DNA of 64,000 nucleotides from Comamonadaceae bacterium (GTDB lineage: Bacteria > Pseudomonadota > Gammaproteobacteria > Burkholderiales > Burkholderiaceae_C), in contig CANCLK010000006.1 of assembly GCA_947378785.1 (NCBI GenBank), positions 1-64,000 on the forward strand. Reading direction: 5' to 3'. Numbering within the stretch: the stretch's first letter is position 1; each line of letters starts with the position of its first letter. Made by a program: the position numbers and the translations under genes. The notes beneath the pieces are model-generated. The model was not told where the DNA came from. It worked only from the letters and a program-made list of their open reading frames with translations, and searched no databases. Below are positions 1 to 64,000 of this stretch, piece after piece.

Positions 1-252
1 GTCTTCTTGGGTGAAAACACGGTGGAGAAAGGCCGCATGAAAGAGCGCAACTTTGACACCTACCCTCTGATGCGCCTGAAAGAAACCCCTAAGGTGGAAA
101 CCGTTTTGGTGCCCACTGGCGACTTCTGGGGTGGCGTGGGTGAACCCACTATTTGCGTCGTGGGCCCTGCAGTTCTCAATGCGATTTATGCAGCCACTGG
201 TAAACCACAGCGTGACTTACCGTTGCGTAAACATGGCTTGACCTTGGTGTAA
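1..252 (+). CDS. Xanthine dehydrogenase / isoquinoline 1-oxidoreductase-type molybdopterin-binding subunit, C-terminal fragment (5' truncated by window)
   Basis: Open in frame from base 1; ...NFDTYPLMRLKETPKVETVLVP...GGVGEPTICVVGPAVLNAIYAATGKPQRDLPLR resembles the C-terminus of the large subunit of this family. Confidence 0.75.
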   Translation, partial: VFLGENTVEKGRMKERNFDTYPLMRLKETPKVETVLVPTGDFWGGVGEPTICVVGPAVLNAIYAATGKPQRDLPLRKHGLTLV

Positions 253-302
253 ATGCGGTGTGCGGCAAGGCCTCAGGCAGGCCTTGCCGCTGCTCGCTGG
301 CG

Positions 303-1070
303 TCAGCGTCGAATCGATGGGCCGTCTAACGGCATGCCGTTCGCACGCACCTTCAAGAAGAGCTCCAACTGTCTCAGGTTCGCGCTACCGGGCGGCGGTA
401 ACGTGGCCTGCACACCTGAGTAGCAGGCACGCAAACGACGGTCTATCGACCCCATGTTTTGTCAATTCAAACGGTAAATTGGAAAGCCAGAGGGGTGGCC
501 TGGACTGACTATCTCGGCACGCAGGTTGACGCCTACCTTGCCATCGTGGCAATGCATACATGCCAAGTTAAGACGTCCTATGCGTGTGGCGTAGAGTTGT
601 GCGCCTTGTGCTAACTCGTCCTGCCAGCGTTGCTGGCCTGCCGCGTCCGCTGGCGCTTGGGCGTGAATTGTTTGCCCCTTGGCAACGCTGTGGAGCAGGG
701 CACTGAGTGTCAGCGTGTCGTCGTCTTCCAAGCCCTTGGGGTGTTGACCCACACGCTGGCGACACACATTGATTTGATCTTCTAGATTGATCAAACGCGT
801 GTTCTTGTTGCGAGTGATCAAGCGCGGAAATTCAGCAGCCGATGTGCGCAAAGTCTCGGGTGCGTGATGGCAACTTTGACAGTCGTTGCGCCATAAGGTT
901 TGGCCTTTTTCAACCCACAGTGAGATCGGGTTGACATCGGCGTCTTGCTGCATGGCTTGCAGTTGTGGCGTTAAAAATTGGTTGCCGCTGAGCCGTGTTT
1001 GTGCACTCAACGGCTGTCCGAGCCCTATGGCCAAACCCAGCATGCATGGCCAGAAGCTGCGTCGGTGCAT
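303..1070 (-). pseudogene. soxA: soxA (diheme cytochrome c SoxA) interrupted by an in-frame TGA at 462-464
   Basis: ORF 462..1070 has two CxxCH motifs and ends ...GHPSGFPIYRLN*. The same frame continues after the TGA as QNMGSIDRRLRACYSGVQATLPPPGSANLRQLELFLKVRANGMPLDGPSIRR* (stop at 303-305), the expected SoxA C-terminal region. Confidence 0.8.
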
Positions 1071-1075
1071 GGTGT

Positions 1076-1414
1076 TCAGCTGTAGAGCACAGGGCGTCGC
1101 ATTTGGCCTGTCCGTCCTTGATGGTCTGCCCAGCTCACCACCATGTCAGCCGCTTGCGGTGGCAAGGTGAACGAAAAAAATAACATGGGGTTGGCTGCCA
1201 TGCCAGTACCTAACTCGGCTTCAAAAATCAGTGCGTCGCCCATGTGCACTTTGACGAATTGCAAAATGTCTTTTGCCACATGCGCGCCTGAACCATCGTA
1301 TCGAAATCCTGTTTCCATCATGTGCCCAATTAACAAACGCACTTCCACCTCGGCGTTGGGACGCAAAGGACCAGAGAGCGACAGGCGAACACGAAGGTCG
1401 AGCGTTTGCGACAT
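1076..1414 (-). CDS. soxZ: Thiosulfate oxidation carrier complex protein SoxZ
   Basis: 112 aa; SoxZ-like Ig-fold sequence, adjacent to soxY. Confidence 0.85.
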   Translation of the reverse strand: MSQTLDLRVRLSLSGPLRPNAEVEVRLLIGHMMETGFRYDGSGAHVAKDILQFVKVHMGDALIFEAELGTGMAANPMLFFSFTLPPQAADMVVSWADHQGRTGQMRRPVLYS

Positions 1415-1419
1415 GTTAT

Positions 1420-1872
1420 TCAGGTCTCGTCAAAACAAGCTGTCGCGGTGACCACCGTGTGGGTGGGGCGTCCCAGACTTGTTCCATCGTTGAGTTGTGC
1501 CAACACCCAGACTTCCTGAGTCATGGCGAGGCGAATGCGGGTGCTAAATGTCAACCGTGCATTGGGTTGCCCTAGCTTGAGCCGCAAGATGACACGGTTT
1601 GGGTTTTCGGGGGCGATGATTTCAAAGCCCACCAGCTGTTGACCCGCAGGCGCTTGCAGCGTGAACTGCAAAGGGATGGCATTGTTGTTGTCAGCCAGGG
1701 CCGGCATGGTGACTTCAATGCCGGTGGTTTGTAACCCGCGGGAAAGTAGGTCGGCTTGTGAGTTGGGGTCTGCTGCGGACAACGCATTTGACGTGCCACA
1801 CAAGCCCATCGCACCTAGACCCAAGCGCGCAAGGCAGTGACGACGGGGCAATGGTGTCTGTGAATTCAACAT
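1420..1872 (-). CDS. soxY: Sulfur carrier protein SoxY, atypical C-terminus
   Basis: Start at MLNSQTPLPRRHCLARLGLG (1872), signal-like N-terminus, SoxY-like body; ends TATACFDET instead of GGCGG. Confidence 0.75.
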   Translation of the reverse strand: MLNSQTPLPRRHCLARLGLGAMGLCGTSNALSAADPNSQADLLSRGLQTTGIEVTMPALADNNNAIPLQFTLQAPAGQQLVGFEIIAPENPNRVILRLKLGQPNARLTFSTRIRLAMTQEVWVLAQLNDGTSLGRPTHTVVTATACFDET

Positions 1873-1883
1873 GACTTTGAACT

Positions 1884-2294
1884 TTAGCGCAAAGTGGCTA
1901 AGGCTGCTGTCACATTGTCTATTTCTTCCAAGCTGAGCATCGGGCGTGATGGACTGGCTTGCGTTGTGCCTTCTAGCGTGCCAAAGGGAGGCATCAGCGT
2001 ATGGGGGTTCATCTTGCGCGCATCCATGACCCATTGGCGTAGTTGAGCCAAGCTATAACGGCTGGCCACACCGTCGAGAGAGGGGCCAAAATCGCCGTGC
2101 TTCCCAGTGGCGCCGTCAATTCCTTTGGCATCGCGCAACACGCTGATCTGATGACAGGTGACGCAGTTGCCTTGCTGGCGGTTGGCCATGATGCGCAAGC
2201 CCAGTTCGGTGCTACTCAGTGTTTGCGTCGTTCCCGCGCTTGCCCACAGACTGAGGCACAGTGCGATGCCGTTGGGAATGTGAATTAGTTTCAT
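1884..2294 (-). CDS. soxX: Sulfur oxidation c-type cytochrome SoxX
   Basis: Signal peptide, CVTCH heme motif, GDFGPSLDGVASRYSLAQLRQWVMDARKMNPHTLMPPFG; adjacent to soxY. Confidence 0.85.
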   Translation of the reverse strand: MKLIHIPNGIALCLSLWASAGTTQTLSSTELGLRIMANRQQGNCVTCHQISVLRDAKGIDGATGKHGDFGPSLDGVASRYSLAQLRQWVMDARKMNPHTLMPPFGTLEGTTQASPSRPMLSLEEIDNVTAALATLR

Positions 2295-2525
2295 GGACTG
2301 CCAACCGCTCAATATGACTTTTATTTTAGCGTCTTAGCTCCTATTGACTCCCCCGAAATTTCGCCCGGCTGGGCACGTAGATGCCGGCTGTCGGGCGCTG
2401 ATGTGAAGATGCTCTGAGGCGCTGTGTCTTTCAAGCGGCATGAGCCGCCGAGGGTTTTTCCCATCGTCGGGTGTCCCAAACAGGCGCATATTCGCCCGCA
2501 TCGAAGCAGAAAAAGAGACGACACG

Positions 2526-3248
2526 ATGGAAAACGAAGGGCGCGAGCGCCGCATATTTCTCAAGGGCGTGGTCGCCGGCGGCACGGTGGCGGTTGGCTCG
2601 GTGATGCCGCAGGCTGTGCAGGCTCAGCCGGTTGGCGCGGCGGCATCGACCACGCCTGCCACGAACCTGCCAGCGGGCTACACCTTCCTGACCCCCGATG
2701 AGGGCGTCTTCATCGAGGCGGTGGTTGACCACATGATTCCGGCCGACCAGTTCACGCCCAAGGGCACCGACCTCGGTGTGCACATTTACATTGACCGGGC
2801 ACTGTCCAGCGGCTGGGGCAAGGGTGAGCGGCTGTACCGGCAGGGGCCGTGGAAGCAAGGCTCGGCCAACCAGGGCTACCAGTTGCCGCTGACGCCCTCG
2901 GAGCTTTACCGCAACGCCATCGCCTCTTGCAACGAGCAGTGCGTGAAGCAGTACGGCAAGACCTTCGACAAGATGGCCGCCGAGCAGCGCGAGACCTTCT
3001 TGCTGGGCTTGCAGGGCGGTAAGGTGACGCTGGAGAACGGCCCGCCAGGGCGCACCTTCTTTGCCATGCTGTACCAGAACGTGATGGAAGGTATGTTCGC
3101 CGACCCGATGTACGGCGGCAACAAGGACAAGGCAGGCTGGAAGATGATCGGTTTCGGCGGCGTGGTGGCAGTGCACCAGCAGAACGTCGTGAAGTACCTG
3201 GGGAAGAAGTTTCCCGTGAACCCGCTCGGCATTGCCGACATGAGCTGA
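2526..3248 (+). CDS. Gluconate 2-dehydrogenase subunit 3 family protein (Tat signal)
   Basis: N-terminal MENEGRERRIFLKGVVAGG twin-arginine-like signal; upstream of a GMC oxidoreductase and cytochrome c. Confidence 0.85.
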   Translation: MENEGRERRIFLKGVVAGGTVAVGSVMPQAVQAQPVGAAASTTPATNLPAGYTFLTPDEGVFIEAVVDHMIPADQFTPKGTDLGVHIYIDRALSSGWGKGERLYRQGPWKQGSANQGYQLPLTPSELYRNAIASCNEQCVKQYGKTFDKMAAEQRETFLLGLQGGKVTLENGPPGRTFFAMLYQNVMEGMFADPMYGGNKDKAGWKMIGFGGVVAVHQQNVVKYLGKKFPVNPLGIADMS

Positions 3249-3265
3249 CCGGAGACAAGCACACC

Positions 3266-5044
3266 ATGGCAACCAGAAAACTCAAGGAAGTCGACGCCGT
3301 CATCATCGGTCTCGGCTGGACCGGCGGCATCCTCGCCAAGGAACTGTCCGAAGCGGGCATGAAGGTGGTGGCGCTCGAGCGCGGCCGCATGACCACCACC
3401 GAGGCCGACTTCCAAGTTCCCTTCGTGCGCGACGAGCTGCGCTACGTGCAGCGCCAAGAAATGATGCAGGACGCCGCGCGCGACACCCTCACCATGCGCA
3501 ACACCCAGGGGCAAGAAGCGCTGCCAGTGCGCCGGCTGGGTGCCTTCCTGCCCGGCGAGGCGGTTGGTGGCGCGGGCCTGCACTGGAGCGGTGGCACCTG
3601 GCGCTGGACTGATATGGAGTTCAAGGCGCGCAGCATGTACGAGGGCCGCTACGGCAAGGCGTATATCCCGGACGATAATTTCGTGCGCGACTGGGGCATC
3701 AGCTATGCCGAGATGGAGCCGTATTACGACAAGTTCGAGCGCACCGCCGCCGTCTCGGGTAAGGCGGGCAACTTGCGCGGCAATGTGCAGCCGGGCGGCA
3801 ACCCGTTCGAGGCGCCGCGCTTGCATGAGTACCCCAACCCGCCGCTCAACCCCATTCTGGCCTGCCAGATGTTCTCCGAGGCTGCGACGAAGGCCGGCTA
3901 TCATCCGTTTCCCCGGCCCGCTGCTAACTCGTCGCGGCCCTACACCAATCCGGACGGCGCCAGCTTCGGCGGTTGCCAGTACTGCGGCTTCTGCCAGCGC
4001 TTCGGCTGCGAGGCCAATGCCAAGGCCAGCCCGCACATGACGGTGGTGCCCGCGGCTTTGAAAAGCCCGAACTTCGAAATGCGTACCAATTCGTGGGTGA
4101 CCCGCATCTTGAAGGATGCACAGGCCAAGCGCGTCACCGGTGTGCTCTACACCAACCTGCTAACTGGCGAGGAACTGGAACAGCCCGCGCAGATGGTTTT
4201 TCTGTGCTCGTTCACGCTCAACAACACGCACCTGATGCTGCTGTCGGGCATCAGCCAACCCTACGACCCGGAAACGCAGAAGGGCGTGATCGGCCGCAAC
4301 TACTGCTACGAGACGCGTACTGCGGCCAACATGTTCTTCGAGGGCAAGGAGTTCAATCCCTTCATGTCGGCCGGCGGCACCAACGTCGTTATCGACGACT
4401 TCAACGCCAACTGGAGCTTCGACCGCGGGCCGCTCAACGTGGTGGGTGGCTACATCATGTCGGCCGGCCACAACACCAATCTGCCAATCGGTAACCGGCC
4501 GGTGCCGCGTGGCACGCCGGCATGGGGCTCGAAGTGGAAGGAGGCCACCGCCAAGTGGTTCGGTTCTTCCATGAGCATCAGCTCCAGCGGTGGCACGATG
4601 CCGCACCGCCACAACTACTTGGACTTGGACCCGACCTACAAGAACGTGTTCGGCCAGCCGCTGATGCGCATGACCTTCGACTTCAAGGACAACGATCACC
4701 GCATCAACGCGCACGCCGCGAAGATGGTCAACGAACTCGCCAAGTCACTCAATCCCACGTTCATGAGCGCGGCCAGTGGTGAGAAGCAGTCGTGGTCGGT
4801 CATCCCCTACCTGTCGACCCACAACGGGGGTGGCACTTCGATGGGCACCAGCCCGGCCGACAGCGCGGTGAACCCATGGCTACAAAGCTGGGACGCGCAC
4901 AACCTGTTCATCATGGGCGCCAGCACCTTCGCGCACAACGGCGCCTACCAGCCCACCGGCCTGGTTGGTGCGCTGGCCTACCGCACCGCCGACATGATCA
5001 AGAACCGCTATGTGAAGAACCCCGGCCCGCTGGTGTCGGCCTGA
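3266..5044 (+). CDS. GMC family oxidoreductase (gluconate dehydrogenase-type flavoprotein subunit)
   Basis: N-terminal DAVIIGLGWTGGILAKELSEAGMKVVALERG FAD-binding motif; C-terminal GMC-type NPWLQSWDAHNLFIMGASTFAHNGAYQPTGLVGALAYRTAD. Confidence 0.9.
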   Translation: MATRKLKEVDAVIIGLGWTGGILAKELSEAGMKVVALERGRMTTTEADFQVPFVRDELRYVQRQEMMQDAARDTLTMRNTQGQEALPVRRLGAFLPGEAVGGAGLHWSGGTWRWTDMEFKARSMYEGRYGKAYIPDDNFVRDWGISYAEMEPYYDKFERTAAVSGKAGNLRGNVQPGGNPFEAPRLHEYPNPPLNPILACQMFSEAATKAGYHPFPRPAANSSRPYTNPDGASFGGCQYCGFCQRFGCEANAKASPHMTVVPAALKSPNFEMRTNSWVTRILKDAQAKRVTGVLYTNLLTGEELEQPAQMVFLCSFTLNNTHLMLLSGISQPYDPETQKGVIGRNYCYETRTAANMFFEGKEFNPFMSAGGTNVVIDDFNANWSFDRGPLNVVGGYIMSAGHNTNLPIGNRPVPRGTPAWGSKWKEATAKWFGSSMSISSSGGTMPHRHNYLDLDPTYKNVFGQPLMRMTFDFKDNDHRINAHAAKMVNELAKSLNPTFMSAASGEKQSWSVIPYLSTHNGGGTSMGTSPADSAVNPWLQSWDAHNLFIMGASTFAHNGAYQPTGLVGALAYRTADMIKNRYVKNPGPLVSA

Positions 5045-5066
5045 TCTTCAACAAGAGAGCCAAACG

Positions 5067-5459
5067 ATGACTAGAGAAAAAAAGGCGTTCCCCCAGCTCT
5101 TGGCGACGGCGCTGTTGATGCTGGCCGGGTGGCAGGCCGCCGCGCAGGACGTCAAGCGCGGCGAGAAAGTGTTCGCTGACTGCCGTGCGTGCCACACCAT
5201 CGACCCCGGCGCCAACAACATCGGTCCATCGCTTGCTGGCATCATTGGCCGCAAGGCCGCAACGGTGGACGGCTTCCGCTATTCGCCGGCCATGAAGCGC
5301 AGCGGCATCATCTGGGACAAGGACACGCTGGCGGCCTTCATCGCCGATCCGCAGAAGGCGGTTCCGGCCAACCGAATGCCCTACGCGGGCATGCCCGAAC
5401 CGAAGGATGTGGCCGACCTGATCGCCTACTTGACGCAGGCCGGTGTCAGCGCCAAGTAG
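5067..5459 (+). CDS. c-type cytochrome (c-550-like)
   Basis: Signal peptide, CRACHTI heme motif, GPSLAGIIGRKAATVDGFRYSPAMK...NRMPYAGM. Confidence 0.88.
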   Translation: MTREKKAFPQLLATALLMLAGWQAAAQDVKRGEKVFADCRACHTIDPGANNIGPSLAGIIGRKAATVDGFRYSPAMKRSGIIWDKDTLAAFIADPQKAVPANRMPYAGMPEPKDVADLIAYLTQAGVSAK

Positions 5460-5527
5460 GCGACCGCCGGGCATCTCTTGCATGCCAATACGCATGCGGG
5501 TTTTTGACACGATCTGATTTGATCAAA

Positions 5528-5602
5528 TGGTGCCACCAACAGGAATCGAACCTGTATTTAGCGCTTAGGAGGCACTCGTTCTATCCGTTGAACTATGGCG
5601 GC
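5528..5602 (-). tRNA. tRNA-Arg (anticodon CCU), CCA encoded
   Basis: Reverse complement GCCGCCATAGTTCAACGGATAGAACGAGTGCCTCCTAAGCGCTAAATACAGGTTCGATTCCTGTTGGTGGCACCA; acceptor pairs GCCGCCA/TGGTGGC, anticodon stem AGTGC/GCGCT, loop CTCCTAA. Confidence 0.95.
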
Positions 5603-5671
5603 AGGCGTTGAATTGTAAGTCGACCATTTTGTTGCATTGACGAGGTAGCACTCAGCAAGTCTTTAGACGAT

Positions 5672-8600
5672 TCACTCATAGGGCACGGTGAAGATCAGGT
5701 CTATGGCGGTTTGTTCTCCGGCTTGGGCGCGCACGGTGAAGCGACGCGAGAGTTCGTAGAACATAAACAGCGTTCCCACCGTTCCCGCTAGCGAGCGCTC
5801 GTAGGCTGCATAAAAGTTGCGTGAAAAGCGCTTGCCCAGCGTGACGGCGCCCGCAGAAGCGGTGCTCGTGCCTGCACTGCTGGATGGCGCGCGGATGGAG
5901 AGCTCGTCAAGACCCAGCGACGCGGCTAGTCCGCCAGACATGCTGCCGCTTTTGCTGCCCAGCAACGCGAGAGCGGCCTGTTGCAGCAGGGCGGCTTCGG
6001 CACCGCCAGCAGCAGATGATCGGCCCAGCACCAGCCAGGATAATTTTTCGGCATCCGGCAAGTCGGGCTGAGCGTACAGACGCACACTGGGCAGCAAGGC
6101 CGTGCCCGTGATTTCCACGCCGACGCGCTGGGTCAGGTTGGGACGAATGGCCAAAATATTCAGGGTCGGATTGTCGATCGGGCCGGTGAATCTCAGCACC
6201 CCGGTTTCGACGTCTAGCCTTTGGCCGTAAGCGTTGTATTCGCCGCCGCGGGTCGTGATAGTGCCCAACAGCCGTGGCGTGCTCATGGAATCGCCAAGCA
6301 GGTTCAGTGAGCCGCGCATGCGCGTGTTGATGCCTTTGCCTTCAATGCGAAAGTCATTGCCAAGGTCGATCTGAATATCGATTTTCGCCATGCGGCTTTC
6401 ATGCATGGCCGTGCTGACTGCCGGTTGGCTTGTTTGTGTTGTTCGCACCCGCACATCGTCGGCAAGCTGCGGCCGACTTTCGTCGGGTAACACGATGCGG
6501 GCTTGATCAACTTTGAGGGCGCCATTGATGTTGGCGGCAGCGCCTGTGAGGGTGGCTTGGAGTTTCCCCGACAACGTGACCTGCCGGTCGCTGCGAATGC
6601 TGGCACGCAAACGATCAAGCTGCGCTGTCAGCGTGACTTGCGACGCACCATCGATCCAGTTGACGTCACCTTCCGCGCTGAGCAAGCCGCCGGTGTCGTT
6701 GGGGCCGGCACCGCGCAAGGTGAACTCATGGATGCGCATGCGCGTTCCATCCACCTGGGCACGCAGCCGGCCATGGCCGAACTCAATGCCATCGACCACG
6801 GAGCGAAGTGCCAAGTCATCGGCTTGCAAATTGCCAGAGAATTGCGGGGCTGATCGGGTCCCGCTGATGAGCATGTGGGTCCCCAGTGAGCCGCGCAGCC
6901 GCCAGCCTGGTGGCGCCAGCACAGACCATGCGCCAAGACGCGGCAGCTGTGCCTTCAGTTGACCGCTGATCGCCGCGTCTGCAGGCCATCCCCAGCCAGC
7001 GATCGTCGGTCCGTTTTGCGCGCTTGAATCATTTGTCGATCTGCGCGTGAGCGACGTGCGTAAAAGTCCTTCAGCTGTCCCGGCGCGCGCGCTGTCCCAG
7101 TGCAGTTGGGCGGTGAGCGTGCCCCCATCACTGTGGACATGGAGGCGAGCATCACGAATGCCTGCTGCGACACGCGTTGACGCGCCATCGGCGGTTTCCG
7201 CTTGCAACGTGAGGTCGCCGCTGCTGCGCGCCAGTTGTGCTTTGAGCTTCAGCGTCGAGCCCATCACGGCGTCCCATTCAGCATCAAAAATCAGATTGCC
7301 GACCAGGCCGGCGTTGCTAATTTGTGGCCCCAGTAGCAATTCCGCCCACGCCAACGGTAATCCTTTGAGCGAGCCAGCCGTGGCGACTTCACCCGGTTGC
7401 CATCTTGTTGATTGCCAAGCCAGCAGCGCTTGGCTGGGCGTTGCGTTGCGATCGCTATTTTTGGCGGTGGGGGCGGTCAAACTGGCTTGGCCAGAGCCCA
7501 GCTCGATCAAGTCGGCGGCGCCGCGCAAGTTAAAAGTGCGTTGCGATTCGAGGCGCCAAACACCCGCACCCAACGCTGGGTCTTGGACCGATAGTTTGAG
7601 TTGCTTGACGACCGCCTGCCACTGCGACACGGGCATGGCGTTGGCACCGCCTTCAGCACCAAGCTCCAGAGTGATGCGTCGTGTGCCGATGTCGGCCCGA
7701 CCCTTCGCCGTTAATTGCGTTTGGCTCAGACGTCCGTTCAGTCTGACTTGTACGTCGCGCAGCCGCAGGTCGGCTGTTGACGGCTGCCAGTCCAACGTCG
7801 GGACGGCCAGTGACGCTTTGAGTTGCGGATCGCGCCAGCCGCCTAGCCAGTCCACGGACAGCTGGCCACGGCCATTCGCGGCGGCAGATGCCAATGGCGC
7901 AGCCAGACCCGGTAGGCCACGCAACCAACGCAAAGCCTGTTGTACATCGGCAGCTTTCACGGTGAGTTGGCCGCTGCCGGTGGTCGGTTTCAACTCGCCG
8001 TTCGCTTGGGCCTCAATGCCGGGTGCAGACAGCCGCAGCTGGCCTTTGCCGCCCAAGGTTTTCGGCTCAAACTGGCCGCTGGCTGTGAGTTCTGCATCGC
8101 GCGTACGCATTTGCAGTGCGATGAGTTCGAGGGTGTCACCGACTGACTTGAGCGCTGCGCTTGCGTTCACACGCTGCTGGAACAGTCGGGAATCTAAGGC
8201 TGCAGGATTGATGTGTTGAAGCCGCACACTGACTCGCCAGTCGTTGCCCGTAGTTTTTAAATTCGTGTCGTCAGACCATTCGCCGCTGGCTTGCAGTCGT
8301 CCCGCGCCCAGCTGCGCATCCAGTGATCGCAACAAGGCTTTACCGCCGCGCCATTCACCGCTGGCTTGGAGCTGATCGAGGGGCAAGCGCTGCTGATCCC
8401 AAGGACCGGAACGGCGGTTTTGCAACGTGGTCTTGAGCGACCAGCCGGCAGGGCCTTGCGGCGCAACCTGCGCCGTACCGGTGAGTTGGGTTTGTGGGGC
8501 TTGGGGCCAGAGCATGGCTAGGTCGAGGTCGCGGAACGAGGCGTCGGCTTCAGGCAGTGGTTGCGCGGCCCAAGGCAAGACGTGCGCGCTGACGTTGGCT

Positions 8601-9364
8601 TGCGGTTGCAGGCCGCTGCGCGAGGTTGTACTGGCTGCGCTGTCGAGGTCTAGCGTGGCCTTCAAGGTGAATGCCGTCAGGGCGCCTTGGGCTGTGGCGT
8701 GAAGGGTCAAGGGCAGTGGCTGGGTACCGTTGGAAAGCGCCGCCTTGAGGACGCCCGACAGGCTGGCGTCTAGCGACATAGCGCCATCGGCGGCCAAGCT
8801 CGCACGGCCTTCGTAGCGGCCACCGGCGACTTGCACATGGGACAAGGTGATTGCGTGTTGCGCCCCGACATAGCGGTAGGTGGCACGCAGCTCTGTGGCC
8901 TGAACAGCGGGTTGACCGCCCCACGCGATGCGCCCAACCGCGAGGTCTTCCAGCGTGACGTCCAAGGGCAGGCGCAACGATGATGGCGGCGCTGTCTTGG
9001 GCGTGTCATTCGTGTCAATCGGGTCCAGCTGCAAACTCGCCAGATGCAGCCGGTCGATCTGCAGTCGGCCCGATAACAACGTCAGCACTTGCCAGCGCAG
9101 GTCAAGCTGCGATGCTGTGATGCGCAGGTCCTTGTCTTGCCAAATCAAGCGTCCAACGCGGCCACCTTGTCGGATGGAACCGCTCACAGCTTCAGTGCTC
9201 AAGCTGCTCGGGGCTGGCAACAGCATGGATTGGCTGACCCAGCGTAATGCCGTGGCGAGTGAGCCTTCGGTGCCACTCCACCACCAAATGCCGCCGGCCG
9301 TCAGCCCCAGTAGCAAAACTGTGCCAGCTAAAAAACGTGCAAAAAGGCGAAGTGTCCGTAGCAT
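5672..9364 (-). CDS. tamB: Translocation and assembly module protein TamB (DUF490)
   Basis: 1230 aa, N-terminal TM anchor, repetitive beta-rich body, C-terminal GGEYNAYGQRLDVETGVLRFTGPIDNPTLNILAIRP; adjacent to tamA. Confidence 0.9.
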   Translation of the reverse strand: MLRTLRLFARFLAGTVLLLGLTAGGIWWWSGTEGSLATALRWVSQSMLLPAPSSLSTEAVSGSIRQGGRVGRLIWQDKDLRITASQLDLRWQVLTLLSGRLQIDRLHLASLQLDPIDTNDTPKTAPPSSLRLPLDVTLEDLAVGRIAWGGQPAVQATELRATYRYVGAQHAITLSHVQVAGGRYEGRASLAADGAMSLDASLSGVLKAALSNGTQPLPLTLHATAQGALTAFTLKATLDLDSAASTTSRSGLQPQANVSAHVLPWAAQPLPEADASFRDLDLAMLWPQAPQTQLTGTAQVAPQGPAGWSLKTTLQNRRSGPWDQQRLPLDQLQASGEWRGGKALLRSLDAQLGAGRLQASGEWSDDTNLKTTGNDWRVSVRLQHINPAALDSRLFQQRVNASAALKSVGDTLELIALQMRTRDAELTASGQFEPKTLGGKGQLRLSAPGIEAQANGELKPTTGSGQLTVKAADVQQALRWLRGLPGLAAPLASAAANGRGQLSVDWLGGWRDPQLKASLAVPTLDWQPSTADLRLRDVQVRLNGRLSQTQLTAKGRADIGTRRITLELGAEGGANAMPVSQWQAVVKQLKLSVQDPALGAGVWRLESQRTFNLRGAADLIELGSGQASLTAPTAKNSDRNATPSQALLAWQSTRWQPGEVATAGSLKGLPLAWAELLLGPQISNAGLVGNLIFDAEWDAVMGSTLKLKAQLARSSGDLTLQAETADGASTRVAAGIRDARLHVHSDGGTLTAQLHWDSARAGTAEGLLRTSLTRRSTNDSSAQNGPTIAGWGWPADAAISGQLKAQLPRLGAWSVLAPPGWRLRGSLGTHMLISGTRSAPQFSGNLQADDLALRSVVDGIEFGHGRLRAQVDGTRMRIHEFTLRGAGPNDTGGLLSAEGDVNWIDGASQVTLTAQLDRLRASIRSDRQVTLSGKLQATLTGAAANINGALKVDQARIVLPDESRPQLADDVRVRTTQTSQPAVSTAMHESRMAKIDIQIDLGNDFRIEGKGINTRMRGSLNLLGDSMSTPRLLGTITTRGGEYNAYGQRLDVETGVLRFTGPIDNPTLNILAIRPNLTQRVGVEITGTALLPSVRLYAQPDLPDAEKLSWLVLGRSSAAGGAEAALLQQAALALLGSKSGSMSGGLAASLGLDELSIRAPSSSAGTSTASAGAVTLGKRFSRNFYAAYERSLAGTVGTLFMFYELSRRFTVRAQAGEQTAIDLIFTVPYE

Positions 9365-11206
9365 TTAAAACACAAAGCCAACGCTGACGTGGAGCCGAAC
9401 CTGCTGGGTTTTCACGCCGTAGGCCAGATCAATTTGCAGGGGACCGATCGGGCTCTTCCACCTTGCGCCGGCACCCACGCCGACGGCGATATGGCGCTGC
9501 AGATCCGCCGCGCTGTCCGCCACATTGCCAGCGTCAACGAAGAGGGTGCTTTCCCAATCGGTCGGCAAGCCACCGCTCAAAATCGGCCGTTGCCACTCGG
9601 CGCTGGCGACGGCCATGTAGTGACCGGGGCCGGTGCTGCCATTGGGCAAGGCGATGCCAATGTCGCGCAGCCCGTAGCCGCGCACGGTGGTGTCGCCGCC
9701 GGTGCGAAACAGCTGGGTCGCCGGCATGGCCGCATCGTTGGCGACCACCACCGCGCCGCCTTCTGCGCGCATGGCAATGCGGCCGCGCTCGAGTGGTGCG
9801 ATGCCCAGCCAGCGGCCAACCGCACGCACAAAAGGTTGGCGGTTCGATCCCATCGTGGTGCCGCCGCCAACGTCAAATCCGAGTCCGTAGCCGCGAGAGG
9901 GAAAGGGCAGGCTGTCAAAGTAGCGGCCGGTCCAGCCGTAGTTCAGGCTCAGCGCTGAGCCGTCGCCGAGGCGTGCGTCGTCCAGTGTGCTGGCGGTGCC
10001 GCTGGCGGTCACCGTCGCACGGTCGTATTGCAGGTAAGTGGAGCGGTCGATACGGTCACCGATTTGGACTTGTCCGAAGCGCAGGGTTTGCGCATCGGTG
10101 ACCAATTCGTTGTCGTCCAGCCGCGAGACGCGAGCCAGCGTGACCCAGCGCCAGTTGTCGGCATCGGGCAGGGACGTCCATTCGGTCTGCGCCAGCGGGA
10201 GTTTTTTGTCCAGTTGCAGCTTGGTCACAGCCCGCCAGTCAAGACCGGGTATGCGGTTGTGCGTGTGTTCGATCGAGGCACGCGGTCCGGTGTCGGTGGT
10301 CAGGCCGACGCCGAGCACGACTTTTTGCAGCTTGGCTTCGCGCACCTGCACGGTGACCGGTGCGGCATTGGGGTCGCTGTCCGGGTCGACCAGCACATAG
10401 GCTGAATCAAAGTACCCGCTGCCGGCCAGTCGTTGCTGGGCTTCAACGAGTTTACGCTGGTCGTAAATATCGCCGGGATTCAAGCGCGCCAGACGCGGCA
10501 CCAGCACCGGGTCGTAGCGCTCGAGGCCACTGACCTTGAGCGCGCCCAAGCGGTAGAGTGGGCCGGAGTCCAGTTCTAGGGTGAGCGTGGCTGCGTGTGA
10601 AGGCGGGTCAATGTCTGCGAGGCTGTATGAAATTTTTCCTGCTGGGTAACGCCGTGCCACCAGTTGCCGCAGTGCTTGCGTCTTGGCGGCGTCCCAGCCG
10701 TCTTGTGTGAAAGGCTGGTCGGATGGCAAGCGCCAGCTGAGCTTGATGCTGTCTCGCTGCCTCGCGGCATCTGCATCGAGAGAGGTCGCAATATCACCCT
10801 TGAAGCGCAGCTCGGATTGCACTGTGCGGGTAGCCTCTCCAAGCTCGACCTTGATCAGAATAGTGGGCGCTGTCGGTTGTGTCGGTTGTGTCGGCGGGCT
10901 GTCGGCTGCACTCCGGCTGATTTGAACGTCCGGGCTGAAATAGCCCAAAGTGCCAAGCAGATTGCGCACATCACTGTCGGCCAGCACGATGAGCCGAGCC
11001 AGTTCAGCGTCTTCTAGGTCGGTCACGGCGCGGTAGCGCTGGAGTTGCAGATGGCGCTCAAGCAAGTCGCGTATGTTCGCCGGCGCTTCGATGCGAATGT
11101 CGAATGAGTTGGTATTGGCGCTGGCCTGGCTGATCAGTGCTGTCCACAGCGCTATGGCGCTGACAACAGTGGAGAAAGAAAAGCGGCGTAGTTTGTCGAA
11201 TGTCAC
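9365..11206 (-). CDS. tamA: Outer membrane protein TamA (Omp85 family, POTRA + beta-barrel)
   Basis: 613 aa, signal peptide, POTRA-like repeats, FRTGGDTTVRGYGLRDIG and C-terminal barrel ending in ...VSVGFVF. Confidence 0.9.
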   Translation of the reverse strand: MTFDKLRRFSFSTVVSAIALWTALISQASANTNSFDIRIEAPANIRDLLERHLQLQRYRAVTDLEDAELARLIVLADSDVRNLLGTLGYFSPDVQISRSAADSPPTQPTQPTAPTILIKVELGEATRTVQSELRFKGDIATSLDADAARQRDSIKLSWRLPSDQPFTQDGWDAAKTQALRQLVARRYPAGKISYSLADIDPPSHAATLTLELDSGPLYRLGALKVSGLERYDPVLVPRLARLNPGDIYDQRKLVEAQQRLAGSGYFDSAYVLVDPDSDPNAAPVTVQVREAKLQKVVLGVGLTTDTGPRASIEHTHNRIPGLDWRAVTKLQLDKKLPLAQTEWTSLPDADNWRWVTLARVSRLDDNELVTDAQTLRFGQVQIGDRIDRSTYLQYDRATVTASGTASTLDDARLGDGSALSLNYGWTGRYFDSLPFPSRGYGLGFDVGGGTTMGSNRQPFVRAVGRWLGIAPLERGRIAMRAEGGAVVVANDAAMPATQLFRTGGDTTVRGYGLRDIGIALPNGSTGPGHYMAVASAEWQRPILSGGLPTDWESTLFVDAGNVADSAADLQRHIAVGVGAGARWKSPIGPLQIDLAYGVKTQQVRLHVSVGFVF

Positions 11207-11222
11207 GCGGGCAAGTTTACGG

Positions 11223-12434
11223 TCACTTGGTCAGCAGACGCATGGCTTCTTCAAGGCCTTTGAGTGTCAAGGGGTACATCCGGTTGCTGACCAGTTGTTG
11301 CATCACGGCGATGCTTTGTCGGTATTGCCAGACACCTTGGGGTTCGGGGTTGATCCAAGCGAATTTCGGGAAGGCGCTGGTCAAACGCTGTATCCATTCA
11401 GCGCCGCTTTCTGCGTTGTTGTATTCCACGCTGCCACCAGGCTGAAGAATTTCGTAAGGGCTCATGGTGGCGTCGCCGATAAAGATGAGCTTGTAGTCTT
11501 TGTTGTACTTGCGGATGATGTCCAACGTGGCAAATTTTTCACTGAAGCGGCGGCGGTTGTTCTTCCACATGAAGTCATAGACGCAGTTGTGAAAGTAATA
11601 AAACTCTAGGTGTTTGAACTCGGACTTACTGGCTGAGAACAACTCTTCGACGCGAGCGATGTGCTCGTCCATGGTGCCGCCCACATCCATCAGCAGCAGC
11701 ACTTTCACGTTGTTGTGACGCTCGGGCACCATCTTGATGTCGAGCCAGCCGGCATTCGCTGCGGTGGACTTGATGGTGTCGTCGAGGTCTAGCTCTTCAG
11801 CGCTGCCTTGGCGGGCAAATTTACGCAGCCGTCGCAGCGCCACCTTGATGTTGCGTGTGCCGAGTTCTTGCGAGTCGTCGTAGTCTTTGTAGGCGCGTTG
11901 GTCCCACACTTTGACGGCACTTCTGTTGCGGCTTTTTTCCTGTCCGATCCGGATGCCTTGCGGATTGAAACCATTCGCTCCAAAGGGTGATGTACCGCCG
12001 GTGCCAATCCATTTGCTGCCGCCTTCGTGGCGTTCCTTCTGTTCTTCAAAACGCTTTTTCAGCGTTTCCATGAGCTCGTCCCAGCCCATCTTCTCGATCT
12101 TTGCCTTGTCTTCGGCGCTGAGCTCAAGCTCCAAGTTTTTGCGCAGCCATTCGAGCGGAATGTCCTTGGTGAAGTCGGCGACCATCTCGACGCCTTTGAA
12201 GTAGGCGGCGAAGGCGCGGTCGAACTTGTCGTAGTGTTTTTCGTCCTTCACCAGCACGGTGCGGCTCAGGTAATAAAAATCATCAATCTTGTAAGCGCCT
12301 TCGCCAGACGGATCGGCGTCGCCGCTGTTCGGCCCGACCACGCCGGCCTTCAGCGCTTCCAGCAGCGTCAGGTATTCCTTGACCGACACCGGCAACTTGG
12401 CCGAGCGCAAGGTGTAAAAAAAATCAATCAGCAT
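11223..12434 (-). CDS. VWA domain-containing protein (CoxE-like)
   Basis: KVLLLMDVGGTMDEHIARVEELFSASKSEFKHLEFYYFHNCVYD; adjacent to a MoxR ATPase. Confidence 0.88.
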   Translation of the reverse strand: MLIDFFYTLRSAKLPVSVKEYLTLLEALKAGVVGPNSGDADPSGEGAYKIDDFYYLSRTVLVKDEKHYDKFDRAFAAYFKGVEMVADFTKDIPLEWLRKNLELELSAEDKAKIEKMGWDELMETLKKRFEEQKERHEGGSKWIGTGGTSPFGANGFNPQGIRIGQEKSRNRSAVKVWDQRAYKDYDDSQELGTRNIKVALRRLRKFARQGSAEELDLDDTIKSTAANAGWLDIKMVPERHNNVKVLLLMDVGGTMDEHIARVEELFSASKSEFKHLEFYYFHNCVYDFMWKNNRRRFSEKFATLDIIRKYNKDYKLIFIGDATMSPYEILQPGGSVEYNNAESGAEWIQRLTSAFPKFAWINPEPQGVWQYRQSIAVMQQLVSNRMYPLTLKGLEEAMRLLTK

Positions 12435-12639
12435 GGCGGTTGCGCCAGCGTCGCGCTATTTGCAGGCCCAGTCCGCCGCCGATGCCGACCAGCACGATGC
12501 CCACAATACTGCTGTTGCTGTAGCCGGGATCGAAGATGTCCAGGCCAAGCAAGTGACCTGCCCAATAACCGATCAAAGCACCACCGATAAAACCGATGGC
12601 ATCTGACAGGCCTTCTTTCAGCATTGATTTGGGATTCAT
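12424..12639 (-). CDS. Small membrane protein (glycine-rich)
   Basis: 71 aa with two hydrophobic glycine-rich segments, between the VWA and MoxR genes; coding status from ORF and context only. Confidence 0.5.
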   Translation of the reverse strand: MNPKSMLKEGLSDAIGFIGGALIGYWAGHLLGLDIFDPGYSNSSIVGIVLVGIGGGLGLQIARRWRNRHAD

Positions 12640-12675
12640 GTGACCAACTCTCCAAGTGACTAAAGAAGGCGCAGA

Positions 12676-13518
12676 CTACCGGTTTTGGCGTTGCATGAAC
12701 ACCAGTTTTTCAAACAGCGTCACATCTTGCTCGTTCTTCAGCAGCGCACCCACCAGCGGTGGCACCGAGACTTTGTTGTCTTGGCTTTGCAGCACATCGA
12801 GTGAAATGTCTTCTGCCACCAGCAGTTTGAGCCAGTCCAACAGTTCACTGGTCGACGGTTTTTTCTTCAAGCCGGGCAGGTTGCGCACATCGTAGAACGT
12901 CTTCATGGCGGCAGCGAGTAATTCTTTTTTCAGGCCCGGGACATGCACGTCGACGATTTTTTTCATGGTCTCCGCATCCGGAAACTTGATGTAGTGAAAA
13001 AAGCACCTGCGCAGAAATGCGTCGGGCAGTTCTTTCTCGTTGTTTGAGGTGATGAAGACCAGCGGCCGGTGTTTGGCTTTGATCAATTCGCGGGTTTCGT
13101 AGCAGTAGAACTCCATGCGGTCGATCTCGCGCAGCAAGTCATTTGGAAATTCAATGTCGGCCTTGTCGATTTCGTCGATCAGCAGCGCCACGGGTTGGTC
13201 CGCGGTGAAAGCTTGCCACAAGACACCCTTGAGGATGTAGTTGTGAATGTCTTTCACCTTCTCGTCGCCCAACTGCGAGTCGCGCAGGCGGGAGACGGCA
13301 TCGTATTCGTACAGACCTTGTTGCGCCTTGGTGGTCGATTTGATGTGCCACTGCAGCAGCGGCAGCTTGAGCGCCTCGGCCACTTCCTCCGCCAACATGG
13401 TTTTGCCGGTGCCGGGTTCGCCCTTGACCAGCAGCGGCTTGCGCAGCGTAGCGGAGGCGTTCACGGCCAGCATCAGGTCTTCAGTGGCGACGTAGTTTTG
13501 GGAGCCTTGAAATTTCAT
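12676..13518 (-). CDS. MoxR-type AAA+ ATPase
   Basis: GEPGTGKTMLAEEVAEAL Walker A, VALLIDEIDKAD Walker B; start at MKFQGSQNYVATE. Confidence 0.92.
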   Translation of the reverse strand: MKFQGSQNYVATEDLMLAVNASATLRKPLLVKGEPGTGKTMLAEEVAEALKLPLLQWHIKSTTKAQQGLYEYDAVSRLRDSQLGDEKVKDIHNYILKGVLWQAFTADQPVALLIDEIDKADIEFPNDLLREIDRMEFYCYETRELIKAKHRPLVFITSNNEKELPDAFLRRCFFHYIKFPDAETMKKIVDVHVPGLKKELLAAAMKTFYDVRNLPGLKKKPSTSELLDWLKLLVAEDISLDVLQSQDNKVSVPPLVGALLKNEQDVTLFEKLVFMQRQNR

Positions 13519-13616
13519 GTTGCGTTGGAATGAAAGTGGATGGGGGGATTGTGCAGGGAGGCTGTGACTCGCAGCTATATAATCTGGGGTAGTTTTACGA
13601 TGAATTTCAACAGATT

Positions 13617-14291
13617 GTGCGCGCAAAAATGATTAAGCTGCTCCCCACTATTCTCGCTCTGGCCGTCTCGTTCGTGAGTTTCACGGCCCAAGCTCAGGAC
13701 ATCACAGGCAACGCCCAAGCCGGCCAGAAGATCAATGCCATGTGTATTGGCTGTCACGGTATCAAAGGCTACCAAGCCAGCTTTCCGGAAATCTACAAAG
13801 TGCCGATGATTTCTGGTCAAAATGCCAAGTACATTGTTTCGGCTTTGAGCGCCTACAAAAAAGGCGAACGCAAGCACCCGACCATGCGCGGTATCTCCGA
13901 AAGCTTGACCGACCAGAACATGGCTGATCTCGCGGCTTATTACAGCGGTCATGGCTTGGTCGAGGGCCAGTTGGCACCCAAAGAAGTCAAAGCGCCTAGT
14001 GTTGAGGTGGCTGCTCTGTTGGGTAAAGCCAATTGCGCGTCTTGCCACGGTGCCAATTTCAGCATGCCGATTGACCCCGCTTATCCCAAAATTGGTGGTC
14101 AACATGCTGACTACCTGTACGTGGCGCTAAAAGGCTACAAAACCATCGATAACGCCAAAGTCGGTCGTGCCAACCCGATCATGGCCAGCATGGCCAAGCA
14201 GTACAGCAACGCTGAACTCAAGCTGTTGGCAAACTACATCTCTTCCGTTCAGGGCGACGTCAAAGTCGTGCCACAAAGCCGCTTCCGCTGA
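13617..14291 (+). CDS. Cytochrome c4-like diheme protein
   Basis: Signal peptide, CIGCHGIKGYQASFPEIYKVP and CASCHGANFSMP; start may be 13629. Confidence 0.9.
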   Translation: MRAKMIKLLPTILALAVSFVSFTAQAQDITGNAQAGQKINAMCIGCHGIKGYQASFPEIYKVPMISGQNAKYIVSALSAYKKGERKHPTMRGISESLTDQNMADLAAYYSGHGLVEGQLAPKEVKAPSVEVAALLGKANCASCHGANFSMPIDPAYPKIGGQHADYLYVALKGYKTIDNAKVGRANPIMASMAKQYSNAELKLLANYISSVQGDVKVVPQSRFR

Positions 14292-14322
14292 AGTTGACTC
14301 TGGCGGGCTTGACGGTCCACCC

Positions 14323-14360
14323 CATGCAAAAAGCCGCTCCTATAAGCGGCTTTTTGCATG
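14323..14360 (+). terminator. Rho-independent terminator after the cytochrome c4-like gene
   Basis: Perfect 16-bp inverted repeat CATGCAAAAAGCCGCT / AGCGGCTTTTTGCATG with 6-nt loop; A/T tracts allow bidirectional function. Confidence 0.85.
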
Positions 14361-14662
14361 GAGCGTTGGGTTTTGATCATTTTCAATTCCCGTTTTGTTG
14401 TGAAGCTGAACTCTTTGGGGAATAAGGACCTTGTGAATCAATCCATTGCTCATGCCGAACTCATCGCTTCTTTCAGAAGGGCGGAGGTAGATGCGTGTCA
14501 CAAATTCGGATTGATCCAAGCGGTTGAAAAAAAGGGGCCTAAGGCCATTCAGGTGGCCGTCGAAACCGCTGCTAAGGCTGCAAAACGCAGGGATTCATTT
14601 GCCAAAAAATTGAATGCTCTGGGTGTCAACCCCAATGATTAAGCGGCGCACTGTGCGTTGGC

Positions 14663-15097
14663 TTAATCTCTTGTGGCGTGGCGTTGCACGCAGTCGATGT
14701 AGGCCGCGCCGTCTGGTGGGCGACCGGCGCGCTGGCTTTCCCAGACCATCTGGCCTAGGCAGTCCATGGTTTCGTGGTGGGCTGTGTGCAGCGAGTTGCG
14801 GCGGGCGGTGAGTAATTCAACGGCTTGGCGGATGCCGCGTGGCTGGTCAATCGAGCATTGTTCGCTGATCGTCAGGTGCATCGACAAATGCAAAAAGGGA
14901 TTAGTCTTGCCGCTTTCGACGTCATACATTTTGGCGATGGCGGCTTCCGCATCGGCAAAGTCCTGATGGTATTCAGGGTGCTCGTCGATCCACTGGCTGA
15001 CGATGGTTTCCATGGCGTCGAGGGGTGCGCTAGCCAAGGATTTAGCATAGACCGCACAGAAGAAGGTGCGGACATCTGATTGAGAAGGCGTGAACAT
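14663..15097 (-). CDS. DUF1841 family protein
   Basis: 144 aa MFTPSQSDVRTFFCAVYAKSLASAPLDAMETIVSQWIDEHPEYH...; resembles the DUF1841 family. Confidence 0.75.
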   Translation of the reverse strand: MFTPSQSDVRTFFCAVYAKSLASAPLDAMETIVSQWIDEHPEYHQDFADAEAAIAKMYDVESGKTNPFLHLSMHLTISEQCSIDQPRGIRQAVELLTARRNSLHTAHHETMDCLGQMVWESQRAGRPPDGAAYIDCVQRHATRD

Positions 15098-15137
15098 GGC
15101 TAAAGCGTAGCACGGGCTTTGGTCGTCATTTCCATCG

Positions 15138-15551
15138 TCACTTTGGGGTCGCGGTGAACGGGTTCAGCACGCTCACACCAAAGCTCTTGAAGTCCGTCAC
15201 GTTTCGAGTGACCACCGTGAGCTTGCGTACTTTCGCTGTGGCCGCAATCATGGCGTCTTCATAGAGCGTGTCGGATGTTTTGTGCATCAGTCGAGCCCAC
15301 GCCCTGAATGTCAGCGCATCCATTGGCAGCACGTTGAATGAGCTAGAGAGGAGTGCGAGCCATTGTTCAAGCTCTGTCGCCTTTGACTCGTCTTGTTCTC
15401 GGGTCAACTCAATACCGGCTTGAATTTCGCCAATCGTGACCGCCGAAATATGCAGGTCTGCGTCTGGGATGCCTTGAATCCACTGCACTACTGCGCCGTG
15501 CGGCTTTAGTTTGCGAAGTTCCGAGACGACATTCGTGTCAAGCAAATACAT
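15138..15551 (-). CDS. PIN-domain toxin, VapC/FitB-like
   Basis: MYLLDTNVVSELRKLKPHGAVVQWI...DALTFRAWARLMHKTSDTLYEDAMIAATAKVRKLTVVTRNVTDF; PIN acidic residues and partner antitoxin. Confidence 0.9.
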   Translation of the reverse strand: MYLLDTNVVSELRKLKPHGAVVQWIQGIPDADLHISAVTIGEIQAGIELTREQDESKATELEQWLALLSSSFNVLPMDALTFRAWARLMHKTSDTLYEDAMIAATAKVRKLTVVTRNVTDFKSFGVSVLNPFTATPK

Positions 15552-15556
15552 CGTGC

Positions 15557-15814
15557 TTACCGCAGCAGGGTGGGTGCGCGCCGTCGAGCCCGGCCCCTGT
15601 CAGGGGCCAGCGTTTCGGTCCGCCCTTGATTTGACAGCAGCAGTTCCTTCAGCGAAGGTTGCGCAGAGGCTCGCAATCGGCGCCACTCGTCAGCAGGAAC
15701 CAAAACCGCAGCTTCGGCACCTCTTTTGGTGACCATCTGCGGCCCTTCAGTCAAGCACCTTTCAAGGAACTCGCTGAACCGAGCCTTTGCGTCCTGTACG
15801 GGCCAAGATTGCAT
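15557..15814 (-). CDS. Phd/YefM-type antitoxin
   Basis: MQSWPVQDAKARFSEFLERCLTEGPQMVTKRGAEAAVLVPADEWRRL; directly upstream of the PIN toxin. Confidence 0.9.
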   Translation of the reverse strand: MQSWPVQDAKARFSEFLERCLTEGPQMVTKRGAEAAVLVPADEWRRLRASAQPSLKELLLSNQGRTETLAPDRGRARRRAPTLLR

Positions 15815-15828
15815 AAATTCTCCCTTAG

Positions 15829-15864
15829 TTGATCAGTTATCTGACCAGTTAGCTGACTAGTTTA
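15829..15864. promoter_or_regulatory. Putative toxin-antitoxin autoregulatory operator: three imperfect 12-bp tandem repeats
   Basis: TTGATCAGTTAT / CTGACCAGTTAG / CTGACTAGTTTA immediately upstream of the antitoxin gene. Confidence 0.55.
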
Positions 15865-15878
15865 ACGCCAAAGCAGAA

Positions 15879-16694
15879 TCAGGCGCGTTTCACAGCCAGC
15901 AGCTTTGAAATAGTCTTGGCCGCAGCCAGCAGTGCTGGCAACATGCTGTCTTGCATGATCTTGGCGCTGGTGCGGTTGGCTTGGCCGCTGATGTTGAGCG
16001 CCGCCACGGTGCGGCCTTCCCGATTGGTCACAGGCGCAGCGAGTGACACCAGCCCTTCTTCCAGCTCCTGATTGACCAGCGACCACCCTTGCTTGCGGGT
16101 GGCTTGTACCTTGGCCAGCAGCTCGTTGACGTCGGTCATCGTGTGTCGCGTCAAGGCTTTGCGGTCACTCGCTTGCAAGCGGCTCAGCACCTCGTCGTCA
16201 GGCAGGCCCGCCAGTAGCACCCGGCCCAGTGAGGTGCAGTAGGCCGGCAAACGTGATCCGACGCCCAGACTGATGCTCATGATTTTGTGGGTCGGTACCC
16301 GCAACACATAAATAATGTCGGTGCCTTCCAGCACGGCTGCGGAGCATGACTCCTTGACCTCATCGACCAAGGCTTCCATGATGGGTTCGGCCAAGTTCCA
16401 GATAGGCATCGATGACAAGTAGGCGAAGCCGAGGTCAAGAATGCGTGGCGTCAGGGTGAACAACTTGCCATCGGTTTCGACGTAACCAAGGCTTTGCAGG
16501 GTCAGCAAAATGCGTCTGGCGCCAGCCCGTGTGAGCTCGCTGCGGCCAGCGACTTCGGTCAGTGTTTGCCGAGGTGACTCGGCACTGAAGGAGCGGATGA
16601 CTTGCAGGCCGCGCGCAAAAGACTGCACGTAACTGTCGCCCGGGCTTGGGGTTTGGGCGGGGCTGGAAAGCGGGTTGGATGAGCTGATTGCCAT
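15879..16694 (-). CDS. IclR family transcriptional regulator (PcaR/PobR-like)
   Basis: SYVQSFARGLQVIRSFSAESPRQTLTEVAGRSELTRAGARRILLTLQSLGYVETDGKLFTLTPRILDLGFAYLSS; divergent from pcaIJF. Confidence 0.9.
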   Translation of the reverse strand: MAISSSNPLSSPAQTPSPGDSYVQSFARGLQVIRSFSAESPRQTLTEVAGRSELTRAGARRILLTLQSLGYVETDGKLFTLTPRILDLGFAYLSSMPIWNLAEPIMEALVDEVKESCSAAVLEGTDIIYVLRVPTHKIMSISLGVGSRLPAYCTSLGRVLLAGLPDDEVLSRLQASDRKALTRHTMTDVNELLAKVQATRKQGWSLVNQELEEGLVSLAAPVTNREGRTVAALNISGQANRTSAKIMQDSMLPALLAAAKTISKLLAVKRA

Positions 16695-16724
16695 GGCGCC
16701 TGGAATCTCCTAAAATTCATTATA

Positions 16725-16751
16725 CGAACATTTGTTCTTATGTCGAACAAA
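16725..16751. promoter_or_regulatory. Putative IclR/PcaU-type operator (palindrome plus direct repeat of CGAACAWW)
   Basis: CGAACATTTGTTCTTATGTCGAACAAA between the IclR gene and pcaI; TTTGTTC (16731-16737) and GAACAAA (16745-16751) are perfect inverted copies. Confidence 0.5.
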
Positions 16752-16787
16752 TAAAGTCTGTCAATCTAGAAATCTGGAGCTGTTTGA

Positions 16788-17489
16788 ATGATCAACAAAA
16801 TTGCCCCGTCCATCACCGCGGCCTTGGCCGAGGTGAAAGATGGTTCCACCGTGATGATTGGTGGTTTCGGTACCGCCGGCATTCCCAACGAGCTGATTGA
16901 TGGGTTGATTGCCCAAGGCGCGAAGGACCTCGTCATCGTCAATAACAACGCCGGCAACGGCGAAAGCGGTCTGGCTGCTTTGCTCAAAGCTGGGCAAGTG
17001 CGCAAGGTCATTTGCAGCTTTCCGCGGCAAGCCGATAGCCACATTTTTGACGCGCTCTATCGCAGCGGAAAAATCGAATTAGAACTCGTGCCACAGGGCA
17101 ATTTGGCTGAGCGCATCCGAGCCGCAGGCGCTGGCGTTGGCGCCTTTTTCTCACCCACGGGCTATGGCACAGAGTTGGCCAAGGGCAAAGAAACCCGCGA
17201 GATCAACGGCAAGTTTTATGTGCTCGAAATGCCGATTTATGGCGATGTGGCATTGATCAAAGCAGAGAGCGGCGACCGCTGGGGCAACTTGCTTTACCGC
17301 AAGGCTGCACGCAACTTTGGACCGGTGATGGCGACCGCCGCCAAGATGACTGTGGCCACCGTGCATGAGATCGTTGAGTTGGGCGAACTTGACCCGGAGA
17401 ACATCGTCACACCAGGCATTTTCGTCAGCAAAATTGTGAAGATTGATCGCGTCGCCACCGAGGCCGGCGGTTTTAAAAAGGCGGCATGA
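16788..17489 (+). CDS. pcaI: 3-oxoadipate CoA-transferase subunit A
   Basis: MINKIAPSITAALAEVKDGSTVMIGGFGTAGIPNELIDGLIAQGAKDLVIVNNNAGNGE. Confidence 0.9.
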   Translation: MINKIAPSITAALAEVKDGSTVMIGGFGTAGIPNELIDGLIAQGAKDLVIVNNNAGNGESGLAALLKAGQVRKVICSFPRQADSHIFDALYRSGKIELELVPQGNLAERIRAAGAGVGAFFSPTGYGTELAKGKETREINGKFYVLEMPIYGDVALIKAESGDRWGNLLYRKAARNFGPVMATAAKMTVATVHEIVELGELDPENIVTPGIFVSKIVKIDRVATEAGGFKKAA

Positions 17490-18148
17490 CCATGAGCAAC
17501 AGTAGCTATCAAAAACGCAGCAAAGAGCAACTGGCCCAGCGTGTGGCCCAAGACATTCATGACGGTGCCTACGTCAACCTCGGCATTGGCATGCCGACAC
17601 TGGTGGCGAACCATTTGCCAGCAGGCATTGAAGTGATTCTGCAAAGCGAAAACGGCATTCTGGGCATGGGCCCGGCGCCTGCAGCGGGCCAAGAAGATTA
17701 CGACCTGATCAACGCCGGCAAACAGCCCGTGACACTGCTGGCAGGCGGTGCGTATTTTCACCACGCAGACAGCTTCAGCATGATGCGCGGCGGGCACTTG
17801 GACATTTGCGTTCTGGGTGCTTTCCAGGTCAGCGCAACGGGTGATCTAGCGAACTGGCACACCGGCGAAAAAGACGCCATTCCCGCCGTTGGTGGTGCGA
17901 TGGACCTCGCGATCGGTGCCAAGCAGACGTGGGTGATGATGGATTTGCTGACCAAAAAAGGCGAGAGCAAAGTCGTCAGCCAGTGCAGCTACCCGATCAC
18001 CGGCATTGCTTGCGTCAAGCGGATTTATTCCGAGCTGGCCACACTCGAATGCACGCCCAAAGGCTTGTTGCTGATCGACATGGTGGACGGGCTGACGCAC
18101 GCCGAACTTGAAAAAATGCTCGGCCTGCCGATCGCCGTAGCCGCCTGA
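17486..18148 (+). CDS. pcaJ: 3-oxoadipate CoA-transferase subunit B
   Basis: AYVNLGIGMPTLVANHLPAGIEVILQSENGILGMGPAP; overlaps pcaI. Confidence 0.9.
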   Translation: MTMSNSSYQKRSKEQLAQRVAQDIHDGAYVNLGIGMPTLVANHLPAGIEVILQSENGILGMGPAPAAGQEDYDLINAGKQPVTLLAGGAYFHHADSFSMMRGGHLDICVLGAFQVSATGDLANWHTGEKDAIPAVGGAMDLAIGAKQTWVMMDLLTKKGESKVVSQCSYPITGIACVKRIYSELATLECTPKGLLLIDMVDGLTHAELEKMLGLPIAVAA

Positions 18149-18183
18149 AAAAACAAACCATCAACATTGAAAGAAGAGACACC

Positions 18184-19389
18184 ATGAGTTCACAAGCTTT
18201 TATTTGCGACGCTATCCGCACACCTTTCGGTCGTTATGGCGGTGCGTTGTCCAGCATTCGCACAGACGACCTTGGCGCGATTCCGTTGCGTGCCCTGATG
18301 GCGCGCAACCCAAATGTGGATTGGCAAGCCATCACCGACGTGATCTACGGCTGCGCCAATCAGGCCGGCGAAGACAACCGCAACGTGGCGCACATGTCGA
18401 GCTTGCTGGCGGGTTTGCCTTTTGAAGTGCCGGGCGCCACCATCAACCGTTTGTGCGGCTCGGGTCTTGATGCTGTCGGCACGGCAGCCCGCGCCATACG
18501 TTCGGGCGAAGCTGGCCTGATGATCGCTGGCGGTGTTGAAAGCATGAGCCGCGCACCGTTTGTCATGCCGAAGGCCGAAACGGCATTCAGCCGCACCAAT
18601 GCGGTTTACGACACGACCATCGGTTGGCGCTTCGTCAACAAACTGATGAAGCAGGCGTATGGCGTTGACTCCATGCCAGAGACGGCTGAGAACGTCGCGA
18701 CAGACTTCAAGATCGATCGCGAATCGCAAGACCGGATGGCGTTGGCCAGTCAGTTGAACGCTGTGGCAGCCCAAAAAGCCGGCCACTTTGCACGCGAAAT
18801 AACCGCTGTCACGATCGCTCAGAAAAAGGGTGACGCGATTGTCGTCGAGCAAGACGAGCACCCGCGTGCCACCACCATGGAAACGCTGGCCAAACTCAAA
18901 GGCGTGGTGCGTCCAGACGGTACCGTGACGGCCGGCAATGCCAGCGGCGTCAACGACGGTGCGTGTGCTTTGTTGCTCGCCGATGAAGTCAGCGCTGCCA
19001 AAAATGGATTGACACCGCGCGCTCGCATTGTGGGCATGGCGACCGCCGGCGTACCACCGCGCATCATGGGTATCGGTCCCGCACCCGCCACACAAAAAGT
19101 GCTGGCGCTGACGGGGCTCAAGCTGGAACAACTGGACGTGATTGAGCTCAACGAAGCCTTTGCGGCACAAGGTCTGGCCGTGTTGCGCCAACTCGGTCTG
19201 CAAGATGACGACGCCCGCGTGAACGCTTGGGGTGGTGCAATTGCCTTGGGACACCCGCTGGGCGCATCGGGTGCCAGGCTGGCCACCACGGCCGTCAACC
19301 GTTTGCACGCCACCGGTGGCCGCTACGCGCTGTGCACCATGTGCATTGGCGTGGGACAAGGCATTGCGCTCATTCTCGAGCGGGTTTAA
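18184..19389 (+). CDS. pcaF: 3-oxoadipyl-CoA thiolase
   Basis: 401 aa thiolase; NRLCGSGLDAVGTAARAI, GGVESMSRAPFVM, NAWGGAIALGHPLGASGARL, CTMCIGVGQGIALILERV. Confidence 0.93.
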   Translation: MSSQAFICDAIRTPFGRYGGALSSIRTDDLGAIPLRALMARNPNVDWQAITDVIYGCANQAGEDNRNVAHMSSLLAGLPFEVPGATINRLCGSGLDAVGTAARAIRSGEAGLMIAGGVESMSRAPFVMPKAETAFSRTNAVYDTTIGWRFVNKLMKQAYGVDSMPETAENVATDFKIDRESQDRMALASQLNAVAAQKAGHFAREITAVTIAQKKGDAIVVEQDEHPRATTMETLAKLKGVVRPDGTVTAGNASGVNDGACALLLADEVSAAKNGLTPRARIVGMATAGVPPRIMGIGPAPATQKVLALTGLKLEQLDVIELNEAFAAQGLAVLRQLGLQDDDARVNAWGGAIALGHPLGASGARLATTAVNRLHATGGRYALCTMCIGVGQGIALILERV

Positions 19390-19392
19390 ACG

Positions 19393-20385
19393 TTGAGAGT
19401 CACCGCCACCAACCGCCGTCAAGTCATGATCGGCACCGTAGGGGCAGTCGCTTTGGCTGCCTTCAGCCTACCGACGCATGCGCAAGGCAAGCCGATCAAG
19501 ATCGTGGTGCCTTTTGCACCCGGTGGCGGCAACGATGTGTTTGGCCGTCAGATGGCCAAAAGCTTGGGCGAGTTGCGCAATCAAAGTGTGGTGGTTGAAA
19601 ACAAGCCGGGCGCAGGCGGCAACGTTGGCACTGAGCAAGTGGTGCGCAGCCCAGCCGACGGCAGCACGCTGCTGTTGGGACATTCGGGCACGGTGTCGAT
19701 CAACCCAGCGCTGTATAAGCCATTGAAATACGACACCCAGAAAGACCTGATGCCTGTCGCCATGTTTGCGTCATCGGCATTGGTCTTGGTGGTCCCCGCT
19801 GCGTCGAAGGTCAAGTCGGTGGCTGATCTGCTGGCACTGGCCAAGTCAGAGCCGGGTCGTGTCAATTACGCCTCCAGTGGCGGCGGCACGGGGGGGCACT
19901 TGTGCGGGGAATTGTTTGAGCACAAGACCGGCGTCAAGCTCAGCCACATTCCCTACAAAGGCACCGCTCCGGCGCTCACTGATCTTGTCGGTAGCCAGGT
20001 GCAGATGATGTTCAGCGTCATTCCACCTGCGCTGGCGTTGGTCGCCAGCGGACGCTTGCGCGCCATCGCCGTGACCAGTGCCAAACGCAATCCGTCGATG
20101 CCAGACGTGCCGACCATCGCTGAGTCGGGGATCAGCGCACTTGCCGATTTTGAAAGCACGCTGACCTATGGGCTGCTGGCACCCCGAGGCACTCCAGATG
20201 CTGTGGTCAAAGAGTTGGCCTCACAGATTTTGAAGATCGCTGCGACTGCCGAATTTCAGTCCCGCCTAGGCGTGGAGGGTGCCGTACCGTTGTTGGGTGG
20301 TCCGGTCGAGTACGGCGCTCGGATTAAAAAAGAAAGCGCCCAATGGGCCGACATCGTTCGGATCTCGGGCGCAACGCTCGATTGA
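19393..20385 (+). CDS. Bug-family tripartite tricarboxylate transporter substrate-binding protein (1 of 8)
   Basis: KPIKIVVPFAPGGGNDVFGRQMAK...VVVENKPGAGGNVGTEQV Bug signature; TTG start. Confidence 0.92.
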   Translation: MRVTATNRRQVMIGTVGAVALAAFSLPTHAQGKPIKIVVPFAPGGGNDVFGRQMAKSLGELRNQSVVVENKPGAGGNVGTEQVVRSPADGSTLLLGHSGTVSINPALYKPLKYDTQKDLMPVAMFASSALVLVVPAASKVKSVADLLALAKSEPGRVNYASSGGGTGGHLCGELFEHKTGVKLSHIPYKGTAPALTDLVGSQVQMMFSVIPPALALVASGRLRAIAVTSAKRNPSMPDVPTIAESGISALADFESTLTYGLLAPRGTPDAVVKELASQILKIAATAEFQSRLGVEGAVPLLGGPVEYGARIKKESAQWADIVRISGATLD

Positions 20386-20503
20386 GTTGGGACGGAGTGA
20401 TGTTTTTCCACCCATGGAAAAACTGATTTCCGCTGGTTTTCTTGTGACTCCTGAGGCTCTGCGACACACTACGGATAGTTAAAAAAGACAACAAGGAAAC
20501 ACA

Positions 20504-21427
20504 ATGGACAAGAGAATTGGATGGATCGGCTTGGGTCGCATGGGCGAGGCCATGGCCAAGCGGTTGATCAAGGCGGGCCACAAGGTCAGCGTCTGGAACC
20601 GCACAGCCTCTAAAGCTGCGCCACTGGCCGAATACGGCGCCACCATCGTCGCGGCCAAGCAAGACCTGGCCCACTGCGATTTCGTTTTCACCATGGTCTC
20701 GACCACCAGCGACCTGAAGGAAGTGTTGTTTGGCGAAGGTGGCTTGGTGGCCGGTTCTGTCAAGCCCAAGGTGGTGATCGACAGCTCCTCTATTTCTCAG
20801 GAGGGTTCGGCAGACATTCGTCAGCGCCTTGAAGCCATGGGCGTGGGCTATTTGTGCAGCCCGGTGTCGGGCAATGCCAAGGTCGCCAAGGCCGGAAAAT
20901 TGCTGCAAGTCGCCTCAGGCCCAAAAGCGCTGTACACAGAAATCGAGCCCTGCTTGCAGGCGATGGCGCGCAAGGTCATGTGGGTCGGCGAGGGCGAGCT
21001 GGCGCGCATTTGGAAAATCGCACACAACACCATGTTTGGTGTTGTCATTCAAAACCTGTGTGAGATCACGGTGCTGGCTGAAAAAGCCGGTATCCCGCGT
21101 CATGTGTTTCTTGAGAGCATCAACGACTCGGTGCTGGGTTCGATGTACACCAGATATAAAACACCGGTGTTGACGAATCTGACGTTTGAACAGGTCACTT
21201 TCACGCCACAGCTGTTGCTCAAGGACATGGACCTGGGTTTGGCCGCTGCCCGCACCTACGGCGTTGCCATGCCGGCAGCTGCAGCGACGCGCGAGTCAGT
21301 CTCTCGCATGGTCGGTCGCGGTCATGACGACGTCGACTTCTCCGTGCTACTGCAAGAAATCGCAGCCGATGCGGGTCTGGTGCTGAAGTCGGAAAACGTG
21401 AAGATGAGCGACGGCCTGGAGTCCTGA
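20504..21427 (+). CDS. NAD(P)-dependent 3-hydroxyisobutyrate dehydrogenase-like oxidoreductase
   Basis: IGWIGLGRMGEAMAKRLIKAGHKVSVWNRTASKAAPLAEYGA; beta-hydroxyacid dehydrogenase fold. Confidence 0.88.
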   Translation: MDKRIGWIGLGRMGEAMAKRLIKAGHKVSVWNRTASKAAPLAEYGATIVAAKQDLAHCDFVFTMVSTTSDLKEVLFGEGGLVAGSVKPKVVIDSSSISQEGSADIRQRLEAMGVGYLCSPVSGNAKVAKAGKLLQVASGPKALYTEIEPCLQAMARKVMWVGEGELARIWKIAHNTMFGVVIQNLCEITVLAEKAGIPRHVFLESINDSVLGSMYTRYKTPVLTNLTFEQVTFTPQLLLKDMDLGLAAARTYGVAMPAAAATRESVSRMVGRGHDDVDFSVLLQEIAADAGLVLKSENVKMSDGLES

Positions 21428-21430
21428 GCT

Positions 21431-22801
21431 ATGGCCGCCCAGCCATCCCAGCCTAAGCGAAGTTTGATCCGCGGCGCATCCATCATCACGATGGATGCGC
21501 AGGGCGATCTGCCGCAGGGCGACATTCTCATCACTGGCGACACGCTCACTGAGATCGCGCCGCGCATCCATATCGATGATGCGGAGATGATCGATGGCAG
21601 CGGCTACATCATCATCCCGGGGCTGGTGAATGCGCACATGCACACTTGGCAGACGGCGTTGCGCGGGCTGGCTTCAAACTGGACCTTGCTCGAATATTTT
21701 CGCAAGATGCACGCAGGGCTGGCGACGGTTTTCGAGCCGCAAGACTTGTACATCGCCACGCTGGTCGGGGCGCTGAACCAGCTCAATTGCGGCACGACCA
21801 CGCTGGCCGATTGGTGCCACAACAACCCCACACCGCAGTCCAATGACGCGGCGATTGCCGGTTTGCTGGCCTCGGGTATTCGGGCCGCATTTTTTCATGG
21901 CACGCCCAAGCCGGATCCCTTGCCCGGGCAAACGCCTTTTTGGGAAGTGCCGCATCCGCGCGTCGAGATCGAGCGCTTGCTCAAGGCCCATCAGGGCCGT
22001 TCGTTGCTGAGCGTTCAGGCCGCGGTGTTAGGCCCGCATTATTCGACGCTCGACGTCGCCATGCACGACTTCGCCATGGCCAAGGAGCTCGGGCTGATCG
22101 CGTCCCTCCACCAAGGCGGTGGGGCAGCCCGAACGCCGGATGGCTGGGAAAAGTTAGAGGCGGTCGGTCTGCTCGGTGACCACATCAACATCGTTCATGG
22201 TCACGCCTTGAGCGATGACCAACTCAAACGTTTTTGTGATCTCGGCATGAGTTTTTCAGCTGCGCCGGAAAGTGAAATGACGCAAGGTCATGGCTACCCG
22301 ATCACCGGGCGGCTGCGTACGTTTGGCCGTGCGCCATCGCTGGGTGTTGATCTTGAAAGCGCCATCAGTGGTGAGATGCTGGTGCAGGCCCGTGTAGCCC
22401 TAGGCATGCAGCGCTCGCTTGACAACGCCGCCCACCGGGAACTGCATGGCAGCATCCCCAACACGTCCACCGTGACCACGCGCGAAGCGCTGTCGTGGGT
22501 CACCATCGAAGGTGCTCGCATGCTCAAACAGGCAGACCGCATCGGTTCGCTTGCCAGTGGCAAGCAGGCAGATCTGGTGATGATCCGTGCCACCGATCTC
22601 AACATGCAGCCGGTGCACGACGCTGTGAATTCAGTCGTCATGCAAACCTCGCTGGCCAACATCGACAGCGTCATGGTGGCGGGTCAATGGAAAAAACGCG
22701 CGGGTCAGTTGCTGGGCGTTGACCTGCAACCGCATTTGCGCGCTTTGCAGCAGTCGGGCGAGAAGATCGCTTTGGCTCTCGGGCTGGGCTTGGTGCATTG
22801 A
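21431..22801 (+). CDS. Amidohydrolase family protein (AtzA/TrzN/deaminase-like)
   Basis: IIPGLVNAHMHTWQTALRG, LHQGGGA, INIVHGHALSDDQLKRF, GSLASGKQADLVMI. Confidence 0.9.
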   Translation: MAAQPSQPKRSLIRGASIITMDAQGDLPQGDILITGDTLTEIAPRIHIDDAEMIDGSGYIIIPGLVNAHMHTWQTALRGLASNWTLLEYFRKMHAGLATVFEPQDLYIATLVGALNQLNCGTTTLADWCHNNPTPQSNDAAIAGLLASGIRAAFFHGTPKPDPLPGQTPFWEVPHPRVEIERLLKAHQGRSLLSVQAAVLGPHYSTLDVAMHDFAMAKELGLIASLHQGGGAARTPDGWEKLEAVGLLGDHINIVHGHALSDDQLKRFCDLGMSFSAAPESEMTQGHGYPITGRLRTFGRAPSLGVDLESAISGEMLVQARVALGMQRSLDNAAHRELHGSIPNTSTVTTREALSWVTIEGARMLKQADRIGSLASGKQADLVMIRATDLNMQPVHDAVNSVVMQTSLANIDSVMVAGQWKKRAGQLLGVDLQPHLRALQQSGEKIALALGLGLVH

Positions 22802-22867
22802 GTCCCGGCTGATTTTTTATTCAAGCGGCGCAGACCGCAGGCCTTTCCATATTCAGGAGACATTTCC

Positions 22868-23827
22868 ATGAAACGCTTTTTAATTGCCTTTGCAGCGGTG
22901 TTGTCCGTTGCCACCGTCAGCGCACAACCTTCTGGTGCGGAGTACCCGAGCAAGACCATCAAGATCGTTGTGCCCTTCACGGCCGGCAGCGCGACCGACA
23001 TCATGGCGCGTGTCGTTGGTGAACGACTGAGTGCCAGCACGGGTCAATCGGTGGTGGTTGAAAACCGACCCGGTGCCGGCGGTACGCTAGGTTCTGCGCA
23101 AGTGGCCAAAAGCGATCCCGATGGTTACACGCTGTTGGTGGTATCGACCGGCCACGTGGTCAACCCAACTTTGTACCCCGGCCTGAGTTACGACACGGTG
23201 GCCGACTTTGCCGGTGTCTCCCCGCTGGCGGCACTGCCCAGTGTGTTGGTGGTCGGTGTGAACAGCCCGTTCAAGTCGGTGAAGGAACTCATCGCCGCCG
23301 CCAAATCCAAGCCAGATTCGCTCAACTATGCTTCGGCCGGCGTGGGCAGTGCGACGCACGTGAATGCCGAAAAATTCCGCAGTGTGGCTGGCATTCAGGT
23401 CACGCATATTCCTTTCAAGGGCACGCCTGAGACCATTGTTGAAACCAGCGCTGGCCGAGTCGACTTCATGTTCACACCCGTGCTGGCGTCGATCCCATCG
23501 ATCCGCGACAACCGCATGCGCGCTCTGGCTGTCAGCACCGCCAAGCGCTCAAGCGCTTTGCCTGATGTGCCGACCGTGGCTGAAGCCGGCCTGCCTGGCT
23601 TTGTTTTCGACTTTTGGATCGGCTTGTTGGCACCTGCCAAGACGCCGCGCGCCGTGGTCAACAAGCTGAACGCCGAAGTCGCCAAGATTCTCGCGCAGCC
23701 TGAAGTCAAGGAGCGCATGGCCAAGTTGGGCGCAGAATCCATGCCCATGAAACCAGAGCAATTTGACGCTTACATCAAAGAAGAATTCATCACCTTAGGC
23801 GCAGTGATGAAGGCCGCACCCAAGTAA
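22868..23827 (+). CDS. Bug-family substrate-binding protein (2 of 8)
   Basis: YPSKTIKIVVPFTAGSATDIMARVVGERLS...VVVENRPGAGGTLGSAQVAKSDPDGYTLL. Confidence 0.92.
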   Translation: MKRFLIAFAAVLSVATVSAQPSGAEYPSKTIKIVVPFTAGSATDIMARVVGERLSASTGQSVVVENRPGAGGTLGSAQVAKSDPDGYTLLVVSTGHVVNPTLYPGLSYDTVADFAGVSPLAALPSVLVVGVNSPFKSVKELIAAAKSKPDSLNYASAGVGSATHVNAEKFRSVAGIQVTHIPFKGTPETIVETSAGRVDFMFTPVLASIPSIRDNRMRALAVSTAKRSSALPDVPTVAEAGLPGFVFDFWIGLLAPAKTPRAVVNKLNAEVAKILAQPEVKERMAKLGAESMPMKPEQFDAYIKEEFITLGAVMKAAPK

Positions 23828-23875
23828 GTCAAAACCGCCCGACGAAGCTTGGCGTATTTCAGAAAGTTCTCACGC

Positions 23876-24829
23876 ATGCCCGTCAATCCTTCTGCATCAG
23901 CTGACGCCACACGGTTGCGCGTCAACATCTTCAACACCTCCAGCAATCTACCGCTGATGGTGGCCATGGCCGAAGGTTATTTCGCCCGTCGCCAGCTGAT
24001 CATTGAAGTGCAGAACACGCCCAACTCAGATGCGCAGCGTGCCGGTCTGGCCGAGGGTCAATTTGAGATTGCACACGCCGCGGTGGACAACGCCGTGGCC
24101 ATGGTCGAGTCGGCCGGGCAAGACGTCGTGATTGTGTGTGGCGGCGATGCTGGCATGAACGATTTGATGGTGCGCGCAGAAATCAACAGCATCACAGACC
24201 TGCGCGGCAAGTTGCTGGCGGTTGATGCCCCGGGCACCGCTTACGCGCTGGCGGCCAAGAAAATTTTGAAGAACCACGGCCTGCTCGAAAATCGCGACTA
24301 CGGCGTCAAGTTGGCCGGCGGCACTGGGCCGCGATCGGCGGCGATGGTGGCTGATCCGCAACTGGCCGCAGGCATGATCAATCCGCCGTTTTCTTTCACG
24401 GTACGTGAAAAAGGCCTCAAAAGCCTCGGCAGCCAGTTCAGTCTGCTGGGGCCTTACCAGGCGACAGGTGCCTTTGTGCAGCGCCGCTGGGCGGCAGCGA
24501 ATGCCGACGTGCTCAGACGCTATCTGGCTGCTTATATAGAAGGTCAGCGCCACGCCATGAATCCGGCGCACCGGGAAGACATGATCGTGCTGTTGCAAGA
24601 AAAATTCCAGCTGTCGTCTAGTGCGGCCCAGGGGACTTATGACGCTTTGGTGGCACCGGGTTCGGGTCTCGCGCCTGACGCGGCGTTCAGTCGGCCAGGC
24701 TTTCAGACTGTGCTGTCGATTCGTGCCGAGATGGAGGGCATGTGGGGTGGTGTGCCGCCGCCGCTGGATCAGTATCTGGATCTTTCCCATTACGCTGTCG
24801 CCAGGTTGATGGCAGGAGCTGTGCCATGA
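23876..24829 (+). CDS. ABC transporter substrate-binding protein (NMT1/THI5-like)
   Basis: Periplasmic-binding-like protein (LRVNIFNTSSNLPLMVAMAEGYFARRQLIIEVQNTPNSDAQRAGLAEGQFEIAHAAVDNAVAMVES); ORF extends to 23849. Confidence 0.75.
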   Translation: MPVNPSASADATRLRVNIFNTSSNLPLMVAMAEGYFARRQLIIEVQNTPNSDAQRAGLAEGQFEIAHAAVDNAVAMVESAGQDVVIVCGGDAGMNDLMVRAEINSITDLRGKLLAVDAPGTAYALAAKKILKNHGLLENRDYGVKLAGGTGPRSAAMVADPQLAAGMINPPFSFTVREKGLKSLGSQFSLLGPYQATGAFVQRRWAAANADVLRRYLAAYIEGQRHAMNPAHREDMIVLLQEKFQLSSSAAQGTYDALVAPGSGLAPDAAFSRPGFQTVLSIRAEMEGMWGGVPPPLDQYLDLSHYAVARLMAGAVP

Positions 24830-25716
24830 CCCCGCATCCAGCCACTGTTCATTTCCTGGGCATCGGCAAGATGGGTTTGCCAATGGCCGGGCATTTGCAT
24901 GCCGCTGGTCACGCCGTGACCGTGAGCGATCCGAGTGCACAGCGGCTGCAATTGGCCAGCGCGCAAGGTCTGCGTGTGGCGATCGATGTCGCGCAAGCCA
25001 TGGCCGCAGCGACAGTGATTTTCTCTTCGCTGCCGAATGACGTTGCTTTGCTGGCGGTCAGTGCACAGGTGGTTGCGCAGGCGCGCAAGGGCAGCATTTT
25101 TGTCGATACCAGCACCGTCTCTCAGCAGGCCTCGGCGCAAGCCGCCAAGCTGTGCGTTGCCGCGGGCATCACGTATCTGCGGGTGACGGTGTCGGGCAAC
25201 AACAAGATGGCTGATGCGGCGCAACTCACTGTCATGGCCTCAGGCCCACGTGCGGCTTATGACCAAGTGCTGCCCTTGCTGCAGAAGCTTGGCCCGCATC
25301 ATTTTTATCTGGGCCAAGCGGAAGAAGCCCGGCTCATGAAATTGGTGGTTAACTTGATGATCGCGCAGACCAGCGCCATGCTCGCTGAAGGTCTGACGCT
25401 GGGCCAAAAGGGCGGCTTGCAATGGGAAGACATGTGGCAAGTGTTAAGTGCTAGCGCCGTTGCCTCGCCGATTCTGAAGGCCAAATCGGTGCAGCTCGGT
25501 GTGCGTGATTTCACGCCCACGTTCACCGTTGAGCAGATGACCAAGGACCTCGACTTGATTTTGGATGCTGGCGCAGCCGTCCATGCGCCACTGCCGCAAA
25601 CCTCACTCACGCACCAGCTCATGCACGCCGCCATGGCGCAGGGAGACGGCCTGCTGGACTACGCGGCCATCATCCGGGCGGTTGAGCGCAGTGCCGGCCT
25701 GAACCCCAAAGAATGA
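24826..25716 (+). CDS. NAD(P)-dependent 3-hydroxyisobutyrate dehydrogenase-like oxidoreductase (second paralog)
   Basis: VHFLGIGKMGLPMAGHLHAAGHAVTVSDPSAQRLQLA; ATGA overlap with the preceding gene. Confidence 0.88.
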   Translation: MTPHPATVHFLGIGKMGLPMAGHLHAAGHAVTVSDPSAQRLQLASAQGLRVAIDVAQAMAAATVIFSSLPNDVALLAVSAQVVAQARKGSIFVDTSTVSQQASAQAAKLCVAAGITYLRVTVSGNNKMADAAQLTVMASGPRAAYDQVLPLLQKLGPHHFYLGQAEEARLMKLVVNLMIAQTSAMLAEGLTLGQKGGLQWEDMWQVLSASAVASPILKAKSVQLGVRDFTPTFTVEQMTKDLDLILDAGAAVHAPLPQTSLTHQLMHAAMAQGDGLLDYAAIIRAVERSAGLNPKE

Positions 25717-26816
25717 AAGATCTCATGAAAAGTTTTGTCTACCGCGGTCAAGCAGGCAAGGTGGTGTTTGGTCCTGGCTCATTGAGCCAGCTCGGTGCAG
25801 AAATTGAAGCCCTCGGGGCAAAAAAAACTTTGGTGCTGTGCACGCCTGAGCAACGCGCTTCGGCGGAACAAGTGGCTGACTTGCTCGGTGCGCGCGCGGC
25901 CGGCATTTTTGACCGTGCTGTGATGCATGTGCCGATCGAAACAGTTCACGAGATCCGTGACTTGGCACGCCGGCTGGGCGCTGATTGCGCAGTGGCCATC
26001 GGTGGCGGTTCGACCACCGGGTTGGGTAAAGCCATTGCGCTGGATTCTGGCTTGCCGATTGTGGCCATTCCAACGACCTATGCGGGCTCGGAGATGACTG
26101 AGATCTATGGCATCACGGAAAACGGTTTGAAGAAAACCGGTCGCGATCCGCGTGTCTTGCCGCGCACCGTGATTTACGATCCGGAGCTGACGCTGAGTCT
26201 GCCTGTGAGCCTGAGCGTGACCAGCGGCATCAACGCCATTGCGCATGCGGCCGAGGGTCTGTACTGCGTTGACAGCAATCCGGTGATGGACGTGATGGCC
26301 CGTGAAGGCATTGCGGCGCTGGCCCGTTCGCTGCCCTTGATTTGCCAGTCACCTGCCAATCTGGCGGCTCGCAGCGATGCGTTATATGGCGCTTGGCTGT
26401 GCGGCTTGGTCTTGAACAACGTCGGCATGGCCTTGCACCACAAGCTGTGCCACACGTTGGGCGGCACGTTCAATTTACCGCACGCTGAAACCCACACCGT
26501 GGTGTTGCCGCATGCGCTGGCTTATAACGCGCCGAATGCGCCGCAGTCGATGGCCGTCATCGCAGAAGCTTTGAATGGCGCTGGCTCAGCGGGTGGGACT
26601 CAACAGGGTGTGCGAAGTGCGGCGGCTGCCGTCTTCGACCTAGCGCAAGACAACGGCGCGCCAGTCTCTTTGAGGGCGCTCGGCATGCAAGAAGCTGACC
26701 TCGACAAGGCTTGCGACATAGCGCTGCAGAACCAGTACCCCAATCCGCGACCCCTTGAACGCGTGGCGCTACGTCAGTTGTTGCAAAACGCCTTCGATGG
26801 GCGGCGCCCTGACTAA
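25713..26816 (+). CDS. Maleylacetate reductase (iron-containing alcohol dehydrogenase family)
   Basis: FVYRGQAGKVVFGPGSLSQLGAEIEALGAKKTLVLCTPEQ...AIGGGSTTGLGKAIAL...VAIPTTYAGSEMTEIYGIT...HHKLCHTLGGTFNLPHAETHTVVLPHALAYN. Confidence 0.93.
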   Translation: MKDLMKSFVYRGQAGKVVFGPGSLSQLGAEIEALGAKKTLVLCTPEQRASAEQVADLLGARAAGIFDRAVMHVPIETVHEIRDLARRLGADCAVAIGGGSTTGLGKAIALDSGLPIVAIPTTYAGSEMTEIYGITENGLKKTGRDPRVLPRTVIYDPELTLSLPVSLSVTSGINAIAHAAEGLYCVDSNPVMDVMAREGIAALARSLPLICQSPANLAARSDALYGAWLCGLVLNNVGMALHHKLCHTLGGTFNLPHAETHTVVLPHALAYNAPNAPQSMAVIAEALNGAGSAGGTQQGVRSAAAAVFDLAQDNGAPVSLRALGMQEADLDKACDIALQNQYPNPRPLERVALRQLLQNAFDGRRPD

Positions 26817-27733
26817 AACCGGCCTGTCCACTTGCGTTCGTAATCCATCTTGTCAAAGTGCTCGACCATGAAGTCGATGAAGGTTCGAACCTTGGCGGAG
26901 AGATGCTTACGGCTCGGGTAGGCTAGGTTGATGTTCAGGCGGGGCAGGTCCCAGTCATCGAGCACGGGCACCAACCTGCCGGCGACGATGTCTTCATAAA
27001 GAATGTAGGTGGGCTGCACCAAAATGCCCATGCCATCCAGCGCCGCCGTCCGTAATATTTGTCCGTCGTTCGATTCAAGCAGTCCCTTGACCGTCACCGT
27101 GCAGGTCTCATTGCCACGGGTGAAGCGCAACTCGTTCGGGTTGTTGGCGTAGGTGTAAATCAGCATCTTGTGTTGATGCAGGTCGTCGAGGGTTTTCGGG
27201 AAACCATGTTGCGACAGGTATCGTGGTGAGGCCGCCATGATGCGCCGGGTCTCGGCCACGCGCCGGATGGTGATGTTCGAATCTGGTTCCGACTCGCGTG
27301 TGCGGATCGCGACATCGATGTTGTTGTCGATGATGTCCAGGTAGCGGTTGGCCGACTCCACATGCACCTGCACGTTGGGGTAGCGTTGGGTGTATTCACG
27401 CAGCAGGGGAGCCACATGGTGAACTGAAAACGACAGCGATGCGGTGATGCGCAGCACGCCGGTCGGGTCGAGCGCGGTGGCGTTGACGGCTGACTCAGCA
27501 TCCTTGAGTTCGCCCAAAATGGTCTTGGCACGCCTGAAAAATTCCTGACCGGTGTCGGTCAGGTAGAGCCGGCGCGTGTTGCGCTCGACCAGCCGCGCGC
27601 CTAGCCGCTCTTCGAGTGCCGACAAATGCCGGCTGGCCGCTGCGTTGGATAAATCCAGTGCTTCGGCCGCACGGCTCAGGCTGCCAGTTTCGGCGACCTG
27701 TACAAAAAGTTCTATTTCAGTCCAGCGATCCAC
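26813..27733 (-). CDS. LysR family transcriptional regulator
   Basis: MDRWTEIELFVQVAETGSLSRAAEALDLSNAAASRHLSALEERLGARLVERNTRRLYLTDTG. Confidence 0.95.
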   Translation of the reverse strand: MDRWTEIELFVQVAETGSLSRAAEALDLSNAAASRHLSALEERLGARLVERNTRRLYLTDTGQEFFRRAKTILGELKDAESAVNATALDPTGVLRITASLSFSVHHVAPLLREYTQRYPNVQVHVESANRYLDIIDNNIDVAIRTRESEPDSNITIRRVAETRRIMAASPRYLSQHGFPKTLDDLHQHKMLIYTYANNPNELRFTRGNETCTVTVKGLLESNDGQILRTAALDGMGILVQPTYILYEDIVAGRLVPVLDDWDLPRLNINLAYPSRKHLSAKVRTFIDFMVEHFDKMDYERKWTGRF

Positions 27734-27939
27734 GCTGTGTCTCCGTTGTCACCGACCCATCGGTTCTTGGTCTGCATTGTGGCGCAGCCCGCCAGGCTTT
27801 GTTCCACGGCATGAAAAAGTCATTTGCGCCAGTCTGCTTTCAGATCGGACGCCGGGCCACTATATTCTTCAACAGCCTAACGGCATGTTCAGCCTTGATT
27901 TTGATGTCGTCTTATCTAGGAAAAGTTTGGAGAAAACTG

Positions 27940-28944
27940 ATGCGCAAATTGTCAATCGTTTCGCTTCTACGCTTTTCCCAATTCCCGGTGCATTTATGCC
28001 TCGCCGCGTTGGCATTGCCCATGCTCTCTGGTATAGCGATAGCGCAGGCCTTTCCCTCGCGGCCGATAAAAATCGTGGTCCCTTTCGCTGCGGGTGGTAG
28101 TACCGATGCACTGGCACGCATCGTGGCGCAACAGCTGGCGGACCGATTCAAACAGCCGGTCACGGTCGATAACCGACCAGGCGCAGCAGGCGCCATCGGC
28201 GCTGATGCGGTGGCGAAGTCCCCGGCGGACGGTTACACGCTGTTGATGGCCACCAGCAGCACGCACGCCGTCTTGCCGCATTTGCGTTCCCTGCCGTACC
28301 AAGCCTTGCAGGATTTCACGCCAGTTGCGGAGATCGGGACGGCACCCAATGTGTTGGTGGTGAGCCCAGCGCTTAACGTCACCACCCTGGCGCAACTCGC
28401 TCAGCTTGACAAGGCGAAGGCCGGTAAATTGTCGTTTTCATCGAGTGGAAATGGAACCATCACGCACTTGATTGCCGAGTCATTCATTCTGAGTGCAGGG
28501 TTCAAGGCGGTCCATGTACCGTACAAGACCGGCGTTCAGGCCCTGCCCGATATCGTGAGTGGGCAGGTCGATTTTGCTTTTGACAGCATTGTCTGGACGT
28601 TGCCTCAGTCGCGCGCCGGAAAGGTCCGGGCATTGGCCATCACTAGCGCTAAAAGATCGCCCCTTGCACCGGAACTTCCAACGGTTGCAGAAAGCGGCTT
28701 TCCCGGGTTTGAGGGCACGACTTGGTTTGGATTCATGGGCCCGAAGGGAATGCCTGCAGCCGTGACTGCAGAGCTCAATCGACAGATTGGTCAGATCCTG
28801 CTGGAGCCGGCTGTGCGAAAGCAGTTCGATGCTCAAGGTGCTGAACCTGGGAGCGGATCTGCAGAAGATTTTTCCCGCATGGTCCGGGCTGACAACTTGC
28901 GTTGGGGCCAAGTTATCGCGAGCAGTCGCGTGAAGCTGGATTGA
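27940..28944 (+). CDS. Bug-family substrate-binding protein (3 of 8)
   Basis: FPSRPIKIVVPFAAGGSTDALARIVAQQLADRFKQPVTVDNRPGAAGAIGADAVAKSPADGYTLL; start taken at MRKLSIVS. Confidence 0.9.
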   Translation: MRKLSIVSLLRFSQFPVHLCLAALALPMLSGIAIAQAFPSRPIKIVVPFAAGGSTDALARIVAQQLADRFKQPVTVDNRPGAAGAIGADAVAKSPADGYTLLMATSSTHAVLPHLRSLPYQALQDFTPVAEIGTAPNVLVVSPALNVTTLAQLAQLDKAKAGKLSFSSSGNGTITHLIAESFILSAGFKAVHVPYKTGVQALPDIVSGQVDFAFDSIVWTLPQSRAGKVRALAITSAKRSPLAPELPTVAESGFPGFEGTTWFGFMGPKGMPAAVTAELNRQIGQILLEPAVRKQFDAQGAEPGSGSAEDFSRMVRADNLRWGQVIASSRVKLD

Positions 28945-29076
28945 CATGATGGCTACATTGACGGCTCCCATTTTCTCTCTCTTGCGGCCAACGAGCGCCC
29001 TTTGGTACTGCCCGATGCGCCCGATGCAAGGGGCACTTGAAGACCGTTATTCGATCAGCGAAACAAAGAAGACACC

Positions 29077-29382
29077 ATGATTTATATATTCCACCTGCTT
29101 GATAAACCTGACGCTGCCGACCTGCGGTTGCGCGTTCGACCTGAACACAAAATTTACCTCGCTGCGGTGGCGGATCGCATTGCCTTTGCTGGGCCATTGC
29201 TGGCTGACGATGGCCAAACCATGGTTGGCAGTTTGCTGGCGATTGAATTTGAATCGCGTCTGGCAGCCGATGTTTGGTTGGCCAGTGAGCCGTTCAATTT
29301 GACGGGTTTGTATGCGAGCCGCGAGGTCCATGTATTTACCAATTTGTGGCCGCAACGCGCCGGCTTTCCACCCGCAGCCTGA
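29077..29382 (+). CDS. YCII-related domain protein
   Basis: 101 aa MIYIFHLLDKPDAADLRLRVRPEHKIYLAAVADRIAFAGPLLADDGQTMVGSLLAIEF. Confidence 0.8.
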   Translation: MIYIFHLLDKPDAADLRLRVRPEHKIYLAAVADRIAFAGPLLADDGQTMVGSLLAIEFESRLAADVWLASEPFNLTGLYASREVHVFTNLWPQRAGFPPAA

Positions 29383-29405
29383 GTCCATTGATTCTGGAGA
29401 ACTCT

Positions 29406-29720
29406 TTGATCAAACACATCGTCATGTGGAACCTTCGCGGCGAGACGCCGGCGGAAAAACGCGACTGTATCGCGCAGTTGCAGCGCAGTTTTGAGTCACT
29501 GCGTGGGTGTATTCCCGGTTTGCTTCACCTTGAAATTGGCGTAGATTCAAGCCGCATCGACTACGCCTGCGACGTGGTGCTCTATTCCGAATTCGAAAAT
29601 CAGGCGGCCCTCGACGGCTATGCCGTGCATCCTGAGCACTTGCGCGTCAAACGTGAACTGGCCGATATGCGCACGGCGCGGCATCAGGTTGACTATGCCA
29701 GCCCACCATCGCAACCCTGA
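29406..29720 (+). CDS. Dabb (stress-responsive A/B barrel) family protein
   Basis: LIKHIVMWNLRGETPAEKRDCIAQLQRSFESLRGCIPGLLHLEIGVD...YAVHPEHLRVKREL; TTG start inferred. Confidence 0.85.
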   Translation: MIKHIVMWNLRGETPAEKRDCIAQLQRSFESLRGCIPGLLHLEIGVDSSRIDYACDVVLYSEFENQAALDGYAVHPEHLRVKRELADMRTARHQVDYASPPSQP

Positions 29721-29756
29721 GCAACGGGTCATTGAATTTAAAAAATGGAGATTTGA

Positions 29757-30374
29757 ATGAGTGATGACATGAAGAGCGAGTTGGACATACGCCAGATGGT
29801 GGAGCGCTGGGCGCTGTGGCGCGATGCCGGTGATTGGGCGCGGTTCGCGACCGTTTGGCATCCAGAGGGCGTGATGATGGCGACCTGGTTTCAGGGCTCG
29901 TTTCAGGAGTTCATCCGGGTCACGCAAGAGGGGTGGTCCAAGGGCGTCAGCATTCTGCATTTTCTGGGCGGCTCGGCTGTCGACGTAGCGGGTGACCGCG
30001 CAATTGCACAAACCAAAATGACGATTTCTCAGCGCGGCATGGTTGAAGGGGCGCATGGCCCAGTGCTGTGTGATGTGGTCTGCACCGGTCGCTTTTATGA
30101 CTTTGTGACGCGTCACGAAGGCCAGTGGAAGCTGCTGCACCGTCAGCCGATTTACGAAAAAGACCGCATCGATCCGGTCGACTCGACGGCTACCTTGTCC
30201 TTGGATCAAGAAGCGTTGGCGGGCTTTCCTGAAGGCTATCGTCACCTCGCGTATATCCAGACGCGCATTGGCTACACCGTCAAGCTCGACATGCCTATGC
30301 TGAAGGGTCCGGTGGTGCAGGAGCTCTACCAGCGAGGAGCACGTTGGCTGGCGGGTGGCGCGTTAGAGCGCTGA
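29757..30374 (+). CDS. NTF2/SnoaL-like family protein
   Basis: DIRQMVERWALWRDAGDWARFATVWHPEGVMMATWFQGSFQEFIRV; SnoaL-like fold expected. Confidence 0.75.
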   Translation: MSDDMKSELDIRQMVERWALWRDAGDWARFATVWHPEGVMMATWFQGSFQEFIRVTQEGWSKGVSILHFLGGSAVDVAGDRAIAQTKMTISQRGMVEGAHGPVLCDVVCTGRFYDFVTRHEGQWKLLHRQPIYEKDRIDPVDSTATLSLDQEALAGFPEGYRHLAYIQTRIGYTVKLDMPMLKGPVVQELYQRGARWLAGGALER

Positions 30375-30421
30375 GCCTTCCTTTGTTCGTGTCGTATTAA
30401 AAATAAACCGGAGACAAAGAC

Positions 30422-31426
30422 ATGACCTGCAAACCGCTGAAGGACCGAGTCAGCCTGGCGCTGGCTCAGACGCTGCTGGCAGCACTGGCGGTGACCACAT
30501 TAGCCGCCATGCCAGCGGCGGCGCAGGTGTTCCCCAATAAGCCGCTGAAGGTGGTGGTGCCGCAGCCGCCGGGTGGCGGTTTTGACTTTGTGGGACGCCT
30601 GTTAGCGGACAAGTTGGGCAAGCAACTGACACAACCGGTGGTGGTCGAGAATCGTCCCGGCTCAGGCACCTTGATTGGTACTGACGCGGTGGCCAAGGCC
30701 GCGCCGGACGGTTATACGCTGCTGGTCGGTTCCGTCTCCAACCTCGCCATCAACCCGGGCTTGTACCGCAATTTGCCCTACGACAGCCTGCGTGATTTCG
30801 AGCCCGTGGGTTTGGCCGTGGCCTACAGCTACACCTTGATGGCGCGCAAGGACTTGCCTTTCAATTCCTTGAAAGATTTGGTGGCGCATGCCAAGGCCAA
30901 TCCTGGCAAGCTGACTTACGCTTCGGCTGGCAACGGATCGGGTCAGCACGTACTGGCTGCTGCTCTTTGGCATCTCGCTGGCGTCGAGTTGGTGCATGTG
31001 CCATACCGTGGCGCGCAGGCGGCGTATCAGGATCTGCTGGGCGGCCGCGTCGATGTGTTTTTCGACCTGTCATCGACAGCCCGTGTGCAGGTCGATGCGG
31101 GCAATGTGAAAGCGCTGGCGGTCTCTGGCAGCGCTCGTCTGGCGGGTCACCCGACCGTGCCGACCATCAACGAGACCGGCGTCGCAGCGCTCGAGCTGGA
31201 ATCTTGGTTTGGTCTTTTCATACCATCCAAAACCCCGGCGGATGTGGCTGCACAGCTCCGTACCGAATTGGCGAAAGTGATTGCAGCCCCTGATGTGATC
31301 GATATTTTCCGCAAGGCGGGGGGGCGGCCGCTGGCTCTGAATCCCGCCGATACTCGAGCGCTGGTTAAACGCGACGTCGACCGCTGGACCAAGCTGACGC
31401 GCGATCTTGACATCAAGCCCGAGTAA
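30422..31426 (+). CDS. Bug-family substrate-binding protein (4 of 8)
   Basis: FPNKPLKVVVPQPPGGGFDFVGRLLADKLGKQLTQPVVVENRPGSGTLIGTDAVAKAAPDGYTLL. Confidence 0.92.
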   Translation: MTCKPLKDRVSLALAQTLLAALAVTTLAAMPAAAQVFPNKPLKVVVPQPPGGGFDFVGRLLADKLGKQLTQPVVVENRPGSGTLIGTDAVAKAAPDGYTLLVGSVSNLAINPGLYRNLPYDSLRDFEPVGLAVAYSYTLMARKDLPFNSLKDLVAHAKANPGKLTYASAGNGSGQHVLAAALWHLAGVELVHVPYRGAQAAYQDLLGGRVDVFFDLSSTARVQVDAGNVKALAVSGSARLAGHPTVPTINETGVAALELESWFGLFIPSKTPADVAAQLRTELAKVIAAPDVIDIFRKAGGRPLALNPADTRALVKRDVDRWTKLTRDLDIKPE

Positions 31427-31471
31427 ATCTGTAATCTCTATTCTTCATTCACTTTTTTAAAGAAAAATCCC

Positions 31472-32056
31472 ATGCGAATTTCTGACGCCTGCCTTGATCA
31501 ACTTTTTTTCAAAGCCCGTACTGCGAATGGCTTCATTGACAAGCCGGTCCCTGCCGAGCTCCTGCAACAGGTCTATGACATCGCCAAGATGGGTGCCACG
31601 TCGATGAACACGCAGCCTGCGCGCTACGTTTTTTTGAATTCGGCCGAGTCACGCCAGCGTCTGATCCCGGCGCTGTCGCCCGGCAATGTCGAGAAAACCA
31701 AGGTCGCACCGGTCACCGTCATCGTCGCCACCGACACGCGTTTTTACGAGCACATGCCTGTGGTTTGGCACAACCCTGGTGCCAAAGAAATGTTTGAAGG
31801 CAACAAGCCCTTGGCTGATGGCACCGGCATTCGCAACAGCACCTTGAGCGGCGCTTATTTCATGATCGCCGCGCGCGCTGTGGGTCTCGATTGCGGTCCT
31901 ATGAGCGGCGTCGATCTGGCAAAAGTCAATGCCGAGTTTTTCCCTGATGGACGTTTGCAAGCCAACTTCTTGATCAACCTCGGGTATGGCGACAACAGCA
32001 AGCTGTTTGACCGCAACCCGCGCTTGAGCTTTGAACAAGCTTGCAGCGTTCTGTAA
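31472..32056 (+). CDS. Malonic semialdehyde reductase / RutE-HadB-type nitroreductase family protein
   Basis: LDQLFFKARTANGFIDKPVPAELLQQVYDIAKMGATSMNTQPARYVFL...KPLADGTGIRNSTLSGAYFMIAARAVGLDCGPMSG. Confidence 0.85.
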   Translation: MRISDACLDQLFFKARTANGFIDKPVPAELLQQVYDIAKMGATSMNTQPARYVFLNSAESRQRLIPALSPGNVEKTKVAPVTVIVATDTRFYEHMPVVWHNPGAKEMFEGNKPLADGTGIRNSTLSGAYFMIAARAVGLDCGPMSGVDLAKVNAEFFPDGRLQANFLINLGYGDNSKLFDRNPRLSFEQACSVL

Positions 32057-32117
32057 CGTTGAGATGGTGTGAGTGCTATTTGTCATGGAAAGCGCCACGC
32101 GGCGAGCGCAGTCTATT

Positions 32118-32195
32118 CGTCATGGCGAGCGCAGCGTGGCCATCCATGCCTGCGGATTCGGGCTCATGGACTGCCGCGCTACGCTCGCAGTGACG
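32118..32195. repeat. Imperfect inverted repeat (31-bp arms), REP/MITE-like intergenic element
   Basis: Left arm CGTCATGGCGAGCGCAGCGTGGCCATCCATG (32118-32148); reverse complement of right arm (32165-32195) CGTCACTGCGAGCGTAGCGCGGCAGTCCATG; 25/31 identical by eye. Confidence 0.75.
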
Positions 32196-32245
32196 AAATT
32201 TAAGCTGGTGTTCGCAGCGACGACATTTAAATAAGGAGAGACAGC

Positions 32246-33142
32246 ATGGCAGAACTGGAAGTCAAAGACTTGGCGCAAGCGGTGATTGAGCGCATGACGG
32301 AGTGCAAGGACCCACGGTTCAAGCAGGTCATGACATCGCTCGTCAAACACGTCCACTCGTTCGTGCAGGAGGTGCAACTGACCCCTGAGGAATGGATGGG
32401 GACGATTGAATTTTTGACAGCAGCCGGCCAGATGTGCGATGAAAAGCGTCAAGAATTCATTCTGCTGTCAGACACGCTGGGTGTCTCCATGGCGGTGGTC
32501 GGGATTGAGCAGGCCAAAGGTGCGGCTGCCGCGCTGAAGGCCAAGCCGACCGCGCTGAAGGCCACTGAAGCCACTGTGCTAGGCCCGTTTTTCTGGGAGG
32601 GTGCACCCGAACTGGCTTTGGGTGCCGACATCACGGGCGACAGCTCAGGCACGCCGGCTTATTACCATGGCCGTGTCACCGACACAGCAGGCCAACCGAT
32701 TGCCCACTGCACGCTCGACGTTTGGTCCGGTGATGGCGACGGCTTTTACGATTTGCAAAAAGGCCCGGATGCTCCGATGGCACTGCGTGCGCGCTTTCAC
32801 ACCGATGCGGCCGGCAACTACCGCTTTTGGTCGATCAAGCCAGCTTACTACCCTGTGCCTGATGACGGCCCGGTCGGTGGCATGCTGCGCCGCATGGGGC
32901 GCCATCCGAACCGGCCCGGTCATATGCACACCATGCTCAGCGCGCCCGGCTATGAGCGACTGATCACGCACCTGTTTGTCTCTGACAGCCCGTTTCTCGA
33001 TTCTGATGCAGTCTTCGGCGTGCGCAACAGCCTGATCGTTGATTTTGAAGCTCATCCAGCTGGCCCGGCGCCTGACGGTCGTGTCATGAGTACGCCTTTT
33101 CACACGGCGTACTACGACTTCAAGCTCGTGCCGTCGGCTTGA
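32246..33142 (+). CDS. Hydroxyquinol 1,2-dioxygenase-like intradiol ring-cleavage dioxygenase
   Basis: VLGPFFWEGAPEL, GRVTDTAGQPIAHCTLDVWSGDGDGFYD, AYYPVPDDGPVGGMLRRMGRHPNRPGHMHTMLSAPGYERLITHLF; Tyr/Tyr/His/His iron-ligand pattern. Confidence 0.88.
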   Translation: MAELEVKDLAQAVIERMTECKDPRFKQVMTSLVKHVHSFVQEVQLTPEEWMGTIEFLTAAGQMCDEKRQEFILLSDTLGVSMAVVGIEQAKGAAAALKAKPTALKATEATVLGPFFWEGAPELALGADITGDSSGTPAYYHGRVTDTAGQPIAHCTLDVWSGDGDGFYDLQKGPDAPMALRARFHTDAAGNYRFWSIKPAYYPVPDDGPVGGMLRRMGRHPNRPGHMHTMLSAPGYERLITHLFVSDSPFLDSDAVFGVRNSLIVDFEAHPAGPAPDGRVMSTPFHTAYYDFKLVPSA

Positions 33143-33173
33143 GTGTTTTTGATTCCCTCGCAGGAGATCCATT

Positions 33174-33971
33174 TTGAAAATTGGCAAGGCCACCCAACCC
33201 CGTTCAGCCATTTGCACCTCGAACGCTGAAACGATCGTGGTGCGCGGTGCGGACTTGTCCCGCGAGCTGATCGGACATATCAATTTTGGCGACTATTTTT
33301 TCTTGTTGGTCACCGGTCGTCGCGCTGATGCTGCGACCAGTGCCGTGCTGAATGCCACCTTGGTGGCGATTGCCGAACACGGTTTGGTGCCGAGCGTGCA
33401 AGCGGCCCGCATGACGCTGGCCGCTGCACCGGATGCGATGCAGGGTGCGGTGGCGGCGGGTTTGTTGGGCTCTGGCTCGGTGATTTTGGGCGCTTCTGAA
33501 ACGGCGGGGCGACTGTATTTAGCGGTGGAAAAAGAAGCTGACAAACACGCAGGTGATTTGCATGCGGCGGCGCGTGCCGTGGTGGCTGATTTGCGTGCGC
33601 GCAAGTTGCCTATCGCCGGTTATGGTCATCCCGAACACAAGCAACGCGATCCGCGCGTTGGTCGGTTGTTCGAAGTCTCGGCTGAGGCCGGCGCGGGTCA
33701 GCGTTATGTCGAGATTGCAAAAATAGTGGAGGCCGTCATTCCTGAAATCGTCGGCAAGGAGCTCAAGCTGAATGTGTCAGGGGCGATTCCTGCGGTGCTG
33801 CTGGGCGTGGGTTTTCCGGTCAATGCGCTCAAGGGCGTGCCAATGCTGGCGCGCACAGCCAGCTTGATTGCCCACCTGAATGAAGAGCTGGAAGATCCGA
33901 TTGGTTTTGCGCTGTCTTACCAAGCCACGCAAGGGCTGCAATACACCGGTGACATGCCTAAGGCATCCTGA
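33174..33971 (+). CDS. Citryl-CoA lyase-like protein (citrate synthase superfamily)
   Basis: 265 aa; ISFGDY-like NFGDYFFLLVTGRRA, AEHGLVPSVQAARMT, AGYGHPEHKQRDPRVGRLFE; TTG start. Confidence 0.82.
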   Translation: MKIGKATQPRSAICTSNAETIVVRGADLSRELIGHINFGDYFFLLVTGRRADAATSAVLNATLVAIAEHGLVPSVQAARMTLAAAPDAMQGAVAAGLLGSGSVILGASETAGRLYLAVEKEADKHAGDLHAAARAVVADLRARKLPIAGYGHPEHKQRDPRVGRLFEVSAEAGAGQRYVEIAKIVEAVIPEIVGKELKLNVSGAIPAVLLGVGFPVNALKGVPMLARTASLIAHLNEELEDPIGFALSYQATQGLQYTGDMPKAS

Positions 33972-33976
33972 GTGAC

Positions 33977-35155
33977 ATGGCCAAAGTTCTAGCCAATGTA
34001 CGGGTTGTCGAGCACGGCACCTTCATCACCGGGCCGGCGGCCTCCATGCTGCTGGCCGACTTGGGTGCTGATGTTGTCAAGGTTGAATTGCCCGTCACAG
34101 GTGATCCATTCAGAGCCTTCAAAGGCGAGCTGTACAGCCCACATTTTCAAACCTACAACCGCAATAAACGCAGCATCACACTGAACACCAAGGACGCCGC
34201 TGACTTGGCGCGCTTTGACGATTTGATCCGCGACGCCGATGTCTACATCCAGAACTTCCGGCCCGGTGTGGCCGAACAGATTGGTGCTGGCCAGGAGCGT
34301 CTGCAAAAGATCAACCCGCGTTTGATTTACTGCGCCATCAGTGGCTTTGGGCCGACGGGTCCGTATGCGGGTCGACCGAGTTATGACACCGTGGCGCAAG
34401 CCACCAGTGGATTTTTGGGCTTGTTGATCAACCCGGCCAATCCGCGTGTGGTGGGCCCTGCGCTGGCCGATGCGTTGACCGGTTTTTATGCCGCTTACGG
34501 CGTGCTTGGCGCCTTGCATGAAAGGCATGAAACAGGCATCGGTCGCAAGGTGGAGGTCTCCATGATGGAGGCCATGACGCACTTCAACCTAGATGCCTTC
34601 ACGCATTTGTTTTCCGCCGATGAAGTCATGGGCCCGTTCAGCAGGCCCAGTGTGTCGCAGTCTTATGTGATGCAGTGCAGCGATGGTTTGTGGCTGGCGC
34701 TGCACATGTCGTCACCCCCCAAATTCTGGCAAGGTCTGGCCACGGTAATGGAGCGTCACGATATTCTCAAAGACCCGCGCTTTGCCACGCGGCAAGCGCG
34801 TATCGAAAATCAGGAGGCGCTGATGCATGTGCTCGCTGGCGTATTCAAGCTGCGACCTCGTGCCGATTGGTGCGCTGGTTTGGCGGCCGAAGACGTGCCG
34901 CACGCGCCGGTCTACACCACCGCTGAGGTACCGCAAGACCCGCAGGCGCAACACTTGCAGCTGTTTGTCGAGGCCCCGCACCCGGTCACCGGCACGTTCA
35001 AGACCGTGCGTTCACCCGTGTCCTTTGATGGCGAACGTTCACTCGACGTCACTGCACCGCCGCTGCTGGGGCAGCACAATGCCGAGTTCGCGCGCGGCTG
35101 GGCCGCCCGAGCGGCGTACAAGGAAAGATCCGCCGCCAACGAAAGCGAAGCATGA
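33977..35155 (+). CDS. CoA-transferase family III (CaiB/BaiF)
   Basis: VRVVEHGTFITGPAASMLLADLGADVVKVELPVTGDPFRAF...YNRNKRSITLNTKDAADLARFDDLIRDADVYIQNFRPGVAEQIG. Confidence 0.93.
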   Translation: MAKVLANVRVVEHGTFITGPAASMLLADLGADVVKVELPVTGDPFRAFKGELYSPHFQTYNRNKRSITLNTKDAADLARFDDLIRDADVYIQNFRPGVAEQIGAGQERLQKINPRLIYCAISGFGPTGPYAGRPSYDTVAQATSGFLGLLINPANPRVVGPALADALTGFYAAYGVLGALHERHETGIGRKVEVSMMEAMTHFNLDAFTHLFSADEVMGPFSRPSVSQSYVMQCSDGLWLALHMSSPPKFWQGLATVMERHDILKDPRFATRQARIENQEALMHVLAGVFKLRPRADWCAGLAAEDVPHAPVYTTAEVPQDPQAQHLQLFVEAPHPVTGTFKTVRSPVSFDGERSLDVTAPPLLGQHNAEFARGWAARAAYKERSAANESEA

Positions 35156-36141
35156 GCGCACGCTCAAACCAGTGCGTTCTGGCCGTGGCACTTCTGAGCG
35201 CCTTCAGCCTAGGCCTGAGCGCGCGACCAGCTCAGGCTCAAGACTTCCCGCTGCGGCCCATCAAACTCGTTGTTCCTTTCGGTGCTGGCACGACCACCGA
35301 CATCATTTCTCGCGTCATCGCCGATGGCTTGAGTAAGCCGCTAGGGCAAGCTGTGGTGGTTGAAAACCGAGCGGGTGCGGGTGGCGTCATTGGCTCAGAT
35401 CTGGTGGCCAAAGGGCCGGCGGATGGCTACACCATTGTCATGGGCACGGTTGGCACACACGCCATCAATGCAACGCTGTTCAAGAGGCTACCTTACGACC
35501 CGCTGAAAGACTTTGCGCCTGTGGTCTTCGCCGGCTACACGCCGACCTTGCTCGTGGTCGCGGCGAATTCGCCACTCAAGACGGTGAAAGACCTGGCAGC
35601 GCAAGCCAGTCGGCCCGATGGCAACGTGAGTTATGCGTCTGCTGGCAACGGCACCTCCGGTCACCTGGCGGGTGAACTGCTGAAGGCGCGCGTGGGTGGC
35701 GACATGGTCCACGTGCCTTACAAAGAAGGCGGTCTGGCCTTGACCGATGTGATGGGCGGGCAGGTGCAGTTCATGTTCTATCACCCGGCGGCCGTGCTGC
35801 CGCACATGAAGTCAGGCAAGCTGCGCGCACTCGGCGCGTCCAGCGCCAAACGCAGCGTTGCAGCCCCCGATGTACCGACCTTGGTCGAGCAAGGCGTGGC
35901 TGACTTTGACTTGGTGGCTTGGTTCATGATGTATGCGCCTGCAGCCACGCCTGCGCCAGTTTTGGCGCGCTTGAGAGATGCGGCCGCGCAGGCCATGGCG
36001 AGTCCGGAGGTCACCGCCAAACTAGGCGCGCAAGGGCTTGAACTGCGCAACATGAAACCCGATGAATTGGCCATTTTTGGCCGATCTGAAATCACCAAGT
36101 GGGCCGAGTTGGTGAGGCGCTCCGGCGCGCAGGTCGACTGA
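35152..36141 (+). CDS. Bug-family substrate-binding protein (5 of 8)
   Basis: FPLRPIKLVVPFGAGTTTDIISRVIADGLSKPLGQAVVVENRAGAGGVIGSDLVAKGPADGYTIV; ATGA overlap with the CoA-transferase gene. Confidence 0.92.
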   Translation: MSARSNQCVLAVALLSAFSLGLSARPAQAQDFPLRPIKLVVPFGAGTTTDIISRVIADGLSKPLGQAVVVENRAGAGGVIGSDLVAKGPADGYTIVMGTVGTHAINATLFKRLPYDPLKDFAPVVFAGYTPTLLVVAANSPLKTVKDLAAQASRPDGNVSYASAGNGTSGHLAGELLKARVGGDMVHVPYKEGGLALTDVMGGQVQFMFYHPAAVLPHMKSGKLRALGASSAKRSVAAPDVPTLVEQGVADFDLVAWFMMYAPAATPAPVLARLRDAAAQAMASPEVTAKLGAQGLELRNMKPDELAIFGRSEITKWAELVRRSGAQVD

Positions 36142-36206
36142 GCGACAGCGCAAATTTCAGTTGAATTTTCACGCGACCGTCCTTATCAATAAACAGGAGA
36201 CAAACC

Positions 36207-37409
36207 ATGAAGATGACCAGAAGAACTTTGTCCGCCGTGGCTGCCGTCGGTGCAGCGTTGGCATTTGCTGGCGCGGTCCAAGCGCAGGCGCCAGGCCCGG
36301 TGCGCATCGGTAGCACACTGGCGCTCACCGGCCCGCTGTCGTCCACCGCCCTGACGCATAAGTTGGCGGGTGAAATCTATGTCGAGCAGCTCAACGCCCG
36401 GGGTGGTTTGCTGGGCCGCAAGGTCGAGTGGACGGTGAAAGATGATCAGTCCAAGCCAGACTTGGCGCGCACGCTGTATGAGCAGTTGGTGACGTCCGAC
36501 AAAGTTGATTTGCTGATGGGGCCGTATGCCACGGGTGCGATTTTGTCAGCCATGGGTGTGGCCCAGCGCTACAACAAGGTGTTGGTGCATCACACCTTTG
36601 GCATTCCTTCACTGGCCAAGTACGACATGCAGTTTCCGGCGTGGTCGATTGGTGCAGATCCCGGAACAACAGTGCCCAACACGCTTTTTGACGCGCTGGC
36701 TGCATCGCCCAAACCACCGAAGACGATAGCCATCGTCACCAGCAAATTCCCATCGATCCACTTTATGTCGCTGGGCGGTCGTGAAGTAGCTAAAAAACGC
36801 GGCTTAACCGAAGTTCTATTTTTGGAATGGGACTTTGGCAACCGGGACTTTGGACCGATTGCCGCGCGTGTGAAAGATGCCAAGCCCGATCTGGTCTGGA
36901 TCGGTGACATCGGTCTGGAGGGCAACATGCTGCTCGACGCGATGAAGAAAATTGATTACACACCACCGTTGCATTTCCACCTCTACCCGGCCCCTGGACC
37001 GATGAGCAAAGCGGCTGACGGCAACAATGCGCTGGCGGTGACGATTTTTGAAGAACACGCGCCGTTCATCAACAACCCGACGGCAGCCCAGTTTGTCAAA
37101 ATATTCAACGAGCGCGCCACCAAACTGAACTTGCCGGATACCAGCGTCGAAGTGCAGGCTGCTGCGTCGTACTCGGCCTGGCAGATTCTGGAAGCCGGCG
37201 TGCGTGGTGCGAATAGCTTGGACGACAAAGCCATTGCTGCTTGGCTGCGCAAGAACCGCGTTGAGACCATTCACGGCCGTCTGCGTTTTGACGGCCCTGG
37301 CAATTACGGCGATGACCTGATGAAGATCAAGCAGGTGCAAAACGGCAAGTGGACGGTGGTTTACCCTGCGCAGTTCGCACCACCGGGCGTCAAGCTCCAA
37401 GTGAAGTAA
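36207..37409 (+). CDS. Branched-chain amino acid-type ABC transporter substrate-binding protein (LivK-like)
   Basis: VRIGSTLALTGPLSSTALTHKLAGEIYVEQLNARGGLLGRKVEWTVKDDQSKPDLARTLYEQLV. Confidence 0.92.
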   Translation: MKMTRRTLSAVAAVGAALAFAGAVQAQAPGPVRIGSTLALTGPLSSTALTHKLAGEIYVEQLNARGGLLGRKVEWTVKDDQSKPDLARTLYEQLVTSDKVDLLMGPYATGAILSAMGVAQRYNKVLVHHTFGIPSLAKYDMQFPAWSIGADPGTTVPNTLFDALAASPKPPKTIAIVTSKFPSIHFMSLGGREVAKKRGLTEVLFLEWDFGNRDFGPIAARVKDAKPDLVWIGDIGLEGNMLLDAMKKIDYTPPLHFHLYPAPGPMSKAADGNNALAVTIFEEHAPFINNPTAAQFVKIFNERATKLNLPDTSVEVQAAASYSAWQILEAGVRGANSLDDKAIAAWLRKNRVETIHGRLRFDGPGNYGDDLMKIKQVQNGKWTVVYPAQFAPPGVKLQVK

Positions 37410-37421
37410 TCGGCAAGGGGG

Positions 37422-38285
37422 TTGCAGATGAGTTTCCCTAGTTTTAATTTACTGGCGCAATCCATCCTTTCGGGGATATTCATCGGCGGTCTCTATGGCT
37501 TGATTGGGCTTGGCTTGGGTCTCACCTGGGGTCTGTTGCGGCAGATCAACCTGTCCCATTTCGGACTGGTTTTTCTGGCCGCTTACCTGAGTTACCACAT
37601 GGCCACGGTGTGGCATGTGGACCCTTTGCTCGGGTTGTTGATTTTGCCGCCCCTGTTTTTTCTGATCGGCGTTGGCATGCAATGGGTGCTGGCTCGATTT
37701 CAGATCACGCCCTTCAATTCGCTGCTGGTCACCTTTGGCATTGCGGTGGTGATTGAAAGCGGGATTCAGGCGGCCTGGACGGCAGATTACCGGCGGCTTG
37801 AAACGCACTACAACGACTTGAAATTCACCGTTGGCTCGCTCTACATTCCGGTGCCAGAGTTGGTCACGTTGGTGTTGTCGGTGTCTATCGCGTTGCTCAT
37901 TTGGGCGGGTATGCGCTACACCGACATCGGCAAGGCGCTGCGGGCCATGGCCGAAGACGGACAGATTGCCGCCGCCTTTGGCATCAACCAAAAAGGCATG
38001 TCGCTGATGCTGGCCGGCGTTTGTGCTGCTTTGGCGGCCGTGGCCGGCATTTGCTTGGCGCTGACCTTCACGCTGACACCCTCGCAGATTTTTGCTTGGA
38101 TTGGTGTGATCTTTGCGGCGGTCATGTTGGGGGGGCTGGGCAGTGCCATTGGCCCCTTGGTGGCGGGCATCATCATCGGTGTCAGCGAGGCCATCACCAT
38201 GGCGGTGGCGTCGCCTTCGTGGGCGCCCATCGTGTCTTTTTCGCTGCTGATCTTGATGCTGCTGCTGCGCCCCGGAAAGATCTGA
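37422..38285 (+). CDS. Branched-chain amino acid-type ABC transporter permease (LivH-like)
   Basis: ILSGIFIGGLYGLIGLGLGLTWGLLRQINLSHFGLVFLAAYLSY; multiple TM segments. Confidence 0.92.
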   Translation: MQMSFPSFNLLAQSILSGIFIGGLYGLIGLGLGLTWGLLRQINLSHFGLVFLAAYLSYHMATVWHVDPLLGLLILPPLFFLIGVGMQWVLARFQITPFNSLLVTFGIAVVIESGIQAAWTADYRRLETHYNDLKFTVGSLYIPVPELVTLVLSVSIALLIWAGMRYTDIGKALRAMAEDGQIAAAFGINQKGMSLMLAGVCAALAAVAGICLALTFTLTPSQIFAWIGVIFAAVMLGGLGSAIGPLVAGIIIGVSEAITMAVASPSWAPIVSFSLLILMLLLRPGKI

Positions 38286-38288
38286 GCC

Positions 38289-40055
38289 ATGCATAAAACA
38301 GTCATCGGTATTCTGGTTGCCGGAGCGACGCTTGGGACCGTGCCTTGGCTTGGACTACCGGCTTTTTACGAATCCTTTTTGTATTTGATTTGTCACTGGA
38401 TGATCCTGGCTTTGTCATGGAATATTCTGTCTGGCTATTCAGGCTATTTTTCTTTTGGGCATGGCGCTTTTTTTGGCGTCGGCATGTACACCTCCGCCGG
38501 TCTGGCTGCTAATCTCAATTGGCCTTTTTTGTGGACACTGCCGGCCGCGGCTCTGCTGGCGGCGCTGCTGGGTTTGGCTCTGGGGGCCGTGGTGTTCCGG
38601 GTCAAAGCGGTACGGGGTGAATTGTTTGCGCTGCTGACGCTGGCCATCACCTTTGTGGTCGGCACGATTGTGCTGAACACGCGCATAGATGGTGGCCCCG
38701 GCATTTCCCTGAATGCGACGCCGGTGCCGGCTATCGGCCCAACGGCTTCGGCGTCGATTTACTTGATGGCCTTGGCTGCCGCGGTGTTGACGCTGTTGAT
38801 CGCTTACAAGGTGCAGTCATCCAAACTGGGCACGGGTCTGTTTGCCATTCATGATGACGAAGACGTGGCTGAAGTCATGGGTGTGCCGACCTTTCGCTAC
38901 AAGCTGCTGGCCTTTGGTTTGTCGTCCGCACTGGCGGGTTTGGCGGGCGGCATTCACGCGCTTTTTGTGTCTTACGTCACAGCGGGTGAGACCTTCACCA
39001 TCGTCGTGCCGCTGACCGTGGTGCTGATGAGCGTGTTGGGTGGCACGCGCCACTGGGCCGGACCGGCGGTGGGCGCTACGGCCATCACTTGCCTGCTGTA
39101 TTTTTTCACGGCGGGCAACAACCCTGTGGCGGGCAAAGCCGCGGTGGGTGTGATTTTGATTGTCGTGATTCTCTTCATGCCGAATGGCATCTTGGGCTTC
39201 TTCTTCAAGCGGCTCACCGCCAAGCAGGGTTCGGCTGCTGACGCAGCACAACTGGATGCATTGCCCGTCGTTCGGATGGCGACGTCAGCGCATGCAACGG
39301 CCCAAGCCAGTGAACCACTTGCCGCCCCCAAGATACTGCTTGACGTGCGTGATCTGTCCAAAGCATTCAAAGGTGTGCAAGCGCTTGACAAGGTCAGTTT
39401 GCAGGTTCATGAAGGTGAAATTCTGGGGCTGCTGGGACCTAACGGTTCGGGCAAGTCGACTTTTATCAATGTGGTGAGCGGTCATTACCCGACCAGCGGC
39501 GGCGCCATTGTCTTTGCGGGTCAGCAAATCGAAAGGCTGCCCGCGCACCGCATTGCCCAAGCGGGTATTGCGCGCACCTACCAAATTCCGCGGCCATTTG
39601 CGCACATGAGCGTGCTGCAAAACGTGGCGCTGGTCGCTATGTTTGGCGGTGCTGCGCTGGACCAGCGGCAAGCCACGCATGAAGCTTGGACTTGGCTGGA
39701 ATTCACCGGCCTGAAAGATAAAGCAAATGCGCTGCCGGATGATCTCAATTTGCATCAGCGTAAGTTTCTGGAACTGACGCGGGCGCTGGCTTCTAGGCCG
39801 CGGCTGGTATTGCTCGACGAGGTGCTGTCGGGCCTCACGCCGGGTGAAATCAATGAGGCGATTGAATTGATTCGGAAGATCCGAGACCGCGGTGCGACCA
39901 TCGTTTTTGTCGAGCACGTGATGCGTGCCGTGATGGCGCTGGCCGACCGCGTGGCGGTTCTCAACCACGGCCAACTGATCGCGATTGGATCAGCCCAAGA
40001 CGTCATGCGCAATGCCGAAGTCGTCAGTGCTTATCTGGGAACACCGCATGCTTGA
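38289..40055 (+). CDS. Branched-chain amino acid-type ABC transporter LivM permease-LivG ATPase fusion
   Basis: N-terminal LivM (LSWNILSGYSGYFSFGHGAFFGVGMY) followed in one ORF by an ATPase domain (LLGPNGSGKSTFINVVSGHYP). Confidence 0.92.
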   Translation: MHKTVIGILVAGATLGTVPWLGLPAFYESFLYLICHWMILALSWNILSGYSGYFSFGHGAFFGVGMYTSAGLAANLNWPFLWTLPAAALLAALLGLALGAVVFRVKAVRGELFALLTLAITFVVGTIVLNTRIDGGPGISLNATPVPAIGPTASASIYLMALAAAVLTLLIAYKVQSSKLGTGLFAIHDDEDVAEVMGVPTFRYKLLAFGLSSALAGLAGGIHALFVSYVTAGETFTIVVPLTVVLMSVLGGTRHWAGPAVGATAITCLLYFFTAGNNPVAGKAAVGVILIVVILFMPNGILGFFFKRLTAKQGSAADAAQLDALPVVRMATSAHATAQASEPLAAPKILLDVRDLSKAFKGVQALDKVSLQVHEGEILGLLGPNGSGKSTFINVVSGHYPTSGGAIVFAGQQIERLPAHRIAQAGIARTYQIPRPFAHMSVLQNVALVAMFGGAALDQRQATHEAWTWLEFTGLKDKANALPDDLNLHQRKFLELTRALASRPRLVLLDEVLSGLTPGEINEAIELIRKIRDRGATIVFVEHVMRAVMALADRVAVLNHGQLIAIGSAQDVMRNAEVVSAYLGTPHA

Positions 40056-40764
40056 AGTCAACAATATTCTGGTCAATTACGGTGCAGCGCCGGCTTTGTG
40101 GGGCGTCAGCCTCGCAGTGAAAACAGGGGAGATGGTCTGCGTGGTGGGTCCCAATGGCGCGGGCAAGACCACGCTGATCAACGCCATTGCCGGCATGCAC
40201 CGCGTGCGCGGTGGCACGCTGAATTTCAAGGGCAGGGACATCACGCAACTGGAGAGTCACCGTTTTTGCGAAGCTGGCATTGCCATCGTCCCCGAAGGGC
40301 GGCGCTTGTTCACCCAGATGACGGTTTATGACAACTTAGAGCTGGGCAGTTACATCGCCCCGGCCAAGGCCAAGCGACAAGAGACGCTGGCGTATGTGTT
40401 GTCGCTGTTCCCTGCGCTCAAGGTCAAGTTGCAGAGTCCGGCCGGATCCCTCTCGGGCGGGCAGCAACAGATGGTGGCGATTGGTCGCGCCCTGATGGCC
40501 CGACCCGGATTGCTGTTGATGGACGAGCCTTCTCTCGGTTTGGCGCCGGCGATTGTCTTGGACATGTTTGGCGCTATCCGCAAGATCAATGCGGAGGGAA
40601 CGTCGGTGTTGCTGGTTGAGCAAAACGTCGCCATGGCCATGGCGTTGGCGCACCGTGCCTATGTGATGGAAGAAGGGCGCATCGTGGCCGAAGGCTTGGC
40701 CAGTGAACTGCTGACGCGACCTGAAATACAGAAGGCTTATTTGGGTCTGGATGCGTCGGTTTGA
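40048..40764 (+). CDS. Branched-chain amino acid-type ABC transporter ATPase (LivF-like)
   Basis: VVGPNGAGKTTLINAIAGMHR, LSGGQQQMVAIGRALMARPGLLLMDEPSLGLAP. Confidence 0.93.
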   Translation: MLEVNNILVNYGAAPALWGVSLAVKTGEMVCVVGPNGAGKTTLINAIAGMHRVRGGTLNFKGRDITQLESHRFCEAGIAIVPEGRRLFTQMTVYDNLELGSYIAPAKAKRQETLAYVLSLFPALKVKLQSPAGSLSGGQQQMVAIGRALMARPGLLLMDEPSLGLAPAIVLDMFGAIRKINAEGTSVLLVEQNVAMAMALAHRAYVMEEGRIVAEGLASELLTRPEIQKAYLGLDASV

Positions 40765-40832
40765 AGCGCACATCGCTGGGTTGATAATCTGATGCTTTGC
40801 TTCTTCGCGTATTTGTCTACCGTCCTTTTGTC

Positions 40833-41588
40833 GTGAACTTTCCCGTCATCACTGATCCGCTTTTTTACTTGTGCGCTATTCCTTCCGTGCTGCTGCTGGG
40901 CGTCAGCAAAAGTGGTTTTGGCATGGGCATTGGTTCGCTGGCGGTGCCGCTGATGGCGCTCACGACCTCGGTCCCGCAAGCCGCTGCAATCTTGATGCCG
41001 GTACTCTTGCTTGTTGATTTGTTGGGCCTTGCCGCTTTTCGCAAGAATATCGACGTCAAGTTTCTACGGTTTTTGATCCCTTTTGGCTTGCTTGGAACGC
41101 TGTTGGGCGCCCTGTTGTTCAAGTCGCTCGATACCCATCTGGTGGCCGGTTTGGTCGGTGGCTTGACCCTGCTTTTTCTGGCTCAACGTTTGTTGTTCCC
41201 ACCGCGTGCAGACAGCGCACCGCCTCCGCGTTGGGTTGGTGCTGTCTTGACCACCGTTTCCGGTTTCACGAGTTTTGTCGCTCATTCGGGCGGCCCACCC
41301 ATCAGTGCTTATGTGATTCCATTGCGGCTGAGTCCGCTGCACTTTGCATCCACGATGGCTTACTTTTTCTTTGTGATCAATCTGTCCAAGTGGATTCCCT
41401 TTGCTTTCCTCGGCCTATTGGATGGGCGAAACATGGCGACGTCGCTGGTGCTCCTGCCACTGGTGCCGATTGGGGTTTTTGTGGGTTTTGCCATGGCCAA
41501 ACGCATCAGTCCGTTGCTTTTCAATCGTCTGCTCTACTGGGGTATGGGTCTGACCGGCACCAAGTTGCTATGGGACGCATGGCACTAA
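40833..41588 (+). CDS. TSUP/TauE-SafE family membrane permease
   Basis: AIPSVLLLGVSKSGFGMGIGSLAVPLMALTTSVPQAAAILMPVLLLVDLLGL...GFTSFVAHSGGPPISAYVIPLRL; GTG start inferred (ORF opens at 40797). Confidence 0.88.
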   Translation: MNFPVITDPLFYLCAIPSVLLLGVSKSGFGMGIGSLAVPLMALTTSVPQAAAILMPVLLLVDLLGLAAFRKNIDVKFLRFLIPFGLLGTLLGALLFKSLDTHLVAGLVGGLTLLFLAQRLLFPPRADSAPPPRWVGAVLTTVSGFTSFVAHSGGPPISAYVIPLRLSPLHFASTMAYFFFVINLSKWIPFAFLGLLDGRNMATSLVLLPLVPIGVFVGFAMAKRISPLLFNRLLYWGMGLTGTKLLWDAWH

Positions 41589-41640
41589 CAGCCTGAAAGT
41601 CGTCAAAATAATGTTGATCTCACATGGGGGGATTGATGTT

Positions 41641-41669
41641 AATCATTCGATTGATTCGGCCGAATGATT
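41641..41669. promoter_or_regulatory. Putative TetR-type operator (copy A)
   Basis: AATCATTCG...CGAATGATT inverted repeat with a central perfect palindrome ATTCGGCCGAAT; aligns with copy B at 44921-44951. Confidence 0.55.
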
Positions 41670-41758
41670 CATTTAAAGTCGCCAAAAGATGAGCCGGCTT
41701 ACCTGTGGCTTCGTCTTTGATGTCGATGTGAATCAGTGGTTAATTCAAGGAGCATGGC

Positions 41759-42769
41759 ATGTCTCTCGTCCGCCCACCCCCAATGCCCCGCCAATCGGTT
41801 GTCGAACGCTTCGCATTTTTTCTCATCGCCGCCGCCGTATCGCTAGGGGCGCAGGCTCAAACGCTAGGCGTGTTTCCCGCCAAGCCGATACGCTGGATCG
41901 TCGACTACCCCGCGGGCGGCATCTCTGACATTTTGGCCCGGCAGGTGGGGCAGAAACTGGCTGAAGCTTGGGGCGTGCCGGTGGTGTTTGACAACAAGCC
42001 CGGGGCCAACGGCATCATTGCCTATACCGCCATCGCTAAAGCGGTGCCAGACGGCTACACCATTGGCCTTGCTAGCACGCCCCTCGCGCTGAACCCCAGT
42101 CTGCGCAAGGACCTGCCTTTCGACACTCAAAAAGACATCGCGCCGCTAGCGCTGATGGCGCAGACCCCCAATGTGTTGATCGCCAACACGATCATCCAAG
42201 TCAGGACCGTGAATGATCTGGTCGCGCTATCGAAGACGCGGTCCGCCGGCCTAGACTATGCATCGGTGGGTATTGGCAGCTCGCCGCACTTGTCCGCTGA
42301 AATGCTGAAGAAGGCCACGGGCATCAAGGCAACGCACGTGCCCTACAACGGCAGCGGGCCTGCGCTGGTGGATCTGATCGCGGGGCGCTCGGACTTCATG
42401 TTCGTCAATCTGCCGGCTGCGCTGCCGCACATCCGCAGTGGCAAGGTGGTGGTGCTGGGCGTGGCTGACGAGCGGCGCAGCCCGGTGCTGCCTGATGTGC
42501 CCACGATGATCGAGGCTGGCGTACCGGACTTCGTTTCCATTGGCTGGTACGGCGCGGTGGCGCCAGTCGGTCTGCCGCCTGAGCTCGTCCGTCGCTACAA
42601 CACCGAAATCAACCGCATACTGAAGCTGCCCGAGATGCGTGAAAAGATTGAGTCGCTGGGGGCTGAGCCCGGCGCCCTAGAGGTGCCAGGCTACACCGTC
42701 TTCATCGACAAAGACATCCGGCGTTGGGCCAAGGCGGTGAAGGATACCGGTGCTACCGTCAACAACTAG
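41759..42769 (+). CDS. Bug-family substrate-binding protein (6 of 8)
   Basis: FPAKPIRWIVDYPAGGISDILARQVGQKLAEAWGVPVVFDNKPGANGIIAYTAIAKAVPDGYTIG. Confidence 0.92.
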   Translation: MSLVRPPPMPRQSVVERFAFFLIAAAVSLGAQAQTLGVFPAKPIRWIVDYPAGGISDILARQVGQKLAEAWGVPVVFDNKPGANGIIAYTAIAKAVPDGYTIGLASTPLALNPSLRKDLPFDTQKDIAPLALMAQTPNVLIANTIIQVRTVNDLVALSKTRSAGLDYASVGIGSSPHLSAEMLKKATGIKATHVPYNGSGPALVDLIAGRSDFMFVNLPAALPHIRSGKVVVLGVADERRSPVLPDVPTMIEAGVPDFVSIGWYGAVAPVGLPPELVRRYNTEINRILKLPEMREKIESLGAEPGALEVPGYTVFIDKDIRRWAKAVKDTGATVNN

Positions 42770-42884
42770 GGTGCTCACGCTTATCACTGCATGCGTTCTC
42801 TGCTTCCTAACTGGGGTTAGTGAGGCCGCAATCGGCTTGGGGTAGCTCGGCGGCGATTTATATGTAACGACAGGACCTTAAAAA

Positions 42885-44168
42885 ATGAGACAAATCGATG
42901 TTGTATCGTCTACCCGCTTCGAAGGCAGTGATGTGGAGCATGCCGCCTGCGTGAAGGCCGGCGAGTGGGTTTTCTTGAACGGCATCGAGGCCACCGACTA
43001 CCGCAGTGGCACCGACGCTGGGGTCAAGGGCCATGCAGGGCTGCCATACCACGGGCTACCCAAGCACCGGCGCGAGGGTGATTTTATCGTGGCGCGTATC
43101 AAGCAACTGCTGACAGCGGCGGGCACAGACTTCCGCCATTCGGTGCGGCTCGATCAGTACTACCCGACTTGGAAGGCGGTGGACCCCTACCACCTGTCTC
43201 GCACGGCGGCCTTCGGCAACCACATCCCGCCCAGTACCTCGGTAGTGATGAAGGGTCTGTTGGGCCCGGGCCTGGAGGTGGATAGCTCCTTGTTGGCGGT
43301 GATGCCCGGCACCGGACGCGACCCACAGCGGCTGTCGCCGCCAGACGTGACAGCACCGACTTGGTCTGGTTTCGCACCCGCCATGCGCAGCGGCGACTTC
43401 GTGTTCATCGCTGGCATCATGGCGCGTGCTGCTGACCACAGCTCGCCCTCCCATGCTCACGTGCCGGCCAATTCCAAGTGGGGTGGCTACGAGATTCGCC
43501 GGCAGGCCCAATACATCATCAACGAGAAAATCTTGCCCAGTCTGCAGGTGGGCGGTTCGTCGGCGGCTAATGTGGTGAAGGCGCAGGTTTACCTGCGTCA
43601 CTTGGACGACTTGCCGCATTTTCTGGACGTTTGGGACACGTGTTTTGGGGTGCGGCAGGTGGCGCTGACGATCGTGCCAACAGCCGATTTCGGCTTGGTC
43701 GATGGCGACCTAGAGATCAACGTCATGGCGGTGGCCGATGGCGCGAAGACGAAAAAGCAGGTCATCGATGCTGACATTCCGTCTCACATGTGCTTTGGTG
43801 CCCCAGCCGTACGTGCGGGCGATCTGTTGCTGTTTTCGGGCCTTCAGGCTGCCGACGACAACGGCCCGATCGCTGCTATAAGCGATGCGGCTGGCCTGCC
43901 TTGGATGGGCATCTCCGGCCGTGCGCAGATGGACTACATCTTGCGCCACGCAGCGGCCATCTGCGCCAAGGCTGGCACCTCTCTGGAAAATTTGGCGCGG
44001 GTGCATCTGTTTCAGACCGATCCGCAGGACTTCCAGGGCGTTTACAGTGCTTGGCAGGCGCATTGTCCGGGCCTGCCGTTGCCTTTCGTTCTTGTGCAGA
44101 CGCCCTCGCCGCAGGCCGTGCCCCAGTGCACGCTGGTGGCCGACATATGGGTCTATGCACCGCTCTGA
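42885..44168 (+). CDS. Three-domain RidA/YjgF-like protein
   Basis: 427 aa with three successive RidA-like units: VKAGEWVFLNGIEA..., MRSGDFVFIAGIMA...CFGVRQVALTIVP, VRAGDLLLFSGLQAADDNG...LPFVLVQTPSP. Confidence 0.8.
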   Translation: MRQIDVVSSTRFEGSDVEHAACVKAGEWVFLNGIEATDYRSGTDAGVKGHAGLPYHGLPKHRREGDFIVARIKQLLTAAGTDFRHSVRLDQYYPTWKAVDPYHLSRTAAFGNHIPPSTSVVMKGLLGPGLEVDSSLLAVMPGTGRDPQRLSPPDVTAPTWSGFAPAMRSGDFVFIAGIMARAADHSSPSHAHVPANSKWGGYEIRRQAQYIINEKILPSLQVGGSSAANVVKAQVYLRHLDDLPHFLDVWDTCFGVRQVALTIVPTADFGLVDGDLEINVMAVADGAKTKKQVIDADIPSHMCFGAPAVRAGDLLLFSGLQAADDNGPIAAISDAAGLPWMGISGRAQMDYILRHAAAICAKAGTSLENLARVHLFQTDPQDFQGVYSAWQAHCPGLPLPFVLVQTPSPQAVPQCTLVADIWVYAPL

Positions 44169-44232
44169 AACGGTTTAAGAAATGAACCAGCGTGGCGCCC
44201 AAGCGCAAGTGACACGCCAGAAAATCCAGCAT

Positions 44233-44886
44233 TCATGCTGCGACGGCGGTGTCCCTGAAGCCTGCCGCTGCAAATGAGACCAGCTTGGCTAAGGCGGCAG
44301 CGCTGTCCGAGGTGTCCAGAGCGCCATCCGTGATCGATTCAATCCGGCCCGGTGCCGCCATGGTGTAGACCATCGCCCCGAGCAGAAAGTGAAAGCGCCA
44401 GTGGAGGTCGTCGGCCTCGAGCTCGGGCAAAGCCTCCTGCAAGGTGCGCAAGAACTCGCGATTAGAGACGTCAAACGCCTTGCCGATGACGGCTCGACGG
44501 ACTTCGGCTTGTTCGAATGCCAAGCGTGCACGCAACAACACAAACGATGCGCCGCCCGGTCCCGCTGGTGCTTCCAAGGCGGGCTTTAAAAATGCCTCCA
44601 GCACGTCTTCAAGAATCGGATTGCCCTCTGGGTCGCGCCGGATCTGGCTCAGCAACTGGAGCCGGCGATTCGCGATCGGCCCGCCACGGATGGCGAAAAG
44701 CTCTTCCAATACAGCTTTTTTGGAGCCGAAGTGGTAGTGCACTGCGGCGATGTTGACGCCCGCGGCCGCAGTGATTTCTCGCAGGCTCACGGCATCAATG
44801 CCTTTTTCGGCAAACAGCTGCTCGGCCGTTTGCAAGATGCGGTCGCGCGTGCTGATCGTGAGCTCGGGGGTCTTTAAATCGTTCAT
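44233..44886 (-). CDS. TetR family transcriptional regulator
   Basis: ISTRDRILQTAEQLFAEKGIDAVSLREITAAAGVNIAAVHYHFGSKKAVLEELF; ORF extends to 44925. Confidence 0.93.
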   Translation of the reverse strand: MNDLKTPELTISTRDRILQTAEQLFAEKGIDAVSLREITAAAGVNIAAVHYHFGSKKAVLEELFAIRGGPIANRRLQLLSQIRRDPEGNPILEDVLEAFLKPALEAPAGPGGASFVLLRARLAFEQAEVRRAVIGKAFDVSNREFLRTLQEALPELEADDLHWRFHFLLGAMVYTMAAPGRIESITDGALDTSDSAAALAKLVSFAAAGFRDTAVAA

Positions 44887-44920
44887 GTGGCCTTGATCAT
44901 AAATCGAGAGATTTATTTTA

Positions 44921-44951
44921 ATCAAACGCTTGATTCAATCAAGTGTTTGAT
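44921..44951. promoter_or_regulatory. Putative TetR-type operator (copy B), 31-bp near-perfect palindrome
   Basis: ATCAAACGCTTGATTCAATCAAGTGTTTGAT, one mismatched pair, between the divergent TetR and cyclase genes. Confidence 0.7.
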
Positions 44952-45032
44952 TTAAAGTCGCCGGCTGATGAGCAGATTCGCCGATGGCTGAGTCTTTGAA
45001 ATCGATTTGTGTGAGAAATTAATTCAAGAAAG

Positions 45033-46028
45033 ATGGACATGACCCTCCTCGTTAGCAAGCTACCCCCAGTGACCCGCCAAGATGTTGATGACGCTGCCGC
45101 ACGGCTGAAAAACTGGGGCCGTTGGGGCCCGGACGACGAAATCGGTACGCTGAACTTCACCACGCCAGACGACGTCGTCAAAGCGGCGAGTCTGGTGAAA
45201 AAGGGGCGCGTGATGTCGTTGGCGCTGGCCTTTGACAACACCGGTCCGCAAGGCGGCAAGACCAAGTTCCCGCCCGTCGGTCGCTTCAACCCCATTCACC
45301 TGATGCTGCGCACGGGCACCGACGCATACTCCGGCGTGCTCGACAAACGCGGCATCCGCTCTGCAGACGACATCGTCATCATGCCGATGCAGTGCGGTAC
45401 GCAGTGGGACGGTTTGGGTCACATCTTTTTCGACAATTACATGTGGAACGGCTATGACTGCCGCCTTGTCAGCTCGTTTGGTGCGGCCAAGTGCGGCATC
45501 GAAAAAACGCGCGAGAAGATGGCCGGTCGTGGTGTCTTACTTGACGTCGCCCGTCACTACAAGGTGGACACACTGCCTGACGGTTTTGGCATCACGGCGG
45601 CCATCCTCGACGAAGTCGAAAAAGCCCAAGGTGTCAAAGTTGGTCGCGGCGACTACCTGCTGATCCGCACCGGCCAGATGGAAGCCAAGATGGCTGAAGG
45701 CAACTGGGACTTTTACTCGGGCGGCGATGCGCCTGGTCTTGCCTTCGACACGCTGGATTGGCTGCACGCCAAACAGGTCGCTGCAGTGGCCACTGACACT
45801 TGGGGTGTCGAGGTTCGGCCCAACCAATCTGAAGCTGCGGGTTTGAACCAGCCTTGGCACTGGCTGTGCATTCCTATTCTTGGTTTGACCATGGGTGAGA
45901 TTTTCTTTTTGAAAGAGCTCGCCAAAGATTGCGACGAAGACCGCGTCTACGAGTTCATGTTCGTGGCGCCTGCGTTGCCTGTCACCGGTGCCGTGGGTTC
46001 GCCAGCCAACCCATTGGCCATTAAATAA
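45033..46028 (+). CDS. Cyclase family protein (kynurenine formamidase-like metal-dependent hydrolase)
   Basis: NWGRWGPDDEIGTLNFTTPDDVVKAASLVKKGRVMSLALAFDNTGPQ...MPMQCGTQWDGLGHIFFDNYMWNGY. Confidence 0.9.
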   Translation: MDMTLLVSKLPPVTRQDVDDAAARLKNWGRWGPDDEIGTLNFTTPDDVVKAASLVKKGRVMSLALAFDNTGPQGGKTKFPPVGRFNPIHLMLRTGTDAYSGVLDKRGIRSADDIVIMPMQCGTQWDGLGHIFFDNYMWNGYDCRLVSSFGAAKCGIEKTREKMAGRGVLLDVARHYKVDTLPDGFGITAAILDEVEKAQGVKVGRGDYLLIRTGQMEAKMAEGNWDFYSGGDAPGLAFDTLDWLHAKQVAAVATDTWGVEVRPNQSEAAGLNQPWHWLCIPILGLTMGEIFFLKELAKDCDEDRVYEFMFVAPALPVTGAVGSPANPLAIK

Positions 46029-46073
46029 GACGGCGTTTTAAAGCGTTTATTCACACCTCTATCAAGGAATACT

Positions 46074-46961
46074 ATGAGCAATCCCACCATCATCAGCTGC
46101 GCCGTCACCGGCAACATCACCAACATCAAGCAGTACCCCGGCTTGCCATGCACGCCGGAGCAAATTGCCAACGCCTGCATCGGTGCAGCGCAAGCTGGCG
46201 CCGCTATCGCCCACGTTCATGTGCGCTTCCCTGACGGTCGCCCGAGCATGGAGCTCGAACACTACCGCGAGGTGGTGGAGCGTGTTCGCGCCAGCGACAC
46301 CGACGTCATCATCAACCTGACCACGGGCCCAGGCCAGCGCTTTGTCCCCAGCGAGGATGACCCGAAAGTCGCCGCCCCCGGCACCACGTTGACCACGCCG
46401 GAGCGGCGCATGGAGCACGTGGTGGCTTTGCGTCCAGAGATTTGCAGCTTGGACCTGAACACCATGTTTTCGGGTTCTTCTGTGGTCATCAACACGCCGC
46501 GCAACGTCCGCATCATGGCGCAACTGGCGCAAGAAGCCGGCACCTTGCCGGAGCTGGAAGTCTTCGACAGCGGTGACATCCACATGGCTGCTGACTTGAT
46601 TGCCGATGGCACGCTGCCATCGCCTTCACTGTTTCAGATTGTGCTGGGCGTGAAATATGGTGCCAATGCGACACCGGCCACACTGGCGTATTTGCGGTCA
46701 ATCTTGCCTGCCGGTTCCAACTGGGCTGCCTTCGGCACGGGTCGTTGGGAATATCCGATGTTGATGCAGGCTTGGTTGATGGGTGGCCACGTGCGCGTCG
46801 GTCTGGAAGACAACATTTACATCCGTAAGGGCGTGTTGGCACCCGATAACGCAGCATTGGTGAAAAAGGCTGTTGGCCTGCTCCATGAGATGGATGCGCA
46901 AATTGCCACGCCGGCGCAGGCCCGGGAAATTCTCGGCTTGAAAAAACGCGCTCCACGCTAA
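46074..46961 (+). CDS. BKACE family beta-keto acid cleavage enzyme (3-keto-5-aminohexanoate cleavage-like)
   Basis: IISCAVTGNITNIKQYPGLPCTPEQIANACIGAAQAGAAIAHVHVRFPDGRPSMELEHYREVVERV...GGHVRVGLEDNIYIRKGVLAPDNAALV. Confidence 0.92.
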   Translation: MSNPTIISCAVTGNITNIKQYPGLPCTPEQIANACIGAAQAGAAIAHVHVRFPDGRPSMELEHYREVVERVRASDTDVIINLTTGPGQRFVPSEDDPKVAAPGTTLTTPERRMEHVVALRPEICSLDLNTMFSGSSVVINTPRNVRIMAQLAQEAGTLPELEVFDSGDIHMAADLIADGTLPSPSLFQIVLGVKYGANATPATLAYLRSILPAGSNWAAFGTGRWEYPMLMQAWLMGGHVRVGLEDNIYIRKGVLAPDNAALVKKAVGLLHEMDAQIATPAQAREILGLKKRAPR

Positions 46962-46975
46962 AGCGTTGCCGCGTT

Positions 46976-46995
46976 CCCCGCCGCGTGCGGCGGGG
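46976..46995 (+). terminator. Probable Rho-independent terminator/attenuator after the BKACE gene
   Basis: CCCCGCCGC GT GCGGCGGGG followed by CGTTTTC. Confidence 0.6.
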
Positions 46996-47077
46996 CGTTT
47001 TCATTCACTCACATGAGTTGTCCATGCTGAATCTTTCTCCCCATTTTTCGCGATCGGCGCAGGTCCTGCCCGAGAAC

Positions 47078-48088
47078 ATGAAAATGCAATGGCGTAGGTC
47101 ATTTTGGCGTGTGGCACTGGTGGGGCCCATGTTGCTGGCGGGTCTCACGGTGGCCCTTGCGCAAAGCCCGGGCTCAGAAAAAGACAAGTGGCCGTCCCGT
47201 CCGATCCGGATGATTATTCCGTTCACCGCCGGCGGTCCGATTGACGTAGTGGCCCGACAGGTCGGCCAAAAAATGGCCGAGGTTCTCAACGCGACCATCG
47301 TCTATGACAACCGGGCCGGTGCCAACGGCATCATCGGTATTGACGCCGTGGCCAAGGCGCCACCTGACGGTTACACGATGCTGATCACCACGGGTTCGTT
47401 TGCCGCCAATAGCGTGCTCTACAAAAAACTTCCGCATGACCCGCTAAAGGACTTTGCCCCCATCACGCAGATCTACCGGACTTACGGCAATGTCTTGGTG
47501 GTCAACCCCGATGTGCCGGCTAAGTCGCTGAAAGAATTGATCGCACTGGCGCAAGCCAAGCCAGAAAAAATGAGTTTCAGTTCGGCTGGTTACGGCAACC
47601 TGAATCACCTGAACGGTGAGCTGTTCAATTCGCTGGCACAAACCAAAATCCTCCATGTTCCCTACAAAGGTGCGGGACCGTCCTTCAATGAAGTGGTGGC
47701 CAAGCAAATCGACATGACATTTGCATCGACCGCCGGTTCGGCGGCAGGCATCAAGGATGGTCGGGTCCGTGCGTTGGCGATCAGTGGCACCCAGCGCGCG
47801 CCGATCTTGCCCGACGTTCCGACCTACGCTGAGCAAGGTCTAAAAGGGATGGAACAAGTCTATGGATGGGGTGGGCTGTGGTTTCCCGCTGGGACATCGC
47901 AAGACAAGATCGATCGCATTCAGCAGGTGGTTCACCAAGCCATGCAGCAACCTGATCTGAGGGCGCAACTCGATCGCTTGGGATTGATCACGGTGGGGTC
48001 GAGCCCTGCGGACTTCTCAAAATTTGTCAACGATGACATGGCCTTTCAGGCCAAGCTGTTCAAGCTGGCCAACATCCAGCCGCAGTAA
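47078..48088 (+). CDS. Bug-family substrate-binding protein (7 of 8)
   Basis: WPSRPIRMIIPFTAGGPIDVVARQVGQKMAEVLNATIVYDNRAGANGIIGIDAVAKAPPDGYTML; start taken at MKMQWRRSFW (ORF opens at 46985 inside a hairpin). Confidence 0.9.
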   Translation: MKMQWRRSFWRVALVGPMLLAGLTVALAQSPGSEKDKWPSRPIRMIIPFTAGGPIDVVARQVGQKMAEVLNATIVYDNRAGANGIIGIDAVAKAPPDGYTMLITTGSFAANSVLYKKLPHDPLKDFAPITQIYRTYGNVLVVNPDVPAKSLKELIALAQAKPEKMSFSSAGYGNLNHLNGELFNSLAQTKILHVPYKGAGPSFNEVVAKQIDMTFASTAGSAAGIKDGRVRALAISGTQRAPILPDVPTYAEQGLKGMEQVYGWGGLWFPAGTSQDKIDRIQQVVHQAMQQPDLRAQLDRLGLITVGSSPADFSKFVNDDMAFQAKLFKLANIQPQ

Positions 48089-48150
48089 AAACATCAGTGC
48101 CACCCCATTTCGCAACCCGTTTAATTTTCAATTTTTAAAGTACTGCATTC

Positions 48151-49005
48151 ATGCCCAATCTGATCAAACGCCTGCCAGATAGTTTTCGATGGCCAGGCGG
48201 CAAACGAGTTGCCGTTATTTTTAACATTGCCTATGAAGCTTGGTCCGATGGCCAAGCACCTGGCATCGGCCCGATGGGTAATGTGCTGAAGCCTGGATTT
48301 TTTGATACCAATGCCCATTCGTGGGCGAGCTTTGGGTTGGTGCGCGGCATTCATCGACTCCTGAATATTGCGGAAAAACACCAGATCAAGACCAGCATCA
48401 TGGTCAACGGTGTGATTTGTGAACGTGACCCAGAAACAGTGCGCCGGCTGGCAGATCTTGGCCACGAAATCATCAACCATTCGTGGGGCATGGACGTGAT
48501 CCCGGTTTACTTTGACGAAGCCGCAGAACGTGCCAATCTGCAGCGCAACCATGAACTGCTGGAGCGCACGGCCGGTGTCACGCCAAAGGGTTGGATCAGT
48601 CCGCGCGGTACGGGCAGCCAGATCACGTCACGTCTGCTGGCCGAAGCGGGTTACACGCACCACGGCGATGTCAATGACGACGATCGTCCGTATGTGATGG
48701 AGTTCGACGGCCGGCGTATCGTGGGGATTCCTTTGACCATGGACGTCAATGACCTGCCGACCTGCATTCGCTATGGACACGGACCGCGCCACATGTTGGA
48801 GGCATTCAAGGACACCTTTGCCGCTATGCGCGAACACGAAAGCGTGCCGCTCATGCTCGACGTTACAGCGCACACGCATGTGCTGGGTCGTCCAGCCGGT
48901 GCCTGGGTTTATGACGAGATCATGGGCTTGGTGAAGGCGGCGCCGGATGTCTGGATCTGCACCCGCGCCGAAATGGCGCAATACGTGTTGGACAACACAC
49001 CATGA
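48151..49005 (+). CDS. Polysaccharide deacetylase / PuuE-type allantoinase-like protein
   Basis: RWPGGKRVAVIFNIAYEAWSDGQAPG...HEIINHSWGMDVIPVYFDEAAERANLQRNHELLERTAGVTPKGWISPRGTGSQIT. Confidence 0.85.
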   Translation: MPNLIKRLPDSFRWPGGKRVAVIFNIAYEAWSDGQAPGIGPMGNVLKPGFFDTNAHSWASFGLVRGIHRLLNIAEKHQIKTSIMVNGVICERDPETVRRLADLGHEIINHSWGMDVIPVYFDEAAERANLQRNHELLERTAGVTPKGWISPRGTGSQITSRLLAEAGYTHHGDVNDDDRPYVMEFDGRRIVGIPLTMDVNDLPTCIRYGHGPRHMLEAFKDTFAAMREHESVPLMLDVTAHTHVLGRPAGAWVYDEIMGLVKAAPDVWICTRAEMAQYVLDNTP

Positions 49006-49769
49006 GTTTTCAACCTCAATCCCGCCTTGATGGGAAGGTCGTGGTCATCACCGGCGGCAAGGGAGCGATTGGTTTCGCCACGGCCCAGCGATTGGCCACG
49101 TTGGGTGCACGCATTGTGTCGATTGACCGTCAGGGGCTGGAGGCCGTGCAACTGCGGCTCGACACCTTGCCGAACGCTGATACAGCGAAGCATTTCGCGC
49201 TGACCGCGTCGATCACCGATTCAGCCTCGCTGATGTTGGCGGCTGAACAGGTCATGGCGCGCGCAGGTCGTTGCGACATTCTCATCAACAGTGCGGGCTT
49301 CACCAAATCTATCGCGCCCAAAGACATGGAGACGCTGAGCGACGAATTGTTTGACAGCATCATGGTGATCACACTGCGCGGCGTGTATTCGACTATTCGC
49401 AGCTTTACGCCTTTGCTCAAAGCCAGCGGCGATGGCTTGATTGTGAATGTCTCCTCCATCGCGGGCTTCACGGCCGTTGGCAGCAATTTGGCGTATGTTG
49501 CCGCCAAAGCTGGTCTGGATGTGCTGACGAAGTCCTTGGCTAAATCACTGGCCCCCCAAGTTCGGGTTTTGGCGGTGTCGCCGGGGGTCGTTGATTCGAG
49601 CTTTGTGCCGGGTCGAGGTTCTGACTTCAATGCGAAAACCGCCACCACGATCCCATTGGGCCGCATCGGTCAAATCGAAGACATCGCGTCTGCGATCGAA
49701 GCCTGCGCGACCACTTTACGTTTTGCCACCGGTGCCCGTTTCGTCATCGACGGTGGGCGCAGTCTTTGA
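49002..49769 (+). CDS. Short-chain dehydrogenase/reductase
   Basis: LDGKVVVITGGKGAIGFATAQRLATLGARIVSIDR; YVAAKAGLDVLTKSLAK; ATGA overlap with the preceding gene. Confidence 0.93.
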   Translation: MSFQPQSRLDGKVVVITGGKGAIGFATAQRLATLGARIVSIDRQGLEAVQLRLDTLPNADTAKHFALTASITDSASLMLAAEQVMARAGRCDILINSAGFTKSIAPKDMETLSDELFDSIMVITLRGVYSTIRSFTPLLKASGDGLIVNVSSIAGFTAVGSNLAYVAAKAGLDVLTKSLAKSLAPQVRVLAVSPGVVDSSFVPGRGSDFNAKTATTIPLGRIGQIEDIASAIEACATTLRFATGARFVIDGGRSL

Positions 49770-49854
49770 ACCGCGAAAGACGCACGCCATGAATCTCACC
49801 TATTCTGAGCGGGCCGCTATCGGTCTATTTCGTTTTAACACCTAAGGAACTGAC

Positions 49855-50832
49855 ATGAACCTCCAGAAAAAAATCATTCCCCTGCTGCTACTCGCCATCG
49901 GCTTTGGCGTTGCCAATGCCTATGCAGCCCCAGGCGATTACCCGGTCAAACCGATCAAGATGATCATTTCTTTTCCACCGGGTGGACCGACTGACAGCAG
50001 CATCCGGATCATTGCTGAAAAGTTGGGTGAATTGATGAAGCAGGCCGTCTTCATCGACAACAAGGCTGGTGCTGGCGGCAATGTGGGCACGCAACTGGCG
50101 GCACGCGCAGAACCCGACGGCTACACCTTTTTGGCATCTTCTTCAGCCTTTGCAGTGAACCCGAGCATGTACGCCGGCAAGGCTGGCTACGACCCGATCA
50201 AAGACTTTATCCCGGTCATCACGGTGACGACGCAGCCCAACGTCATCTCGGTCAACGAGAAGGTTCCAGTCAAGACATTTGCAGAACTGAAGGAGTTGGC
50301 GAAGACTGGGAAACTTTCTTTTTCTTCCCCAGGCAGTGGCACCACACCGCACCTGACGTGTGAAAACATTTTCCATGTGAATTGGAAATCTGACATCGTT
50401 CACATTCCCTACAAAGGCGCTGGTCCTGCGTCGCTCGCCGTGGTGGGCGGCGAGACGCCCGTGGCTTGCACAGCGGCCTTTGGTGTGTTTCAGTTCCACA
50501 AACAGGGCCGAGTGAAGATCCTCGGCATCTCCAGCGACAAGCGCCTGCCAAGCCTGCCGGACGTGCCGACCTTCGCGGAGCTGGGTTATCGCGATATCAA
50601 CGACTACACATGGACCACCATCTTTGCACCTGCGGGCACGCCAGCAGCGATTGTTGAAAAGATGAATCATGCGGTCAATCAAATCTTGGCTATGCCTGAG
50701 TTCAAGGAAAAACTCGACAAGGGGGGCCTGATTCCAGTGGGGGGCACCGTGCAGGAGACGTCAGTTTATATTGCGTCTGAAGTTAAGCGTTGGAGTCAGG
50801 TCGTCAAAATGACCGGCGCAAAAGCAGAGTAA
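49855..50832 (+). CDS. Bug-family substrate-binding protein (8 of 8)
   Basis: YPVKPIKMIISFPPGGPTDSSIRIIAEKLGELMKQAVFIDNKAGAGGNVGTQLAARAEPDGYTFL. Confidence 0.92.
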   Translation: MNLQKKIIPLLLLAIGFGVANAYAAPGDYPVKPIKMIISFPPGGPTDSSIRIIAEKLGELMKQAVFIDNKAGAGGNVGTQLAARAEPDGYTFLASSSAFAVNPSMYAGKAGYDPIKDFIPVITVTTQPNVISVNEKVPVKTFAELKELAKTGKLSFSSPGSGTTPHLTCENIFHVNWKSDIVHIPYKGAGPASLAVVGGETPVACTAAFGVFQFHKQGRVKILGISSDKRLPSLPDVPTFAELGYRDINDYTWTTIFAPAGTPAAIVEKMNHAVNQILAMPEFKEKLDKGGLIPVGGTVQETSVYIASEVKRWSQVVKMTGAKAE

Positions 50833-51100
50833 GTTGCCATCTTAAAAATGACGGCGATCAGAGAGAGATGGCCGTCCCTTTTTGATCCAGCCTGCGATCT
50901 GCAGCATGTGGCCTTCGACTTCAGCGAATGGCTACATCAGTCGTTGCCACGATTGAGTAAAAGCCCTTGTTTGCCGTGCTGCCCGATGATTTAGCGCGGC
51001 GGGAGGCGGCTTTGCATCTTGTTGGCGGCGGCCAGCCTCTGGCGGTCCTCCTCGGTTTGGGCTTGGTCGGGTGTGACGCTGATCTAGATGAGTTTGGCGC

Positions 51101-51604
51101 TCAGTCAGGCATCGCTGGTGCGCTGTTCTTGGCAGTGGCAAAGCCGTTTTGTCGCCAAGCTTCAAACACCGTCACGGCCACTGCATTCGATAAGTTCAGA
51201 CTGCGTTGGCCCGACAACATCGGCAGTCGAAGACGCTGCGACGCAGCAAACGTGTCGCGCAATTCAACCTGCAGACCTTGGGTTTCAGACCCGAACACCA
51301 GCCAGTCACCAGCTACAAAACGGGCGTCATAGACGCTGCCGCTGCCGCGCGTGGTCATGGCAAACATGCGCTCTGGCCGCGGTTGCTCGCTGTCTATCAG
51401 CGCCTGCCAGTTGGCGTGACGCAAGACGCGGGTGTACTCGTGGTAATCCAGCCCGGCCCGGCGCATGTGCTTGTCTTCCATGGAGAAGCCCAGTGGTTCA
51501 ACTAGGTGTAGCGTGCAGCCGGTGTTGGCTGCGAGGCGAATAACGTTGCCCGTGTTGGGTGGGATTTCGGGGGCGACAAGAACAATATGAAACATGCGCG
51601 CCAT
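51101..51604 (-). CDS. trmL: tRNA (cytidine(34)-2'-O)-methyltransferase
   Basis: MFHIVLVAPEIPPNTGNVIRLAANTGCTLHLVEPLGFSMEDKHMRRAGLDYHEY...FGSETQGL; SPOUT family. Confidence 0.93.
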   Translation of the reverse strand: MARMFHIVLVAPEIPPNTGNVIRLAANTGCTLHLVEPLGFSMEDKHMRRAGLDYHEYTRVLRHANWQALIDSEQPRPERMFAMTTRGSGSVYDARFVAGDWLVFGSETQGLQVELRDTFAASQRLRLPMLSGQRSLNLSNAVAVTVFEAWRQNGFATAKNSAPAMPD

Positions 51605-52347
51605 TATGTCGGGGCTGTGCGTGTCAACACCACAGCGCTGACGTGTGTCGCCCCGGCCAGTCGCAGAACGCTTGCCGCCATCAGCAGCGAAGCGCCACTC
51701 GTCATCACATCATCTACCAGCACCACACGCCGGCCTTTGAGCTCGGCAGCGCGCAGCGGGTCCACGGCAAATGCGCCCTTCAAGTTGTCCAGTCGCGCAT
51801 GGCGCTTGAGCTCGCTTTGCGGCCGTGTGTGCCGAATGCGCAGCAGCAGCGCGGTGTCGGTAGTGGCTTGGCAAACACTCTGCCGCTGCAATTCACTTGT
51901 CAATTCCCAGGCCTGATTGAAGCCGCGCCACGCCAACCGTTCGGCTGATAGCGGCAGCGGTAGCAGCCAATCGTTGGGTGTCAGTTGACTGAGAAAATCA
52001 CGCACGGCTGGTTGTCGCAAGACTGTGCTGGCCATGAAGGCTGCCCATCCGGTCTGGCTGTCAAACTTGTAGCGTGACACCAACTCTGACCACGGGAAGG
52101 CGTAGGGCAGAGCGGCAAAGCAGGCATCGAGTCCGAAGGGCTCGCGCTGACAGCGGGCGCATTGTGTGTCCTGACGTTCCACAGGCAACTCGAGCGCACA
52201 GGTCCGGCAGCGCCTGCGCACTTGGCCGAAACGCGTCATGCAGGCATGACACACTGGTGCGCTCGGCCAGCTTCGACAAACCGCGCACTGGCTGGGTATG
52301 CGGTTCATGAATAAACCTTGTAGCCTGTGCAGAGCGCTGAAATTCAT
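51604..52347 (-). CDS. ComF family phosphoribosyltransferase-like protein
   Basis: Zn-ribbon-like CAVCRSWPSAPVCHACMTRFGQVRRRCRTCALELP...CARC; PRPP motif RRVVLVDDVMTSGASL; start at MNFSALHRLQG. Confidence 0.9.
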   Translation of the reverse strand: MNFSALHRLQGLFMNRIPSQCAVCRSWPSAPVCHACMTRFGQVRRRCRTCALELPVERQDTQCARCQREPFGLDACFAALPYAFPWSELVSRYKFDSQTGWAAFMASTVLRQPAVRDFLSQLTPNDWLLPLPLSAERLAWRGFNQAWELTSELQRQSVCQATTDTALLLRIRHTRPQSELKRHARLDNLKGAFAVDPLRAAELKGRRVVLVDDVMTSGASLLMAASVLRLAGATHVSAVVLTRTAPT

Positions 52348-52368
52348 CAGGTCAATATACTCGTCCCT

Positions 52369-53289
52369 ATGAGTTCGACCCAACGCCCACCGACACTTGA
52401 TCCACTTGCCGTCGAGCGGTGGCAGCGCATGGCGCCCGGCACCGCGCCTTGGCTGCACGAGGAGGTGGCACAACGCATGTTGGACCGTCTGCAATGGATC
52501 AAGTTGCAGCCTGCCGTTTGGGCGCATTGGGGCGCCGTTCGCGGAGGTCTGCAAGCCCACGCAGCGCTGGTCAAGCGATATTCCCGCGCTCAATGCCATG
52601 TCATTGAAACCTCTCCGCGGCGAAATGCATTGGCCCGTGACGTGCTGGTGCCACGCTTGTGGAAAAGAATATGGCGAGTACTGTCCGGTGGTGGCTCAGC
52701 GATGCGTTTTGATGCGCCTGCGGCAGGCAGTGCCGACATGCTTTGGGCCAACATGGCGTTGCATGAGGCGGCTGATCCCCAAGCGCTGCTGGCAACGTGG
52801 CACCGCATGTTGGCTGTCGATGGTTTCGTCATGTTTTCTTGTCTCGGACCCGATACGGCGCGTGAAGTGCGCGAACTGTACGAAGCGCTGGGCTGGCCGC
52901 CGGCGGGTCATCAGCTCACCGATATGCACGACTGGGGTGACATGCTGGTTCAAACCGGCTTTGCCGAACCCGTGATGGACATGGAGCGCATCACGCTCAC
53001 GTTTGAGACGCCGGCACGGCTGCTGCAAGAGCTGAGAGAGCTTGGGCGAAATTTTCATCCTGAGCGTTTCGGTGCCTTGCGAGGGCGCAAGTGGAAGGCC
53101 GCGCTGGAGCAACTGATCAGCGAGCGTTTGCCGCGCGCAGAGGATGGTCGGCTGTCGCTGACCTTTGAGGTGATTTATGGCCACGCTCTGAAAGCTCGAA
53201 CGAAGATCAAGATGTCAGCACTCAGCGCGGTCTCAGTCGAGGATATGCGAAGCATGTTGCAAAGCCAGCGCGGGATGGTGAAAAAATAA
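52369..53289 (+). CDS. SAM-dependent methyltransferase, BioC-like
   Basis: PPTLDPLAVERWQRMAPGTAPWLHEEVAQRMLDRLQWI...DMLWANMALHEAADPQALLATWHRMLAVDGFVMFSCLGPDTAREVREL. Confidence 0.85.
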   Translation: MSSTQRPPTLDPLAVERWQRMAPGTAPWLHEEVAQRMLDRLQWIKLQPAVWAHWGAVRGGLQAHAALVKRYSRAQCHVIETSPRRNALARDVLVPRLWKRIWRVLSGGGSAMRFDAPAAGSADMLWANMALHEAADPQALLATWHRMLAVDGFVMFSCLGPDTAREVRELYEALGWPPAGHQLTDMHDWGDMLVQTGFAEPVMDMERITLTFETPARLLQELRELGRNFHPERFGALRGRKWKAALEQLISERLPRAEDGRLSLTFEVIYGHALKARTKIKMSALSAVSVEDMRSMLQSQRGMVKK

Positions 53290-53614
53290 TTTTGAAGGGT
53301 ACAGAGTTGGTTGTCGAGCTGGAAACGGCTGGCTGTACCAAGCGAGCGGAGTTTTTCCGCGACTGAGTTCGGGTCGAACCGAAAGGCGGCAATGGCTCTC
53401 TCATTCGGGCGTCAGGGCAGGGATGTTTGGTGGTGGTGGGCGCTGTTTACCACTCAAACGGCGTCCTCCGCTGGCTCATAAAATTCGTATCGCCATTTGA
53501 GGAATGCAGTGAATTTTCATGAAATTCCTGTCCTCGGATGTTCTATTGAAATAGGGCGGCTTAGCTAACTTTATAATCAGCGAGTTAAATTAGTCCGTAA
53601 TTGAATCCATAAAA

Positions 53615-54877
53615 GTGATGACGATGAACGCAAGCAAAACCACAAGGTCCGGCATGACACACGCAGGGGCGATTTTGGAGTCGGTGAAACAGGCTCCTTT
53701 GGCTGTGTACTGCAAGGCAGCAACTGCAGCCGCCGTACTGGTCTCGGCGGCCTCTTTGAGCGGTGCTGCGCTCGCCAACGTGAAGGACTTGCCCGGCGGT
53801 CCCGGCGTCAATCAGCTCAACCTGCCGATGCCAGCTACCCGTATAGCGGCTGAGCAAATCTGGCTGCACTGGTTCATGATGATCATCTGCACGGTGATTT
53901 TTGTGGCGGTGTTCGGTGTCATGTTCTATTCCATCTGGAAGCACCGCAAGTCGGTCGGCCACAAAGCCGCTAACTTTCACGAGTCCACGGCCGTTGAAAT
54001 CGCTTGGACTGTCATTCCCTTTCTGATCGTCATTGGCATGGCCCTGCCGGCCACCAAGGTGTTGGTGGCCTCCAAAGACACCACCAATGCCGATCTGACC
54101 ATCAAAGCCACTGGCATTCAGTGGAAATGGGGCTACGAGTACATCAATGGCGAAGGCGCCGGTATTGGTTTTGTCTCCACTCTCGACGCCGGCCATCGCC
54201 AGTTGTCTAACGATGGCGGCCCTAAAAAGGGCGAGGAAATTGACAACTACTTGCTCAAGGTGGACAACCCTCTGGTCGTTCCCGTCAATCAGAAAATTCG
54301 CATCATCACTACCGCCAACGACGTCGTACACGCTTTCGCGGTGCCGGCTTTTGGCATCAAGCAAGATGCGATCCCGGGCTTTGTCCGTGACACTTGGTTC
54401 CGCGCTGAAAAAACCGGAGACTTTTACGGCCAGTGCCAAGAACTTTGCGGTAAAGAGCACGCCTACATGCCGATCCATGTCAAGGTGGTTTCTGCCGAAG
54501 ATTACACGCTGTGGGTCGGTGGCAAGCTGAAGGAAATTGCTGCTAAAGCTGATGATCCAACGAAAGTCTGGACCCTGACCGATCTGATCGCACGTGGCGA
54601 AAAAGTCTACGCAGCCAATTGCGCGGCCTGCCACCAGGCCAACGGCAAGGGTGCCGGTCCGATCAAACCGCTCGACGGCTCAGCCATCGTGATGGATAAA
54701 GATCACCTCAAGCAGATCAATATTCTGCTCAACGGTGTGAACAATGGTGCTATGCCGTCGTGGAAAGCGCTCAGCGACACAGAGCTCGCCGCTGTGGCGA
54801 CGTACACCAAAAACAGCTGGTCAAACAAGACCGGTCAGCTGGTGCAGCCCGCAGAGTTCGTGGCAGCCCGAAAATAA
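53615..54877 (+). CDS. coxB: Cytochrome c oxidase subunit II with C-terminal cytochrome c domain
   Basis: CuA region GQCQELCGKEHAYMPIHV; C-terminal CAACHQANGKGAGP heme motif. Confidence 0.93.
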   Translation: MMTMNASKTTRSGMTHAGAILESVKQAPLAVYCKAATAAAVLVSAASLSGAALANVKDLPGGPGVNQLNLPMPATRIAAEQIWLHWFMMIICTVIFVAVFGVMFYSIWKHRKSVGHKAANFHESTAVEIAWTVIPFLIVIGMALPATKVLVASKDTTNADLTIKATGIQWKWGYEYINGEGAGIGFVSTLDAGHRQLSNDGGPKKGEEIDNYLLKVDNPLVVPVNQKIRIITTANDVVHAFAVPAFGIKQDAIPGFVRDTWFRAEKTGDFYGQCQELCGKEHAYMPIHVKVVSAEDYTLWVGGKLKEIAAKADDPTKVWTLTDLIARGEKVYAANCAACHQANGKGAGPIKPLDGSAIVMDKDHLKQINILLNGVNNGAMPSWKALSDTELAAVATYTKNSWSNKTGQLVQPAEFVAARK

Positions 54878-54951
54878 TCAGTTATCCGCTCTCAATCATC
54901 AGTAGCCGGGTCATCCGGCTCATGCCAAGTTAAGCTATCAAAGGAAGTCAG

Positions 54952-56568
54952 ATGAGTGCAGTTCTAGACCATCACGATCATGCTCATGACCATGAGCATC
55001 ACGCCCCTACGGGTTGGCGCCGCTGGGTCTTTGCGACCAACCATAAGGACATCGGGACGCTGTATCTGTTGTTCGCTTTCACGATGTTGATGGTCGGCGG
55101 ATTGCTGGCCATGGCCATCCGTGCTGAGTTGTACCAGCCGGGTCTGCAATTGGTGAACCCGGAATTGTTCAACCAGCTCACCACCATGCACGGCCTGATC
55201 ATGGTGTTCGGTGCCATCATGCCGGCCTTCGTTGGTTTTGCAAACTGGATGATCCCGTTGCAAATCGGCGCTGGCGACATGGCTTTTGCCCGCATGAACA
55301 ATTTCAGCTTCTGGCTGATGATTCCCGCTGGTGCAACGCTGATGCTGTCCTTTTTCATGCCAGGCGGTGCTCCCGCCGCTGGTTGGACACTGTACGCACC
55401 GCTGACCCTGCAGATGGGCCCCTCCATGGACGCCGGCATTTTTGCCATGCACCTGCTGGGCGCGTCGTCCATCATGGGCTCGATCAACATCATCGTCACC
55501 ATCCTGAACATGCGCGCGCCTGGCATGACACTGATGAAGATGCCGATGTTTTGCTGGACATGGCTCATCACTGCCTACCTGCTGATTGCTGTCATGCCCG
55601 TGTTGGCTGGCGCCATCACCATGACGCTGACCGATCGCCATTTCGGCACCAGCTTCTTTAACCCTGCTGGTGGCGGTGACCCGGTGATGTACCAGCATAT
55701 TTTCTGGTTCTTCGGTCATCCCGAGGTGTACATCATGATCTTGCCGGCCTTCGGCATCGTCAGTCATATCATTCCGGCTTTCTCGCGCAAGCGCTTGTTT
55801 GGCTACGCCTCGATGGTCTATGCCACGGGCTCGATCGCTATCCTGAGCTTTGTCGTCTGGGCGCACCATATGTTCACCACCGGCATGCCGGTGACGGGCC
55901 AACTGTTCTTCATGTACTCGACCATGTTGATCGCCATCCCCACAGGCGTGAAGGTGTTCAACTGGATCGCCACCATGTGGAAGGGTTCCATGACTTTTGA
56001 AACGCCAATGCTGTTTGCGGTTGGCTTTCTGTTCGTCTTCACCATGGGCGGCTTCACCGGTCTCATCCTCTCAGTCGCTCCGATCGACATCCAACTGCAA
56101 GACACTTACTACGTGGTGGCTCACTTCCATTACGTGCTGGTAGCGGGTTCTCTGTACGCCATGTTTGCCGGCTTCTACTACTGGTGTCCTAAGTGGACTG
56201 GCGTGATGTACAACGAGTCCCGCGGCAAGATCCACTTCTGGTGGTCGCTGATTTCTTTCAACGTCACGTTTTTCCCGATGCACTTCTTGGGTCTGGCAGG
56301 GATGCCACGGCGCTACGCTGACTATCCAATGCAGTTCGCCGACTTCAATGCCTTGGCCAGTATTGGTGGTTTGTTCTTCGGTTTGGCACAGGTTTATTTC
56401 TTCTTCTTCGTTGCATTGCCCGCCATGCGCGGCATCGGCCCCAAAGCCGAGGCCAGCCCTTGGGAAGGTGCTGAGGGCCTCGAGTGGGAAGTGCCTTCGC
56501 CAGCACCCTTCCATACCTTCGAGAACCCGCCCAAACTGAATGCTGCTGCCAACAAGGTGATTGGCTGA
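54952..56568 (+). CDS. coxA: Cytochrome c oxidase subunit I
   Basis: WVFATNHKDIGTLYLLFAFTMLMVGG..., IFWFFGHPEVYIMILPAFGIVSHIIP, AHFHYVLVAGSLYAMFAGFYYW. Confidence 0.97.
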   Translation: MSAVLDHHDHAHDHEHHAPTGWRRWVFATNHKDIGTLYLLFAFTMLMVGGLLAMAIRAELYQPGLQLVNPELFNQLTTMHGLIMVFGAIMPAFVGFANWMIPLQIGAGDMAFARMNNFSFWLMIPAGATLMLSFFMPGGAPAAGWTLYAPLTLQMGPSMDAGIFAMHLLGASSIMGSINIIVTILNMRAPGMTLMKMPMFCWTWLITAYLLIAVMPVLAGAITMTLTDRHFGTSFFNPAGGGDPVMYQHIFWFFGHPEVYIMILPAFGIVSHIIPAFSRKRLFGYASMVYATGSIAILSFVVWAHHMFTTGMPVTGQLFFMYSTMLIAIPTGVKVFNWIATMWKGSMTFETPMLFAVGFLFVFTMGGFTGLILSVAPIDIQLQDTYYVVAHFHYVLVAGSLYAMFAGFYYWCPKWTGVMYNESRGKIHFWWSLISFNVTFFPMHFLGLAGMPRRYADYPMQFADFNALASIGGLFFGLAQVYFFFFVALPAMRGIGPKAEASPWEGAEGLEWEVPSPAPFHTFENPPKLNAAANKVIG

Positions 56569-56596
56569 TTGCCGATCATTCATTCGTAAAGACGAC

Positions 56597-56710
56597 ATGA
56601 CACCTGAACAAAAAAAGAGCAACCGCCGTCTGGGTTTTATCCTGGCGACGGTCGCATTCGTGTTTTTCGTCGGTTTCGTGGCACGCTCAATTTTGCTTAG
56701 CCGCGGTTGA
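56597..56710 (+). CDS. Cytochrome oxidase small assembly protein-like, 37 aa (not in supplied ORF track)
   Basis: ATG at 56597: MTPEQKKSNRRLGFILATVAFVFFVGFVARSILLSRG*; single TM, between coxA and ctaG. Confidence 0.75.
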   Translation: MTPEQKKSNRRLGFILATVAFVFFVGFVARSILLSRG

Positions 56711-56721
56711 ACTCGAAAGCT

Positions 56722-57354
56722 ATGGCAAACACGCGCGAAAACTCGAAAATGTTGGGCAAACTGGGCGTCATCGTGCTGGGCATGTTCGCTTTCGGTTATG
56801 CGCTGGTGCCGCTTTACAAAGCCATTTGCGAGATGACCGGTATCAATGTTCTGGCGCTGAGCGTCAAGCAAATTCCCGGTGCTTCGTCTTCACAAGCTGC
56901 AAACACACAGGTCGACAAGACGCGCAGCATCACGGTCGAGTTTGACGCTAATTCGCGTGGGCCTTGGCATTTCAAGCCTGCTATGCGCAGCTTGCAGGTG
57001 CACCCAGGCGAACTCACGACCGTCATGTACGAGTTTCAAAACGTCCAAGACCGTGTCATGTCAGCCCAAGCTATTCCGAGCTACGCTCCACGGCAGTCTG
57101 CAGCGCATTTCAACAAGCTGGAGTGTTTTTGCTTCAACCAGTACACACTGGCGCCCGGGGAGAAAAAAGAATGGCCTGTGGCTTTTGTCATTGACAACAA
57201 GTTGCCCAAGGATGTCACCACGATCACGCTGTCTTACACCTTCTTTGAAGTGGGTGGCAGAACACCGGCGGCACCCCCGGGCTTCCAAGATAAATCAGCC
57301 TTGAAGCCGGTCGCAGCTGCGACTGTCATCAAGCCGGAGGTCGTCGGTCTATGA
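56722..57354 (+). CDS. ctaG: Cytochrome c oxidase assembly protein (Cox11)
   Basis: FGYALVPLYKAICEMTGINVL...CFCFNQYTLAPGEKKEWPVAFVIDNKLP; start at MANTREN. Confidence 0.93.
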   Translation: MANTRENSKMLGKLGVIVLGMFAFGYALVPLYKAICEMTGINVLALSVKQIPGASSSQAANTQVDKTRSITVEFDANSRGPWHFKPAMRSLQVHPGELTTVMYEFQNVQDRVMSAQAIPSYAPRQSAAHFNKLECFCFNQYTLAPGEKKEWPVAFVIDNKLPKDVTTITLSYTFFEVGGRTPAAPPGFQDKSALKPVAAATVIKPEVVGL

Positions 57355-57554
57355 GTGCCCGTTCAACTGCGTTAACGATTTTGCACACAGTCAAGGCTGT
57401 GGCGTGGTCTTTCATTGGTTTGCGCGGCAGCAAAGACTCCGAACAAAATGCCAAGAAGCTGAATCCCCTGCACATCATTGCGGTCGCTCTGGTGTTTATA
57501 TTTTTGTTTGTGGGTGCTTTGGTCTTGCTTGTGAATTGGGTGGTGCCGACGTAG
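57351..57554 (+). CDS. DUF2970 family small membrane protein
   Basis: HTVKAVAWSFIGLRGSKDSEQNAKKLNPLHIIAVALVFIFLFVGALVLLVNWVV in the cox operon. Confidence 0.85.
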   Translation: MSARSTALTILHTVKAVAWSFIGLRGSKDSEQNAKKLNPLHIIAVALVFIFLFVGALVLLVNWVVPT

Positions 57555-57659
57555 GCTAGGTTCAGCGTTATCAAAGACAAAAGTGCCCCCCTGACAAACA
57601 GTTGTGGGGCACAAGATTTTTCGAAAATTATAGAATTTAGAGAGAACAGAGGAATAGAG

Positions 57660-58541
57660 ATGTCTTCAGCAACACACGGGTCAACCCCTTATTATTTCGT
57701 GCCGGGTCCCTCCCGTCATCCTGCCATGGCTGCCTTGGGCCTGTTTTTCGTGATCCTGGGTGCAGGCCAGTGGATCAACGGCGTCGGCTGGGGTGCTTAT
57801 TCGCTAACCTTGGGCATGATCCTATTTCTCGGCGTGTTGTTCCAGTGGTTCAGCCAAGCCGTGGGTGAAAGCGAAGGCGGCAGCTACGGTCGGAAGATTG
57901 ACATGTCGTTCCGCTGGAGCATGAGCTGGTTTATCTTTTCGGAAGTGATGTTTTTCGGTGCCTTTTTCACCGCACTCTGGTGGGCTCGTTCGCACTCCAT
58001 CCCTGCACTGGGTAGCTTGGAAAATGCGCTGCTATGGCCTGACTTCAAAGCCGTCTGGCCGAGCATGGCCGCCGGCATGACGGCTTCGCCCGCCGGCATT
58101 ATTGAGCCCTTCAGCACCGTTGGCCCCTTCTGGTTGCCAACGATCAACACAGCCTTGTTGCTCAGCTCCGGTGTGACGCTGACCATTGCCCACCATGCCT
58201 TGCGTGATGGGAACCGTGCACGCACTCTTGGCTTTATGTGGGTCACAGTGTTTCTGGGTCTTCTATTCTTGTTCGTGCAGGGCTATGAGTACGCCCATCT
58301 TTACAGCGACTTGAATCTCAAGATGTCCTCCGGTATCTATGGATCAACTTTTTATCTGCTGACGGGCTTTCACGGTTTTCACGTGTTCGTTGGCATGCTG
58401 ATGTTGTTGTTCATCACTTTGCGTCTAGGCAAGGGCCATTTCACTGCTGAGCGTCACTTTGGATTTGAGGGCGCAGCCTGGTACTGGCACTTTGTCGACG
58501 TCGTCTGGCTGGGTCTTTACATTCTGGTTTACTGGCTCTGA
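57660..58541 (+). CDS. coxC: Cytochrome c oxidase subunit III
   Basis: YYFVPGPSRHPAMAALGLFFVILGAGQWING...GFHGFHVFVGMLMLLFITLRL...WYWHFVDVVWLGLYILVYWL. Confidence 0.96.
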   Translation: MSSATHGSTPYYFVPGPSRHPAMAALGLFFVILGAGQWINGVGWGAYSLTLGMILFLGVLFQWFSQAVGESEGGSYGRKIDMSFRWSMSWFIFSEVMFFGAFFTALWWARSHSIPALGSLENALLWPDFKAVWPSMAAGMTASPAGIIEPFSTVGPFWLPTINTALLLSSGVTLTIAHHALRDGNRARTLGFMWVTVFLGLLFLFVQGYEYAHLYSDLNLKMSSGIYGSTFYLLTGFHGFHVFVGMLMLLFITLRLGKGHFTAERHFGFEGAAWYWHFVDVVWLGLYILVYWL

Positions 58542-58602
58542 GTTGTTGCCGGCGAGACGCTGCATCGCAGCGTCATCGCTGTTTAGCCTACAAACAGAAC
58601 CT

Positions 58603-58638
58603 CATAAAAAAGGCCGCACTGATGCGGCCTTTTTTATG
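58603..58638. terminator. Bidirectional Rho-independent terminator between coxC and the convergent twin-TM gene
   Basis: Perfect 16-bp inverted repeat CATAAAAAAGGCCGCA / TGCGGCCTTTTTTATG, 4-nt loop CTGA. Confidence 0.88.
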
Positions 58639-58672
58639 CCCGCGGTGCTGCGGTGGGTCGCTGGCTCTTCAT

Positions 58673-58894
58673 TCATCGACCCGTTGGCAGTCCTGTCGGT
58701 TGAATGTAGCCAAGCTTCCATGCCAGCAAGATGCAGACAAACAGAAGAATCGACAATCCGACGCGAATGGCAAGGGCGCGAGCCATATGATTTGTCTTGG
58801 CTTTACCGCCAGTACCGTCCTTCATCATGAAGTAAAGGGCGAAAGCCAAGCTGCCCAAAATAGCGACAAAAGCGAAAGCAATGAGATAAGACAT
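58673..58894 (-). CDS. Twin transmembrane protein (DUF2909-like)
   Basis: MSYLIAFAFVAILGSLAFALYFMMKDGTGGKAKTNHMARALAIRVGLSILLFVCILLAWKLGYIQPTGLPTGR. Confidence 0.82.
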   Translation of the reverse strand: MSYLIAFAFVAILGSLAFALYFMMKDGTGGKAKTNHMARALAIRVGLSILLFVCILLAWKLGYIQPTGLPTGR

Positions 58895-59671
58895 ATGGAT
58901 GATTATCCGTCTATGAGAGCATCCGCACATTCGGGCCGATTCTGGGTCGTCACAGTGGCCGCGCTGCTGACGGTGGCACTGACCTTTTCGCTAGGTCAGT
59001 GGCAGCTTGGACGCGCTGCCCAAAAGCAAGCCTTGCAAGCTTCGCTCGACCAGAAAAAGGAATTGCCGCCATTGGGCCATGCTGAGTTGCTGGCAAGCCG
59101 AGAAAAGATCACGACTGAGTTAGTGGACAGGCAAATAGAGCTGACGGGTCGTTGGTTGAACGAACAGACGGTGTACCTTGACAACCGCCCGATGAATGCC
59201 AAGCCGGGTTTTTGGGTGATGACGCCTTTGCTGTTAACGGGGTCAGACAAGGCCGTGCTGGTTCAGCGTGGCTGGATTTCGCGTAATTTCAAAGACCGTA
59301 ACGCTCTGGCTCAAATCGAAACACCTAGCCAAACCGTCACGTTGTTAGGACGAATGGCCCCCGCGCCAGCCAAACTATATGCTTTCAAAGGGGCTGACAG
59401 CGGCCGCATCCGGCAAAATCTCGACATCCCAACTTTCGCTGCTGAAACCGGCTTGCCGTTGATCTCTGCGCTTGTGATTCAAATTGATCCCGCCAGCGAA
59501 GGGTTGCAGCGCGAATGGGCTGCGCCCAACACCGGGGTGGATAAACACTATGGTTATGCTGTGCAGTGGTTCGGACTTTGCGCCTTGGTGCTAGGTTTGT
59601 ACGTCTGGTTCCAGCTGATAGCGCCGTACCGTCAACGTCGGTCGGTGCCCCAATTTAATAACAAAGTCTGA
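58895..59671 (+). CDS. SURF1 family cytochrome oxidase assembly protein
   Basis: LGQWQLGRAAQKQALQASLDQKK...GRWLNEQTVYLDNRPMNAKPGFWVMTPL...VLVQRGWISRN...HYGYAVQWFGLCALVLGLYVWF; start may be 58913. Confidence 0.92.
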   Translation: MDDYPSMRASAHSGRFWVVTVAALLTVALTFSLGQWQLGRAAQKQALQASLDQKKELPPLGHAELLASREKITTELVDRQIELTGRWLNEQTVYLDNRPMNAKPGFWVMTPLLLTGSDKAVLVQRGWISRNFKDRNALAQIETPSQTVTLLGRMAPAPAKLYAFKGADSGRIRQNLDIPTFAAETGLPLISALVIQIDPASEGLQREWAAPNTGVDKHYGYAVQWFGLCALVLGLYVWFQLIAPYRQRRSVPQFNNKV

Positions 59672-59680
59672 AGATTCACC

Positions 59681-60391
59681 ATGTCCATTGAACCGACTTC
59701 ACCACGATCCAAGGAGCAGAGTCACCCTGATCAGGACCAGCCCCTTGGCCTCACCGTCCACGAACTTCCGCGAGTCGACCAAGCAGCCCCAGTCAATACC
59801 AACGGGCGCTTGAAGATGCTGCTGATCTTGCTGGTGTGCGCGGCTCCTGTCATTGCGTCTTACTTCATGTATTACGTGGTGCGGCCCGACGGTCGTCGCA
59901 ACTACGGCGAGCTCATCACCCCGCAGCGGCCTTTGCCGAGTTTCAATGTGACGATGGCCAGCGGTGCAGTGGTGCCTGCGACGTCGCTCAAAGACCAATG
60001 GCTCCTGATCAGCGTCGGCAGCGGCGCTTGTGATGCCGTGTGTCAACAACACTTGTACTTTCAACGTCAGCTGCGGGAATCCTTGGGGAGAGAGAAAGAA
60101 CGCGTGGATTGGATTTGGCTGGTCAACGACGACGTGTCCACGCCAGCTGCTCTAGAGCCCGCTCTCAAAGGCGCAACAGTATTGCGCGTGAGCCCGACTG
60201 ATCTGGTGCAATGGCTTGAAGCGGCGCCCGGCCAACGCCTGGCAGAACATTTGTACTTGGTTGATCCGATGGGCAACTGGATGATGCGTTTTCCGGCTGC
60301 GATGGATGCCGCTGGTGCAGCCAAAGCCAAGGTCGATCTCGAACGCTTGTTGCGCGCTTCCAGTAGCTGGGACAATGCAGGCCGCCCGTGA
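59681..60391 (+). CDS. Cox-operon membrane-anchored thioredoxin-fold-like hypothetical protein
   Basis: One TM, RRNYGELITPQRPLPSF, LKDQWLLISVGSGACDAVCQQHLYFQRQLRESLG; position between surf1 and ctaA. Confidence 0.8.
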   Translation: MSIEPTSPRSKEQSHPDQDQPLGLTVHELPRVDQAAPVNTNGRLKMLLILLVCAAPVIASYFMYYVVRPDGRRNYGELITPQRPLPSFNVTMASGAVVPATSLKDQWLLISVGSGACDAVCQQHLYFQRQLRESLGREKERVDWIWLVNDDVSTPAALEPALKGATVLRVSPTDLVQWLEAAPGQRLAEHLYLVDPMGNWMMRFPAAMDAAGAAKAKVDLERLLRASSSWDNAGRP

Positions 60392-61566
60392 CGGAGCAAG
60401 CACTTTACGACCTCAGTCCGGCCCTGCGCTTAATGCTCATGGGTCTGACTGTGGCACTTGGCCCGCTGGCTTGGGTCTGGCTGCGCAGCCGCCGTGCGCC
60501 GTTGCCGCACCGGCTCCGTATGCTGACGCTGGTGACGTTGTTCCTGACCTTTGACCTGGTGCTGTTCGGCGCCTTCACGCGCCTCACGGATTCTGGTCTT
60601 GGCTGCCCGGACTGGCCAGGTTGTTACGGCAATGCCAGCCCGCTGGGCGCGCACGCGGACATCACGCAAGCACAAGCAGCCATGCCCACGGGCCCGGTGA
60701 CGCATCCGAAAGCCTGGATCGAGATGATTCATCGCTACTTGGCAACCGGCGTCGGTGTGCTGATATTGACGCTGACCGCCGTCACTTGGCTGGCGCGTCA
60801 GCAAACTCGGAAGCAGCACGAACCGGCCGCCTCGTCTACCGGGAATAGTGCGTCCGATGTGTTGCAACCTTGGTGGCCAACACTGACATTGGTTTGGGTG
60901 TGCCTGCAAGGCGCTTTTGGTGCGTTGACGGTGACCATGAAACTCTTTCCAGCCATCGTCACTCTGCATTTGCTGGGTGGCATGGTCTTGCTGGCTTTGC
61001 TACGTGCACAGTCAGCACGTTTTGCAGTGGCTGCTGGTGATGTGCAGGTGGTGAACGTGACGCGCAGCACGTGGCTGTTGTTGCTGGTGGGCTTTGTCTT
61101 GCTGTGGCTGCAGATCGCTTTGGGCGGCTGGGTCAGCACCAATTACGCCGTACTGGCGTGTGCTGAATTCCCGTCCTGCCAAGGTTCCTTCTGGCCAGCC
61201 ATGGATTTCCGGCTTGGATTCACACTCTGGCGTGAACTCGGCGCTGGCCATGGGGACGCCAACTTCACCTTTGAAGCGCTGACTGCCGTTCACTACGTTC
61301 ACCGGCTGTCGGCTTACCTGGTGTTTGCAGCGCTGCTGCTGCTGGCGCGCCAGCTGTATCGCGTACCTGGCATGCGCGCACATGCCCACTGGATCTTGGC
61401 GCTGGTGTTGTTGCAACTTGTCACGGGTGTCAGCAATGTGGTGCTTGGCTGGCCTTTGTTGGCCGCTGTTTCGCACACCGGCGGCGCTGCGGCCTTGGTG
61501 GTGGTGTTGACCGGCGCTTTGTTTTCTTGCCGCCGTGCCACGCGGCCAGTTCTGCGCGAAAATTGA
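60388..61566 (+). CDS. ctaA: Heme A synthase (COX15/CtaA)
   Basis: [28 protein letters not shown]...[18 protein letters not shown]...[19 protein letters not shown]. Confidence 0.94.
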
Positions 61567-61585
61567 ATGCTTCACGATTGTCAGC

Positions 61586-62506
61586 ATGAATCCTACTGAA
61601 CCCTCTCCAGCGCCGAGTGCGCCACTGCCATTTTTAGTTTCCCGCTGGGCGCAGTTTTATGCGCTGACCAAGCCGCGCGTGGTGCAGCTGATTGTGTTTT
61701 GCGCGCTCATCGGCATGGTCTTGGCCGTGCCGGGCGTGCCAAGCTGGGCCGACGCGACACTGGCCCTGATCGCCTGTGCCGGTATCTGGCTGGTGGCCGG
61801 TGCAGCGGCAGCTTTCAACTGCCTCGTGGAGCAGCAGATCGACTCGAAAATGCGACGCACGGCGTGGCGTCCCACCGCGCAGGGGCAGTTGAACAACGCT
61901 TTGACGCTGGGTTTTTCGGCGCTGCTGTGCGCTGTCGGTTCATGGATTTTGTATGTCTGGGTGAACCCCTTGACCATGTGGCTGACGTTTGCCACCTTTG
62001 TCGGCTATGCCGTGGTGTACACCGTTATCCTGAAACCGCTGACGCCACAAAACATCGTCATTGGCGGTGCTTCTGGTGCCATGCCACCGGTGCTGGGTTG
62101 GGCTGCTATGACGGGCAGCGTCGGGCCTGAAGCGCTGATTCTGTTTCTCATCATCTTCTTGTGGACACCGCCGCACTTTTGGGCGCTGGCGCTCTACCGG
62201 GTCGAGGAGTATCGCAAGTCAGGTCTACCGATGTTGCCTGTGACACATGGCAATGAGTTCACTCGATTGCAAATTTTTCTTTACACGCTGGTGCTGTTTG
62301 CCGCCTGCCTGATGCCTTTTGTATTTCAAATGAGCGGCTGGTTTTACTTGGCTGCTGCGGTGATCTTGAGCATCGGCTTCAGCTGGTATGCCTGGCGGTT
62401 GTTGCGCGAGTATTCTGACGCTCTGGCGCGCAAGACCTTCAGGTTTTCCCTGATCCATTTGTCTTTGCTGTTTGCCGCCTTGCTAGTCGACCACTACCTC
62501 ATATGA
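61586..62506 (+). CDS. ctaB: Heme O synthase (protoheme IX farnesyltransferase)
   Basis: [26 protein letters not shown]...[25 protein letters not shown]...[32 protein letters not shown]. Confidence 0.95.
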
Positions 62507-63120
62507 CATTCATCCATCTATCGACTTCGAGTCATCGACGGACCCTCCTTAAATCCGCGACCGCCGCGTTGACTGCAGCTCTGCTCACCGCTTGCGGCCC
62601 TGACAAACCGCAGTTCAAAAGCATCGACATCACCGGCGCCGACTATGCCAACGGCTTCAGCCTGAGTGATCACAACGGCGTGCAGCGCGACTTGAAAGAC
62701 TTCAAGGGCAAGGTCGTGGTGGTTTTCTTTGGTTTCACCCAATGTCCTGATGTGTGCCCCACTGCCTTGGCCGAGTTGGCTGAAGTGAAACGCAAACTCG
62801 GGGGCCAAGGCGATCGCTTGCAAGGCATCTTCATCACGGTCGATCCGGAGCGCGACACTGAGGAAGTGCTCAAGGCCTACATGGCTAATTTCGACCCGAG
62901 TTTTGTGGCCCTGCGGCCGACGATGGCGCAATTGCCCGAGGTTGCGAAAGCATTCAAGATTTACTACAAAAAGAGTGACGGTAAGACCGCTGGCAGCTAC
63001 ACCATGGACCACTCGGCGGGCAGCTACGTTTTTGATCCCGAAGGCCGCGTGCGCCTTTACACGCGCTACGGATCGGGTGCCGAGGCCTTGGCGGCTGACG
63101 TCGCGTTACTGTTGAAGTAA
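62503..63120 (+). CDS. SCO family copper chaperone
   Basis: Lipoprotein-like [35 protein letters not shown] CxxxC motif; ITVDPERDT. Confidence 0.94.
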
Positions 63121-63131
63121 CGCTGGGGGCC

Positions 63132-64000
63132 TCAAGCGTAGACCGCCAACACCTTCTTCATCTTTTTCATGGCCGCCACTTCAATCTGGCGAATACGCTC
63201 AGCGCTGACTTGGTATTCAGACGCCAGATCGTGCAGTGTCATGCCACCTGAACCATCGTCGTTCACATTCAACCAGCGCTCCTCAACAATCCGCCGTGAA
63301 CGCGGGTCGAGCTCTTCCAGCGCCGCAGAAATTCCATCGGTAGCGAGGACATCGCGCTGGTGCGATTCAATCAAGGCGGTCGGTTCATGACTGGCGTCAG
63401 ACAGATAGGCGATGGGGCCGAAGGCGTCTTCACCGTCATCGCTAGGGCTAGGGTCTAACAGCGTGTCGCCGCCAGACATACGCTGCTCCATCTCAATGAC
63501 TTCCTCGCGCTTGACGTTCAGCGTTTTGGCCATCGAATCAATCTGTGCTGCTGTCAACGTGTCGCGGTGCGTTGCCACATTGGCATCGTCCTTGAATCCT
63601 TGTTTCATCGAGCGCAAATTGAAGAACAGCTTGCGCTGCGCTTTGGTCGTGGCCATCTTGACCATGCGCCAGTTCTTCAAAATGTATTCATGAATCTCGG
63701 CTCTGATCCAGTGCAGGGCGTAACTCACCAGCCGGACATTTTGATCCGGATCAAAGCGCTTGACCGCCTTCATCAGCCCAATGTTGCCTTCTTGGATCAG
63801 GTCGCCGTGGGGTAGGCCGTAGCCCAAGTATTTGCGCGACACCGACACCACAAGGCGTAAGTGAGAGAGCACTAACTTACTGGCAGACTCAAGGTCGTTC
63901 TCTTCTTTGAGCTTGCGGCCAAATTCCTGCTCCTCCGCCAAGGTGAGCATGGGCAGGCGGTTGACCGCCGAAATATAAGCATCCAAATTGCCGAGCGGGG
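63132..64000 (-). CDS. rpoH: RNA polymerase sigma-32 factor (5' end beyond window)
   Basis: GNLDAYISAVNRLPMLTLAEEQEFGRKL...LRLVVSVSRKYLGYGLPHGDLIQEGNIGLMKAVKRFDPDQNVRLVSYALHWIRAEIHEYILKNWRMVKMATTKAQRKLFFNLR. Confidence 0.96.
   Translation of the reverse strand, partial: PLGNLDAYISAVNRLPMLTLAEEQEFGRKLKEENDLESASKLVLSHLRLVVSVSRKYLGYGLPHGDLIQEGNIGLMKAVKRFDPDQNVRLVSYALHWIRAEIHEYILKNWRMVKMATTKAQRKLFFNLRSMKQGFKDDANVATHRDTLTAAQIDSMAKTLNVKREEVIEMEQRMSGGDTLLDPSPSDDGEDAFGPIAYLSDASHEPTALIESHQRDVLATDGISAALEELDPRSRRIVEERWLNVNDDGSGGMTLHDLASEYQVSAERIRQIEVAAMKKMKKVLAVYA

Follow-up and report, generated by a model that had tools for sequence, protein, structure and literature searches.

Known Rid systems and the three-domain protein

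Proteins with three fused RidA domains have been named 3x-RidA and inferred to be covalent trimers, in a study that also describes the arginine as required for imine hydrolysis and as missing in Rid4 to Rid7, whose function is unknown, with no imine hydrolysis by the Arg-less Rid7 (Niehaus et al. 2015, PMC4433059). Since the design was thus named in 2015 and already interpreted in this way, the idea of a single-chain pseudotrimer, which a sequence-only reading of the DNA analysed here had put forward, is not new. Further papers on 3x-RidA were not found by a full-text search restricted to the open literature.

The gene in question lies at positions 42885-44168 on the forward strand of the window, by which we mean the whole 64-kb stretch of DNA that was analysed. 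It begins with ATG, contains no stop within its reading frame and encodes a product of 427 aa with no evident signal peptide and three RidA-like domains: domain 1 (42933-43298, aa 17-138), the furthest diverged from RidA, domain 2 (43350-43733, aa 156-283), the nearest to RidA, and domain 3 (43770-44159, aa 296-425), all on the forward strand. The window protein thereby shares with 3x-RidA, for instance EF_0115 of Enterococcus faecalis V583, three tandem Rid domains in one chain and a presumed covalent trimer, although EF_0115 was compared by description only, and 3x-RidA proteins have been described as a subset of the RidA subfamily, whose defining arginine is lacking in every domain of the window protein. 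It is a variant of the known 3x-RidA design and not a new architecture. With the homotrimeric RidA/YjgF/UK114 proteins (PF01042) it shares the domain fold, the glycine-rich start motif and, in domain 2, equivalents of Glu120 and Tyr17, but it consists of one chain with three non-identical domains, in which the arginine is replaced by Ser, Leu and Phe and, in domain 1, Asn88 by His103. Members of Rid4 to Rid7 likewise lack the catalytic arginine but have a single domain, as do the 2-aminomuconate deaminase AmnE/AmnD and RutC (142 and 134 residues in PDB), which are Rid-family enzymes of catabolism and not of housekeeping.

By profile and fold, the window protein is a member of the Rid superfamily. 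The Pfam profile PF01042 matches it with 55.3 bits against a curated cut-off of 27.3, so that the expectation of Pfam hits was borne out as to the family, but two significant stretches were found instead of three. An HMM of canonical RidA sequences alone detects domain 2 (8.8e-10) and domain 3 (6e-5) and leaves domain 1 undetected; this HMM was built from four proteins, namely two PDB hits, one protein from locus L045 and E. coli RidA. With TIGR00004, the model of Rid detoxifying hydrolases, the window protein scores 34.4 bits, below the cut-off of 106.25. Domain 1 was settled by profile-profile comparison using hhalign, in which a 20-sequence family for each domain was aligned with 34 single RidA proteins containing the arginine: probabilities were 98.3% (1.3e-14) for domain 1, 99.8% (1e-27) for domain 2 and 99.4% (6e-22) for domain 3. 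Together with an AlphaFold model that displays three RidA-like units (pLDDT 82.8, pTM 0.88, from an alignment of eight orthologues, window sequence included), this establishes that the earlier description of three successive RidA-like units was right, as was that of a start motif occurring three times (VKAGEWVFLNG at 23-33, MRSGDFVFIAG at 167-177 and VRAGDLLLFSG at 309-319). Judged from this predicted model, the three RidA-fold domains of the chain would probably fold together as one pseudotrimer. The AlphaFold model of an A-type paralogue (pLDDT 36) was too poor for use.

Position of the catalytic arginine in the three domains

In RidA, the catalytic arginine anchors the carboxylate of the substrate. 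The sequence-only reading had assigned this role in domain 2 to Arg257 (43653-43655) and had proposed one retained canonical site among three. However, HMMER alignments to the PDB chains 3quw and 2dyy, the RidA HMM and hhalign alike place FGVRQVALTIV on FGESKPARVAV-type segments, hence Leu261 (43665-43667, VALTIV) occupies the position of the arginine and Arg257 lies four residues earlier. What fixes the register is the Phe-Gly ahead of the arginine together with its two neighbours, Ala and Ser/Thr, F-G-E-S-K-P-A-R-V standing over F-G-V-R-Q-V-A-L-T. In the AlphaFold model residues 260-265 form a strand, and Arg257 is situated in the loop ahead of it. Arg257 is kept in eight of nine orthologues, with His in L039, and its position is variable in the sister subfamilies. 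With three alignment methods and the loop position in agreement, Arg257 was ruled out as the catalytic residue.

In domain 1, the position is taken by Ser117 (43233-43235, PPSTS), as had been read by eye, and Ser/Thr117-Thr118-Ser119 stand where RidA has Arg-Ser-Cys. The Leu or Pro given earlier for domain 3 was one or two residues off, since alignment yields Phe401 (44085-44087, LPFVLV). By these alignments the catalytic RidA arginine is missing from all three domains, and the conserved arginine (Arg105/107) by which the RidA subfamily is defined is thus not found in the window protein; with no domain carrying it, the notion of a single retained site falls and offers no basis for follow-up. 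Domain 2 is indeed the most RidA-like of the three, with the best score and with Glu277 (43713-43715) and F163 as the equivalents of Glu120 and Tyr17, but without the arginine. In domain 1, His103 (43191-43193) stands at the position of RidA Asn88, and the block VRLDQYYPTWKAV is conserved without exception among the window protein's own orthologues.

Relatives and the paired TctC gene

Betaproteobacterial MAGs yielded seven full-length orthologues (50-59% identity) along with one fragment, and a further orthologue, L039, was found on contig 62 of genome G311 among 369 genomes of the class. The sources of the orthologues are nearly all MAGs, and the genome of the window is itself incomplete, its assembly being 85% complete with 6.5% contamination. 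Altogether, nine betaproteobacterial genomes, mostly of uncultured bacteria, contributed 31 three-domain Rid proteins, with several such proteins per genome. In the genomes of loci L001-L007 (G667-G673), PF01042 matches number from 15 to 34 per genome, and many of the matching ORFs have 430-500 codons with three matches each. Several three-domain proteins of this expansion adjoin genes for TctC, M20 peptidase, MlrC or amidohydrolase.

A search for homologues with the same design and with arginine retained per domain was answered positively as to the former and largely negatively as to the latter. At the arginine column, the first domains of the 31 proteins have Ser in 26, Thr in four and Arg in one; the second domains have Leu in 14, Thr in eight, Val in three, Gly in three, Ala in two and Arg in one; and the third domains have Phe in 12, Leu in 11, Ile in four, Tyr in two and Val and Thr in one each, with Arg in none. 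Both arginines belong to one protein, L057:6198-7505 of G671, with PARTT in its domain 1 and PGRAS in its domain 2. At the same column 34 of 51 single-domain proteins have Arg.

In the tree of full-length proteins, the window protein clusters with its orthologues (100/100), and two sister subfamilies join this cluster (100/100). In the tree of single domains, the members of these three subfamilies separate by position in the chain, with one group each for first, second and third domains (SH-aLRT 100, 99 and 97), so that a single triplication predates the divergence of the subfamilies. The domains of the A, G and D types take another place in this tree, which is suggestive of a second triplication. 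Across 20 proteins of the window's clan 47 columns are invariant, polar residues at cleft positions included; those invariant in all 20 include E64, R88, D90, Q91, Y102, H103, R106, T118, S119, K232, Q234, E277, N279 and R372. The three domains are constrained differently, as expected if their clefts were specialised.

The clan is rare, being present in two of the 369 genomes of the class, window genome counted, and within the genus the gene was found in one of 87 genomes, that of the window. No A-type 3x-Rid was found in the same 369 genomes, no other 3x clan member when 399 genomes from the phylum were searched and no relative of the window protein on plasmids. In the window genome, no PF01042 match besides the window gene was found in an assembly that is 85% complete; to our knowledge, RidA is nearly universal.

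Directly upstream, 115 nt from the 3x-Rid gene and on the same strand, lies a gene for a TctC/Bug solute-binding receptor (41759-42769), and such a same-strand TctC gene directly upstream is seen in the window as well as in each of the eight orthologue loci that extend upstream of the gene (L001-L008). The upstream TctC proteins of L001-L008 find their best match in the product of 41759-42769, above those of the window's seven other TctC genes. The two genes form a unit of about 2.6 kb (41594-44231), flanked on the left by a TauE/SafE permease gene (40797-41588, forward strand) and on the right by a convergent gene for a TetR-family regulator (44233-44925, reverse strand). In G678 and G682, genomes of the same genus, the unit is missing at the same position and the two flanking sequences meet, separated by no more than 24 and 33 unrelated bases, which indicates that receptor and 3x-Rid were gained, or lost, jointly. 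Since TctC genes are very common here, adjacency on its own is a weak argument; what carries it is that the partners are orthologous and that both genes were inserted or deleted jointly. The TetR gene counts as flanking sequence, being present at the junction in genomes without the pair. The window contains eight TctC/Bug genes within about 31 kb (19393-50832).

A misbinned contig is unlikely, as both flanks match genomes of the same genus at about 84%. A mobile element around the pair was also considered and set aside: the 2.6-kb unit contains no transposase gene, and weak repeats do not bracket it. The orthologue L039 is found on a short contig between IS240-type and IS66 transposase genes, which suggests mobility. 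A scan for promoters and terminators revealed nothing beyond chance level.

In L001, L003, L005 and L008 the pair stands last in an operon with the gene order Amidohydro_2, A-type 3x-Rid, single Rid, TctC and 3x-Rid, to which L008 adds a second 3x-Rid gene ahead of the single Rid. The operon at L008:2647-8312 encodes an amidohydrolase, two different 3x-Rid proteins, a single Rid protein, TctC and a third 3x-Rid that is truncated where the locus ends; its extra 3x-Rid gene starts within the last part of the gene before it, and L003 retains a short remnant only of this extra gene. The amidohydrolase and further Rid genes are missing from the window itself. As the earlier reading had noted, the neighbourhood is a catabolic one: genes of aromatic and carboxylic acid catabolism surround the window gene, among them those for an intradiol dioxygenase, a malonic semialdehyde reductase, CoA-transferases, BKACE and a PuuE-like deacetylase. 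They are part of the flanking DNA and may serve pathways other than that of the pair. Between a dioxygenase and a CoA-transferase gene, a citrate-synthase-like ORF of 265 aa (33174-33971) matches the C-terminal part of the Pfam profile only.

Possible functions of the presumed covalent trimer

The best explanation, to which we give an even chance, is that the window protein is a diverged catabolic 3x-Rid enzyme acting on a compound tied to the ligand of its partner receptor. It builds on the observed domain content, loss of the arginine, asymmetric conservation and linkage to an orthologous TctC gene that comes and goes jointly with it. Within a single chain, three RidA-fold domains would replace the three subunits of the RidA trimer, and their covalent linkage would let the three inter-domain clefts diverge from each other. 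Since none of the clefts has the carboxylate-anchoring arginine, the protein is probably no general 2-aminoacrylate/imine deaminase; we infer a soluble catabolic enzyme that could hydrolyse or isomerise the compound bound by the Bug receptor or a product of it. Its candidate active cleft would combine R88, D90, Q91, Y102, H103, R106 and P116-S117-T118-S119 of domain 1 with K232, Q234, E277 and N279 of domain 2. Against an enzyme, the same conservation would be expected of a non-enzymatic ligand-binding protein.

The wider proposal is a new Arg-less, asymmetric clan of 3x-Rid enzymes in uncultured Betaproteobacteria, paired with dedicated Bug receptors. In some operons as many as three of them would occur alongside a single Rid and an amidohydrolase, and a novel reaction would have evolved in one cleft of the covalent Rid trimer that became specialised. 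This proposal is put forward tentatively, its chances being somewhat short of even. The part of the finding that appears novel is the Arg-less 3x-Rid clan with its asymmetric signatures and several members per genome. Rid domains that lack the arginine, are fused and mutually diverged and are linked to a receptor provide a handle on the chemistry of the Arg-less Rid subfamilies, and the ligand of the receptor serves as a pointer to the 3x-Rid substrate. In a 3x-Rid protein the symmetry of the subunits is broken by fusion, and candidate active-site residues can be addressed individually.

Among the alternatives, a non-catalytic sensor or chaperone-like covalent trimer, which would regulate uptake or catabolism by binding a metabolite akin to the ligand of the Bug receptor, is the best placed, although we consider it unlikely, at about one chance in five. 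The loss of the catalytic arginine, the constant pairing with the gene of a periplasmic binding protein and the TetR gene that adjoins 3x-Rid in the window would agree with such a role; however, the many invariant polar residues at cleft positions fit an active site, and the TetR gene is part of the flank also found at the junction in genomes without the pair.

Somewhat less probable still is an ordinary 3x-RidA that has merely diverged and retains a generic imine-detoxifying role. The architecture is established and Rid subfamilies such as Rid4 to Rid7 can persist without the arginine, but in the window protein all three arginines are gone, and Arg-less Rid7 showed no imine hydrolysis (PMC4433059). 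Moreover, the gene is inherited together with a receptor and found in one of 87 genomes of the genus, unlike a housekeeping gene.

A chorismatase-like enzyme, in which a single-chain Rid fold would hydrolyse an enol ether or a related cyclic acid as do FkbO/Hyg5, is improbable, though structural comparison brings it to attention. The chorismatases FkbO/Hyg5/XanB2 are single-chain proteins of Rid-type fold, and in a Foldseek search against PDB the chorismatase entries 5ag3, 5a3k and 4bps rank first and are the sole near full-length matches among the best 50 (E 1.5e-11), followed by RidA monomers aligned on single domains. Genes of aromatic catabolism, e.g. that of the intradiol dioxygenase, are also nearby. 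However, TM-scores of 0.48/0.59 and an rmsd of 5.8 make the match a modest one, single-chain Rid folds are expected to match one another anyway, and chorismatases have about 335 residues with 9-14% identity to the 427-aa window protein. The NCBIfam chorismatase model TIGR04444 gave no match to the window protein at E up to 1, and A-type paralogues reached 22-25 bits against a cut-off of 325.

The least credible of these explanations is a pseudotrimer in which a single canonical site would deaminate imines through Arg257. In its favour, domain 2 is nearest to RidA, keeps the Glu120 and Tyr17 equivalents and has Arg257 in eight of nine orthologues, but Leu261 stands at the catalytic position in every alignment, with Arg257 in the preceding loop, His in its place in L039 and variation in the sister subfamilies.

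Two further observations concern Rid proteins of other organisation. In a viral fold library, a YjgF-family protein of Pandoravirus neocaledonia (387 aa) matches the model over 348 columns with an rmsd of 12 and, on this comparison, may be another multi-domain Rid protein. At L048:6248-7467 of G668, three single-domain Rid genes follow one another on the same strand, each with the catalytic arginine (PARTV, PARTV and PARTA). The domain tree places them, with weak support, close to domains 2 and 3 of the window's clan, and the trio is possibly the unfused counterpart of a 3x-Rid gene.
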